A DNA stretch of 64,000 bases from Artocarpus heterophyllus (lineage: Eukaryota; Streptophyta; Magnoliopsida; Rosales; Moraceae). The stretch is taken from positions 29,061,742 through 29,125,741 of the forward strand of contig CM046343.1 in assembly GCA_025403435.1 (NCBI GenBank). Reading direction: 5' to 3'. The notes beneath the pieces are model-generated. The model was not told where the DNA came from. It was given only the letters and a program-made list of their open reading frames with translations, and ran no database searches. Each line of letters starts with the position of its first letter. Position 1 is the stretch's first letter. The translations under genes were made by a program, and so were the position numbers. This document shows, in pieces, positions 1 to 64,000 of the stretch.

Positions 1-1081
1 TCATGTCAAACTTTTGAGGCTGCTGTATCTCCCCGTACACTCAGTTGTGGAGTCCTTGAACTCAGTTAAGTCTGCCATAGGTGTTCTCGAGTTAGCAGTT
101 GCCTTCCAATGTGAAGAGATCGTGCAGTGCTGTGTCCAATACCTGGAGGCTATTCCTTGGGAGGACCAAGAAGAGGAAGACATTTTAAAAGCAGTCTCTA
201 AACTTGGGCCAGTAGCCATGCCCATATTAGCCAGGATTCAACCCGTGGACTTTGCCGCCACGAAAAACGTCTTTGCCTCAGCAGTTCGATTAGCCATGTC
301 CATCAATAGACCTTGTCCTCCATTTGGTGATGAGCTCAAATTTTCGGCTCAAGAGCAGGTCGAATTCATGCTAGGGGAAGACGAGGACTTACCGTTAGTC
401 ACGGCAGATGATGAAGTTATATCATTGGTAAGAACGGGTCTTTTGAAGATATGCAAATTGTTTGAACAAGAATTGTCTTCCCTGCTTTCGGTGCCTAATC
501 TTGCGTCCGAGACAGCAGAGGCAAAAATATTGCATAGTTTGTCTGATCTTGAATGGATGTGTAACATACTTCCAAAGATGGATTTAATGAAAGATTTTGT
601 TTCCAACTGGGCTGATATCTCCCCCAATGTCTTGAGCATTGTTGAGGATCAGAAACTCGATTTTCTCATGTGGGGTATGAAAACTAAGCTAATAGAAGTT
701 ACTGCTAAAGTCCTGGATGCAGTTGGCTATGGAAGCGTGATTCTTCCTGCGCCGTGTCGAGTGACGTTGCTAAAGACATGGCTTCCTTACATAAGGAAAA
801 TCAAACCCCTTTTGGATTCAAAGGGCAATGAGGAGATTGGCTTTCCTCACAAGATGGATGAGGATCTCTGCCAAAACATTGAAGGGGCTATCGTTTCATT
901 GATTCTGTCATTGCCATCAAATGATCAAGCCGATATCTTGGCAGATTGGATGACGGCAGATCAAGTTCGTTATCCCGACTTGAGTGAGGCTTTTGAGGTG
1001 TGGTGTTACAGAACCAAGTCTGCAAAGAGGAGATTGATGAAGGGCTTAAACAAAGTTGGCAATGCCACCATTAGCCTGTAA
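1..1081 (+). CDS. BTB/POZ domain-containing protein, C-terminal part (5' end outside window)
   Basis: An open frame runs from the left edge (codons begin at base 2) to TAA at 1079-1081, giving about 359 residues without an intron. The visible part starts with a helical stretch and the segment YLEAIPWEDQEEEDIL, followed by a long alpha-helical region ending in an EVWCYRTKSAKRRL-like tail. I recognise this as the region C-terminal to the BTB domain in plant BTB/POZ proteins of the At3g50780/At1g63850 type, which are thought to serve as substrate adaptors for CUL3 ubiquitin ligases. The BTB fold itself would lie upstream, so the N-terminus, start codon and any earlier intron cannot be seen. No frameshift is visible. 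The family assignment comes from recall of the motif and is fairly secure; the exact orthologue is not. The next gene is 3.6 kb downstream on the same strand and unrelated. Confidence 0.8.
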   Translation, partial: HVKLLRLLYLPVHSVVESLNSVKSAIGVLELAVAFQCEEIVQCCVQYLEAIPWEDQEEEDILKAVSKLGPVAMPILARIQPVDFAATKNVFASAVRLAMSINRPCPPFGDELKFSAQEQVEFMLGEDEDLPLVTADDEVISLVRTGLLKICKLFEQELSSLLSVPNLASETAEAKILHSLSDLEWMCNILPKMDLMKDFVSNWADISPNVLSIVEDQKLDFLMWGMKTKLIEVTAKVLDAVGYGSVILPAPCRVTLLKTWLPYIRKIKPLLDSKGNEEIGFPHKMDEDLCQNIEGAIVSLILSLPSNDQADILADWMTADQVRYPDLSEAFEVWCYRTKSAKRRLMKGLNKVGNATISL

Positions 1082-2791
1082 AACGATTTCTGCTCTTTTA
1101 AGCTGCTGTACCATTGTTTCATTAGAATGCAAAGGATGGTATTTTTTTGTTCAGTTTATTTGTCCTGATTATAATCAAGCTCCCACAGATTTTTTCTCTT
1201 GCTTCTTGTTCCATGTGGAGAAAATATCATTAGATCATTTTTCTGGTTATTTATTTATTTATTTTAAAAAAGGAGCAATGATTAGTAAATTAAATAGGAG
1301 TATGTTTGAAGGTTTTGCCGGATTGGTGGATACTTCTACCAAACAAACTTTGAATTATAAACTCGAATTAGAGCAGGTGTTGGTGGTGGGGCATGGCCAT
1401 CATTGTTTTTCATTCTTCTTTTGTCTTCAACCCACCGACCAGTTGAAAAACAAATGGCACTAAATACCTTTTTAAATTTCTATAAACAAGTATGTGTTTG
1501 TGGCTTTTTTTTAAAAAAAATTATATTGAGATATAAACAACTCTGTTTTCAACGAGAAAATAGAAAAAATATTCTTTGTGTTTTAGCTAAATACAACATT
1601 TATTTTTGGGGTTTTTTTTTTTAAATTCAAAAAGTATCTCTTGTATTTTTAAACCATCCAAAAACAATCATTTTTTTTAAAATCATTTTTTTAACTTTTA
1701 ATGAAATACATCATTTAAAAAGACAAAAATACTGTTAGAAATCAAAGATGAAGATCTTAGTAAAACTACAACCAAACGCCTAATATTTAGAGAGTGAAAA
1801 AGTAAAATCAACTTGTAATCAATTTTATATTAGCCAATAACTTTTGATATATACTTGTGATATTGAAATCCTATTTCGAAATATATTTCGTATTGCAAAG
1901 TAAAACCAACTTGTTAGAAATATCCAATAAAACTAATATAGCCAAATAATACTAAGTTTTCATTCTTTTTTTTTTTTAAAGTTTGACTTTCTTCTTCAAA
2001 TGAAAAAGAAAAAATTACATCATTCAAAAAAAATTTAAATAGGTGTTCAAAATTTCATTCATGTTGATGGTGAATCCAAAATGAGGGTTTAGAAGCTACC
2101 ATGACCTAACACATATCTTGGATTGTGTTCGTATTTCAAGGACAGATTGGTTATTTAAAACAAATAAAGTAGAAAATATAAAAAGAACAGATGATTTTTA
2201 TATAATTTGAAAAACATAAAAAATACTTTTGTATTTCAAAAACTCAAAAATAAATATTGTATTTAACTAAAACTTAAAGGATACTTTTGTATTTTCTCGG
2301 TTTCAAGTGATTACACAATTTCAAATAAATCGGTGCTTTTTTTTTTAAATAAATAATTAAATAAATTGTGATTGGGTCCGAGAACGTTGTAATCGATCAT
2401 GAGATCGTAAGTAACATAAAGAAAAACCAAAAAAAAAAAAAAAGAAGGGTAGTCTAATTGGCCCATATCCTACTGGGGTACATGGTTCTTGTTGGTTTTT
2501 TTTTTTTGGTGAAACCCTCCAATATCCGGACTCATTATGAATGGCACGAACTCTTAAGGGCCCCTTAATGTTTGAGTCATTTAGTCCGACTAATCCGGAG
2601 TCGACCTATATGAGCTTGAGCATTACCATTAAAACTCATCTTATATTACTTGTGGTGTTCCATAATAGTACTACATTATTAAGTTTTCTTACGTGTTATT
2701 GATTAAGGTTCACTTGATTCATATTTTAATGTTAATAAGAATTATAAAGATTGGATGCAAATTACATCAATGAAAATTTCCCTTTTACGTA

Positions 2792-2905
2792 GTTAAAACC
2801 ACAAACTATAGTTCCAACTAACTTTTATAACCGGATTTTTTCTCACAAAATTGAATTAAAAAGTTGGTTAGAACTATAATTTATAGTTCCAACTACCTTA
2901 TTGAA
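2792..2905. repeat. MITE-like inverted repeat
   Basis: Two arms about 40 bp apart are inverted copies of each other. The left arm contains AACTATAGTTCCAACTAAC and the right arm GTTGGTTAGAACTATAATTT, followed by a second copy of TATAGTTCCAACTAC. It resembles the loosely conserved MITE family with TAGTT/AACTA arms found many times in this window (for example 56300-56460). There is no coding content. Confidence 0.45.
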
Positions 2906-3047
2906 CACTCTAGTTTGTCGATTCATTGTTTGTTATCAAATGTGTGCCACTATATTGAAGAGTGATTTTCCTATTTCAATGTTAAAATTTGGGCATTAAT
3001 ATACTAATTTCTCATCATATTAAAGACACTCTAAATTATCATTTAAC

Positions 3048-3079
<32 letters not shown>

Positions 3080-3647
3080 GTGTTTTAATGCATTTTGTTT
3101 TGAAAAAAATGCTTCAATGCATTACAATAGTAACTGCATTACCAATGCTAATAGTGATAAATTTTTAATTTAGTAATAAAAGTAAAAAATTAAAATCTAC
3201 TTTAGAGAGACATGGAGTTCAAAATCGCCCGAGTTAAAATATATATATATATATACTGCTTTTTTTAGCAAAAAAAAAATTATACTCCTCTTCTTCATTA
3301 TTATCCTGCTTCTTTCTCTCTCTCTCTCTCTCTCTCTCTTTCTTATCATATAAAAGAAAATGGAATGAATAAGTGCTTCAATGCATGCTACAAAGATTAC
3401 TTAACATAAGTAGTAACTTGTCCAAAAAAACAAAAAAAAGAAGTAGTAAATGCTTTACCAGCACCAAATAATAACAATAAACAACAATTAAAATTGCAAT
3501 CATTTTCTTCATTATTATCTTTCCCTTCTCTTAAAAAGAAGAGGCTGGTTTTAATTGGTCAAAACCACAAATTATTTAGGGAAAAAAATGAAAATTCATG
3601 GTAGGTGTAATTTCTTAAAAATATACTCTATTAATAGTCAACGTAGT

Positions 3648-3850
3648 TGGAACCAGGAGCGAAGCCATAAAATTCAGTCAGTAAGGGCCAAACATTACTA
3701 ACATAATCAAGAAAAATTAAATAAAAAGATATAAAATTTAAGCAGGAGAGGATAAAATTTTAGAGTGCAAAAAATAATTTTTATAAAATTTTATACACAA
3801 TATTAAAAAAAAAATGTTCAAGAGGTGGTTGCATCCCTCTTCCACGTGTG
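3648..3850. repeat. Degenerate small interspersed element, family C copy 1
   Basis: Contains the ordered landmarks GGAGCGAAGCCA, TAAAATTTTAGAG, ATAAAATTTTATACA and a terminal CCCTCTTCCACGTG-like segment. The same order recurs at 3990-4210 and, reversed, at 41535-41765 and 58128-58333. Such elements in plants typically begin with a CAGGGGCGGAGC-like terminus. There is no ORF; the copies are diverged. Confidence 0.45.
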
Positions 3851-3989
3851 GCAACGTCTCTTATTAAAACTAAGAACTTGGAATTATTATAGTATATGAA
3901 AGTATTATATTTTATTAATTGAAACTTTAATTTTTTTTAATTATAATGCAATTTTAACCACCAATAATTTTATAGTGCTTGAAAACATA

Positions 3990-4210
3990 GTTAGAATCCA
4001 CAGCATAACTAATAAAATTTAGTCGGCAAAAGCGAAACGTATACTAATATCATCATGAAAAAATAAATAAATAATATAAAATATAAATAAATAATATAAA
4101 ATTTTAAAGGAGGTGGAAAAAATTTTAGAGGACACCGAGAAGTATTTTTTTATAGAATTGTATACAAAATATTGAAAGAATTTAAGAAGTGGCCGCCGAT
4201 CCTTGTTTTT
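3990..4210. repeat. Degenerate small interspersed element, family C copy 2
   Basis: Same orientation and same succession of landmarks as the copy at 3648-3850: AAAATTTAGTCGGCAAAAGCG, a TATAAAATTTTA stretch, ATTTTAGAGGACACC, then GTATACAAAATATTGAAAG, ending at GTGGCCGCCGATCC. The two copies form a loose direct pair 340 bp apart just upstream of the ORMDL promoter. Confidence 0.4.
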
Positions 4211-4420
4211 GTATGATTTTATCAGTAGTTGGAACTAAATTATTATTGCATATTAATATGTAAGAGTGATCTTTTTTTTTTTAATTTTATTGTAATTTTG
4301 ACCATCCAGATTATTGGATCTATTGGTTGACCAACCACCGTCGATTCTCTTGTCCATTAAATCATCACCGATCACCGTCTCGACGACAAATCTCCGGACG
4401 TAGAAATTCCCTTCTTCTCC

Positions 4421-4423
<3 letters not shown>

Positions 4424-4455
<32 letters not shown>

Positions 4456-4679
4456 CTCTGAAGAAAAACTCTTATAAAAAGGGTTTCCAACAGAATAAAA
4501 AACCCGCGTTTTCCCATTTTTCCCAATTCTTTCTCTCTCTTCTTCTCCTCTTTCACCGTCTCTGCAACTCTCTTGATTTCAGATAATCAATCGAAGAAGA
4601 AGCTTTGATTCGGAATCAATCAATCAATCGAGTCCTCAATTGACATAAACAGAAGTAGAAGAAGAAGACGACGACGACG
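4424..4679 (+). promoter_or_regulatory. Core promoter and 5' UTR of the ORMDL gene
   Basis: A CT microsatellite at about 4424-4453 is followed by a TATA-box-like TATAAAAA at 4473-4480. A transcription start would then lie near 4505, giving a pyrimidine-rich leader of about 175 nt before the ATG at 4680. TATA placement is visible in the sequence; the start site is inferred. Confidence 0.5.
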
Positions 4680-7157
4680 ATGTACGTAAAGGCTGTTCGT
4701 CCGACGGATCTGAATCGGAACACGGAGTGGTTCACGTACCCAGGGGTTTGGACGACCTACATTCTCATTGTCTTCTTCTCGTGGCTCATCGTCCTCTCCC
4801 TCTTCGGTTGCTCCCCCGGCAAGGCCTGGACCATCGTCCACATCTCCCATTTCCTCGTATGTCCCGCCCTAATTTGAGACTTTGTCTGATGCGTTTCTTG
4901 CTTCGCAAATTTTGATGAATTTGTTCTGATTTCGCCTTGATAGTTTCCAAGATTCATTCTTTCGATTCGTTAGAGTATGTTTCCATGTGTATTTAGGGAT
5001 TTTGGGGAATTTGAATCGAGTTTCTTGGGATATAATTAAGATAATGAACACCGTGGAGAAGCAATAACGGTGGTTTTAGTTAGCCTTTGTACTTTAGCTT
5101 CTTTAGGTGAATTATGGTCTCCTTCGGATTCAATTGAAATTGCAAACGGAGATTTAGTTAGTTTGTGAAATGCAAATACTTAATGCTGTGAAATATGAAA
5201 AGTTTAATTGTTTTCGATTGGACATCCGTAGATAATTATGTGTGGCTTTCGAACGACTTGAATCATCAAGGCTTGAGTTTCTATGTTTGTATGTTTCTCA
5301 TGTAATTGACGATTTTTTCTGTTTTAGATCAAATTTTCATTGTTCTTGGATTTTGGAGAAAAAAAGAGAGCTGTCTGTTTGTGATAAGCCTGTAGTGTAG
5401 TTATTCTCATGGTTTGTGTTTTTGAAAATTAAATAGGCGTTAGCTCTGCAAATCCCGTGTTGACAGATAGTGTGGTTGATCTCTTTCTTTTTCTTTTTGT
5501 TCTTTCCTTCAGGTTACATACCACTTCTTTCATTGGAAAAAAGGGACCCCGTTTGCCGATGATCAGGGCATCTACAATGGGTTGACTTGGTGGGAACAGA
5601 TAGACAATGGCAAGCAACTCACTCGGAACAGAAAGTTTCTCACCGTTGTACCTGTTGTGCTGTAAGTACTTCAGATTCCCTCCATAGGTCTTTCACTTTG
5701 GATTTTGAGACAAGGCACCGGCATAAACTATATTTGGTTATCATGACATAGTTACGTATATGCTATTGAAAAAGATGTAGAATGATGAACTGCTTTTGTC
5801 GTCTCTATGATTTGCTAAATTGCCTTTATTATGCTTATAAGAATTCATTTTCCTGTTTGCTCACTTCGCTTCAGAGTGAGACTATGGTTTTAGGTTTGTT
5901 TATTTCCGGTTTTGATTGATCACTACTAGGCACATTGTGCATGGTGCATGCACAAACCTGCCTTGTCAACATTTTCTTGTTTAATCAAATAGCTTAGCTA
6001 TATTACACGATAGAGATAGGTGGAGATAGCCTTTTGGATTGGTATGACCTCTCAGTTGAATGTGGTTATATTGCAATTTTTTTGTTTTGCTTTCAATTCC
6101 CAATTCTTAGATGCAGAAGTAGTTTATGACTATAAAGATAAAGTTACAATTCCGACACCATGCTTATTTCCAGATAAATTTTAAGGAAAACTGTTATTTC
6201 TAGATAAAATTAAACTTGTCAAAGCGATACATAAGTTATTCATATTTTCAGTTTCCAAAAGTGAGACTAAATTCTTCAAAAAACAGGATAAGTTGTGTAT
6301 GATTTGCCGCAACAAAAGGGGTGCAGAGCGTTAGAGTGGTGCCAAGAAAGTGAAGTTCTTTCTTCCACCTACTGTTTTAGAATTTTCCCCCTTATCATGG
6401 GGGGAGTGGGGAAGAAGGCATCATAAATGTGTGCTGATCCGGCACTTTGGAGTATAGATAAAGATTACTACCTACTCAGAATCCCGTATTTTGTGTTAGC
6501 ATCATCATTAGCTTTTGTTTTGGGAATACGGATCTTCTTTTTTCTTTCCTCCGATGATTTGGGAAACAGGCTTTTATAGCTAAGCTGAAGTGAACTCTTT
6601 TCTGTTGGCAAACTGTGGTTCTTTGTTCTCTATCCTGTGTCCAGTATTTGAACTGATATCCCTATTGACGTGTCTTGTACAAGGCTCCCAGGAATTGTGT
6701 GCTATGACAAATTTCTTACAAATATTGGAGCAGTTGATTTTCGGTTTCTTTTATTCTTCTCATTCTCATGCGATGATTGCCTTAACCAGCGTATATGAGA
6801 GGACGCTTAACTTGAAATGAAAACTCCTATCTATTTATATACTTGCCTCTCATATTTTGTTTTCCTGTGACCTTGTTTTCTGATGTAATTTGACATGCAA
6901 AACGGCCCATTGAATATATAATGATTTCTTCTTCTTTCTCTGTTGTTCTTGTGTTTGTTTTAGTTTTATTTGGATAGATGTTCCATCCAAATACCTAAAG
7001 CCTCCTTTGTTTTTCTAGGTACTTGATAGCCTCGCACACAACGGATTATGAAAACCCGATGCTCTTCTTCAATACACTGGCAGTTTTCATTTTGGTGGTC
7101 GCAAAGTTCCCAAACATGCACAAGGTTCGGATATTTGGAATCAATGCCGATAATTGA
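4680..7157 (+). CDS. ORM1: ORMDL family protein (ORM1-like), three exons
   Basis: ER membrane protein that binds serine palmitoyltransferase and restrains sphingoid base synthesis. Exons are 4680-4856, 5513-5661 and 7019-7157, all with GT-AG introns (donors GTATGT and GTAAGT). Joined they give 154 residues, the usual length of plant ORMDL proteins. The N-terminus MYVKAV and the conserved DLNRNTEWFTYPGVW segment identify the family. Hydrophobic segments lie at about residues 25-45 and 105-135, with the conserved FFHWKKGTPF and NGLTWWEQID motifs between them in exon 2. The protein ends in the conserved RIFGINADN, then TGA. The second codon boundary is split across intron 2 (CT|G). Intron 2 is 1.36 kb and has no ORF of note. 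Orthologue identity is very secure; which numbered paralogue (ORM1 or ORM2) is not. Confidence 0.96.
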
Positions 7158-7525
7158 TCAGTTACGAAACAAATACAAGCTTGGATCACTCGGGTTTATT
7201 GGTCTAATCATTTTTGGCTTTCCAATTTGATGGTAAAAAATTCCCTTTAGCGATGTTGAGACTTGGAAGGCGTATCATGTCTCTTAATGAAACTAGATTT
7301 TTTAGTAGTAGCTGTAACTGTAAGTCACATAACTTGGGGGGCAACATTTTTATTGTATTTTCTGGTTATACGAGCTAATCTCGGTGAATTTCATTACTCA
7401 TTCATTGTTATCAAGTTTTACGTAAAAGAACGCCTCATTTTCTCTCCAGAGTTGTGTATGTAGTCTCAAATGTCTGGCGGTCTTTTTTTCTTTTGTTTTT
7501 GTTTTTGTTTTTGTTTTTTTGTTTT

Positions 7526-7560
<35 letters not shown>

Positions 7561-10500
7561 CGGTAATGATGTCACAAAGAGAAGTGAAGCAAACTGTGAT
7601 TGAAGTTGAACCTCCATTATTCAATCTGATTTGTAGGGTGCCTTGGGCCAGGACAGGTGATTTTTTTTCTTTATTTTTTCTTTTTGTGTTTTTTAAGTTG
7701 TTCTGACTCTGCAAAACCTACTCAAAACCAATGCCTTATTTGATTTTTGGATTGCTATTTCAACACTTGAAACAATAAGTCCATGTGATTTGTTAGGTCG
7801 CCAACTTGGGTCTCTAGTTGTGGAATAGACAAAGTTTCCTCTTATTTTAGGTTATTTTAACATGTCAAAAAAACGTGCTGTATGTTTTTTATAGCCTATT
7901 TTTTGGATTCTTCATGATATAAATTTGTCCACTATTTTTTCTAGGTTAGTGATCTATTTTGATTGAAAAATATCTTTAAATTCTCATATTGTCGTTACTG
8001 ATATGAAAACCTTTTTTATAAAATTCTATACCTTAAATATTAAAAAATTATACCCTATATTTCATACTGTTACACATTTTCCTATCTTTAAATTTTGAAT
8101 TTATGCTACATTTTTACCTTTTTCTTGATCAATGTAGTTTGACTAAAAAGACGTAAATATTCTTAAAAAAAAAAAAAAAACAAATCAAAGCAATGGGGAT
8201 GGCAAATGGGGCGGGGCGGGGCAGGGTTAGGTATGCTTCTCCCACCTCTACATCTTATTCTTTTTTTGTCTCTCATACCTATCCCTACACCCGCCTAATT
8301 TAATGCAAAGGTGGGGTCAGGGTCAGGGAATCCTTATCAGAAAAGTTATTCACATACCTTACTTGATAACCTATTTAGAATTTTAGAATTATTGCAACAT
8401 TATTAAATTCGAACTAAATTTCATCACGTAAATTATAAAATTTAACAACATAATCACTTATGTCTGATAAAATAAACATTAAACAAAATCCAAACTCTAT
8501 CAATCTAAAAACTAAATTTATAAAATAAACCAAAACATTAAAATACTAAAAGCATGATTCTTTTTCTTTGTATAATCTCTTCATAGCTTTATGCAAACTC
8601 CATTATTTGATCATTCGGAAGCATCATAGTTGATAAAACTTCGATCTCGTGATAACAAATAACAAGAAATTTAAAATTTTAATTAAATTTATTCCAAACT
8701 AAAAAAATCAATAAGCAATAAGCGTAAATAATACTACATTTAACCCATTCTTGTCTATTTTTCGTTAATAGTCTCTTGTTTTTCTTTTTATTATAATTTA
8801 ATATATTCACGTCATTTGCATATATATATAAATATATATAAATACATATATAAAAATATACACACATAATTATATACATGTGTAACAAAAATAAATAATA
8901 TATAATCAGGTCAGAAGCTTCCCACCGTCACCCCGCCCTTGATCCGGGGGTTAATTTTAACTCCTATACCCACCCTCACCCTCACCCTCACCCTCACATA
9001 TAGTATTCTCAAGGACGGGTCCCGTGGGTAAAAGTATCATGCCAACAAAATAAATAGTTAAACAAAAAAAAAAAAAAATCTAACCAACTCTCCCAACCAA
9101 GCATCGCAAACTTCTGACATCCAATGAAAATATGGCCGGAAGTTTCAAAATTTAGGGGAATGTCTGTTTTTGTGTTTTTTCTTCCCTACAATTCTAATTT
9201 GGCCCTTTCTTCTCCGTCAATGTTGCTAACTCCAGCCACTATTGTTCGCTCCTCGCGTGTATCTCGTCAACCAGCTGTTGTTCGTGCAAATATCATTGCC
9301 TGGCGAGGACCAACAATGAGATCTTGTTTTCTTTGACGATCGAGCACAACAAGAATCTAGTGAGAATCTGGCAAGATTTGAGAACTTGTTTAAACTACGA
9401 GGAGGAGATGTTGGAGGCAACTATTATGGTTTTTAATTTCATAGTACTTAATTTAAAGAAGGTTTTTTTGTATCCTAACAATGACGATTTCTTATATCCG
9501 GCCATATCGTTAATTCTAGAAAACTAGGGTCAAATCTTTAAATTGGGTAACCAAACCGGCCATCTATGTAGAAATCCCTTTTCACTATCTGCCCGCTCCG
9601 CAGCGCCCCACCTTAGCAGCTGCCCATTGTCCCTAAAACCGTCTGAGTGTTGCCCTTTTCATCATACCCCATCAACCCACACCGATGGTGGCGACACTGC
9701 ATGAGAGAGGAAAGATGCAGCCACTAATTTGCGGTACCCATCCCCATCTGGTGCCCACCCCACCCTGAGCAACCAAGCCCCTATGTGACCCAAATTTACA
9801 AATGGCAAGGCGATTACACACGTCCTTCAAATATGATTTTTGCTATAGGCTCAATCTCTTTTTTTTTTTTAGAGGTGGGGCGTGGGGTGGCATGTTAAAT
9901 TTTGAATTTTAGCTTTGGTATGTGTTACTTTCTCAATTTTTATTTTTTATTTTTCATTTTTACGTATTTTTATGATAGTTGGTCTTTTTTGTGGTCGAGA
10001 AAGGATAAGGATGAAACATAAATCCAAAATTTAAACCTCTAAATTATTATTTAAATTCGACATTCTTAAAATTTATCCCTAAAATTCATGGTATAGAGAT
10101 ATAAACGAACCCTTTATATAAGTTAATACAGATAGTATAAGAATAAAAAATTTGTTGTTCAAATTCAACATCCCTAAAATTCACGTAATAGAAATATAAA
10201 CAAACCCTTTATAAATTAATAAAGATAGCATGGGAGTTAAAAGGCATTTTTTGGGTCAAGAAAAGGTGCAGATTGAGCACTAATTTACAAGTATGAAAAG
10301 TGTAATTAATGGCCAGGAATCTAAAATACATGGTATACTTTTTCGATGACCCTCAAAATATATGCTATAAAAAATTGTTAAAAAAAAACTATTAAAAAGG
10401 GCAGATCCAAATATGCAACAGGACGTATATATCCATCCAGCTCCTCTGTATCGTTAGGGTACGATTCATCACGTGTAGATATATATCTCCAGTATTAATT

Positions 10501-10872
10501 TTCAAACAAAGAAACCTGCGTATCAAATTCTAACACGTTACCTAGTGGATGCTCATTCTTTTTTTGATTTTTCCAATTTGGAATATATATCATTCGGTAT
10601 GATTTTGTTGTCAATGTTTTTCAAAGTAGTGTGGCTTAAGAGTGCCGACTTTGACTATGTGGCAAACCTAGAGATAATGGTACTTGATTAGATATACACG
10701 TAGGTTGAGCAATTATAATTGTTCTCGCAAGAATATAACATCGTCCTCTCATAAAAGGTGGACCCTATTAGTAGGATTTGTTTGCGTCTTACACCGTAAA
10801 TCCATCACTTTTATAACCCCATAAGCATATACAACATTTTTTCATGTAGAATATTTTACCAGCGAAACCTTG

Positions 10873-10908
<36 letters not shown>

Positions 10909-12981
10909 TCTGGATCAACAAAGAACCTTACAAACAACGATATGTTTCTTTCATTGTTTGCTTGGTCTCTTATTCACTCTATTTGTTTTACTCATTTTGC
11001 ATAAAATGCCTATTGCAAAGGTTGACTTTTTAGAACTTTGCTTTAACTCTTGGTGTTTAAGGAATATGCATAGGCTTTTCTATTAGTATCCTACGAGACC
11101 GTCTTTAACGTAACGCAAAAGTAAAAATCATGAACACGATAGTTATTGAATGTTGAAGTTGTGTAACATAATTTTAATTGACTAAATTTTTTATTCTTAC
11201 AACAATTCAACACCGATAAGTGTTTAAGTTTAAGATGCTCAACATAGTTTTCAGATGATAATTTTTTGATTGATTGATGTTACGTTTAATGATGGTCATA
11301 ACAATGTTATGCTTTTTTTCCTTCTACACATTACCTTTGAAGGACCTCTAAAAGTCATATATATATATATATAGACAGGGGGAAGTTTGTCAACTTGGAC
11401 GGAAAGTGGTGGAGCATAGATGGCTGGATATTCCATGAAGAGAAAGAAAAATCGCAGACAGCCCATAAGATCAGAAAGCAAAGTAGAATTCTAAGAAAGG
11501 ATAATAAATTAAACCGTTAAATTTGGCTTCGAAAAAGACCTCCATGATAGAGGGGTGGTACATCCAAACATATGCTAAAGGTTTATTATGCACGCTAAGT
11601 GGCTTACAGCAAAGAGCCAAGACATGTACACTCAAAAAAACATATACATACATATATACACAAGAATATAATATTTAAAAAAAATATTAGAGGGTCTAGA
11701 TCTGGATGGATGAACTCAGTGGGGTGTATTATTCTTTAGCACACTTGCCAAGGGGAATGTTTGCGGGTCCCACCAAAAGGATCAAAGAAAGGAGAGTTTG
11801 TCAGATCTTTCTCAATCTTTCACTTTGGAAAAGAGGGGGAAGAGAGAGAGAGAGAGAGGTGGGCATTGAAAGCAATGATCATTCAAGGAAATGGGACCTT
11901 GTGAGTGAGTCTTCAAAACTGTTTTGGATTATACAAGTCAGTAGGTGAGCTTTTGGTTGCGGCAGGTTTTTAGTGGCAGCTAGCTCTAATTAACATATAT
12001 ATATAAACGTACGTCTAGTATTTTTTTTTTTTTTTTTGAAGATTTCCTCTATACATTCTTGCAGTAAGAGATCATGTGAAGAGAGAGATATCTAAAGATC
12101 AAGTCTTACCTGGCCAGCTCTTGCGCTCATGATCACTTTTTCTTCATTGGAGCTAATTGGCTGTACAATGGCATAAAAACAATATAATCCCTATATTATA
12201 TGCTCTTGAGTCATGATGATTAGACCATATGTATCGTCATCACCTTAAAATAAAAACCTTTTTGATTACAAAACAGTACAAGAGGGATATGGCAGGATTT
12301 CCAAGCAAACACAAGTTTAATCAATACTATTTAATTCTATTGGTAAAGTAATTAATGAAAATAAGATGTCATTTAATTTCTCCATACAAAGTTTTACATT
12401 ATACTACATTTATTTATTTTTATACCAAAAGCCAACCAATGACACACAATAGGGGGGCTATTCCCTTAGGTCTCTCTCTAGTGACTGATAGAAGAAAATT
12501 ACATATAATAGTAAGAGAGCATCATTCTCTCTTCTCTTCTAGTAATTGTTACCCCAAAAAAAAAAAAAAAAAAATTCCAGGCTCTCATCATGACCTTGAT
12601 CTTAGCCTCTTATCTTCTATCCCTTACAGAGTTTCCTCATCGGAAGTCAGCCTTTTTCTCTTGAAGCCAATCTAAAATAAGCTTCAAAATATCCCACCAT
12701 GCTCAACGACTAAAGAAGATGATCATCATCAAAAGGGTAAATAAGAGAAAGCAATTAAAGAGATTATTAAAAAAAAGGAAAAAAGAAGAAGAAGAAGAAG
12801 AAGAAGAAGAAGAAGAAGAAGCAGCCCATGTATCCTATGATCTGTTAGTTACCGTGAAGAAATCCAACAATATACCCACAATGAGAAATTAATATTAAAA
12901 AAACGCATTAATTAAAAAAAAAAAAAAGAGAAGACCCCAAAATGCTTAATAATTCTCTCTCTCTCTCTCCCTCTCTCTTCT
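7158..12981. other. Intergenic DNA between the ORMDL gene and the Dof gene
   Basis: Begins with the ORMDL 3' UTR. It contains a T-rich low-complexity block at 7477-7556, a GC-flanked repeat at 8193-9045, a moderately GC-rich stretch at 9560-9790 of unknown nature, TA microsatellites around 10879-10907 and 11357-11373, and a GAA run at about 12787-12822. From about 12000 on it is the downstream flank of the Dof gene. I see no supportable gene. Confidence 0.55.
8193..9045. mobile_element. Non-autonomous repeat with GGATGGCAAATGGGGCGGGG terminus
   Basis: Left end reads GGATGGCAAATGGGGCGGGG; the right end, at about 9010-9041, contains a GGGTCCCGTGGGTAAA segment followed by ATCATGCC, a degraded inverse of the left end. 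Between them is AT-rich DNA plus a CCCTCA hexamer run at 8972-8996. This layout is a familiar plant non-autonomous DNA element. There is no coding capacity; the exact ends are approximate. Confidence 0.45.
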
Positions 12982-14586
12982 TTACCATGATCCTCCACCT
13001 AACATTCCAGTCCAATACCCAGATGAGTCAGCTCCTGCTTGCTCCTTAATATTATTCTGCTCATGAAGAATCCCAGTTGTGCTTGAAACTTGCTTCAAAT
13101 CCTCAAATGGAAAGAAAAGTCTCCCACTAGTACTACTCTCTTGGACATGATTATGAAGAGCACTTGCATAACCACCTCCAGTAGTAGCACCACTCCCAAG
13201 CCCATCAAGGGAGAAATTCAAACTTGGCTTGAATTCAGGCAAAGAATTAAACCCTGACGTAGTACTAGTACTAGTACCATATACTAGTGTGTTAGGATCT
13301 GGTATTGGCATGGGCATGAGGGAACTGAATCCCCTTGAAGTGAGCCCTGTGAGAAGCTCCAAAGCTGAAAGGTGAGATGTTGTTGTTGTAGTACTGGTAG
13401 TACTAGTAGAAGAATTAGTAGAAATATTATTATGGTTCTTGTTGGTGTTGTTGTTTTCAGTATTAATGTTGGGCAACTGAAGCAAGTCAGAAATATTCCT
13501 GAAATCTTGATGATAAGAACTAGCGTTCGATGATGGAAAACCCAAGTTTAGATCTTGGCCCTGATGATTGATGATGATCTTTTGGGGTTGAGTGGTGGAA
13601 GTTGTGGAAGTTGTGGAGGGCTGCACCAGATCAGGAAGCCTAGTAGTGGAAATCTTTGATGAAGAAGATGTTGATGAAGGTGATGATAATGATGATGATG
13701 ATGATCTCTTGTTCTTCCTTGATCCTCCACCAACAGGGATGTTCCTGAGGGAGCCACCTTCAGTCCAGTACCTTCTACAAGTCTTGCAGAAGTATCTGGG
13801 CTGAGTGAGGCTGTAGTTGTTGTAGTAGCAGAACTTTGTGTTGGTTGAATTGCACCTTGGACAGTTTAGGGCTTGCTCTTTCTGTGGCCTTGCCAATTTC
13901 CTCTCTAAATTGCTGTTGTTGTTGGTAATTGCTGGCTTATTATTTGGACATGATGTGTTTGTGACTATCTCTTCTAGTGGTTTCACCACAATCTCCTAAA
14001 AAAAAGTGATTAAAGAAAGTCCATATAACTCACAAGATCAAGGAAAAATTAAAGAAGATCTAAAGGGAAGAAAGAAAGACAAACAAAGAAAAACAATTTT
14101 GAGCTTGCCTTTTTTTTTTTTTTTTTTGCTTTTCAGAAATATAAGATCATAGATATCATCTTTTCCACAAAATGATAGAGTACTGAGAAAAGAAAAAGAA
14201 AAATAAAGATAAAGAAAGGGCTCTCTTTTTAATCCCTTTTATCACATAAGCAAAGAAAAGAAAAAGATAAAGTGAAAAAACGTATTGAAGAACCGATAAG
14301 AACTAGATCCAACCCAAGTGGGGACTTTCGTCCACTAACTACACATGAGCAGTATCATCATCTTTTTCTTTTCTTTTTCATAAAGAAGATCAACACAAAA
14401 AGACATGGCTTCTCTCCTAAAAAAGGAAGAAGGAAAAGAAAAAAGGCCAAAAACCCAAGAAGAGAATTATGTTCTTAATTGAGTAGATCATCATGAAAAT
14501 CAAACCAGCTTGAGGAATTATTATCAATCTCTTTCTATATATATATATATATGTATATATACCTGTGGCCATTGAGCAGTATCCAT
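12982..14586 (-). CDS. Dof zinc-finger transcription factor (DOF4.6/DOF2.5/DOF3.7-like), two exons
   Basis: Plant-specific DNA-binding protein that recognises AAAG cores. Coding exon 1 is 14563-14586 (MDTAQWPQ) and exon 2 is 12982-13995, separated by a 567-nt intron with GT-AG ends; the junction gives [19 protein letters not shown]. Total length is 345 residues. The Dof domain lies at about residues 51-105, with the four zinc ligands Cys53, Cys56, Cys78 and Cys81 in a C-x2-C-x21-C-x2-C arrangement and the [18 protein letters not shown] segment. After it come Ser-, Thr- and Asn-rich low-complexity tracts, and the C-terminus [12 protein letters not shown] typical of this subfamily. MDTAQWPQ at the N-terminus is likewise diagnostic of the DOF4.6/DAG-like clade. 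Reading only exon 2 would miss the true start. The exact orthologue is unresolved. Confidence 0.95.
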
Positions 14587-14965
14587 GGATGAAACTGAAG
14601 AAGAGCAGCAAACAAAAGAAAGAAACTGTTGTACTCGGAGGTAAAGAGAGAAAAAAGAAAAAAGAAAAGAAAAGAAAGAAAAAATCACTTTGTTTTTTTT
14701 AGAGAGCTAGTTCTTCTAAAGCTGCAGGGAAAGGAATGTTTTGAGAAGGGTTTGCGTGGACGTTCTAGGTGTTTGTATGACCCTTGCTTTATGTGTTGCG
14801 AGTATGAGAGAGAGAGAGAGATTTTTTTTTTTTATTTGTGTTGTACAACATAGTATTATATTCTTTGTCATTCTTGGAGTATTTTATTATAAGCTTCCGA
14901 GTGGGAATATTTGTCTGCAGATTTTATTAATTTAGTGTGGCGTTCTGGCCATGTTTATATAAAAA
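14587..14965 (-). promoter_or_regulatory. 5' UTR and core promoter of the Dof gene
   Basis: Upstream of the ATG on the minus strand is a leader rich in CT on the coding strand (GAGAGA runs at 14807-14820 and A/G-rich DNA at 14640-14690). A TATATAA core at 14954-14963 stands about 370 nt from the ATG, implying a transcription start near 14925. The TATA sequence is palindromic, so its orientation is inferred from the gene. Confidence 0.4.
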
Positions 14966-15226
14966 GTTTTAAAATGAAACTTTGTGGGTGGCTAAGTCTC
15001 AATTTGTGTGTTCATATATTTATAATAATATACATCCTCATGGAAAAGCTCTCTCTCTCTCTTTTTTTTTTTTTTTTGCCTCTTTTCTGACCAGAAAACT
15101 GGGGTTAGGTCAGAATTCTTAAATTTTATTTAGTCAGCCTGGTTTCTTAATGAATCTCTTTTTTGAAAGAAAGTTTTTTTTTTTTAATATTTGGTTTTTG
15201 AATCACCATGGATTAGTAAACATTTA

Positions 15227-15335
15227 GGTCTCGTTTGTTTCGTGGTTCGAATCACGGTTTGAATCATTTTGCTACAGTATTTTCCCTCACAAAAATTTAA
15301 ATCTTTATTCAAATATTCGAATCAAACGGGTTCTT
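15227..15335. repeat. MITE family B, copy 1
   Basis: About 109 bp. It begins GGTCTCGTTTGTTTCGTGG and ends CGAATCAAACGGGTTC, giving imperfect terminal inverted repeats. The interior has the marker CATTTTGCTACAGTATTTT. Two further copies lie in the opposite orientation at 38424-38532 and 45864-45965. Confidence 0.6.
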
Positions 15336-18300
15336 AAGTTTTGGCCTGCTCTAATATGGTACTTAAACAAAAAGGAAAAAGGGCATATAATTGCTCGTCT
15401 CTTTAATTTCCCAAGTGAGAAAATTTATTTACCACACACAATGATGTTGCCTCCAGAAAAATTGACTAAACTGCATATTCATCCAATCCTTGCTGTTTGT
15501 GCTTTTGAAAAACTGACTAGTACCACATAATCATTTTGACGAGTCATGTTTAGATGGACCAAATGAGTGAAAAATTAAGCTCACTTGTTTTGTACATTTT
15601 GTCAATGGGATTAACGGCAAGACTATTTGGGAAAATTAAATTTTGAAGCAACCCCAATTGAAATTTCCCTCCAAAAAAAATTGTCTGCTATTTTCTTTTT
15701 CATTTTTTTTATACTGTTATGTCACAAGAAAGATGGTATTTGTTAATGCTTTTAAAGATGGGAAGTTTTGGCTGTTTCTTGTTGCTTGTTACTCATTTTC
15801 AGAGACTTTTTTCAAACAGAGATGTCATTAAAGTCGACCCAAATTTGTATGCATGATTTTTGCAGGAACATGAAAAAGCGACTTGACTGCAGTACTGTAC
15901 AACTTGGTTTTTTTTTTACCTCTTCAGAAGCCGACTTTCAACACGCTATTTATTGCTAAATCTAGATGTAAACAATATGTAGTTAAAACTACGTACAGGA
16001 ACTGGGGTTTTCAATGCCATTTTGTGTAAAAAATAAAAAAAAGTTTATTAGAAAGGTTAGCTTAATTATCGTTTAAGCACCAAATAATGGTAATCGAAGA
16101 GCTTTCTAAGGTATTCAAGCCAAAAAGAAGAAGACAGAGATATTGATAGTAGCAAAAAAAATCCTACTGTAGGGTGATTGTTTAAACGTGAATTTTAGTT
16201 AAAATCATATCAAAATAATATATAAGCATTTTGGTGGTAGAGATAAAAAAAGATATTTATTAATAGGTATTTATTTTTTAGAAGTCAGATTTACCAAAAA
16301 ATAATTTTGATCAAATTTAATGGTTTTAAAAGGTACACTATTAATCAAGGTTTTGCCAAAAAGCTCATATAATATATATATATATATATATATGAGACGA
16401 AGTAATAAAAAATTTGAGGGTTCAAAATTGTGTTTGTGAACGATTTTTTTTTTTTTAAATCTCATATCATTGAATTCCTTAACCTATATAAGAGTGCATG
16501 TGACTGCACTACTCATTCTTTTGTCATCTAAAATGCTTGCGTTTTGTTGCCTCTTTTTTTATTAATTTTTTTTTGGAACTTTTCTCTTTTACCATTTCCT
16601 TCCCCTTTTTGTTTTACCATTTTCCTTCGATTTGTATGGTATAGTCTCCTACTTGAATTTTTTTTTTTTTAACTCCACCGTAGGATCATACTTTTCTTAA
16701 CTCTATTTGTTTTTCATTTAAGGTGTTTGAGAGAGTAGTTTAAATCATTAGTTTGAGTTTAAGAATTATAGCTGTAGTTTTTCACTATATCATGTGAGAA
16801 CTTCACATTGTTTTCGGTTCAAATCAATGATTTGAACTATTGTTCTAAAGACCCTTAATTGTCTCTTACCAATGATGCTTTACTTATATGTTACCTTTTT
16901 TTTTTGGTACTGATCCTTTTTTTCTCTTTATTTCTTTTTATAGTGTGTTTGACAAACCTGTTTTAATTGGAGAAATATGTTTAAAAACTATAACATGTAA
17001 AAGCTTTATACAATACCTACTTTTTGATTTACACTATAGCTGTTAAGAGCTTTACATTATAGACTGTTTGAACTAGTGAGTTCGAACTAGTGTGTCAAAA
17101 AAAGATTATTTTTTAGCTCTATTTGTCTACTATAGTCTTTTGCTCCCAATTATTCTCCTATCTTTTTTGTTTACGTCCATCTTTCATTTCTCTCTATTTT
17201 AGCTTTATTGATCTCTCTTCCACTCCAAGTATATGAAGTCGTGCTTCACATAATTCTTTCTTTGAAATCATGAGCATTGACATATATACACATTTTTGAC
17301 GATACATGTGCAATGCTAGATAAGTATTATTATTATTTTAATTATAACTAATATGGTGTTTGAAAAAGTAGTCTAAACTAATAATTTAAACTTTAAATAG
17401 TATAAAGCTTTCATATGTTACAACTTTTAAACATAAACTGATGGTTTAAATTACTCTCCTAAACATTCTATAAATCACTGCCACATATGCAAAAACATAC
17501 CTATAATATCATTTATTCTCGACAGATTTTTATGTCTTAAAATATTGTGTAATAATTTTAGAATCGAGGCTATTAAAGGTATTGTCTTCGATGTAGACAA
17601 GTAAAACTTTTATTCCTTTGTTGATCTCTTATTCAATATTGTATATTTTTTTACTCTTCAAAACATTCATATTAAAAGTCAAAGCTTTCTCAATAGTTAC
17701 AATAATTAATGCCTAACTCCTTCATTAAACTTGAAAAAATTACATTAAATAGTACAATTTTAATTATTAATGTAAGCAAATAACACACTTTTAAAAATAT
17801 TTAGGTACATAGCCTTTTTAGAATCACGTACTCTTTTTAAATACTTAAATTTTCAATTTTACTTTTTTTTTTCTTGTTGTCTTTCCTTTTGCTTTTGCTT
17901 TTGTTTTTCATTATTTTAATGTTGTTTTGTGTTTTTTACGTCATTTTATACCAAAAAAAATTTGGTTTTAATTTAAATGAGCTATTTATTTAACATTGTT
18001 ATATTTTGGTTTATTTATTTTTAATCCCTATAAATAGTGGTCTAATTCCTTTCTCCTCCCAAATATGTATATATATATACACACACTTTTTTAGCTTGAA
18101 GGTAACAGGATTTGAACTCTTCATTTTTAAAGATGAAGTCATGTGTAATGTTGTAGCTAGGCTAAGCCTGCAACCATATATCTTCACATTTTTTCCTCAA
18201 CAGTTTTATTTGCAAAATGTCCAATATTTTTTTTATCCTAAAAACTGCTCGGAAAAAATATATTTGCTAAAATCTAATCAAGACAGATTCTTGTAAAATT

Positions 18301-18679
18301 TATAATATGCACTGGATGTCTTTAATTTACGTAGCATTATCAAGTTTAACTCTTCTTTCGTCCAGTTTTTATTATTTGACAGAAGATTAATGCTTTTCCT
18401 TTTTGAACCTATCTTCCATTCAATGAATTTTCATTTGTTGAATTTTTTTTTGTTTGAAAAGTAAAGCAAACAAAATAGATGGATAAACGAAAATAAAAGC
18501 AATAAAATGTTTTATATAGACATATAACAATCATGCTAGTTAATTGATTATTTGCCAAGATGTTGATCTATATTGCCTATTTAAAATAATTATGACACGT
18601 TATTTTTACATTCAAAATTACAGAATTTGTTGAAAATAACCTACTTTTATAGATTTTGGGAACCAAATTGGAATTTAAA

Positions 18680-18850
18680 ATCGAAACTTAAACACTACAG
18701 TGTATGACAGCTTTATACTGTAGTATATTTTTGCTTTATATTATAACATGTAAAAACTCTGTACTGTAATATACTTTTGCTTTACAACGTAGCATATTTT
18801 TACATTATAACACGTAAAAAGTTTATATTGTGGCATACTTTTGCGTCTTT
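18680..18850. repeat. MITE-derived tandem block with TACTGTAATATACTTTTGC units
   Basis: Three to four imperfect repeats of a unit of about 45 bp carry the motifs CTTTATACTGTAGTATATTT, AACATGTAAAAACTCTGTACTG and AACACGTAAAAAGTTTATATTG. The unit is the same one found once or twice inside the hAT-like MITEs at 43034-43207 and 47550-47710, so this looks like an expanded or degenerate member of that family. Confidence 0.45.
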
Positions 18851-19679
18851 CTCTCCCTCCCCCCCTTCGTCATTTTCTAGTTACTACGCGAAGCCGCTTA
18901 TGGCCACCCTGTTCCTGGGAAAAGATCTTGCTACGATGGGAGAAAAAATATCTATATAAATGGATATACTTTAATAAATAATCAAATTATTTTTAGGTGC
19001 AAAAACTCGTACAAATTGCTGGATAATATTATTTGGGCTTAATTTAAAGTCATATTCTTAAGTTTTTCAGGAATAACAATTTTTTTGTGAGGATGATATA
19101 TAGGTATAGCATTTGATATATGAATTTAAAAACAATGAGACTCATTTAATTGGCATTTGGATCTATATTTGCTAAAATGATTTTGAACTTTAATGTGATG
19201 TTCAAAACCTATGCAAATCCCGTTTTGGAGAACTTTGTCCCTGCCCTTTAAGTTCACATGAACCATAGCCATAATTATGGTTTCCTCACAATTTTCATAC
19301 TATCTAAACATCAGTATTTACATGATGTGGCGTTTATTTCATGTTTAGACATTTACACTACTGAATATTGGTTCAAAACATCGTTCAAATCACATAGACA
19401 TAAACCACGTCAATTTAAACCTACATATCAAAGGCATCTATCGTTTAATGCAAATGCATGTTCTATAGTTAAAATACAACCCCAATCCAAATTCAAGGTA
19501 AAATTCAAAGCCAAAATGCGTAATCTTCAAAGGTACAAAACCAAACATGGTCTTTGATTAAAAACAAACAAACAAACACAGCCTTCTCAAATACACACAC
19601 TTACACACACAGATATATATAAAGAGACGGAAAAACCAAACAAACACAGTATAAACATTTCACATGCATGGCAGTTGTT

Positions 19680-20000
19680 TTACTTGTCACTTAGGATTCC
19701 AAGGAATGTGACTGACAAGTGCGCCAGCTCTATAAAGGACAGGAAAAGAAGATTGATTATTGAACGGCCCTGATTTGTTCACTTTCAATCCTGGTAATCA
19801 TCCGATGGTCTATAAACAATGGGCCCCATCAACTCGCAGCAATGGTGGCCCACAAGATTTTTTTTGTTTTTTTAATTAAAGGGTTGTCTTCCTTTTGGAG
19901 CAATCTGCTATGTACATGATGACATCATTAGCATTGCCAAATCATACTTTCCACTATGGCCCATCTAGTGCCTTCTCAATGTTCAACACGTGGATATGAA
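19680..20000. promoter_or_regulatory. Promoter-like non-coding patch with hairpin and TATA box
   Basis: A hairpin at 19682-19720 pairs ACTTGTCA with TGACAAGT and, inside, ATTCC with GGAAT. Ten bases further is TATAAAG at 19731-19737. Downstream are a GGGCCCC element, two GGCCCA-type motifs and an ACACGTGG ABRE/G-box-like site near 19986. No ORF follows. It may be the promoter of an unrecognised non-coding RNA or a distal element for the Dof gene; both readings are inference. Confidence 0.3.
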
Positions 20001-20174
20001 TGAATGGTTTGATCATTACTGTGATTTCGAGAATTTCCCTCTATCCTAAGTACCTCAAACACTATTTTGTCACGGTTAACTTACTGAACTATTAAACCAT
20101 TGATACCTTGTCCTACTCTGTCAAGCAATCATCCTCAAAAATTCCAAAACAAGTTTGTCATGTAATTTTTAAAC

Positions 20175-20214
<40 letters not shown>

Positions 20215-21408
20215 ACGGGGATGACTCTCTTTTGTCTCTTCTTTTTCACCCCCTTATTATTAGTTTAGTAAATAAACTTCATGAAGCAAACAATGAAACA
20301 ACACCCAACAAAAAACCTATACATAGGCAGCCAGGAGAGAAAAAAAAAAAAAAAAAAGGCAACAACCTAAACAAAGAAAATGGAGGACTCAATGAGTCAA
20401 TATTGTCTCAATACTAGGAACCAACCAAAAGACCTCATAATAAGAGATGAGACTGTTTATCTCTCTAACCTATCAGTTAAAATATTTTCTTTCCATGTAT
20501 TTTATTAAGATATCACATTTTACCTTGTATTTTCAAGAATATCGTGATTGATTATATGTGTTTTTAATTTCATATTAAAAAGCTCACTTTTTGTGAAATT
20601 TAGTCAAAGCAAGTTGATAGACTATTTCAATATATTTTATAACACTGTATTTTTGACCAATTTGATCAACCTAGTGGTTAAAATGGTATTTTTATGCGTT
20701 AAAGTTTTAGAGTGTATTTGAAAACGTAGTTGAAACTATATAGTTAAAATTAAAACATTGTATATGTGAGAGTTTTATACTATAGCATATGAGAGCCTTA
20801 CATTGTAACACTTGAAATTAACAAGTTCTAATAATGTTGCCCAACAAAGCCTTATGAAATTTGTAAAAGAGGATTGATTTTTACATTAAATTAAAAAAAA
20901 AAACAAGGAATAGTTGTAGCACTCTTAAATATACACATGCTAAATCATAAAAGGATAGTCGTGGCGTTCTTAAATAGACATGATAAATCATGACATATTG
21001 ATGAAATACAAAGAGGTTTATGCATTTATCTTTCTTTTTTTTTTTTTTAAGATGAAAAAATAAGAGTACACGAATTTTCCAAGTGTATTATTATACAAGT
21101 ATAGAAAACAAAATAAAAATAATAAAATTGAATAGATACTCTCAGAGTATGGGATGGCAATTAGTGTTTGTTCTTGTAAACAATATTCTAAGTTGAATAT
21201 TGAACAAAAATAATTCTATAAAAAGAAAAAAATATTTATTAGTTTTTATTTGAAATATATGTACACTGCAAATCATGGACGTCATTAAACACTCCCTCGG
21301 GAATTATATCACCTCCTCAATCAAAATTTTTTTCATTGTTATGAATAAATTATTAATTTATTAATATAGATGTTCATATTTCTTAATACCTTTATAAATT
21401 TGATTATC

Positions 21409-21442
<34 letters not shown>

Positions 21443-22344
21443 TACAATCTTCGTAATCTTACAATTACCACTCTATTGGTAATATTTTATTGTTGTAACT
21501 CATAAATACTTATAACTTTCTATATTTTATAATTCTTGACCTATATATAGAGCATTTAATAGCTTATTTTTGGATACATTAACATAATTAATAAAGAAAG
21601 GCTTTTTTTTCAATTTCTCTTGTGTCTTTCTATTTTTATTAATACAATATTGCTATCTAGTTATTTTGCATTTGTATATAACAGTCTTTCTATTAAAAAA
21701 AGTTGATAATGTCTGAGATCTATGTTTCTAAATTATTTATTAATAAAGTGTGACTCAAGTGATTTCAGTTTTATTATAAGAACAATACCTTCTTATAGAA
21801 AAATACCAATAAATTATGTTACTGGTGCTAAACTACTACTCCTATATGGCAATATATGGTCACAATAGTATACTATTACGCAGCATATATTATCCAGTTG
21901 ATTAAAAATGTAACAATCATCACTATTGAAGACAAGAATACATTGCCTGGCTTTTATAGTGTAGCTTTTTTTTTTTTTTTTTTGAGAGAAGACTTTATTA
22001 AGTCGTTTGGGAAATAAGTTAAAACTAAGAGTTTGAAGTGACGACATGTGAAAAAAACACTATTTAAAACTTGATTAGAACCGCAAACTATGGTTTCCGA
22101 ACGCCTATTAATCTAATGTGATCGTTAATTTACCTTTTTTTGGGAAGTTTATAAGAAATTATTGGACACAAATGTTGTTTTGGCCAAACGAGTTTTCTTG
22201 CAAAAGTACGAGTGCAATTCTGTGAAACAAAAAAAAAAAAAAGGCGTGAGTGGAATTCTCTATTGGGTGTCTTTAAGGAGGACATCATTATTAATAATGT
22301 GTTTCTAAACATTTAGTGGAAAGCACATCAAAATAAAAAACTTT

Positions 22345-22515
22345 GCTAAACACATACATAGTTTAAATTTTAACAGAAGAGTTTCAACTTTTTATTTTAA
22401 ACCGTGTATTATAACATGTGAGAATTTTATGTTGTAATAACTTTATATTAATTTAACATGTAAGAGCTTTACAGTATTTACAATTTGAATTTTAAAAAAT
22501 AAAAACTCTTTCTCC
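22345..22515. repeat. Diverged hAT-like MITE
   Basis: Contains ATAACATGTGAGAATTTTAT and TTAACATGTAAGAGCTTTAC, the core of the family seen intact at 43034-43207, flanked by degraded arms. No ORF. Confidence 0.4.
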
Positions 22516-22551
22516 AAACAACGTAATAGATCTTAGCAGTTAAAAAAAATA

Positions 22552-22582
<31 letters not shown>

Positions 22583-23146
22583 GTGCATTTCTCGTGTCCT
22601 AGCCTAGAAATCTCATTTTGTTTACAATAAAAATAAAATTTACACGGATTCCAATTTATTAACCCACGGGTGAATTACATAGTGACACATTTTACTTTTA
22701 ACTATTTTTCAATTTGTTATTTTGTTCTTGTAAACTACAAATATATTTTTTAAATTTTAAAAGTTTATTTCAATTTCATCATTTCGAATAGAAAAAATTA
22801 GACAAAATCACATGACTACTCTTAAAATAGTTTTGAAAATATTTTATATATTAAAAACATAAAAAAAAATTGTCAATCAAAACACCAAATTTCAAAAACA
22901 GATTTTAAGTTTTATAACTTTTTAGATTTTAAAATGTTTTTTAAAAATTTTTATGAAAAAAAATATAGTTTATAAACAAATTAGGTTCAGTAAAGAGTAT
23001 TTTTATCTTATCTTTATGTTTTTTGAGTCAAAAGAGTCTATTAGGATAAAATTAAAACAAGTTTTTCAAATTTAAAAACTACTTTTATAATTTCTTAAAA
23101 TTAAATTTTTTTTAAAGAAAATAATAAAAACATATAAACTAATAAC

Positions 23147-23688
23147 CTGTTTGTTTCGAGAACTTTTTAGATTCTTTATGTTCAAATTTGAATTCGAGTA
23201 TTAAGAATCTTTTGAATATATGTTTGTTTTCCCCAAAATCTAAATTCTTTGAGTATCAAGAATCTAAGTTTTCAGAGTTCTGACTCCTCCTAAACTTTTG
23301 ATACTCGTATATCTCTGCTATAGTAAAAATTAAAATTTTCTCTCTTATATTTGAGGAAAAAAATCATAACTTCTTCATTTGTTATCAAATTGAGATGATT
23401 ATTTTTTCATTGTGTTCTTAGTGAAGAAAGAAATAAATTAAGATTCATATTGCATATATTTTTAGGACCATTAATATTAAGATTTTATTCGATTTGTTAA
23501 TAAATCAAAAATTGTTTTCACTATCTCTTTAAACACAAATTTCAATTTTATTCCATACTCAGATTAAAATTACATATCTAAACGTTAATTCGAATAACAA
23601 TTTAAATCACTAACTTAAATTTTAATTCAAATTATACTGACTTAATTTAAATCATAAATTTAAATCTATATATTAAACGAATCCTAAG
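23147..23688 (+). mobile_element. 542-bp non-autonomous element (family D), copy 1
   Basis: From CTGTTTGTTTCGAGAAC to TATTAAACGAATCCT this segment aligns over its full length with the reverse complement of 45326-45867. Shared landmarks include TTCTTTGAGTATCAAGAATC, TATTTGAGGAAAAAA, CATTGTGTTC and AAACACAAATTTCAATTTTA, in the same order and spacing. It has no ORF. The ends are short and weakly inverted, so the superfamily is not clear. Confidence 0.65.
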
Positions 23689-23799
23689 AGATATACTTGT
23701 GAAGTTAAAACCTTTCGTCCTCTTGTACGGACAACCCTATGTAGCTGCGTCAGTAGATAATATTAATAGGTACGCTTGTCTTCCACTCTAGTAGAAAAG

Positions 23800-24180
23800 C
23801 GAATGCAATCTACAACTCACAACTGCCGTAAAACGACGACGAATAGAGGCCGTCCGATGTAGGTCCTCTTCCAACGGGTAGGACCCAACCCATCCTCCAA
23901 TCAGAGGCCTGCCACGATGGTTGACCCTGCAGCAACACGCATGTACAGGCGCACACACAGAAAAGCCCCGTCTGAAATTGAAAGAGAACCGGAGCAAATG
24001 GGCGGTGCGAGTTGATTTATGGGAGGGCCCACAAAAGTTCTCACGGGGGCCCACAACTTGAATAACACATTCACTAAATCCAACCGTAGCCGTCAGATGA
24101 GAAGAACTGCCCGTGATGACGCGTGATTGACGTGGACCGCAAGTGCTGGTGCGTGACACGTCAGCAGGAATATATTTTTG
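23800..24180. promoter_or_regulatory. GC-rich promoter-like island with no adjacent gene
   Basis: An abrupt rise in GC in otherwise AT-rich DNA. It carries two GGGCCCAC elements (24025-24032 and 24047-24054), which are class II TCP-binding sites of housekeeping promoters, plus TGACGTGG at 24128-24135 and GACACGTCA at 24155-24163, which are bZIP/ABRE cores. The long minus-strand open frame here (23788-24198) has no recognisable protein character and probably reflects base composition. No gene body is seen on either side. Confidence 0.35.
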
Positions 24181-25140
24181 AATGTTTCTCAATTGCAACT
24201 TGGTTTATGTTTTGTGTGTGAATAGAATGAACAATTGAATTGTTAATTCATACCTTTCACTATCGACAATCTTAAAATCTAAGGGGCTTTGGTCATAATA
24301 TGAGATATTAAAAATCTTATGGAATGTGAAAATTTTGATTTCTTGGTCAATCTCGGCCGTCCAAGTCGACCACATTTGTTTTGAAAAACGGGTGGGAATA
24401 AGATTTTTTAGGATCCACTAAATCTTAGTTGCATTATTATATATATAGTAATTATTATTATTATTATTATTATTTAGTTGGCCGGTAAGTATAGATAGAT
24501 GATAATGAGATTGAAATTCCATATGCAAAAATTTCTTTCATTCTTTCAACCGTAGTTTACCAAATTAACTAATATTTAGTATTTTAAAACAATCTTATAA
24601 CTTGTTTTCTACATTTTGAATCATGACTTTGTGTATTTTGGTCTTATAGTCATTTTTTGAGAAGAGAAGAATAAATTGTATGATGGTTCTTCAATTATTT
24701 AATAAGTGACATTTTGGTTTCTTATTTTTTAATTTTGGCTAAATAGTCCCTTAGCTCTATAACCCTTTACAATTAATGGACTTCTGTCTAAATTCATTAA
24801 AAATTTGACAGAAACATGCATGTGCTTATGATGTGACTTGATTTTAAAGGTTTAATAGTAAAAAAGATAGAATCACACCATCTGTGTATTAATAAAAAAA
24901 ACAAAAAAACAAATGGCAAACTAAAAAAAAGCCAAAAAAATCATATAAGTGAAAAGCCAATTGTTCACTCAAAAAAACCACCATTTGTTTCGTGTGGGAC
25001 CCATATGAGAATCTTCATTTTTCTTCTCACTAACTTGTCCGTCACTCTCCTCCAAAACCAAACGAAATTGCCATCAAATCGCAAATTTTTCCCTTGTAAA
25101 TAACTACCCTAACAAATAGACAAAAGTTCTTTCTTTCATG

Positions 25141-25849
25141 TAAGGCTGGCAATTTAGGTCACGATACGATAACACGACACGAATCCAACACGAAAAATAC
25201 GGGTTAGAGTTGAGAAAATAAGCCTCGGGTTGGAATTGGGTCGAACCCGTTTGACCCGCACAAAAAACGGGTTGGGTTTGGGTCAACCCGAATCAACACG
25301 AAATCAATCCGAAATAACCCGCTAAAAATGTGTCGAAATTAGGTTGACCTAAAAATTAACCTGAAAATTGTTAATGAACCCGTGTAATCCAAATTGAACT
25401 CGTGTGACTTTAATGTAACCCATATAACCTGAAATTAATTTTAATGTGTCACATTAGTCTAACATTTGTTATATATCTAGCTTGATATGATTCTAATTTC
25501 TAGCATATTTGTTTTTGTTAAACTTATATAAAGTTTTGTTAACTTTTTTGATGGTTTTGTTTTGTTGGGTTATTGTTTATTTTATAGGCTTATTGTTGGA
25601 TCTATCGTATTGCAGGTCTATCGGGTTTAGCGGGTCAGTGTGTCGTGTTAACACGAACATGCACAAAGTAGTATATTGACAGGTTGCGGGGGTCGGATCA
25701 GGTCAACCCGTCTATAAATTAGGTCGTGTCTGAGTTGGGTTTTGTTGACCCGTCAAGTCACGGGTCGGGTTTATGTTTGCGTGTTGACTGTTTATATAAG
25801 GGCTCAAATCGATTCAAACCTAACCCGTAGAACCAAATTGTCTGCCTTA
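25141..25849. mobile_element. hAT-like non-autonomous element nested in the MULE-like element
   Basis: Ends are TAAGGCTGGCAATTTAGGT and, inverted, ACCAAATTGTCTGCCTTA: 18-19 bp terminal inverted repeats with few mismatches. Flanks CTTTCATG and GTTTCAGG could be a degenerate 8-bp target duplication. The interior is full of GGGTCAACCCG, CACGACACG and GTGTTAACACG palindromic motifs, characteristic of a widespread plant MITE group. No transposase. Confidence 0.6.
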
Positions 25850-26225
25850 GTTTCAGGCCTTTTTTGTGTTCGTTTGCTTAGGGTCTTAAAAACTCTTCAC
25901 AATGGAGACCAAATAATAAATTATAATTTAATGAAAAATCAAATTAAAAAAAATCCTAAAAGAATGTCTGTAACCCTGCAAGTAACAATAATAGCAACAT
26001 CGGAGTAGAAAGCAAGGCTCCATAGACGAGGGGTGCTCACGCCGCCTAAAGTGGGGCGAGCTCGCGTCACTGGAGAGGGTGGGGAGATGGCGAAGGCGTT
26101 TGCGCTGGTGGCCAGCTCGGGGGGGAGTTCCTACAGTGCTAGGTCCGAGAGGGGGATCAGAGTTTGCACTAGATCTGGGTTAGGGGGCTGGCGGCACTCA
26201 CAAGGTTGGTTGGGGAATGGGCTGG

Positions 26226-26230
26226 TTGCG
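26226..26230. repeat. 5' target site duplication (TTGCG)
   Basis: TTGCG directly precedes the first LTR and is repeated immediately after the second LTR at 34436-34440, the expected 5-bp signature of LTR-retrotransposon integration. Confidence 0.9.
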
Positions 26231-28204
26231 TGTGACACCCGTTATTCTCCTAACGGGTATTGAGGTAATTAAATTAATTTTTAATGTATAAAAAAAAATT
26301 GCTTCATTTAAATTTATTTTATAATATTTATTTTTATCTATTTTTAAGTTTTCTAAAATTCTCCTATATTTATTTAGTATGATTACTAAAAAGCCTTAGA
26401 ACTTCTAATAAATCTCAAAAATGTCATATTGGCATTATGTGTGTTAAAGTCTTTAGATGAGACATAAGGATATCTTTTCCAACTACTCTTGACCCTCATT
26501 TTCTTTATTTCCTCTGTGACATGCTTCAACATGTCTCCTCTATAATTGTTTCTATCACTTCTCTTCAAAGACTTCATCTTTTCTTCCTTTCTCTTCCACG
26601 GTTCCCACACTCTTCTTCTCATTTCTTTGCTGAAGCAAAATACTTAGAGAACTTCTTCAAGGCAGCCATAAAAATCAGCCACCATCACCTCCATTTGAGC
26701 AAGAATTTCAGTCATACCGAAGTAAAGGAACCTGTTTTGAAGCCATTTCAAGCTTCCAACTAACCATAATCCGAGGTTAGAATCTTATGAACAAATTTAG
26801 TCTTTCATTTATAAATTTTCTTTTATACTAAAGGATTATTCAAATTTGCGTTCTTAAACCTAAGTATATGTTTGTTGCTATTTTGGAGCATATGTATGAA
26901 GTCTAAGTGTATATGCCCTAGACAGAAAATTTATATTGTTAAACTTTATAATACCTCTATGGGCAGTGGTTATTTCTTGAAATTCTAAGATTAAATTAAA
27001 ATAAATTTTATGAATGTAGTTGTATGTTGTGCTTTAGTTTTAATTGTCCTTATGCACGCCTTAGGATCAAGGGAGTATGGAGCTAACGTTAATTGATTCC
27101 AGGATTAAGAGACTGTTGATAAGCTTAAAAGGTAAGGATTCTCTTACTCATCTTTTGTGAGGTTTTTATAGAATTAAAATTGATTGTTTTGCCGCAATAT
27201 ATATATATCTATGTTGAACTGATATTATATGTGTATCACATATGAAACTATGACATGGACTCGTCTTGTATTGTACGGCGAGGAACATAATGAATTGACA
27301 CATGTTATAAATTGAGAAGCATGGTTAGGAAAATTAACTCTATTAATAATGATTTAATATAGAGAAATTGTGAGACATGAAAAGGGCGACGGTTACGTCC
27401 TTGGGCATGAATACCCTAAAAGGTAAAATAGGGGGAAGGTGATGACGCTTCCTTGGGTTGAAAGTCCCAGAACACACTGTACAGGAATTGACTTGGTGAG
27501 GACTCGGGGCTTGATGTCCCCTCACCGGAACACCCTTGGAATGTTTATAGGGTGATCAAGTGCGCCCATTTGGGTTTCGATGAGTTGAGTGATACTCAAT
27601 TTAACATGGATACCTAGGAACAATGATGATTGGTAATATTTGTATAAATGTGTAATTATGACACTTGGTAATGATTAACTACGGTATCCATAAGATGTGA
27701 TCATAATAAACCTCATAATCTGGAATATGATGTGACTTACTAACCATGCAGATTTTAATGTGGTAATGATAAAAACCTAAAGGTGAGTAATGGCTTTCTC
27801 TACTGAGCATAGTGTTGCTCATACCCTTATGTTTATATCTTTTCAGGACTCACTAAGTGTGAGGTGGCTACGAGAAATATAGTTGAGGAAGCGATGTAAC
27901 TATATTACATTGGGACTGCTCAATTGTAAAGAATGTTCTTCATGATAATGTAAGCATCAATTGTTACTTTCTGTGACTGTAATTATAATGTGTTGAGGGT
28001 TAAAATGATGATGACAACAGTTTATATTATTAAATTTAAGGTGCTACATTAAAACTGTGGTTTATTTGTCGTTTATATTTTTATTTTTGAGTTGAGAGTT
28101 TTCATTTAAGTCCCGGGCAAATTTTATTTTTAAGGTTTTACTTTTATTATTTATTTTTATTTTATCTCATTAAAAACTGTTAACCCCCACATAGGGGCGT
28201 TACA
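26231..28204 (+). repeat. 5' LTR
   Basis: 1974 bp, TG...CA ends with a short inverted motif at the left end (CCCGTTA...TAACGGG at about 26238-26257). It differs from the 3' LTR at 26679 (C to T), 26722 (G to C) and 27135 (A to G) and shows no indels by eye. The small open frames in it (such as 26521-26763) are duplicated in both LTRs and look non-coding. Confidence 0.95.
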
Positions 28205-28211
28205 GAATTTT

Positions 28212-28224
28212 TGGTATCAGAGCC
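28212..28224 (+). other. Primer-binding site for initiator methionine tRNA
   Basis: TGGTATCAGAGCC, seven bases after the 5' LTR, is the classical complement of the 3' end of plant initiator tRNA-Met used to prime minus-strand synthesis. Confidence 0.9.
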
Positions 28225-29690
28225 AGGTTCGGTTAACCTAGGGAGTGTAGCACCACTTTAAAAATATATTTTTGAGATGGTTTTGAAGCTGAATTTTCAT
28301 TGTCATCATCAAAATGAACCTTCACATTGATTTATACAGTCTAGAAGGATGTAACATGGAAATGCCATAGAATGAAAATACTAATGGTTATATGAGTACA
28401 ATAATTACATAGAAGGAAAGTATTAATAGTTATGAGGGAATGATAATTATATGGAATGAGTTTATAAGTAGATTGCTTATGAGAGATTCGTATAATATTT
28501 GGATCTATAAGCATATCTAATTCGTATAAACGATGAGAAATTCGTGTAGATACAAGGATTTAATAGCCTTTTATTTTGTGAAAAACAATAAGAAATATAA
28601 GGCTTGATTTATTGATTTTAAAGTTTGACATAGATATGCCAAATTTTTCGTAATTGATTCAAACCTAAGTAATGATTATGTGTGGATTCGATGGAGCACA
28701 TAAGTGTCAATAACTTTTCTTAAAAGTTCTATATATTTGAGGAATATGATATAAGTTGGGAATCATGGTATTGAATCTTGAGAGAGATAAATGTTAGACT
28801 TTTGGTCTATTGAGACTGTGTAAAGTCTAGAATGCATGAATCTCAAAATTGGAATATTTCGTTACGTACATTGTATTTAAGTGTATCAGTGAATCTTTTG
28901 GTTACTTAAGGTTTTGTTATATGAGGAAATTATATATTGTATAAGTAGAATTGTGGGGATTGTAGATGTTCTTAAGTAGTAACATCAAGTGTCTTTGTTC
29001 ATTGATATGGTCTACGTTGGAAGACGTAAATCGTATTGATTTCAAGGTTAGTCGCATTCTAAACCCTTGGTAGCAATGATGATGAATCCATTGATAGATG
29101 TTGAGTATTAGGAATAACATATGGGTGTATGCATTGTTCAATAAGGTTTTGATTAAAACAAAATTATTTGAGTTGCTGGAAGATTGTGTTGTTATGAAAT
29201 GATTTTAAATATCATTCAGGAAGATCCTTGTTGTCGTTAAATTAGATTTGTTGTTCATACTTAACTTATCTATAGTGGACTTTGAATTGGGTTTAAGATT
29301 TATACAAATTGGTTTTCAATTTTATGTTTGTTATTTAACTCGTTCTAAATGTGTTAAGGCCCGAAACAACCTGACCATTTTCAACTAAGAACATTTGGGC
29401 CTAGTTCAAATCTTAAATCAGTTTGATTCACACTGTCTCTCCCACGTGGTCTCTATACGTGTCATATACAGTGGTTTAATCATTGTTTACATATACGTTT
29501 ACTGTGCATAGGAGCTTATTTCTCTGAGTTCACTTTTTCTCTCTTAATTTGTTATTTTCTCTCTAAATCGCAAATCCTCTTCTTTTTCACTAGAAATTCT
29601 TCTTTCCCTCTAAAAAGAAGAAGGAATTCTAGGATTCTGTAATTTACTATCTTAATTTTTCCTTTCTATTTACTCTTCTTTCATCTCATC
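28225..29690 (+). other. Internal 5' non-coding region of the LTR element, with promoter-like 3' end
   Basis: About 1.47 kb with no gag-like frame on either strand. The last 250 bp look like a plant promoter and leader: a CACGTG G-box at 29443-29448, ATACGT motifs, then a pyrimidine-rich stretch from about 29520 (TTTTTCTCTC, TTTCTCTCTA, TTCTTTCCCTC) up to the ATG at 29691. This suggests that the cargo may have brought its own regulatory DNA; that is inference. Confidence 0.45.
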
Positions 29691-30212
29691 ATGGACCCAA
29701 AGTACCAACACCTGAGAAAGTATTTACCATCACTCTCCCAAAAGATTCTCAGAAAGAAATACAAGGCTAGAATTACTCGGTTGTGGATTCTTATGCGTTT
29801 TGGTATCCCTTGTGATGTGAGAATGTTAATAGAGGGGAAAATCCGTCCGAGTGACTTTAGTCAAGATGTCGGTTTACCAGGAACAGGTACCAGTCGTAGT
29901 GCAATGAAAAGAAGAGCTCGTGCCATCGTGGTCACTTGTAACAAATGTGGAAGACAAAATTGTAACGGTAAATGTACTTCACCTGGTTATATGTCTACGA
30001 ATAGAGAGGATAAAATACGGTTTTGTAGGGATGGACTTTCAAAGGAGAACTTGGACAGCATCCATCCTCCTCTCCACGGTCACCCTAGTGGATATGTTCA
30101 AGGAGCTATTTTTAAACTTTGGCCTAAATTTTATACAGAAAGACAACGCCTCAGGAATATGGTATTTCTAGATCCTGTTTGTCAAGCCATAAGAAAACTA
30201 GATGGGGAATAA
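29691..30212 (+). CDS. Basic cysteine-cluster protein resembling plant RNA virus nucleic-acid-binding proteins, retrotransposon-borne
   Basis: A 173-residue ORF from ATG to TAA, uninterrupted. The N-terminal 30 residues are rich in Lys and Arg. A GTGTSRSAMKRRARA segment (residues 64-78) leads straight into a C-x2-C-x4-C-x3-C cluster (Cys83, 86, 91, 95), followed by DKIRFCRDGLS. This order (a glycine/serine turn, an arginine-rich patch, a compact zinc-ribbon-like cluster, then a hydrophobic-basic segment) is the layout I recall for the small cysteine-rich nucleic-acid-binding proteins at the 3' end of betaflexivirus genomes (Pfam Viral_NABP), several of which are silencing suppressors. It is not a gag CCHC knuckle, which would be C-x2-C-x4-H-x4-C. 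The homology is a motif-level judgement without a search. It sits 1.5 kb inside the element and is followed, after 640 bp, by the LOG-like ORF in the same orientation. The alternative is an unrelated retrotransposon accessory ORF. Confidence 0.5.
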   Translation: MDPKYQHLRKYLPSLSQKILRKKYKARITRLWILMRFGIPCDVRMLIEGKIRPSDFSQDVGLPGTGTSRSAMKRRARAIVVTCNKCGRQNCNGKCTSPGYMSTNREDKIRFCRDGLSKENLDSIHPPLHGHPSGYVQGAIFKLWPKFYTERQRLRNMVFLDPVCQAIRKLDGE

Positions 30213-30855
30213 GTCATCGCTCTATAAAGGTTATTTAGTCTTTGCTTATTTGAAGCAGTTTTAGCTGATGTTCAACAGTTTGTGTTTTTCTTTTTCTCAG
30301 AATATTTGCTTTTGTGTTTGAAATAATTGTGATTATTAGATTGATACAGTAAGTGTTAATATCTTATTTAATTTATGATTTTCTTAAATATATATATAAT
30401 AAAATATATTATCTTATCAGACACGTTATATACGGTACAGTAATATGTTTGAATTTTGAAAAGCTTATCCAGATATTTCAAGATTTGTGTCTCAAATTTC
30501 AAAAGTTCTACAGTATTTGTCGTTTATATTAAATTTCTAGACTTGGTGTATATTTGTCAAAAAGTCTACAGTTGTGTCATGAGGGTCTTCTGTCGAATTG
30601 TTCTCAATTGTCAAAAGTTATACAATTAGAGTCTAATCTTTTTCAAAAAGTGAATCAGATTTTCTGTAAACTATCAATCACCTTATCTTACTTTCTTATC
30701 CGCACAAGATTTTGTTTAAATCTTTGGATTACCTTTTCATTACCTACTCGTCTATCTCTTTAGCCCTTCTTGTATATTTCTCATCTTTAAAATCTCATGT
30801 AGAACCCGAAGTCTAAGTGGAGCAGACATTAAGCAACCACTTCTATAAACCAAAT
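30213..30855 (+). other. Non-coding spacer between the two cargo ORFs
   Basis: AT-rich, with no coding signature or conserved splice pattern. It could be a 3' UTR of the first ORF plus the leader of the second. The open frame into the LOG ORF extends back to a GTG at 30817, but the first ATG is at 30856. Confidence 0.5.
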
Positions 30856-31407
30856 ATGTCTACCTCCCAGTCCACGAAGAAAATAAAGAATGTCTGTGTC
30901 TTTTGTGGTTCCAGCTTTGGAAAAGATAAAGCTTATTTAGAAGCTGCAAATCACTTAGGGCAAGTCCTAGCACGCAAAAAGATTAACTTAATCTATGGGG
31001 GTGGTAGTATAAAAATGATGGTAAATATGGCACTAGCAGCTAGGTCTAGCGACGCTACTGATGTAAGAATTTGGCCTCATATTCCAGTTGAAGGAAACCT
31101 TTGTAAGGAAGCCATAGGTAAGGGAGAAGGAGTCAGGAGTATCCCTAAAAATTTTAAAGACATAATCTATAATTCCGATGCTTTTATAGCATTACCTGGT
31201 GGTCTAGGTACTCTTGAGGAAATATTTATAGTTGCTTGTGGGCAATTGTTGGGCTTTTATTCCAAACCTTTGGGACTGCTGAACGTAAAGGGTTTTTATG
31301 ACGGTCTTTTGAAATTTCTAGATTACGCTGTGGAAGAAAACATCACTACAGAATCAGAGAGACAAATCTTTGTCACTGCTTCAACAGCTAAGGAATTGAT
31401 AGATTAA
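30856..31407 (+). pseudogene. LOG-like cytokinin riboside 5'-monophosphate phosphoribohydrolase, intronless and C-terminally truncated
   Basis: 183 residues from ATG to TAA. LOG enzymes release active cytokinin bases from their nucleotides. Family hallmarks seen: VCVFCGSS at 13-20, IYGGGS at 46-51, SDAFIALPGGLGTLEE at about 107-122 (the PGGxGTxxE catalytic/nucleotide motif is intact), KPLGLLNVKGFYDGLL and TASTAKELID. Plant LOG genes have several introns; here all are gone, as expected for a copy that passed through RNA. Departures: Lys53 replaces the usual glycine after YGGGS, the conserved Arg of the MHQRKAEM-like region is not present (IPKNFKDII stands there), and the segment 56-90 is poorly conserved. 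Past the TAA the frame continues in a recognisably LOG-like tail to 31506, interrupted by a second stop (TAG 31447-31449). So the C-terminus was lost by nonsense mutation rather than by truncation of the DNA. Probably a decayed copy; residual function cannot be excluded. Confidence 0.85.
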
Positions 31408-31506
31408 ATGCAAATCATACATCCAGAATCCGACACTGCAACATCCTAGCTTGAATGGGAAAGGGAAAGCCGGGAGCGGCCAATTGATTTGAATCTCCAT
31501 CTGTAA

Positions 31507-32461
31507 TCTTTTTGTTTTATCTTTGGCATGTAGGCATGTGTGTCCGTATTTCGTGTGTTACGAATAACCGTTTACCTTGTATTCTGTGTTTCTTGTGGTA
31601 CGTCGTTGATCAATCTTTTAGATTCATTGAGCCTAATGCCGGGATGGCTGGATACGGAGTACTTGATGCTCTCGAAACGCATCCTTCTTAAGATCCGATC
31701 TTTTGTTTATCGATGTTTTTGTATCCTATAAGCATGCATGATATGGATAGCTGGTATACGGAGTGCCTTGTACTCTCGAAACGTATCCGTATTATGTTTG
31801 TAATGTGTAATATTCTGTTAATATTATGTGGAAGTACCAGAGTCAGTTATGGGGATATTCCATATGAAATATGAGTATATTATTTGGATTGAATGTTTGT
31901 GTCATGAGGATAGCTGTTTAATGAAAAATATGCCGGGTATGTTTGCAACTCTGAGATTCCGTTTAATATCTCTATGAGTAAGTTTAATGTATAGTTTTGA
32001 ATAAAAGCGTTTGTGATATATGTTTTATGATTATGTTTTAGTTTATTAGTTGAGGTATGAAATCAAATATATTTGACTTTTTCTTACTCAAAAAGAAAAA
32101 GGAACCTAAAGATGAAGTATATAAAATTTCTCTGGCAATCTCCTTAAATGTGATTGTAAATCACAGTCCATCGACAATGAAGGACTGGAATCATGATATG
32201 GTCAATATGTATGCCTGATCAGATTCTTAGACTATTATATGGTGTTATAAGTTGAAACTCGTCAGAAATACTCTCATTGAGGGATTTAGGAGTAAGATTT
32301 ATTATGCAAGTAAATAAGTGGAGATACGATAACTTAACTTTGGAAGATAAACAACATTAACGGTTTAGACTCGGAATTGGAATCATAATGGAATTAAAAT
32401 TTTTACTAGTATTGCTAGAATTGAAATTTCGAGGACGAAATTTCTTTAAGGGGGGTAGAGC
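31507..32461 (+). other. Internal 3' non-coding region of the LTR element
   Basis: No ORF of substance. It contains an imperfect 43-bp direct repeat (31642-31684 and 31745-31788; shared GCTCTCGAAACG-like core) and ends in the purine tract before the 3' LTR. Confidence 0.5.
32430..32461 (+). other. Polypurine tract region
   Basis: Reads CGAGGACGAAATTTCTTTAA followed by GGGGGGTAGAGC and then the 3' LTR. The purine-rich block primes plus-strand synthesis; the GAGGACGAAATTT phrase is typical of plant Ty3/Gypsy elements. Confidence 0.85.
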
Positions 32462-34435
32462 TGTGACACCCGTTATTCTCCTAACGGGTATTGAGGTAAT
32501 TAAATTAATTTTTAATGTATAAAAAAAAATTGCTTCATTTAAATTTATTTTATAATATTTATTTTTATCTATTTTTAAGTTTTCTAAAATTCTCCTATAT
32601 TTATTTAGTATGATTACTAAAAAGCCTTAGAACTTCTAATAAATCTCAAAAATGTCATATTGGCATTATGTGTGTTAAAGTCTTTAGATGAGACATAAGG
32701 ATATCTTTTCCAACTACTCTTGACCCTCATTTTCTTTATTTCCTCTGTGACATGCTTCAACATGTCTCCTCTATAATTGTTTCTATCACTTCTCTTCAAA
32801 GACTTCATCTTTTCTTCCTTTCTCTTCCACGGTTCCCACACTCTTCTTCTCATTTCTTTGCTGAAGCAAAATACTTAGAGAACTTCTTCAAGGCAGCCAT
32901 AAAAATCAGTCACCATCACCTCCATTTGAGCAAGAATTTCAGTCATACCGAACTAAAGGAACCTGTTTTGAAGCCATTTCAAGCTTCCAACTAACCATAA
33001 TCCGAGGTTAGAATCTTATGAACAAATTTAGTCTTTCATTTATAAATTTTCTTTTATACTAAAGGATTATTCAAATTTGCGTTCTTAAACCTAAGTATAT
33101 GTTTGTTGCTATTTTGGAGCATATGTATGAAGTCTAAGTGTATATGCCCTAGACAGAAAATTTATATTGTTAAACTTTATAATACCTCTATGGGCAGTGG
33201 TTATTTCTTGAAATTCTAAGATTAAATTAAAATAAATTTTATGAATGTAGTTGTATGTTGTGCTTTAGTTTTAATTGTCCTTATGCACGCCTTAGGATCA
33301 AGGGAGTATGGAGCTAACGTTAATTGATTCCAGGATTAAGAGACTGTTGATAAGCTTAAAAGGTAGGGATTCTCTTACTCATCTTTTGTGAGGTTTTTAT
33401 AGAATTAAAATTGATTGTTTTGCCGCAATATATATATATCTATGTTGAACTGATATTATATGTGTATCACATATGAAACTATGACATGGACTCGTCTTGT
33501 ATTGTACGGCGAGGAACATAATGAATTGACACATGTTATAAATTGAGAAGCATGGTTAGGAAAATTAACTCTATTAATAATGATTTAATATAGAGAAATT
33601 GTGAGACATGAAAAGGGCGACGGTTACGTCCTTGGGCATGAATACCCTAAAAGGTAAAATAGGGGGAAGGTGATGACGCTTCCTTGGGTTGAAAGTCCCA
33701 GAACACACTGTACAGGAATTGACTTGGTGAGGACTCGGGGCTTGATGTCCCCTCACCGGAACACCCTTGGAATGTTTATAGGGTGATCAAGTGCGCCCAT
33801 TTGGGTTTCGATGAGTTGAGTGATACTCAATTTAACATGGATACCTAGGAACAATGATGATTGGTAATATTTGTATAAATGTGTAATTATGACACTTGGT
33901 AATGATTAACTACGGTATCCATAAGATGTGATCATAATAAACCTCATAATCTGGAATATGATGTGACTTACTAACCATGCAGATTTTAATGTGGTAATGA
34001 TAAAAACCTAAAGGTGAGTAATGGCTTTCTCTACTGAGCATAGTGTTGCTCATACCCTTATGTTTATATCTTTTCAGGACTCACTAAGTGTGAGGTGGCT
34101 ACGAGAAATATAGTTGAGGAAGCGATGTAACTATATTACATTGGGACTGCTCAATTGTAAAGAATGTTCTTCATGATAATGTAAGCATCAATTGTTACTT
34201 TCTGTGACTGTAATTATAATGTGTTGAGGGTTAAAATGATGATGACAACAGTTTATATTATTAAATTTAAGGTGCTACATTAAAACTGTGGTTTATTTGT
34301 CGTTTATATTTTTATTTTTGAGTTGAGAGTTTTCATTTAAGTCCCGGGCAAATTTTATTTTTAAGGTTTTACTTTTATTATTTATTTTTATTTTATCTCA
34401 TTAAAAACTGTTAACCCCCACATAGGGGCGTTACA
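32462..34435 (+). repeat. 3' LTR
   Basis: 1974 bp, identical to the 5' LTR apart from 32910, 32953 and 33366. Followed directly by the TTGCG target duplication at 34436-34440. Confidence 0.95.
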
Positions 34436-34440
34436 TTGCG

Positions 34441-35155
34441 GCGGCGCAACATAGTGGTTGCGACGGCGCATGTTCGACCATGATTCCCATTCTGAACCAA
34501 ACAGCTATTTCAAATTGGGATCACGCATTGAATAATGGTAAAGTTACGTAGAAATAAGGCGAAAAAAAAAAAAAAACCAATCTGATGTAGGAGAAGAAAT
34601 TAAGGCAATCTAATGTAGCGGAGGAGAAGATAGAGCCATTGATTTGGAAAAGAAGGGAAAGGAAAGGGGGACATTTTAGTTCTTGCATCCTTAAAACAAG
34701 TCATGTAAAGGGCACAGCGTGTTTCCGTAGGCAGATTTTGACGAAAGGGTAAAAAAAAAAAATCCTAATCGGAAAAATAGTCTTTTGTTTTTCAACAGGA
34801 AAAATATGTTTTTTTAGACAGTTAAACTGTTTTAGTTTTTTTTAGAAAAAAAAATAAAAATAACTGTAACCAGAAGAGGAATCTCAACAGAGTAAAAAAA
34901 AAGAAACCGTTTTGATGTCTAAAAAGTCTTTTTTTTACCAAAAACTGTCCAAAAAAAATTGGACCATTTATCAAAAAAAATTTCCGAGGAGGCCCTTTTT
35001 AAAAATCCCCTGTTTCCGTTAGGTATTTGGCGGATTTGGACGGTAGAGTTAAGAGATTTTTTTGTCAAAATTAATAAAAGAGGGACCAGCGTGTCAACTA
35101 TTAAGAAATTGAGGGACTATCTAATGCAATTTACTCTTTTGAGAAAGCAACGAGA
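34441..35155. mobile_element. Right part of the MULE-like element interrupted by the LTR retrotransposon
   Basis: Starts GC-rich (GCGGCGCAACATAGTGG), continuing the composition that breaks off at 26230. It ends in a 150-bp arm (GTCAACTATTAAGAAATTGA, GGGACTATCTAATGCAATTT) that is an imperfect inverse of 24655-24810. No ORF is recognisable. Confidence 0.4.
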
Positions 35156-36815
35156 AGGAATTAAACATTTTATTGTTGTGGTATTGTACAAATATATATT
35201 AGCTCACTATATTTCACCTTGAATTTACGTTTTCTAAAACTTTATACCATTTATTTACTATAATAATGTAAGTTATGGATTCTGAGTGAGAAATTCTGTG
35301 ATCAGCAAAATTATGTAGTATTTGGTTATTTTATTTTTAATTCTTAAATGTATATACAGGAACATAAAAAATCGTTCCTCACCCCTAAAACACATATAGT
35401 CACGTATTAGTTTGGTTTTTTTAGCTTAAAAAGAAAGAAGGCGGCCTTATTATACAACACGTGGCTAATTAGCAAATGGGCTTAAATTAGATAAACTAAT
35501 TAAAGGCGTTCAAAAGCATGAAATTAGAGGTTATTTGGCCATTAGTAAAATAGGACTAGGGAAGGCCGGCACACCACAAAGGGACCACAAATTCCCACCT
35601 ACTAATGCACTTTGAACTTTGAAGCAAAAACGTTTTTGTTTTCCTTGGAGTGCTAATTTCTGATTTGGGTTTGGGCTGGATTTACCAAAACTATGGAAAT
35701 AGATAGAAGGAAAAAGATCAACATCAATCACTTCACCATTTATGCAAAATTTTCATGTTTTCTTTTTGGTGGAAAAAAAAATTCATGTTTTTTATGTGGG
35801 AGTTTATGCATAATGCATGTGGCTAAATAATATGTTGAAGCTGAAAAATAATACTCTTCTATCTCAAATCATAGTCTTGATTTGAAAAACTTTATTGTTG
35901 TGTTAGGACTAGTTACGACTTTATATGGTTGTCGGTATCAATATGATTCTTAAATAAGACTTATATTTTTGCCGACTAAAAAAATGAATAGTAGCAACTA
36001 GAAAACAATTATATAATTCATCTTTAAGTAGCTCTCTCTCCCTCTCTTTCCCCACAACCTCACTCAATCTTCGCCCGTAAAAACTATATAAAAAATGCAT
36101 GCTTGATCACTCAACTCCAACGAGTACCACAAGTCCAAACTCAAGTTTAAAAACAAAAGAAATTTGTTTTCTTTTCTTTGAAATGATGGAGCAAGGAAAT
36201 AACATGGGAATTGGCTATATGAATAAAATTGTGTCGACTTATTTATTGTGATGCACATGATGATTATTTAATACTACGAGGGGTCAAAGATGTGGACGTA
36301 ACAACTGTATGAACGGCCAATATTAATACTAAAAATGAGAACACAGCCACTTGTTTGGTGCCTACTGAGGGGCCTCACGAGTCACCACAGCACTATATAA
36401 GCTAGCTTCCAAGAAAATCCAACCCCATGGTCTCCATCAATAGGGCACAGATATGACTAGAGCTTGGACCACCACATCTGCCTTGGCCTTGTTTCTTTTG
36501 TTGATGAAGGAAACTCCTGAAAATTGACCTCCATTTGCTTCAAAATAATAATAATAAGGGGTATTAAGCCAAAAACAAAACAAAAATCAAGATGGTTAAA
36601 TGGGGGAGATAAAAGGGACGGTAATTTTTCTTAATTTGGTTGTTTCTTAATCTGTTTCGTGGGTTTAACCCCTTCCTACTAAAGTTTACCTAGAAATCTA
36701 CGACATATTTATTGGCAGGAATAAAACGTGTTATTAATTAGGTTAAATATCACTTTTTAAGTTAGTTATTCAGGCGTACTCCTTTAAGTTGAAATACAAG
36801 TAATTTTTTTGAGTA
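35156..36815. other. Intergenic DNA with one promoter-like spot
   Basis: Mostly featureless AT-rich DNA. At 36394-36400 there is a TATATAA box, 53 nt before a 24-codon frame with a signal-peptide-like sequence (listed separately). I see nothing else. Confidence 0.45.
36453..36527 (+). CDS. Possible small secreted peptide or first exon (24 codons)
   Basis: ATG to TGA encodes MTRAWTTTSALALFLLLMKE followed by TPEN. The start has a basic residue and then a hydrophobic run resembling a secretory signal. A TATATAA box lies 53 nt upstream, and the intervening leader has no ATG in this frame (an earlier ATG at 36427 opens a frame of nine codons). Short frames like this arise by chance, so the call is weak. 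No family is recognised. Confidence 0.2.
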   Translation: MTRAWTTTSALALFLLLMKETPEN

Positions 36816-38070
36816 AATTACATTGGCATCCTCAATGTTTTAGTAAAATAACAAAGACCAAAAACTAATTACACTGACATCTCTTGACTATTCAAAAAAA
36901 ATACAAAACACTTGTTCTGTTAGTTGACCATTAATTTTGTTTAAAAAGCGAAAAATGCTGCTCTATCCATCAAAAAACGTTTTTAGTGATTTATCCTACT
37001 AGCAATGATGATTTTACTCTTTTATGACATTAAAAAATGAGTTTAAATTCCCTTAAAATGAGTTTAAATGATTTGTATACACTTGTAATCATAAATTTTA
37101 CTGTAAGAGTGAATAGAATTTTTTTCTGTTCTTTTTTCTCCGAAAATAATAATTATGTCTATAATAAGATAAAAGCCCACAATTTCAATCTCCATTTCAA
37201 AAAAGAAAGTCCACAATTAATTCGTCGAGCATATAACATTCAAATCCACACTTTCAATTTTTAATGTTAGTTGTTATATAAACTAATTAACAATCACACA
37301 AAGTAATCACAATCATACAAATAAAATCAAAATCACACAACAATCTCAACAAAACTAAAACAATTAGTTCCAACAAAAACTAAGACTAATTAATTACAAA
37401 AAAATAAAAACTCAATTATAGAAAATGCTCTATATTTTTTTTCATAAAACTTTAAAGGTTATAAACCAAATTATAATTTCCCAAAAAAAATTATAAAAAA
37501 TTTTAAAAAAATGATATTGTTTTGGGGGAAAAACAGAAAAAAAAATAAATTTGAACATGTATTTAAGAAAACAAAAAAAAATCTCACTCTCTGTCTCTCT
37601 CTGTCACTCCCCCATCCTCCCTCTTTCTTTGTCTGTTGATTTAGGCCAGGAAGTCTAGGGGGCCTCTAGGAGGGGGCAAATCAGGATGGTAAGGGCAGGG
37701 AGGAGGGTGTGAAGTAGGGTGGGCAAAGCCTAGGGCGATGGAGTGGAACTGGGTAATGTGGTGGAGTGTGGGTAATGAATGACAGGGAAAGGACTGGGGG
37801 TGGGGAGTGGACGGATAGGAAGTCTAGGCGAGAGATGTTGGTGACAGGGTCAGGGTGGGGGGCGCTATTTATCTAAGGAAAAAAAGAGCAGATATTTGGG
37901 ATGGCTTAGATTAGAACTTTTTAGAGCATGGATGAGATTAAAAAGAATATTTTAGCCGTTTCAAATTAAAAACTAATTAATAGAGTTAAGTTTAAGGGAT
38001 GTTAATGTAATTAGTTTTGATCAAGAGGGTGCTTCTTCTATTTTGACAAAATTAATCAGAAAGTATTGTG
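36816..38070. mobile_element. MULE-like element with long imperfect terminal inverted repeats
   Basis: The left arm contains GTAAATTACATTGGCATCCTC and AAAAACTAATTACACTGACA; the right arm (about 37900-38070) contains, inverted, GATGTTAATGTAATTAGTTTT and AGAGGGTGCTTCTTCTATTTTG. The arms are about 150 bp with moderate identity. The interior is AT-rich at first, then G-rich at 37640-37870 with no recognisable gene. Confidence 0.4.
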
Positions 38071-38423
38071 TTATATATTCAATTAGAATAAATAACTCGC
38101 TTAGTCCCTAATTTTCTTAAAAAAATACAATTTGATCCCCAAACCTTATTTATTTATTTATTTGGGTCTATCCGTTAAAAAAAATGCAATTTAGTCCATA
38201 GCCATTAAGTTTAACTGTTACAAAATGTTTTGACTATTTTAACGAGGGAATTTTAGTAAAGTATCTAATATTGTTTTAAAGAAATTCAAATTAAAACATA
38301 TTTCTTTAAAAAGTTAAATTTAAAATGTAAAGAAATAAAAAAAAATATCAGCAAAACAATAAAAAAAAAAACAAAAAAAGAAACAAAAAACTGAGAACCT
38401 AACGTTATAATAAGAGCAGACTA

Positions 38424-38532
38424 GCCAAATACTTTTGGTTTGAGTATTTGAATAAAGATTTAAATTTTTATGAGAAAAAATACTCTAACAAAATGATTCA
38501 AACCGTAATTCAAACTACGCCCATAAACACCC
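38424..38532. repeat. MITE family B, copy 2
   Basis: Contains GGTTTGAGTATTTGAATAAA, TTTAAATTTTTATGAGA and AAAATGATTCAAACCGTAAT, matching the copy at 45864-45965 in the same orientation and 15227-15335 in reverse. Confidence 0.6.
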
Positions 38533-38878
38533 CACCCCCTGACCTCCCCCCTCCTGATCTTTCTCCGTCCACCCGCCATTTGCTGCCAACTCTACCATCA
38601 GTCTGTCATTGTCCGTTCTTCGAAGCCCCCACCTCTTTGCCCCTCACTCACCGTGAACCGCCATCAATTAAGGCCAGACAGTCGCGATATTTCCCATCGT
38701 CACAGTCCCTCTCTGCTGCTCCGCCATCGTCACTAGGAGCACCATTCACCTCAAAATTATCCGTCAACCAAAACTCCATGTCCCCGACCAAACAATGACA
38801 TCGAAATCCCCTCGTTCTTCCACGTCATCTCCTCTGTCTCAGCCATTTCGCCTCTGCCCGCCGCCAGAACCGCTGCAA

Positions 38879-39130
38879 GGTGAGGGCGAAAGAAGGGGGT
38901 CATGTGGGGCTATGGCGACGCGGGGTCGGGCTGGCTATCACTAGATGACGGTGAAAGCAAAGGGAAGGGGGTTTGTGTGGGGCAACGGCGACACCAGGCT
39001 AGACTGGCCGTCGCTAGGTGAGGGTAAAGGTGAGAGAAGGGAGTCCCTATCGCTGGTTGAGGGTGAAGGTGAGGGCAAAGGGGTCGTGTGGGGCAATGGC
39101 GATGCGAGGCCGGGACTAGCTATGGCAGGG
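38879..39130. repeat. GC-rich minisatellite, about 70-bp unit
   Basis: Three full and one partial imperfect units start with GGTGAGGGC/GGTGAAAGC and share the phrases GTGTGGGGCAACGGCGA and CTGGCCGTCGCTAG (variants GTGGGGCTATGGCGACGC and GTGTGGGGCAATGGCGATGC). Unit starts lie near 38879, 38949, 39017 and 39063. Confidence 0.6.
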
Positions 39131-39425
39131 TGAGAATAAAGGTGAGGAAAGGGAGGTCGGGTGGGGAGGAAGGCGGCGGGGTTCTTTGCTCTGTTTGATT
39201 TATAGTACAAAGAGAGAAGGAGATGGGGAGAGAGAGTGAGAGAAGAGGGTCGGAGAGAGAAAAAAATTAGAAAAATTGAAATAAAATCTTTTTTTAATAT
39301 ATTAATTATTTTGAATGGGTAATTTGATAACTTTGATTAAAAAGGATCCAACAATTATTTCTTTTAGAGATTAAATTGCATCTTTTTTAAATAGTTAGGC
39401 CTAAATAAAGCACCAAAAAAAAGAT

Positions 39426-41060
39426 CTATTTGTCTTTTTTTTTTTCCCTCGCAAAAGTGGAATGTTTGAAATCTAACTTTTTAGAGGTTGTAATCTTCTA
39501 TATCACTTAAATAAAACTCATTTTAGGCCGTATGTGTATATTTAGTAGGATATTAATCTTTTTGGACTATCTATTTTAAATTAATTCAAAACTTATACTT
39601 TTGATTTTGGATCTTATCTAATTTATATATTCAAATTTAATTTAATACATAAATTTATACATTCTCTCAATTGATATTCAATTTTGACCTAAAAATTACC
39701 CAAAATACCCTTTAAATTCAAAAATAAGAAAACTTTACAAATTTAAAGAAACCTAATATTAAGATTTTTACTTCAAAAATGTATAGAAGATCTTTAAAAT
39801 AGGTTTCTTGTGTGTTTTTGTTTTTTGTTTTTTGTTTTTTTTTAAAGTTTTAATTTTTCTTTATTTTACTAAATGATAATTTGGTCAGGTCAAAATCAAC
39901 TATTAATTGAAGAAATGTATAAATTTGTTTATTAAATCTAATATGAAGATATTAATTTGATGAAATTTAAAATCGAAGGTATAATGTTTAAATAAACTTA
40001 AAATACATGTTATAAAAAGATAAAAAAAAACCTTATATATAATACTTGCATACATATATGTATATATAGAAACTTGTTTATGGTTCTTTGGAGAACTGTA
40101 ACTCCACATAGTATATAGAAGTGAGAATCATAACATGGTATTTATTTAATATATAATAATGACGTTGTAGAGGCATAACAATAATATGAAATAATTAAAA
40201 TTTTTTGGAGTTACACTTATTCAATGTTAGTAGTATGTTGAATAAATATTGTATTACGTAATAATATGGTTCTCGTTGGAAGACTATAACAAAAACAATA
40301 TATATATGAGTTTTCAATAGTTGTATTTCACCGATGGTTCCTGATTTAATTACGATGACATAAAAAGCATACTTAATTATATTTGATGATGTGATGCTTA
40401 TATGACTTACAACAACAGGTTTAGCCTTGAGTATTATTCAAAAATACTCTTTATATCAACAAGTTATAACCGAGAAGATGGACTGAGATCACGAACTCGA
40501 ATCAAAATGTTTATATGGTTTGCCATATGACTTGAGTGGAATGCACTAATTGTAATCTCCGACATTGATGGAACAATAACTAGACAGCTCCCGATCTTCA
40601 TGGTTTCTAATTTCTAGAAAAAGGGTGTTATTATGAACTGCTCAAAGTCCATCTTTTGCCAAACTTGATATTGTGTATGCTTTGTGAACTATGGACTCAT
40701 TTGAAAGTTTGATAATGTCTAATAAGTAGAGTGTTTATTATTCCACGTCAATTGTTTCACAAGTATAGCGGGGTTTAAACCGCATGAGGTTAAAAAAAAG
40801 ACTTTTTACAAATTATGTCCGAAGAGGCATAAAAGTCATATATATGGTTAAAATTGCTCATATTATCTAAAAAATCTGTCTTGATGTTTTTCTCTCATAT
40901 GATTCTATTTCTATCTCTCTTGTGGTTTTATTTCTCTCCTTGATTTTGTTTTTCTTCCCTAATAATTAGTTTAACTCTTCTACTTCTAGTCTTGGATAGA
41001 TCTATAACAAAATTTTGAAACCCCATTGAACAACAGCCCTTTTGAGTTAGTCAAAGCAGG
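39426..41060. other. AT-rich intergenic DNA
   Basis: I see no gene, array or clear repeat; homopolymers and degraded low-complexity sequence only. Confidence 0.4.
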
Positions 41061-41330
41061 CTTATGAAGCCTACTTTATACCATATAGGTCCTTATTTAG
41101 TCTACAAATATGATTAGGCTTTTTTGGGCCTCATTTTGAAAAGTCTCATGCTAGTTTTTATTCAAAGAGGCATTATTCATATCAATTTGTTTTATGTCAA
41201 ATCCAGTTTAACAAATGTAAATACGGCTTTGATTGTTGAGGGCTTTGCAACTGAAACAAAAGTATCAAAATAATCAAGTGCTGCTGTTTTTTAGAAACTC
41301 TTTGCTACCGGTCTGGCTTTGAAATCGTTC
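41060..41330 (-). pseudogene. Decayed Ty1/copia reverse transcriptase fragment
   Basis: Read on the minus strand, the block translates piecewise to ARPVAKSF, then (after stops) ALDYFDTFVSVAKPSTIKAV and KQIDMNNASLNK. This is the order and wording of the copia RT N-terminal region (KARLVAKG..., ...DYFDTFAPVAK..., QLDVNNAFL). Several stops and frame breaks separate the pieces, and no LTR is recognisable nearby, so it is a short relic. Confidence 0.6.
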
Positions 41331-41534
41331 CTCTAATTTGTTAAGCCGGAGATGTGGTTGGGCTTTGGGACGATTAGAAAGATTTCGTGTACATTATTTT
41401 CACTAAATGATTTTGCTCTCAAAATTACTATCACTTAATTATTTATACTGCCTGTGTTTTTTGAAGCGCCAATAAAACAACGCCACAATGGTTGCCCATG
41501 CAAAATAAAAAGACACTTGTTCGAGAGGCTTGAG

Positions 41535-41765
41535 AACAGGGACGGAGTTACACATAGACCAAGGTGAGCGACCGTCCCTTGAACTTTTTTTCTTTCAATA
41601 TTGTATATAAAATCTTATTATTAGAATTACTTTCTACTCCTCCCCATCTATTCTTATTCCACCCTCCTTAAAATTATATATCTCTTTTATTTAATTTTTT
41701 TTTATAATATTAGTATACGCTTCGTCCCTCTTGGTTAAACTATCTCGCACCGTCCTTGCTTGAGA
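41535..41765. repeat. Degenerate small interspersed element, family C copy 3 (reverse orientation)
   Basis: Starts CAGGGACGGAGTTACACATA and ends CGCACCGTCCTTGCTTGAGA. Internally GTATATAAAATCTTATTATT and CCTCCTTAAAATTATATATC match, in reverse order, the landmarks of the copies at 3648 and 3990. Confidence 0.45.
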
Positions 41766-43033
41766 GACAAGCAATTGACAATGGTCTACCTGCATCTTTG
41801 TTTGCCTTTGAAGCTGTCAAAAACAGCTTACACCTCACCAAAATTAATAAAACTAATATTTATCACTTTGTTTTTTGCACCGATGAAAATTGGATTTATT
41901 AAAAGAGAAATATCAAGCCGCGGTACTTTGAACAAGTTGTCCCAACCAATTCTCAATAGTCGCCGTCATCCTTCATGGACCAAAATTAATGTTTTAGTCT
42001 CAATCCATTTCTTTAATTCCTGTGAAAATATAGGAAGAGCCTGTAACTTTTTTCGTTCAATAATATAATTCTATTCATTTGTTCATATAACTTTTAAATT
42101 ATTTATATATAATACAGTATAATATTATAAATTACATTTTAACAAACTGAATGTCGTAAAACCAATGAATAAAGTCACATTTCAAATGAAAAAAGTTACA
42201 AAACCAAAAAATATATAGGACAAATTAAAACAGAAAAGAAAAGGAAAAAAAGCACATTTACCACGATTTTTTTTCTTGTTATCAGATATTTCTTTTTTAG
42301 TAAATTTAATTAATGTATTTGGCCTTATGAATTTATAGCTTAGGTCAATAGTCAAATTGGTCCAATTTCCTGAATAGAAAAACAAGAAACATGCATATCC
42401 CCGAATACTGTGGTCATTTCCACGAAATAATAAAAAAAGTGGAATTTGAGTGTGCCCTATTCAAACTTGGCTTTGGTAGTGGTTGGAGCTGACGAAGTCA
42501 GACTCATCCAAATAGTTCTTTTTTTGGGCAACTAGATATCCAATAGTGTTATGCACAAGAAAATAACAAGTTAACAAATTCATTCTCTTTAAATTTTTAT
42601 GCTCCTCAATTATAATTAAAAAAAAAAACAATATGGCACGCTTCTATCAAAAGGGCAGGATGAATATTGCTAAAAAGGGTTGCATTAGAATCCATTATAA
42701 CGAACAAATTTCAATTAAACAATTTAATAATATATATTAGGTATAATATAAATATTACAGTTTGGATTTGCGGATTAGTAAATGCTCATCTCGTAATTTA
42801 ATCTATAGTCCTAATCTGTTACCAATTTGAAAATTCATCCAATTCTAAAATTTGAAGAATTAGTTTTAAACAAGTTTGTAAATTTGATAAACGTTCATGG
42901 TCTTATATTTTTCTTAAAAGAAAAAAAAAAAGAAAAGAAAATCTTACCCTTAATTTCATAAATTGAAATGTCAAGCAACATTGAATTAATAGGATGTTTA
43001 CAGCATAATTAGAACCATAAAAAACGATTCATA
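41766..43033. other. AT-rich intergenic DNA
   Basis: No gene seen. The 102-codon frame at 41760-42068 has no recognisable protein character. Confidence 0.4.
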
Positions 43034-43207
43034 GGGTGTTTGAAATGGTGGTGAGAACCAATAGTGGGAACCACTTTTACTGTAGCATGTGAGAGTTTTA
43101 TACTGTAGTATATTTTTTTATTGTTACTGTAACAAGTGAGAGCTTTACACTGTTTATAACTGAGATTGTGGTAGGAACTGAATGGTTCCCACCACTACCA
43201 AACACCC
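43034..43207. mobile_element. hAT-like MITE, copy 1
   Basis: 174 bp with terminal inverted repeats GGGTGTTTG...CAAACACCC extended by GGTGGTGAGAACC against GGTTCCCACCACTACC. The interior has two copies of the TACTGTAGCATGTGAGAGTTT-like core. It is the reverse complement of 47550-47710 along its full length. Confidence 0.75.
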
Positions 43208-45325
43208 CCTCAATCTATTTTTTGTTACAGAGTTTTTTTATCGTAAAATTTAAAACATAAGTAGTCTAAATCACACTTTTATGGCTCTAAAACATGTTTA
43301 CTTGTGGGCCACATATGAGATTAGTGTGTTTATAATGACCAGAAGTTGAAAGTCAAACAGATTTGTTTGATGACGCGTCGCCTACACAAGTCGTTCAACT
43401 AGGCTTGCCGAAAAGACTTTCACCGGTCAACTACGTTTTCCTGTCCCCTCTGTATCATTAGCTCATGTCGTGTTGTAAATAAGAAGTTATTAATGTAACA
43501 TTAATCTCTTTTTGAAAGGAAAAAAAAAAAAAGAAATTGTCTAAAGTAGAAAAAGAAGACTCTTGTAATTAACGGCTAAAACAGAGTGTCATGTCACATC
43601 TTTTCAACTCATGAATCCATAATTTGGAAAATGTAATAATTTATTTAATTTTTGGAAAATCGTTACATGCAAAATCATTTTGCAATTAAATAAGCTTTTT
43701 GGTGTACAGTAAAAAAAAGATAAAAGGGAAAAACAAATTTTTTTATGGGCAAATTGGTCGTTTCACATCTTAATTAATCGAAAGTAATTTCTAATGCAAT
43801 GAGGCTAGCATCGTCAATTACGTAGTGGCACTTCCTTGTCATATTAATTAGTATTAAAGATATCTTAGAAGAAGTTAAAAGTCCACGGTTATTCATTTTT
43901 TACCATATATTGAAAATTTTATGAGGATACAAAAAGTGTAAACTTTGGTTTCTTTAAAAGCTCCAAAAAGAAAATGGAAAATTCAATGTTAGACGCTCTG
44001 TGTGGAAAGTCACACGAAGCTTTCCAATTTACAAAATGTAAACTTTAATTTTCTTTAAAAGCTCCTAGAATAAAATGGAAAATTCAATGTTAGACCCTCT
44101 TATGTAGTAAAAACATTTATGGAATTGGAAAGTCACACGAAGCTCAGAACCCAAACCACAATGTTAGACCCTAAACCCAAATTAGAACAAAGACTTCAAA
44201 AACAAACAACAAAAACCCACTTTTAGTCTTTTTTTTAACCCAAAAAAAAGAGAAAATCTTAAAACAAAATAGACCACCCAACCAAATCTGAGGGAAAAAG
44301 AGCCAACACAACTTTACATTACCAACCGGTAGATTGCCAAATCAGTCTCACTCATAGAAAAACGATAGAAAGCGAGTTACAAACTCCCATAGAAGACTAA
44401 AAAAAGACTACTTTAGCATATAATAACAAGAAACTTCTATAAAAGAAAAAGAAAAAGAAACTACTTTAGAAAATTCTTAGCAAAAAACCTACTTTAGCAA
44501 ATAGTAATAATAAACTACTTTAGCATCATAATCATAATCATAATACTAATAATAACAATACAAAAATTGCATAAAATAATAGATATTGCTATTCATTATG
44601 TAAACAATATCAGTAGTTTTAAAAATGTGAACAAAATAAAATATTTGGTATCAATTAGTTTTTTTAAATAATAAAAAACGAGACTACCCTAAAAGTCAAA
44701 TTGGGTTTCAAAATTTCATACCTATTTTTCTTTCTCCTCCCCTTTCTCTGTCTCTCCTTTCTCTTTGGATTCTTTCTCTACTTTCTCTCTCTTCATTTTT
44801 ATTTCTCTCTCCTCTAACTCCCTCTCTCCCCCTGTTTTCTTTCCTCTGGTTTTCCCCGTTTGTCTCCTACTCCATCAATGATAGAAGCTTCAACAGAGGA
44901 GCTTCTCGACTACTTCATCAATGGCACAAGCTCCGACGGTGGATCTTCGATTCTTTCTCCGTTTTTAAGCCGTTGGATCTTCATTTTTGCTCACCGCCAT
45001 CATGGATCTTCATCGAATCGTCTTGGAAAGCTCGTTGTCATGGGATCGTCATGGATCTTTGTTGGATCCCCTTAGAAAGCTCGTCATGGAGATCGAATCG
45101 ACGACTGCTCCATCGTGATTGCAGAGAATCCGAAGCTGTTGTGATCTCAACTACACTATCGGGATCTCATCGGTTGTTCGTCACGATCTCAACTGCTCTG
45201 TTGAAATCTCGTCGGTTGTTTATTGAGATTTCAGCTGCTACGACAATCTTCATTGATAGTGTACGACGGCGGGGCCTCGAGCAACAATTGACACGACGAG
45301 TTTGAATGCCACAGTCATATTTAGG
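43208..45325. other. Intergenic DNA with a CT-rich block and a short repeat-bearing GC-rich patch
   Basis: 43208-44700 shows nothing beyond AT-rich sequence and a loose 60-bp direct duplication (AGTCACACGAAGCT at about 44008 and 44131, each with TTCAATGTTAGAC in its neighbourhood). 44740-44870 is strongly CT-rich. 44880-45310 has a coding-like composition, but its open frames (44860-45075 and 44973-45305) overlap in different phases and contain three imperfect 42-bp repeats (GATCTCAAC...CTCATCGGTTGTT, about 45141-45270). No family is recognised; it could be a captured gene fragment or chance. Confidence 0.35.
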
Positions 45326-45867
45326 GTCAGTTTAGTAAATAGATTTGAATTAGTGATTTGATTTGAGTCAGTATGATTTGAATTAGAATTTGAGTTAGTG
45401 ATTTGAATTGTTATCCGAATGACTTTTGTACGTGTAATTAAGTTTTAATCTAAGTATAGAATAAAATTGAAATTTGTGTTTGAAGAGGTAGTGAAAATAG
45501 TTTTTGATTTATTAACAAATCTAGTAAAATTTTAATGTTAATGATCCTAAAATAATATATAATATAGATCTTGATTTATTCCTCTTCTCACTAGGAACAC
45601 AATGAAAAAGAAATTATTTCAATTAAATATCAAATGAATAAGTTATAGTTTTTTCCTCAAATATAAAAGAGAAAATTTCAGTTTTTACATAGAAAAGATA
45701 TCCGAATATTAAAAGTTTTAGGGGATGAGAACTCTAAAACCTTGGATTCTTGATACTCAAAGAATTTAAATTTTGAATAAAACAAACACGTATCTAAATG
45801 GTTCTTGATACTCGAATCTAAATTTGAGTCTATTGAGTCCAAATAATACATGAAACAAACATACCTG
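45326..45867 (-). mobile_element. 542-bp non-autonomous element (family D), copy 2, inverted
   Basis: Full-length reverse-complement match of 23147-23688 and the same length by my count. Its right end abuts a family B MITE with an overlap of about 4 bp. Confidence 0.65.
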
Positions 45868-45965
45868 TTTGGTTCGAGTATTTGAATAAAGATTTAAATT
45901 TTTATGAGAGAAAATACTGTAGCAAAATGATTTAAATCGTGATTCAAACCACGAGACAAATACAC
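45864..45965. repeat. MITE family B, copy 3
   Basis: Contains GGTTCGAGTATTTGAATAAA, ATACTGTAGCAAAATG and GATTCAAACCACGAGACAAA. Best preserved of the three copies in the interior; directly adjoins the family D element. Confidence 0.6.
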
Positions 45966-46484
45966 TTTTAGTGTTTTTCAGTTTTTGCAGGTTTTTCGTT
46001 TTCTTTTTTGTTTTGTTTATGAACTGCATTTTAGTGATTTTTTCCGATGGTTAATGCTCAATTAAGGTACTAGGCTAATTTTTTATCATTAATGTTGAAA
46101 TATAAGACATACTAAAGGGTAAAATATGGCCAATGTTTAAAGCACCGAAAGGCTGGTGAGAAGTATTTTGTGGTCCAAAAAGAATAATGCGTCATCTGAC
46201 ATTTGATTATTCAAAAAAGACAAGGACAAAAACTAATGCCCGTGACTAATGACCATGTGGAAAAGACGAAAGAAGAAATAAATGTTTAAAGTTTGCTTAA
46301 AAAAAGGGAACTTTACATTTTGGATATATGAAAAAAAAAGAAATTCTATATATGATAGAATACAATTCTTAATAGTTGGATTCTCATTAAGTTATAGGGA
46401 ATTTATTATACCTTGTTAATTTAATATGGTGTTTAGAAAAATGGTTTGAATTAGTGATAATACTGTATTTCCATTTCTACGTTA

Positions 46485-47495
46485 ATAATGTATTTTACGA
46501 TCGCCGGCAGCCCGCTAAGGTCGTCGGTGAATTTTTATATTTACACGGTATACAATATTATCATAGTAATATTGTATCTCTTAGCCATGACGTTCTGGTG
46601 AAGTAGCCAGTAAATACGATATTATTCTAATAATACTGTATTTTTCGGTCGTCGATGGTCCAACAAAGTTATTGATGGATTTTCATATTCATACAATAAT
46701 ATAATATTACTAGAGTACTATTGTGTTTTTTGACTATCGCTGTTCGACGAAGTCACCGGTGAATTTTTACATTTATATAGTAAGTACAGTATTTACAGGT
46801 GTATTTCTCGCTGTTGCGTGGTTCGACGAAGTCATAGGTGAATTTTTATATTTACATGGTAAATAAAATTATTTGTTAGTAAATATTTTATTTCTCGACC
46901 GCCGGTAGTCCAGCAAAGTCGTTGGTGAATTTTTGTATTACATGGTAAATATTTCTTGGTAAATATTGTATTTCTCAGCCGTCGGCGCTTAGACAAAGTC
47001 GTCGATAAATTTTGTATTGCATTTTAAATACGTTATTTTTGGTTAAATAATGTATTTCTTGGCTACCGATGATCTGACAAAGTCGCCAGTTAATTTTTAT
47101 ATTTCATGGCAAATACAGTATTTTTTAGTAAATATTATTTTTTTCAACGACTTACGATTTAGTGAAGTCGCTAGAGAATTTTTTGTATTACATTGTAAAT
47201 ACAATATTTCTTGATAAATATTGTATTTTTAGGTAGACGACGGTTCAATAAAATTGCTGGTGCATTTTTATATTACATGGTAAATGCAATATTTCTCCAT
47301 AAATATTGTATTTTTTGGCCGCTTATGGTACGACGAAGTTGTCGGTAAATTTTTGTATTACACCGTATTTTTCGATAAATATTATATTCCTCGACTGCTT
47401 GAGGTTTGACGAAGTCGCTAGTGAATTTTTTTATTTACATGATAAATATGATATTTTCTGATAAATATTGTATTTTTTGACCATCGACGGTACCA
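46485..47495. repeat. Minisatellite array of about twelve units, roughly 82-bp period
   Basis: Each unit has a GC-rich core of the form CGACGAAGTCGCCGGTGAATTT followed by an AT-rich part (TTTTATATTTACATGGTAAATA, then AATATTGTATTTCTCG). Core positions: about 46515, 46603, 46664, 46748, 46830, 46914, 46994, 47079, 47163, 47248, 47333 and 47409. Units are diverged by perhaps 20-30 percent. No frame is kept open across units, so it is not a repeat protein. Confidence 0.75.
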
Positions 47496-47549
47496 ACGAG
47501 GAAGGAGAATGAGATATATAGAGGATAAAGAGGTGACGGTAGTTGAAGG

Positions 47550-47710
47550 GGGTGTTTGGCAGTGGTGGGAACCACTCAGTTCTCACCATAATCTTAGTTA
47601 TGAATAGTATAAAGCTCTCACATGCTACATTAACAATAAAAATATGCTACAGTGTAAAACTCTCACATGCTACAGTAAAAAATGGTTTCCACCCACTAGT
47701 TCCCACACCC
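47550..47710. mobile_element. hAT-like MITE, copy 2 (inverted relative to 43034-43207)
   Basis: 161 bp from GGGTGTTTGGCAGTGGTGGG to CTAGTTCCCACACCC. Its reverse complement follows copy 1 base for base with small changes. It sits 55 bp after the end of the minisatellite. Confidence 0.75.
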
Positions 47711-48764
47711 TAGAAGTTTTTGCTCTCAATTTTTGATAAGATATTGCTTAATTTTGTATGATATACTATAAATTACATATTTTAAAACTATATAACATTA
47801 TTTATTAAGTTTCAATATAAATATATTATTTTGTTATTTTTCTCGTAATAATATAGCATCAGTACAAAAAAATACTCTATTTTTAACATAAAAAATTATT
47901 CTATTAGTTAAATACAATTTTTTTTTACAGTCAAATCACTCTATAATTATCCTTTCAAAAGGAAAAAAAAAATCACTCTATAATTATTGAGTAATGAGTT
48001 AACAAGAAAAACTAGACTAACGGTTAAAGGACTCATTTCACCGGTGTGACAAACAGAATTCTCTCCATTTTTTCTCTAAAAAAAAATCCGCCATAAAATA
48101 AAAATAATTAAAATTTAAAATAATAGTAAAAAAAATAAAAAGCAACGAATTAAAAAAACAAAAAAAATTTCTGAAAGACGCACAACACAAGCAAGCACCA
48201 CACTTTTCAGTCTTGTGACTTTTCCTCCTCCTCTTTCCTTCTAAACACCCACATCGAGGCAATTTCAAGTTGTAATTTGTTATTTTTTATTTTTTTGTTT
48301 TTTCCTTTGGGGGTTTAAAGCAAGTTTTCGTTTTGTTAACATTCTTTGCCTCCACAAGTGGGTTGTGTCAAGGGAAATACAGAGAGAGAAAAAAAGAGAA
48401 GCAGATACTAGAGAGAGATAGAGAGAGAGGATTTGGGAAAGTGGAAATCCCTATGCGGAGAGTGGATTTCTGGGTCTTCACCAAAGTTTCACGGTGACCC
48501 AGTTGAGCAAAGAAAAGAAAAAAAAGAAAAAACCTATCTTTCTTTGATTTGTTTGTTAGTTTCTGAATTGGGATTATCATTTGTGTTACCGTTTGCGATT
48601 TTTGTTCAAATCATTATTGGGTTTCGTTTTATAGATTCTCGGTCTCGCGAAATTTATGATTTTGTGATTATTAATTATTTTTTTTCCTGATATTTTTGGG
48701 TCAGGATCTCCGATCTCATGGGATAGGAGCAAATTAATTTGCAAAAAAACTTGAAAAAAAAAAG
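47711..48764 (+). promoter_or_regulatory. Promoter region and 5' UTR of the WD40 gene
   Basis: AT-rich promoter without an evident TATA box, then a GA-rich stretch at 48381-48430 and a leader running to the ATG at 48765. Several short upstream frames exist in the leader, the longest (48433-48690) being in a different context from the main start. Exact transcription start not resolvable. Confidence 0.4.
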
Positions 48765-51700
48765 ATGGGTAGTCTCATTTTCAGTGATGAGAGAGAGGAT
48801 CAGTTTTATGATGCTCGTGATGACCTTTCTTCTGTGTGGGATTTGGATTCTGATTGCTCCGAGGACAGTAAATCTAGTGTTTTGTGTAGATTAAGGTACG
48901 AGGTTTGGGCTGAGAAACTGGGCGGCGTTATGGAGCGTCGTATGAAGTTCTTGAGATGGATGGGTTTGGATTTGGATCACGGTTTTATTGCAAATGAGGA
49001 TAAAAGAAGAGGACTCTCTGGTGATGAAATTGAATTGGATGTTGATAGAGTTAGGCAAAGAAGTGGGGCTGTTCTCAGAACTTCGGTTTTCAAAGAAGGC
49101 TTCTCGTTTACCGAGTCTAGCAGCGTGTCTTGCTTGTCGACTGGGGCTTCGGATTCTACGAGGAACGGTGCTTTGCAAGAGAATTTCTTCTGTAAAGCTG
49201 GGAATTTGAATGACGAACAGGGGTATGCAAAGGAGGAATTTGGCCAAGGTGATATGGTTGGCAGGTTATGCGTAGTAGCCCGTTCAGAGCAATTGGGTCT
49301 TTCAGAGGAGTTTCGGAGAGACCACGGGCCATCTTTTTCGGTTGAGGATGCTAGGCATTTTGTTGATGTCAAGAAGAAAGCTAAGAGGGGTGGTTGGCTG
49401 AGAAGATTAGGTATTGGGATGTGCGTCGTTGATACGAATGGAGACTCTGCTCTTAGTCCCGGTGTTGTTCAGGGGACAACAGGTGCAGGGTTGCAGAGGG
49501 TTCAGGTCTATTCGTATAGAAAGTGTATCAAGGAACTTTCTTCCCTTCATGCTGGACAAGAGTTTAAGGCGCACGAGGGTTCGATACTTAAAATGAAGTT
49601 CAGTCTTGATGGTCATTACTTGGCAAGTGCCGGTGAAGATGGTATTGTGCGCGTGTGGAGGGTGAACGAAGATGAAAGATCAAACAAGTTCGACATTGCC
49701 AGTGATTCTTCTTGCCAGTGTTTCACAATTGATCACTTGTCGAAGCTAGATCCTTTGGTGGTGGATAAAGAGAAACATTGTAAGGCAAACAAGTTTAGGA
49801 GATCGTCTCATTCAGCTTGTGTCATGTTCCCTCCTAAAATGTTCAATATACTGGACAAGCCTCTGCATGAATTCCGAGGACACAGTGGTCAGGTGTTGGA
49901 TCTCTCATGGTCAAGCAAAGGGGTTAGTAACCTCTTGTCATCATAAGAAAGCAATTTTTTTGAGCTGTTTTATCCTAGTTTTACTTGAGGAAGATTCTAG
50001 GAATCTTCTTTTTTTTTTTGGGTTTTGAAATGATTGTGGCAGGCGTCATATTCTAGTTGGTAAACATATTTATGGAAAGTTGTGAATTAAGAATTTAAAA
50101 TTACAAAATTAGTTGTGTAGAACATGTGATCCCTTGCATTAGCATTTCCCTTCACTTGAAAGTTTTTACATTTCCGTAGCTTAAAGATCTTGTTTTGCAC
50201 TTCTTTATTTGTATGCTTGTTTTTTGTTTTTATCAGTTTCCAAACTTTTGATACATATGCCCTTTTTATCTTCTTTATATGTCATGCAGTTTTTGCTCTC
50301 ATCATCAATTGATAAGACGGTTCGTTTGTGGCAAGTGGGATGCGATAGATGCCTTAGGGTTTTTTGTCATAATAATTATGGTGAGCTTTTTGCTGCTTTC
50401 TGTAGATCAGCATCGCTTCCATGCGAATCCTTTTTTTTTTCCCTTTAATTTGGTGCAGATTGCTTATTTGTTGATTGTTGTGGTTGATGCAGTCACCTGT
50501 GTTGATTTCAACCCTCTGGACGATAATTATTTCATTAGTGGTTCAATAGATGGAAAAGTTCGAATTTGGGAAGTCTGTCACTGTCGGGTTGTTGATTACA
50601 TTGATATTCGAGAGATAGTTACTGCCGTGTCTTACCGCCCCGATGGAAAGGTCTGTCTAAGGACTTGTTCCTCGGAAGTAATTAGTTAATTGTGATAATT
50701 GCAATCAATTGTACTAATCTTACATCTAACAGTTCTACTAAAATACTTGCAGGGAGGAATTGTAGGCTCCATGACAGGGACCTGTCTATTCTATAATATC
50801 ATAGGTAAAAGCTAAATTCATCTCACTCTTCTTCTGCTTCACTAGAGCTTATATTGGCTTAGCACTAGTAGAAGATTTGGATCTAAGCAAAATTTGAAGT
50901 ATTTTGGTTTGGTTGAGAGAGAGAAATAGTAGAAGAGAGATTGGGGAAAGTGAATTAGTGAGCATGAAGTTACGTATGGTGTGTCTTTAATCTAGAATTA
51001 GACATGTAAAGAAATCCTTGAATTTGTTGGAAGGATTTCATTGAAATGATTTGGTATGTTTTTCCTCCTTTTTCAAGTTCATGTCAACTGTGTTTGTAGA
51101 TGATCGTCTGCAATTGGATGCTCAAATTTGTTTACAAGGAAAAAAGAAGTCAGCAGGCAACAGGATTACAGGATTTCAGGTAGTTGAATCATAAAATCCA
51201 TTTTGTTAAAGTGAGCTTTGCATTTCCGCCTTGTTACTTTACTGCCATACATTCTAACTTTGGAGTTTTCAGTTTACTCCAAGTGACCCAAGTAAGGTCA
51301 TGGTCACCTCTGCAGATTCGTTGGTCCGTATTGTCTGCAGGAACAATGTCATCTGCCAATTTAGAGGTGCGTGGTAATATTATTTGTTGTAACTTGTAAT
51401 TATGAAGTATTGATTCTTTCATCTGCTTTGTTGATAGATAAGTTTCTTTAGTTGCTACCAAGCTTTATGATATCACTTGTGTGGTTTGCTTTTGGGCATG
51501 TGAATGTTCAAGATGATCAAGTCTTTTAAACTCCAATATAAACGAAATCTAATGTTTATCTCTTTTCTTTTCCATGTTTAGGTCTTCGAAACACAGGAAG
51601 CCAGATGTCTGCATCTTTTACCTCAGACGGGAAACACATTGTTTCGGCTGCCGACGATTCCAGTGTCTATATCTGGAACTACACTAACCTGGAGAAGTCT

Positions 51701-52156
51701 TCTTCGCATACAAAGAGCATATGGTCTTCTGAGAGTTTCCTGTCACACAATGCATCAATTGCAATACCTTGGTGTGGTTCGAAAACCTCACCGGACGCAA
51801 TTCCATCTCCTACACTCATTAGGGACACACGGGGAAGCGAGCATTGCCAAAAGCATCCCAATCTCGAGGAGCATCGAGAACAAAAAGTGTCCATCGCTTC
51901 GCCTGATTGTTTCTCCTTGAGCGGGTCTTTGGAGTCCTTGCCGAGGGGAACTGCAACTTGGCCCGAAGAAAAACTTGTCAACTCGAGTCCCATGGCAATT
52001 TCTCCCACAACGATTACCTCCAAGTTCAGGCTCTTGAGGAGTGCTTTGCAGAGTATGTCCGGTTCTCCTCACATGTGGGGTCTTGTTATTGTAACCGCCG
52101 GCTGGGATGGACGGATTAGAACCTTTCTCAATTACGGGCTGCCAATTCGCATCTGA
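48765..52156 (+). CDS. WD40-repeat protein (WDR44-like plant family), seven exons
   Basis: Exons 48765-49922, 50290-50380, 50493-50650, 50753-50804, 51100-51179, 51273-51366 and 51582-52156; all introns are GT-AG and the phases close to a 735-residue protein. The N-terminal 260 residues are acidic and low in repeats ([21 protein letters not shown]), with a basic [14 protein letters not shown] stretch near 205-220. WD blades follow: about 268-305 ([20 protein letters not shown]...VRVWRV), 373-405 (split by intron 1), 417-450 ([15 protein letters not shown]), 460-486, 508-535, 553-580 and, after a Ser-rich insert with SPMAISPTT, a last blade near 710-732 ([14 protein letters not shown]). A seven-blade propeller is therefore likely. 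Such proteins are usually scaffolds; animal WDR44 binds Rab11, but the role in plants is not established from sequence. No truncation seen. Confidence 0.93.
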
Positions 52157-53837
52157 AACCTTTTGGTTTCTCACAACATACTCGGCGCTCATGGTGGGCA
52201 TTTCTCCAACCGCGGCAATTTCACATTGCTGTGAAAAGCAGTTAGTTTAGGATCAAATTGTGCTGTATACAATGCATATATTCCAATGCAATATAGATAT
52301 ATAACAGTCTATTGGGAAATGGGTTTATTGATGACCCTAAAAGGGATTTACCAAGTGTATTTATTTATATAAAAAAAAGGATCCAGTCAAGTCATAGCAG
52401 AAAGCAAAGGTTTGTCTAATTTAGACTGCAGTCCCACACAGAGTCAATTGTGAGTGGCTGGCTGGGGATTGCTATCCTTTGTTTTGTATTGGTTTCCATG
52501 GATAATAATACAGTTCAATCAAACGATTCTTTGATTTGTTACTCAAGGACTGTCGGCCCCATAGATTAGGTGAAGTTGCATGTGGCAATGGTTCCTTTTG
52601 TTTGTAATTTTTATACAAGACTGCAAAGTTTGTGTGCATAATAGGGTTTGTCTGTGGGTCTTTTCCTCGGACCTATATAGAATATACGGGAATGACTATT
52701 TTTCAAATGGAATTTTATATATGGAAGTGTGTTTTTGTTTTTCATATGTGGATTCCATTTGTCTCTTGGCACATGGCATAGTTACAACTTAAGAAATACC
52801 AAACTGTAATGCCGACAATGCAACAATGAGATTGTGTTTTTATGTTTATTGGTTTGAATTATTACGTCCTGTCAGTTTTATGTACTTTTTTATTTTGACA
52901 TGATTTTCATTAAGGTGGTTCCATTTGTACTTTTTTTTAACTCTTCATATCTTTTTAAATACACCTCTTTATAGTTTTGAAATAATTAAATTTAATTGTT
53001 ATACCTTCTTATAATTTTAAAACTGTCCTTATTATTATTACTTTCTTTCACTTTATTTTTCTTTTTACACCCGTCATTTTTTTCATTATTTTAATATTTT
53101 TATTTCTCTGTTTTCCTTTTTTTTGGTTTTTTTGTTGAAGCTTTTTTCATACATAACCAATAAAGTATTTTTGTTTGTAGTCTTTTATCGTATGAGAAAT
53201 CAAATTATGCATTCAAGCGCTATAAAACCAATAAAGTGTGGTTGCCAACTTATAAACGTTGTGGTTGATGTTTGGGTAGGCAATCGCAAGCGCTAATTCA
53301 TTTATGGAGTACGGTAGGAGGCTAGCTCATTCCCAGTCGCTAAGTCATTCATGGAGTACGACACGGGAGAGAATAAGACAGCAAATTATATCAATCAAAT
53401 CGTTAAATATCAACCAAAAAAAACAGCAAATTAATAAAGAATTGACATACCTCTGCCTCATTTCTTTGGAATAATAGCATTTGTTTTTACATGTACGGGT
53501 GTGTGAAAAGAAAAAAGACGTATCGTTTGTTTGTTTGTTTTTTTTTTTTTGTTTTTTTTTTAATTCAAAAAGGATTTACATAAGTAAAAAAGGATTAAAT
53601 ATGTAACTATGTTAATTATAATTGTTCTTTTTTGTCAATTTATTTGATTTTCAGTAATATGCAAATTTATTTTCAAGAAGTGTAAATAGTGTGGGGTGTT
53701 GAATAGAACCACTCTTTTAATTAATTGGGTATTTAACGAACCAGTTTGAATTCAAAAAATAAGTTCAAAATTGTAAAATATGAGAGATTTATAATGTAGA
53801 CAAATCAAATTGATGTGTTAAATAGAAGGTAAATTTA
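52157..53837. other. 3' UTR of the WD40 gene and intergenic DNA
   Basis: The first 400 bp are the likely 3' UTR. At 53291-53368 a 30-bp phrase (CGCTAATTCATTTATGGAGTACG / CGCTAAGTCATTCATGGAGTACG) is tandemly duplicated. Otherwise AT-rich with no gene. Confidence 0.45.
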
Positions 53838-55611
53838 AGGGTTATTAATACCTGTAACCCCTCAACTTTGAGGTATTCTTTACTTTGGCCCTTGTATTTT
53901 AAAAAGCATTATTTTGCCCCTTTAATTTTTAAAATTCCTCACTTTGCCCCTTCCATCCCTTATTTAGTTAAATAAACGGATTTTTTTTACCCATGTGACT
54001 TGTACATGGGTCAATTTAAGGACAAAAGCGAAAATTTAGATCTACAACTTCTTCATCATGTTTAGGGCTTGGGAGATTTTTTGTTAGATTATTTTTATTT
54101 TTATACCTTGCCTTTTAAGGTTATCAATGCTTTATACCTTGTATTTTGAACTTTATCTATTTATACCTTTAAATTTCGAATCTATACACTTACCATTTCT
54201 CGGGTCAACATTTAATTTTAACTACAAAAGGCCTAAACACTGTTAAATTAAAACTGAAAATGCATATAAAAAAATGAGAAAACGCTAATGTTTTTAAAAT
54301 GTGAAGGACATGCAAGTATTTTACACAGTCAAAATCAAACTTTGACATCAAAAAGTTAAGAATTTGATATAAATTTAAATATGAAGGTGTAAAAATGTTA
54401 AAGTTTAAAATATGAAGTATGATTTTTCAATAACCTAAAAATATAGGGTATAAAAATAAAAATAACCTTTTTTTGTTTGAGGCCTTTTTTTTTTTTTTCC
54501 TTTTTGCTAGGAAAAAAAAAAAAACCTTTTAACTTGGAGAAAACGATTCCCTCTTTGAATTTCTTTTGTTATTGTTTCTTTGGCTTTTCTTTTTTCTTAT
54601 TCCAGAGAAAGAGAAAAAGAGATTGAGATCGCAGTGATGACTCCATAAAATTAGAGCTCAACACACTGAAATGCAGGCTTCTCTTCGTTTAGAACTTTGT
54701 GTGTCGACGACCCGGCTGAACTGAGCTCTCTCTCTCTCTCTTTCTCACTCTCTATCCTCATTTTTTTTTCTTGATTGATTTATTTTCTCAATTTTCAATT
54801 ATTATTTTTTTATCTTTTTCCAATTGTGTGGAAAATATTGTGTTTGCCATGAGGATATCTAAGCTCCCTCTTTTGATTAAGGTTGAGGAAAATTGCTCTC
54901 AGAATCGAATCTAAAACCTTAAATTGCCACCATTGAGTACACACATTATATCCCCCAATTGTGGTTTTTTTTAACTCTGTTGTATGTGTTTTTTTTTAAC
55001 TCTTTTGTCTTTTGTTTGATGGGGATGAAGCAATATGAATAGTCCAACAATTGATTTGAGATACAGCTATGTCGAGTGATGCCAATTTATTTGCTTCTGA
55101 ATCTGCTTATGTTTTAAAATGCCAATTCCATTTAAATCAATATATAATGTATTGATGGTGAGTGTTTTCCCTAGGTTAATCATTTTTTTTTTCACAGCAG
55201 AAAAGGAAAAAAAAGTTTCTGTTCCCTGTTTGGTATTGGTCTTGGAGTTTATGAAAATGATTTTGCACATTTTTTGAGGTAAAAATTTTAAAAAGAGTCG
55301 TCGCAATTATCAAAAAATTCATATTTTTTAAAATAAAACAATTTCACTTATTTTTAAAATACTAACAAACAGAATCAGATCTAACCCCTAACATGATGAC
55401 AGAGTTGTAGATCTAAATTTTTTATTTTGCCCTGAAATTGACTGATGTACAAGTCACATGGGTAAAAAAAATCTGTTTATTTTAACCAAAAAAAGGAGAC
55501 GAAAGGAGTAAATTGAGGACTTTTAAAAGTTGAAGGCACAAGATGGTAATTTTAAAGTTTAGAGTAAAATAAGAGATACCTCAAAGTTAGGAAATATTGG
55601 TGTTAATACCT
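53838..55611. mobile_element. Long-TIR (MULE-like) element with a nested MITE
   Basis: Two arms of about 235 bp (53838-54075 and 55375-55611) are inverted copies. Shared phrases are CAACTTTGAGGTAT, ACCCATGTGACTTGTACAT and AAATTTAGATCTACAACT in the left arm, each found reversed in the right arm. Between them are 1.3 kb with no transposase: a nested MITE (54089-54465), a GA/CT-rich patch (54600-54760) with some gene-like composition, and AT-rich sequence. Confidence 0.75.
54089..54465. mobile_element. Nested MITE with 19-bp perfect terminal inverted repeats
   Basis: Begins TTATTTTTATTTTTATACC and ends GGTATAAAAATAAAAATAA, an exact inverse, 377 bp apart. It lies entirely inside the long-TIR element, so it inserted later. 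No ORF. Confidence 0.7.
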
Positions 55612-56299
55612 TATATTTAATATTCAGAAACATGTATTGTTAAGTTCATGTATTCTGTTACTTGTCTTCTATGGTGTATTTGGTTGATTGGAGCAATGTC
55701 ATGTTACAGTATAATGACACTCCCGTGTCCATGTTGCAAAACAGAAGTTTGAAAGAAGGTTTTGAGTGAATTGACCAAGATTTGACAACCGGAAAATCCA
55801 CATCAAATGCTGATTCAGAGTCATAAATAATGCACTCAAAACAACTTGCTGGGCCAATTGACTGAACTGTTTGCCTACAGCAGAAGTGCCCACAAGATTG
55901 CCAATGAAAAGAATAAGAACAGATCATGGCTAGATTTTCATGGAGGGTATAATTTTGCAAAGAAAGCACTGTGAGGTCAAAAAAAGGAAAACCATACATG
56001 TACCAGACAAGGGAATCAACACGTAAGTGTTAAAGTTCTAATTGACACTTCTGTTGCATAGAATGCCAGTTGAACCATATATAACAGTGATTAAAGCTTA
56101 TCAAAATGATGTGACTGCTTGTGACAGCAAGAAATTTTATGTACTTGGTGGTCCATATTTGATATGGGGTTCATAGAAAAACAGATATTCTGTTGAAATA
56201 AGACATTGAGATGTTGAAAGAGGCATAATTATATATGGGTGGGAAGTGGGTCATCCAATAGTGCAAAGGTTATGGTGTAGGAGCTACTAAAAAGGTGCC

Positions 56300-56460
56300 T
56301 GAATAATATGGTTAGAATTATAGTTGTGGTTTAAAATATCGTAACATATAAGAGTTTTATATTATGATAATTTTTTACTTTTTATTGTAGTATATAAAAA
56401 TTTTATACTATTTAATAATCACAACTATAGTTCTAACCAATATTATCAAACAGCATATAA
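56300..56460. repeat. MITE with TAGTTGTGG/CACAACTA-type arms
   Basis: Arms GGTTAGAATTATAGTTGTG and CACAACTATAGTTCTAACC are inverted copies separated by AT-rich DNA with the TAACATATAAGAGTTTTATA core of this family. Confidence 0.6.
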
Positions 56461-57164
56461 GAGTAGCAAAATAATACAATCTAGTTGCAGTCTGACTGGT
56501 TCTGGCTGGGAAGGGTCTGTTAGTAGTTAAGTTAGATAGTGATGCTCAAGAAGGGTTTTTGTTTTTATTTTTTTAAGGGGGTTAGACATTGATGGTACAT
56601 GAGACAACTGGATGAGTCTAAATCAGTCTTCGTTTTCTGGGGTACCAAAAGAATTCGACTGCAACCCACCAGAAAGAGAGTTATTTCATAGAAAGATTTG
56701 CTTCTATTCTTGAGTTTCTTGAAAGTTATTTTTAACCTGCTTGAGTTGTGCTCTTATATTATAGAAAAATAAGTAGTCCTACTGGGACTATTGATTAGTA
56801 CGAGTGGTTAGGAATTAGACGCTCATTACTGAGAGTAATAATATAGCATAAGAAAATCAAACAAATAGGAACAAGCAAGATGTACGGTAATTATTTACGC
56901 TTAATATGAGAGTTATAACTAATTTTAACAATTATACTGATAAAAAAGCACACAAGATTTCAAGGTAGATACATGTCCTGTTTATGCGTAAGGCAATAAT
57001 CATCACGATAGTAACTAAGCTCCACAACGTTAACGTGACTTTCATTGTATAACTATTATAGCATCTGGTGGCACCCATGCATACATACAAAAGAAGAAGC
57101 AGAAGAAGAAGCACCGTGTATAAATCTAGAAACCATCACTTACCCTTTGTAATGAGAATGGCTA

Positions 57165-57267
57165 GGGGCTCCGCAAGCTCCGAGCTGTGCATCTCAAAGA
57201 GCTAGATAGCCCCTTACTTGAGTGGGGCCCACATCCATTAGGTACGATCCTGGGCCCGCGGAGCAAC
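57165..57267. repeat. Compact GC-rich inverted-repeat element
   Basis: GGGGCTCCGC at 57165-57174 is mirrored by GCGGAGC at 57258-57264, and GGGGCCCAC...CTGGGCCC lies near the right end. The GC content stands out from its surroundings. Probably a small non-autonomous element. Confidence 0.45.
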
Positions 57268-57999
57268 AAGTAATGATATACCATGATATATAAACTGGTG
57301 AATATTTTCGTTGATTATGAGATTGGAGAGTTGTGATATTCTTAATTTTTTTAAATAAATGATAATGTTATGCTCTATTAATTAGAGCCCGTTCTGCTCT
57401 TGTGCTTCATCCGTTTGGTAGATCCAGCCAATGTTTGGATCAAATTCTCTTGTAATTAGTGGTTATTTGTGATTATTTTGAGTGTGTATCTTGTTTAATT
57501 TAAAATGAAATTTTATTTTAAAATTAGAGCATGTTCGATCCAGAATACAAACTAAAATTATGGCACTACATAGAACAATGTAATATCCTAAATCATGAGT
57601 TGAGATCGTTAGCAATTATTAATTATTTACTTGTCAAAAATTAATGACAATATAAGTATGGTAGCTTGGATATAAGCACATGCAAGTTCACAAATTTGAG
57701 GCGTTTAGCATTATTTCTCCCTTTCTCTATGCCTCATTTTTTTTTACACCAATAAAATTTATGCATATGGCTATTATGCATCATATGTTATTATAATATA
57801 GCTCATACTCAGAAGCTGAAGAATCTATATAATGGGGATGTATTGGCGAAATGTAAGATTATATACTGACATACATACTCATGTATATTGTACATAGAAC
57901 AATGTCATGTATCGTCTCAGTTGAAGATTCAACAAAGGTTCAAAAATTGTGTCATTTTAGTGATCATTCTCACAGTTAATACTAATACTTGTATGGTGT

Positions 58000-58125
58000 T
58001 TGATAAACTCAATTTCAACTTATCAGTTATAACTTAAACAGTATAAAGCTCGCACATGCTATAGTGTAAAGCTCTTACATGTTACAGTTCTCTCAGTTCT
58101 AACTCATTTTTCAAACATCCTTTTG
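58000..58125. repeat. Diverged hAT-like MITE
   Basis: Contains AGTATAAAGCTCGCACATGC and GTGTAAAGCTCTTACATG, the reverse of the core in 43034-43207, flanked by GGTGTTTGATAAACTC and TTTTTCAAACATCC. Confidence 0.5.
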
Positions 58126-58127
58126 GT

Positions 58128-58333
58128 AAGGGCAGAGCTATTCAAGAACCCGGATGAGCGGCCGCCCTAATTGAATTTTTTTCTTTTCCTTATAATTTTC
58201 TATACAAAATTTTATAAAATTTGTATCTTGCCCCTTTTAAAATTTTAAATCTCTTTATTTACCCTGCATTCTTTGTTTAATCATGTCTATGTCCCTCACG
58301 ACTAATATTTCTAGCTTCACCCTGCTTGACGTC
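58128..58333. repeat. Degenerate small interspersed element, family C copy 4
   Basis: Starts GGGCAGAGCTATTCAAGAAC with GGATGAGCGGCCGCCCTAAT, then CTATACAAAATTTTATAAAA and ends near CTAGCTTCACCCTGC. Orientation as at 41535-41765. Confidence 0.45.
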
Positions 58334-59085
58334 ATTGAGCTTTGTCTCCATAATGCCTAATGTAGGCAACATAATTCTCAACCCATCAAGACTCAAGAGA
58401 TTGAATATAATAGTTGAGAAAACAGAGGAAAAGATGAAACAGGATATTGAAGCTGATTGGACCCACTTCCTTCTGTTTTCTTCTTGGAAGTTTTATTTTT
58501 TTTTTCCTTTTTCTTCTTGGAATATCTGATATGACTTTAGTACTTATTGGGCTCTATATGACCATACTATTTGTTTCTTCAAATACGAAATCCCAAGAAT
58601 ATTGATATCACATCACATCTGTGATGGTATAAAGCTCCCAAAACAGGAAACAAGATTATTGTGCCTCCTGTTTTCTACGGTAAGAAAGTCTCATGTGTGG
58701 TTGAGATCTCAGTAATATCTCTTAGACAATAGGAAGAATCCCTTGTTGTTCACGCGTAGTTTTGCATAAAGGCCTGCGGAGATCATTTGCCTAAGAAAGC
58801 TGTTAACTAGTCCTACCTCTCATTTCAATTGCTGCTCTAACTTTTAAAAACATAACGTCGGTTTGGCATAAAAAAAACACTTTCAACAAGTTAATAGTTT
58901 TTAAATAAAATTTGACTCAAACTATTCATTTAAACTTTGCTCCCAAATATTTTAATAGTCATTGACAAGTTGTAGAGCACTTTATCAAATACCAAGTCCC
59001 CTATACGAAATAATTATAAGATCTCGTTTGGAGTAATTATAAGATAATTAGTGAGTTTATAAGCATTTAAATATCCTCTTTCTAT

Positions 59086-59541
59086 TTAATGGCTCTAACA
59101 ATTGGTATCAGAATCAATCTAGTATGTCATAGGTTTAAATCGAAGTAGTTGCGTTATAGGCTTGATTAAGATGCATTGGTGAACACATCAAAATGTCAAA
59201 AACTAATACTCAAGTGAAGCCAACTGAAGAAGAAAGGGTTACTTTGGATTAGAGTCGATAATGTAGACTACCTTTGGTTTGAGTCTATGTGTGGTAGTTT
59301 ATTATGAACCATTGGGTCGAGTATGGGCTATGGTTTTATGATTGTAACGACGGTTAGGACAACCTGGGGAGGGCTGGTACTTAATTGAGGCGGATCAACA
59401 AAGTCCCCTAGTTGGAAAAATGAGTCGTCATGAACTGTGTTTGCGGAATGTGGATTGAGTTCTAACCAATGAAAATTCATATCCCGAAACCGATTAGACT
59501 TTCTCAGCTGGAAAATTCAAGAAAAACAACAGTAGTTTTGA
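59086..59541 (+). mobile_element. Possible LTR-retrotransposon relic (primer-binding site)
   Basis: TGGTATCAGA at 59103-59112, followed by ATCAATC, resembles an initiator-Met primer site, and the bases just before it (GCTCTAACA) end in CA like an LTR. No matching second LTR and no coding domain are visible. Probably a fragment. Confidence 0.35.
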
Positions 59542-59799
59542 TGCTGTTATAGTAGGTGGGACAGAATTCACTTGTTTGAGTCTGAGTTTGAAGATGGTAA
59601 TAATGGTGGAGAGGATCTGCCTTGTGATGAAGATCATGATTTTGTCAGTAATCATGAGTTCTGTGACAGTGTTTCAGGTCACAGTTGTTCACTAGCAGAA
59701 AATGCTATGCTAGAAAAGATCTATGTGGAGTATCAGCAGCTTCTCAAGGCAGAGGACCACCTTCAATTAGATTCATTTGCTGATTTCTTACTGATATAG
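59542..59799 (+). CDS. Unassigned acidic coding fragment (85 codons, possible terminal exon)
   Basis: An open frame from 59542 (just after a stop) to TAG reads with coding-like composition: FESEFEDGNNGGEDLPC, DEDHDFVSNHEFCDS, then LEKIYVEYQQLLKAEDHLQL. It is acidic and ends in a likely helix. TTG at 59572 is the only start-like codon early on, so if real it is a 3' exon or a stranded gene fragment; an acceptor-like TTATAG precedes it. I do not recognise the family. Confidence 0.35.
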   Translation, partial: CCYSRWDRIHLFESEFEDGNNGGEDLPCDEDHDFVSNHEFCDSVSGHSCSLAENAMLEKIYVEYQQLLKAEDHLQLDSFADFLLI

Positions 59800-61070
59800 A
59801 TCCCTCAAAGCATTGTCATGTGTTCAACTCTCTCTCTCTCTCTCTCGTAAGGGGTATCAGTGTTATTCAAACCACATCTTATCGGTAGGGCTATATTTTG
59901 AATAGTCAAATTATATAAAGTTTTATTAGTGTTGCATAATTTTTTTAATTATTTTTTGATATGATTTCGATTAAATTTAACATTTAAAAACATAACATAT
60001 AAATTTTAAAATATACCCTGCCTGAAAAAGCTCCTCTTGATATTGTAACATTTGCAAAGTTGCACAACATGCAACACTACTTATCCTATTAAAAAAAATG
60101 TAGGGCTAAAAATGTTAAAGAGTGACTTGGTTAGTATTACTTTCATGAATTTTAATGGTTGAAGAGTTGTTTTTGTGGTAAATTTCATGTGGCTACCTCC
60201 TAATCATCACTACATTCTTTTCTCTTGATTTCTTTTTGTTGTTTAGCTTTTCTAATACATGCAACAAATAAACAATCATGAACTATGCTGGGCGTGCTGC
60301 AATGTTGTGGAATGTAGTAATGTCTCCCATTGATGGCAATGTAACAAAAAGAAACTTTTAAATGCATTTCAACAAAAGATTTTTCTTCTTGTTTGTTGTT
60401 TTTCACATTGTTGCTATTTTTCCACCTACAGGAATGTTGTGGAAGTTCACTACTTCCAGCCTTCCAAGCATACGGTTGTCATATGATATGCACGTGACCT
60501 ACTTTTGACTAAAACTCTGCATGTTGGTTGTAAAATCAAATTTGAGAGATATTTAAGTGATAGGGTTTGAAAAAGAAAACATTTTCTCAATAAAATAGTT
60601 TTGAACCATTAGACACAATCATATTAAAAAAAGTATAATTAATTTATCAGAATTTGATGAAAAACTGACAATTTAAAACTATGTTTCTGCCTTTAGTTTT
60701 CGTCAAATTATTTTCTTATCCTACCTAAGAATTCTCTAAATTTTAGGTACCATCATCTAATGTGATACTTCTTGGTCATACACAATCTCAAAATCAATTT
60801 CTCTACTTCCTAGGAAAGTTATAAAATCCTAGTTGTGGTCCTGCACTTCTAGGCTGCTTGCAGTGGATTCAAGCTAAAGCTAGGGATCACATGAAAGTGA
60901 CTCAATTATTGTCCGACTTAAGAAGAAATATTGGAACGAGAGAATCTGATTCCTTTTTGCTTGAGACGTTGGAATTGGATAAAAAAGTAAAGAGGTTTCA
61001 AAATGTACTACTCATATAAGACTTTGGAATTTCCAGTTAGAATCCAGCAAGTGACACTAAAGATCACACT
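59800..61070. other. Intergenic DNA
   Basis: A CT run at 59826-59846 and AT-rich sequence; nothing else I can support. Confidence 0.4.
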
Positions 61071-61361
61071 TTAAAGGGGTGGACAATTAGACAGAGCAGC
61101 AGGTGCTGTGGCGAAACCAATTGCAAAAGAGAGGAGATCGGCCACATTAACATTACTTTTCGGGGAGGTCCATTTGATATCCAAAAATTGCTCAGCAAAA
61201 GTCAGACAAGTAGGGAATATTAGGCTGAACCAGAAAAATTTGGGTAGCGTTGGATCTAAATGTTGACCAGATAAACGTCTTGTAGTAACAGCAGTCATGA
61301 ACCCTGTAGACCATCCCACTGCAGTGGTAAAGAGGGCCCCAATTGGGAAAAAAAAACCCAC
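61071..61361 (-). CDS. Unassigned hydrophobic protein fragment, possibly frameshifted
   Basis: A 96-codon frame starting at GTG and ending TAA encodes two or three hydrophobic segments ([38 protein letters not shown] and [17 protein letters not shown]) with polar links, a plausible small membrane protein. No ATG precedes it in frame. A second minus-strand frame (61192-61404) begins [15 protein letters not shown] and overlaps it across a run of nine T. One T fewer would link the two, which suggests a homopolymer frameshift or sequencing error. A pyrimidine tract plus GCGCAG just upstream could also be a splice acceptor. It lies in the 3' flank of the METTL17 gene on the same strand. Family not recognised. 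Confidence 0.35.
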
Positions 61362-61588
61362 CCTTGCGGTTATCCTTTATCCTGCGCTTGGAAGAAGAAG
61401 ACACTTAGAAGACATTCATGGTGGTTTCTTTACTATACTGGGTTGATGGCAGAAAAAAACATAAGCAAATGAATGTACTTAATTTAGAGAACCTTATCCT
61501 CAAGACAAAATGAATAAAACAGGATGGTACCATAACCTTTAAGGTTAATATAAAATTACAGGGGAAAGAATGGATGAACTTTCAAAAT

Positions 61589-64000
61589 TCAGAAGGGCCA
61601 CAAATCTCCCCAGAGCGATTTTCGAGCCTGACGATGTAAGATGGGGTTCTTATTCTTTGTGAAGATTATTCGCTCGAATGAACCCTCCGAACCATCCTGT
61701 TTCGTCGATCGGCAAACATTCAGTAAAACGTGCTTGCCCCTTCGAAGAGGTGAAAAGATGATCCTACCCCAACCGCTCCCAAGATCAGCACGATTTGTTT
61801 CTTCTTCTTCTTCTTCTTCTTCTTCAACTTCATTGCTATCCTCAACATCTGTTGCTTCCGCAACGTCAGAATCATAGGTAACTGGATCGGGTTCCTCGTA
61901 TGGAACAACAGCCAGTTCTTCTTGTTGCTTAACCAAGTCATCTGGTAAGGTCAAACACAAATATCAAGTGGGAAAATTATGAATTATAATTTTCACAATG
62001 CACTAAAATGTGGATAGAGTATCAAAAAAAAGATAACATACCCATGACAAGTAATCATATTCATTGTGGAGATTTTTTGAGAAATTTGTAAAAGGAAGTC
62101 AAGTTGCAGAGATGTAAAGAATACCGTAGTCAACTTCAAGATCTTCTGGTTTTCTTTTAGCAAGCTGCTCCTTCAAAGTCTCAAATTTCACTCCATCAAG
62201 TGGCCAAGCTTCACTGCAAATCAACGTCTAAAATCAGGAAATACTAAACAAGTACCCAAGTAAAAGTCACCTCAAATTAAGCGTTGAATATTACTTTCGT
62301 TTCAAAAATAATCCAAGATGATTAAATTAAAAAATGCTGATGCATATTTGCTGAAAAGAAAAACTCACTTTGGTCGTTGTCCTCTCCTGAAAGCAACAAA
62401 AGAAAATTTCTCATCTTCAAAGCCGCGTAAAGCCTTACCCTTGGAACGCTACAAAGGTCACAAAAAAGAGAACTAAGATTTTTTTTTGCTCCAATCGTGA
62501 TATATTCGTAAGTCAGAAAAGAAACAAAGATGCAAGCTTCAGAAAACCAAAGGGTCTCTGAAGGTTGGTGCCATGGATCACATTTCCAAATAAAATTGAA
62601 CAAAATGAACCCATAGCAATAGCATAGCGGTACAAAAAAATAGCTAGACTAGAGAATCAAGAGACAACTATTTTACCGCATGGAAGATTTACTAGTTAAT
62701 AGGACAAACATCAACAAATATTCTCTCATTAAGACACGGGGTTTACTTGGAGTCTGCGGGACAAAATATGATATAAAAAATAAAATGAAACATATGACAG
62801 AATCGCAGATTGGCCCATTATCATGGAAATTGATCCATTGGATAAACACACACACGTGCATGAATTGCTAAAATTCCTTTATGATTGCACATGTTTCTAA
62901 TGAGTCAAAAACTGAAATTAACATGCTAGCAGCAAATGATCAAAATTCTACTTTGCTCAAACTTTCTTTTGCATATATCTTTCCTGTTTCTGATTGTACA
63001 TGTGTCAAGTGAATATACACTCAATTTAGACGTAATTTTTTCACATCGTAATAATGCCTACTTTGCTTATACTTCTTTTTCTAGGATATATTCAAATGAG
63101 TACATAATCATAGCGCATACTCTCTATAGAACATAATTTAAGGAGTTGGACGGACCTTGTAGGTACGCTGAGTAGTCGTCCTCTCCAAACGCTGAACGAA
63201 ATGACAGTAAGTTCCTGTTTTCTCCAATGGGCATGCCCCATCATGAGCACACTGCATTAAGATTCAAGAGGACTATTTCTTAAAAGGGAGAAAAAATAAT
63301 GAAATGACAATAAAATAAAAAGGGACAGCACAAATTGAGTTATGGACAAAAGCAAAAGTAAACGAGAGTGAGCTATTCTACTCACAGGAGCAACTATATA
63401 TGCACCACTTTTTGGATCCACCAAGTCCTTAGAAGCTTCACTGTTTTTGCCTTTTAATTTCCGCAATTTCTAAGAAATAATGAACATTATATTATAGACA
63501 ATGTTTTTAAAAAATTCACAATAACAAATACCTTGTCCCTAAGAACAATTGGCGAAGAAGCATTTACCCTTTTCTCCATCCATAATATGTGCGATCGCAT
63601 TTGAGATATGATAGCAGATCCTTGTGGTGTCCCAGGCTCAATCAAAACCTACAAAATATTTGAATAATAAGGACATTGAAGGGGGGAAAAAAAGTTAAAA
63701 GGTGCAAGATTCACATATTCTCTTCCTTCAATTTCACCAAATATTCAAAACCATCAGTCACAGACACAGAGACACTCTAACCACATTGCATTTTGAGGAA
63801 TTTTTTCCCTAAATAATCACAATCTAAAGAAGATCATAGCTAATTTCTCTACTGTCAATGTCGTGCACGCTCACGATAACATTTTAAATTAATCATAAGG
63901 CTGAAAAATCTACCAGAACATCCTCTGTAAGTTCCCAAAGCTGGCGTACTATAGTTATTCGGTCCTTCAAAGACGGAATCTCTCCAAGCACATAAGACTT
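61589..64000 (-). CDS. Rsm22/METTL17-type mitochondrial ribosome assembly factor, C-terminal part (5' end outside window)
   Basis: Seven minus-strand exons: >64000-63914, 63648-63568, 63469-63386, 63251-63156, 62448-62369, 62213-62125 and 61941-61589, all GT-AG and in phase, ending in TAA. Members of this family carry a degenerate methyltransferase fold and assist small-subunit assembly in mitochondria. Visible: KSYVLGEIPSLKDR and VRQLWELTEDVLVLIEPGTP, the end of the methyltransferase-like domain; then the conserved AYIVAPCAHDGACPL with a downstream YCHFVQRLER, whose cysteines match the iron-sulfur ligands described for METTL17. FSFVAFRRGQRP follows, then an acidic Glu-run encoded by a TTC/GAA microsatellite (61800-61826), and the ending GRIIFSPLRRGKHVLLNVC. 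The first half of the protein, with the targeting peptide, lies beyond the window. The family call is firm. Confidence 0.9.
61800..61826 (-). repeat. Coding TTC/GAA microsatellite in the METTL17 gene
   Basis: A run of nine triplets on the coding strand encodes consecutive glutamates in the acidic insert of the last exon. Length variation here would change the protein without shifting frame. Confidence 0.7.

Follow-up and report, generated by a model that had tools for sequence, protein, structure and literature searches.

Structure of the element

The window, a stretch of 64 000 nt from Artocarpus heterophyllus (contig CM046343.1), contains an LTR retrotransposon at 26231–34435. Dof and WD40 genes say no more about the source than that this is plant DNA, Dof proteins being plant-specific. 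Its two LTRs, each of 1974 bp and lying on the forward strand at 26231–28204 (5′) and 32462–34435 (3′), start with TGTGACACCC and end with GGGCGTTACA, with TG...CA ends, and are flanked by a target-site duplication TTGCG (26226–26230 and 34436–34440). A primer binding site (PBS), TGGTATCAGAGCC, at 28212–28224 (+) begins 8 nt past the final base of the left LTR. A polypurine tract (PPT), AAGGGGGG, with its junction to the 3′ LTR, is at 32448–32461 (+), the tract itself occupying 32448–32455 and ending six bases short of the right LTR. All these features of an LTR retrotransposon are as claimed in the original prediction; the LTRs differ at 3 of 1974 positions, which indicates youth.

The PBS has a sequence that fits the Met-tRNA type, and we take it to be that of the initiator Met-tRNA; the element has no reverse transcriptase or chromodomain by which its lineage could be classified. 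A PBS of this kind fits a chromovirus or a Ty1/copia element and not, according to PMC6317226, the non-chromoviruses.

Past the 5′ LTR, a leader (28205–29690, +) with 36 ATG triplets is followed by two main sense ORFs in tandem, again as predicted: ORF1 (29691–30212, +; 173 aa), which is open, and ORF2 (30856–31407, +; 183 aa from its ATG), with a stop codon at 31405–31407. The only other interior frame of at least 80 aa is a GTG-started one of 83 aa that overlaps ORF1. When the interior was simulated 300 times with a first-order Markov model, the longest ATG-started ORF reached at most 138 aa (median 70 aa); the two ORFs are therefore longer than chance would give. A G-box-like CACGTG occurs in the leader at 29443, and the many ATG triplets ahead of the ORFs suggest that these may be spliced or use a promoter of their own.

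Of at least 23 stretches of untranslated interior without stops, leader pieces included, 10 were compared with Pfam, which detected neither gag nor pol in them; the sole match in those 10 was Apq12 with E-value 0.09. As no gag-pol was found in the pieces and ORFs examined, we call the element non-autonomous, and the description of it as young and non-autonomous stands. LTRs, PBS and PPT without gag-pol are also the make-up of other non-autonomous LTR elements, large retrotransposon derivatives among them; those usually have no coding capacity, whereas this element has two ORFs.

ORF1 and the flexivirus nucleic-acid-binding proteins

The ORF1 product carries a zinc finger of the form C-x2-C-x4-C-x3-C (Cys at residues 83, 86, 91 and 95), and these four Cys are kept in 104, 106, 108 and 106 of 109 aligned proteins. 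When 13 aligned members of this nucleic-acid-binding protein (NABP) family were compared with Pfam at E-value ≤0.1, 12 matched the model Carla_C4 and 10 matched Viral_NABP; precomputed domains of these two kinds are present on many of the relatives. In the profile check that had been proposed for both ORFs, ORF2 matched the LONELY GUY (LOG) family, while the element's own NABP matched both models but stayed under the gathering scores (16.3 versus 23 bits and 13 versus 20.9 bits).

A structure model built from the 109-sequence alignment (pLDDT 82.7) replaced an earlier, poor one made from 13 sequences (pLDDT 53.3). In a Foldseek search of a viral library, 13 of its 15 top matches were named as nucleic-acid- or RNA-binding proteins or silencing suppressors of flexuous plant viruses; the other two were the ‘15kDa protein’ of Cherry mottle leaf virus and a nameless entry, and at rank 16 the probability was down to 0.06. 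The predicted fold is thus common to the NABP and its viral counterparts, although at weak E-values (best 0.009, none ≤0.001). Searches of the PDB with the NABP gave no significant match either by sequence (three matches, best E-value 0.3) or by fold (17 matches, best E-value 3.9). Judged by sequence and model, ORF1 is a flexivirus-type zinc-finger NABP gene, which agrees with the kinship to cysteine-rich proteins of flexuous plant viruses that had been proposed for it. By eye, the protein has a basic character.

A profile search returned 937 relatives (E-value ≤1e-3) among 3071 candidates, with one cluster of 566 members; the matches listed, the best 120 of the 937, include genes of Populus, Xanthoceras, Acer, Gossypium, Hibiscus and Orobanche. 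Because the search finds this many relatives, some of them named plant genes, the NABP is not private cargo of the element. A close relative, P0001, has 96% identity to ORF1, and in the NABP tree the element copy sits on the longest inner branch (0.82), shared with P0001–P0003. We also considered the N-terminal part of the broomrape protein P0231, which seemed to resemble a gypsy protease, as a protease placed ahead of a NABP; Pfam and the PDB gave no confirmation, and we draw nothing from it.

The NABPs of flexiviruses, such as p12 of chrysanthemum virus B (PMC7588395) and the CRP of potato virus M (PMC10219291), share with ORF1 the four-Cys zinc finger and the predicted fold; in contrast to them, the ORF1-related genes sit in plant genomes, in large clusters, and a role in silencing would here be a predicted one. 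Another flexivirus-related chromosomal sequence with retrotransposon-like sequence nearby is CsFRLS1 of cucumber, but according to PMC3136472 it is a fragment of a betaflexivirus replicase in one species, while ORF1 belongs to a NABP gene family. Judged from protein conservation alone, the NABP is most likely the part of the element under lasting selection. Its kinship suggests that it most likely acts like carlavirus p12, dampening RNA silencing, working in the nucleus, or both.

ORF2 and the loss of LOG active-site residues

ORF2 belongs by sequence to the LOG family: it keeps the motif PGGxGTxxE, matches AtLOG3 in the PDB (2a33, 3e-40) and has 98% identity to a close relative, P0013, a protein of 216 aa. 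LOG ancestry, as had been claimed, is therefore the reading that the sequence gives, but the gene is larger than the ORF. In register with P0013, the LOG frame goes on past the stop at 31405–31407 and a second one at 31447–31449 up to 31503, so that a remnant of the LOG C-terminus lies at 31408–31506 (+) and the copy is truncated by 33 residues. The remnant still spells an ending of the LxLxL type, IDLNLHL; located behind two stops, this tail is not part of the ORF2 product, which consequently has no C-terminal EAR motif.

Of the catalytic pair Arg99/Glu122 (CgLOG numbering) the Glu is kept, while the Arg is replaced by Asn in both ORF2 and P0013; in ORF2 the equivalents of Met96, His97, Lys100 and Trp129 are replaced as well. 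In CgLOG, putting alanine in place of AMP-binding or catalytic residues leaves almost no activity, Ser19 being the exception (PMC4979012). With these residues lost and the copy truncated by two stops, cytokinin activation by ORF2, which the original prediction had suggested, is very unlikely as judged from its sequence. Given the truncation, some of the cargo at least must be decaying or not needed in the element.

These observations bear on the idea that the element has newly collected a viral suppressor of silencing together with a LOG that actively releases cytokinin, and spreads through meristems with the two. Both ORFs are indeed open and in the sense direction, PGGxGTxxE is kept and the NABP is like the silencing suppressors of flexiviruses; still, the active-site changes, read against the CgLOG alanine results (PMC4979012), and the two stops speak against an active enzyme, and the wide distribution of both families speaks against recent collection. 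We regard this explanation as highly improbable, and the suggestion that the element assembled its own cargo is not supported either: both genes come from large families present in many plants.

The LOG clade and its tail

In the LOG tree ORF2 and P0013 fall inside a clade of 102 rows (SH-aLRT 100). Of the 110 clade-type rows, 108 have L, M or I at the Lys100 equivalent, which is replaced in 109 of them; all nine rows outside the clade have K there. Among the matches listed, an LxLxL repressor-like tail ends 80 of the 99 clade LOG proteins of at least 205 aa, and on the tree (rows of at least 205 aa) this tail needs at least eight changes of state. ORF2 shares with P0013 the longest inner branch (1.23); as each of the two ORF products sits on the longest inner branch of its own tree, both are divergent members of their families. 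The tree did not favour a separate capture of a host LOG by the element, with caution due to long branches in a quick tree without bootstrap, where the placing of so long a branch is unsure.

The EAR (LxLxL) motif is linked to TOPLESS. As the lysine has changed and an LxLxL tail has been gained, we read the LOG of this clade as a putative regulator with a LOG fold and not as an ordinary enzyme that releases cytokinin, with a predicted role for the tail. LONELY GUY phosphoribohydrolases such as AtLOG3 (2a33) and CgLOG share with ORF2 the sequence family and PGGxGTxxE; they differ from it in the catalytic Arg and the adenine- and prenyl-site residues, which ORF2 is without, and from its clade in the lysine, lost clade-wide, and in the LxLxL tail on most full-length members.

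One could suppose instead that the clade consists of enzymes acting on another nucleotide, with the lysine change shifting specificity and the element's lineage being a dead branch. Retention of the Arg99 equivalent in 99, and of the Glu122 equivalent in 108, of the 110 clade-type rows would agree with that; against it, the residue replaced in 109 of 110 rows belongs to the adenine site in CgLOG (PMC4979012), and catalysis leaves the LxLxL tail unexplained. We think this quite unlikely.

Comparison with known elements

Steinbauerova et al. (2011) reportedly described two Athila-like elements with similarity to LOGL4. A LOG-like (YgdH) additional domain in Ty3/gypsy elements of Citrus, and with a looser filter also of Populus, is described in PMC9289625, which cites that study; LOG ORFs in such elements are therefore already known, which is a further point against cargo assembled by the present element itself. 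Like those elements, ours is a plant LTR retrotransposon with an extra LOG-family ORF inside, but here no gag-pol was found, a NABP gene is added and LOG active-site residues are lost. It also differs in its Met-tRNA-type PBS, a kind not used by non-chromoviruses (PMC6317226). In Phalaenopsis, an AlkB-type RNA demethylase likewise represents an extra ORF of a kind known in flexiviruses and fixed in a Ty3/gypsy lineage, although, according to PMC9289625, the protein is a different one and the elements are large and carry gag-pol.

In the open-licence literature we found no report of a NABP or carlavirus-like gene in plant retrotransposons, of an EAR tail on retrotransposon LOGs, or of a described element with both genes, as had also been stated at the outset; such an absence is weak. 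Counters to silencing in plant transposable elements are known in few cases, e.g. the VANC anti-silencing proteins. A large plant family related to viral silencing suppressors, found inside a retrotransposon, would be a direct anti-silencing candidate. The LOG clade, with its lost lysine and its LxLxL tail, leads to a clear and testable prediction, that of a hormone enzyme turned regulator inside mobile elements.

Interpretation and possible linkage of the two genes

The explanation we prefer, with a probability of roughly 0.58, is that of a young non-autonomous LTR retrotransposon in which two accessory genes replace gag-pol, the NABP being selected and the LOG clade having turned regulator. 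The element would depend on a Met-tRNA-primed partner whose gag-pol mobilises it in trans, the place of its own gag-pol having been taken by genes from two large families widespread in eudicots. The silencing or nuclear function suggested for the NABP by its kinship would benefit the element family. The second gene would descend from a captured plant LOG gene, in whose clade an active-site lysine was exchanged and an EAR-like C-terminus of the LxLxL kind arose; further active-site residues would have been lost in the element's lineage, and the tail also in the element's copy.

The truncation of the LOG and the loss of its active-site residues would also be expected if the element had passively picked up a chromosomal stretch with two unrelated relics, neither of which matters to it, and plant LTR elements are known to transduce genes (PMC7264820). 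However, both families are large and include numerous full-length proteins from several families of plants, and P0001 (96%) and P0013 (98%) are evidence that the lineage has further sequences. Moreover, the cotton gene model P0215 unites NABP and LOG, a NABP running into a LOG C-terminal tail (3e-9 to P0093 and 1e-6 to P0061, each from a single BLASTP comparison). Passive cargo is thus a somewhat unlikely explanation.

Returning to accessory genes in place of gag-pol, the cotton gene model suggests an old paired cassette; together with the large clusters and the published LOG cases it also leads us to infer that the relatives reside in retrotransposons. One could speculate further that retrotransposons of eudicots harbour an old cassette of two genes for manipulating the host, in which the NABP would suppress silencing or reprogram transcription, while a captured LOG, as an EAR-tailed pseudo-enzyme, would recruit TOPLESS and disturb cytokinin or meristem signalling. 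Such a cassette would have been picked up by non-autonomous elements with unrelated LTRs, and the NABP gene exchanged between flexiviruses and retrotransposons in either direction. We hold this wider scenario to be unlikely as a whole.

Scans of viral contigs with either protein, or with alignments of either family, yielded nothing usable, the one LOG match (L001) being weak. The protein P0223 ends in NLSLSL, which is too short to count as a LOG-like tail. As a further hint of linkage elsewhere, the contig given for the NABP P0145 and that given for the LOG P0080 both measure 8723 bases, an equality that may be a coincidence.

Structure and age of the element

The original prediction of a non-autonomous LTR retrotransposon at 26231-34435 proved right: the LTR pair (26231-28204 and 32462-34435), a target-site duplication, a primer site and a polypurine tract are all present, and two ORFs occupy an interior where Pfam found no gag-pol in 10 stop-free pieces (of 23 listed). 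Between the two LTRs, 3 of 1974 positions differ. At plant substitution rates of about 0.7-1.3 x 10^-8 per site per year, this divergence dates the insertion to roughly 0.06-0.11 million years ago. No further copy of the LTR or the interior was found within the window.

Interior ORFs of at least 80 aa are those for the flexivirus-type nucleic-acid-binding protein (NABP; 29691-30212, plus strand, 173 aa) and the LONELY GUY (LOG) family protein (30856-31407, plus strand, 183 aa), together with an 83-aa GTG frame overlapping NABP; NABP and LOG are each longer than the longest ORF across 300 simulated interiors. Because 36 ATG triplets stand in the leader upstream of the NABP start, simple scanning of an unspliced LTR transcript is unlikely to yield this protein, and we infer expression from an internal promoter or through splicing. 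A G-box (CACGTG) at 29443-29448, about 250 bases upstream of the NABP start, is a possible internal promoter element.

The virus-like gene

The virus-like NABP gene is the more interesting half of the element. Taken alone, its product scored under the Pfam cut-offs for both Viral_NABP (16.3 bits; cut-off 23) and Carla_C4 (13 bits; cut-off 20.9). At E≤0.1, Carla_C4 was matched by 12 of 13 aligned family members (best E 3.5e-7) and Viral_NABP by 10 of 13 (best E 1.9e-7). The single-sequence search returned 12 relatives out of 134 candidates, the profile search 937 out of 3071 at E≤1e-3. Among the 120 matches listed, the named sources include Populus, Xanthoceras, Acer, Gossypium, Hibiscus and Orobanche, and a single cluster represents 566 sequences. 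Cysteines 83, 86, 91 and 95 are conserved in 104, 106, 108 and 106 of 109 aligned proteins, respectively.

An AlphaFold2 model was built from 109 sequences (mean pLDDT 82.7, pTM 0.66). Among solved structures, neither sequence nor fold searches with NABP gave a significant match; of the 48 matches that Foldseek gave at E≤10 against a viral structure library, none reached E≤0.001. The top 15 (probabilities 0.57-1.00, E-values 0.009-1.1) include 13 proteins of flexuous plant viruses named as nucleic-acid- or RNA-binding proteins or RNA silencing suppressors; the other two are a Cherry mottle leaf virus '15kDa protein' and an entry without a name. At rank 16 the probability falls to 0.06; an unnamed match at rank 18 has 0.69. 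We make the assignment because family profile, motif and fold agree, no single score carrying the case: judged by sequence and predicted fold, NABP belongs to a family, widespread in plant genomes, that is akin to viral silencing suppressors.

The LOG gene

The top solved-structure match of LOG was Arabidopsis 2a33 (E 3e-40), identified as AtLOG3 in passages of PMC4979012. The same passages, on CgLOG, propose Arg99 and Glu122 as catalytic, place Met96, Lys100 and Glu121 at the adenine site, and report activity almost abolished by alanine at crucial residues, Ser19 excepted. The nearest protein, P0013 (98% identity, 216 aa; a cluster of 8 sequences and 12 contigs), is matched by the window frame until the stop at 31405-31407. 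Beyond it lie 32 more codons, which include a second stop at 31447-31449 and end in IDLNLHL; the terminal stop is at 31504-31506. Both proteins retain the equivalents of the two Glu residues and carry I, P, N, F and G for Met96, His97, Arg99, Lys100 and Trp129. With these active-site residues replaced, cytokinin release by the window copy is very unlikely, and the hormone activation earlier proposed for this ORF is left unsupported.

We aligned the window protein with 120 listed of 5171 relatives. In all nine rows outside its clade (three Musa/Ensete, three Xanthoceras, three others) M, H, R, K and W are intact at the five positions. With the window and P0013 set aside, 110 rows are of clade type, 10 of which, under 190 aa and absent from the tree, were placed by exclusion; the lysine is replaced by L, M or I in 108 of them and by H in one, and kept as K in one; the arginine is retained in 99. 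An EAR-like (repressor-type) LxLxL motif lying in the nine C-terminal residues occurs in 80 of the 120 listed proteins (80 of 99 among those of at least 205 aa) and in 0 of 9 outside rows, requiring at least eight changes on the tree of rows of at least 205 aa. Tails such as KRKLDLTLRL inside the clade versus SKRRRLD outside it suggest that the motif was gained through C-terminal extension. A quick tree built without bootstrap places the window and P0013 within a clade of 102 rows supported at SH-aLRT 100, where they share the longest inner branch (1.23). The gene is best read as descending from an enzyme that would have become a regulator within its clade and is now decaying in the element's copy. 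Against the mechanistic reading, the NABP in the window scores weakly, both trees show the window lineage to be divergent, and the LOG is truncated.

Origin of the pair

In a cotton gene model (P0215) NABP runs on into a tail that aligns with the LOG C-terminus (BLASTP 3e-9 and 1e-6, single comparisons), and an NABP (P0145) and a LOG (P0080) each come with a contig of 8723 bases. The gene model and the shared figure speak for an old NABP-LOG order but fall short of proof. Beyond the NABP end, P0215 and two other relatives (P0223, P0182) share a stretch, F-K-P-x-L-D-V/I-K-P-x-E-D-V, which may point to a conserved region, or a splice form, lying between the two genes.

The LOG carriers of Steinbauerova 2011 are said to be Athila-like, and LOG reports from Citrus and Populus reportedly agree with that work. 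If those carriers are Athila-like, the LOG gene here lies between LTRs of another lineage, and template switching would be a likely route for such an LTR swap. Neumann 2019 (PMC6317226) assigns tRNA-Met priming to most chromoviruses and to those Ty1/copia lineages whose primers are complete tRNAs, and states that non-chromoviruses do not use it. Ty3/gypsy consensus elements with LOG (YgdH) domains are described in PMC9289625 for Citrus and, with a looser filter, for Populus. Titles and abstracts of open-licence literature yielded no report of NABP in retrotransposons or of the NABP-LOG pair; an endogenised betaflexivirus replicase-like sequence is noted for cucumber in an excerpt of PMC3136472.

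Neighbouring features

A long minus-strand ORF at 12982-13995 encodes a Dof zinc-finger domain (PF02701, E 6e-34); it marks a plant transcription-factor gene and indicates that the host is a plant. Two plus-strand ORFs with WD40 repeats (PF00400), at 48765-49946 (E 3.5e-12) and 51542-52156 (E 1.2e-5, just under the cut-off), are perhaps exons of a single gene. The C/D-box snoRNAs snoZ107_R87 and snoR31, near each other at 54627-54730 and 55016-55106 (plus strand), may form a plant snoRNA cluster.
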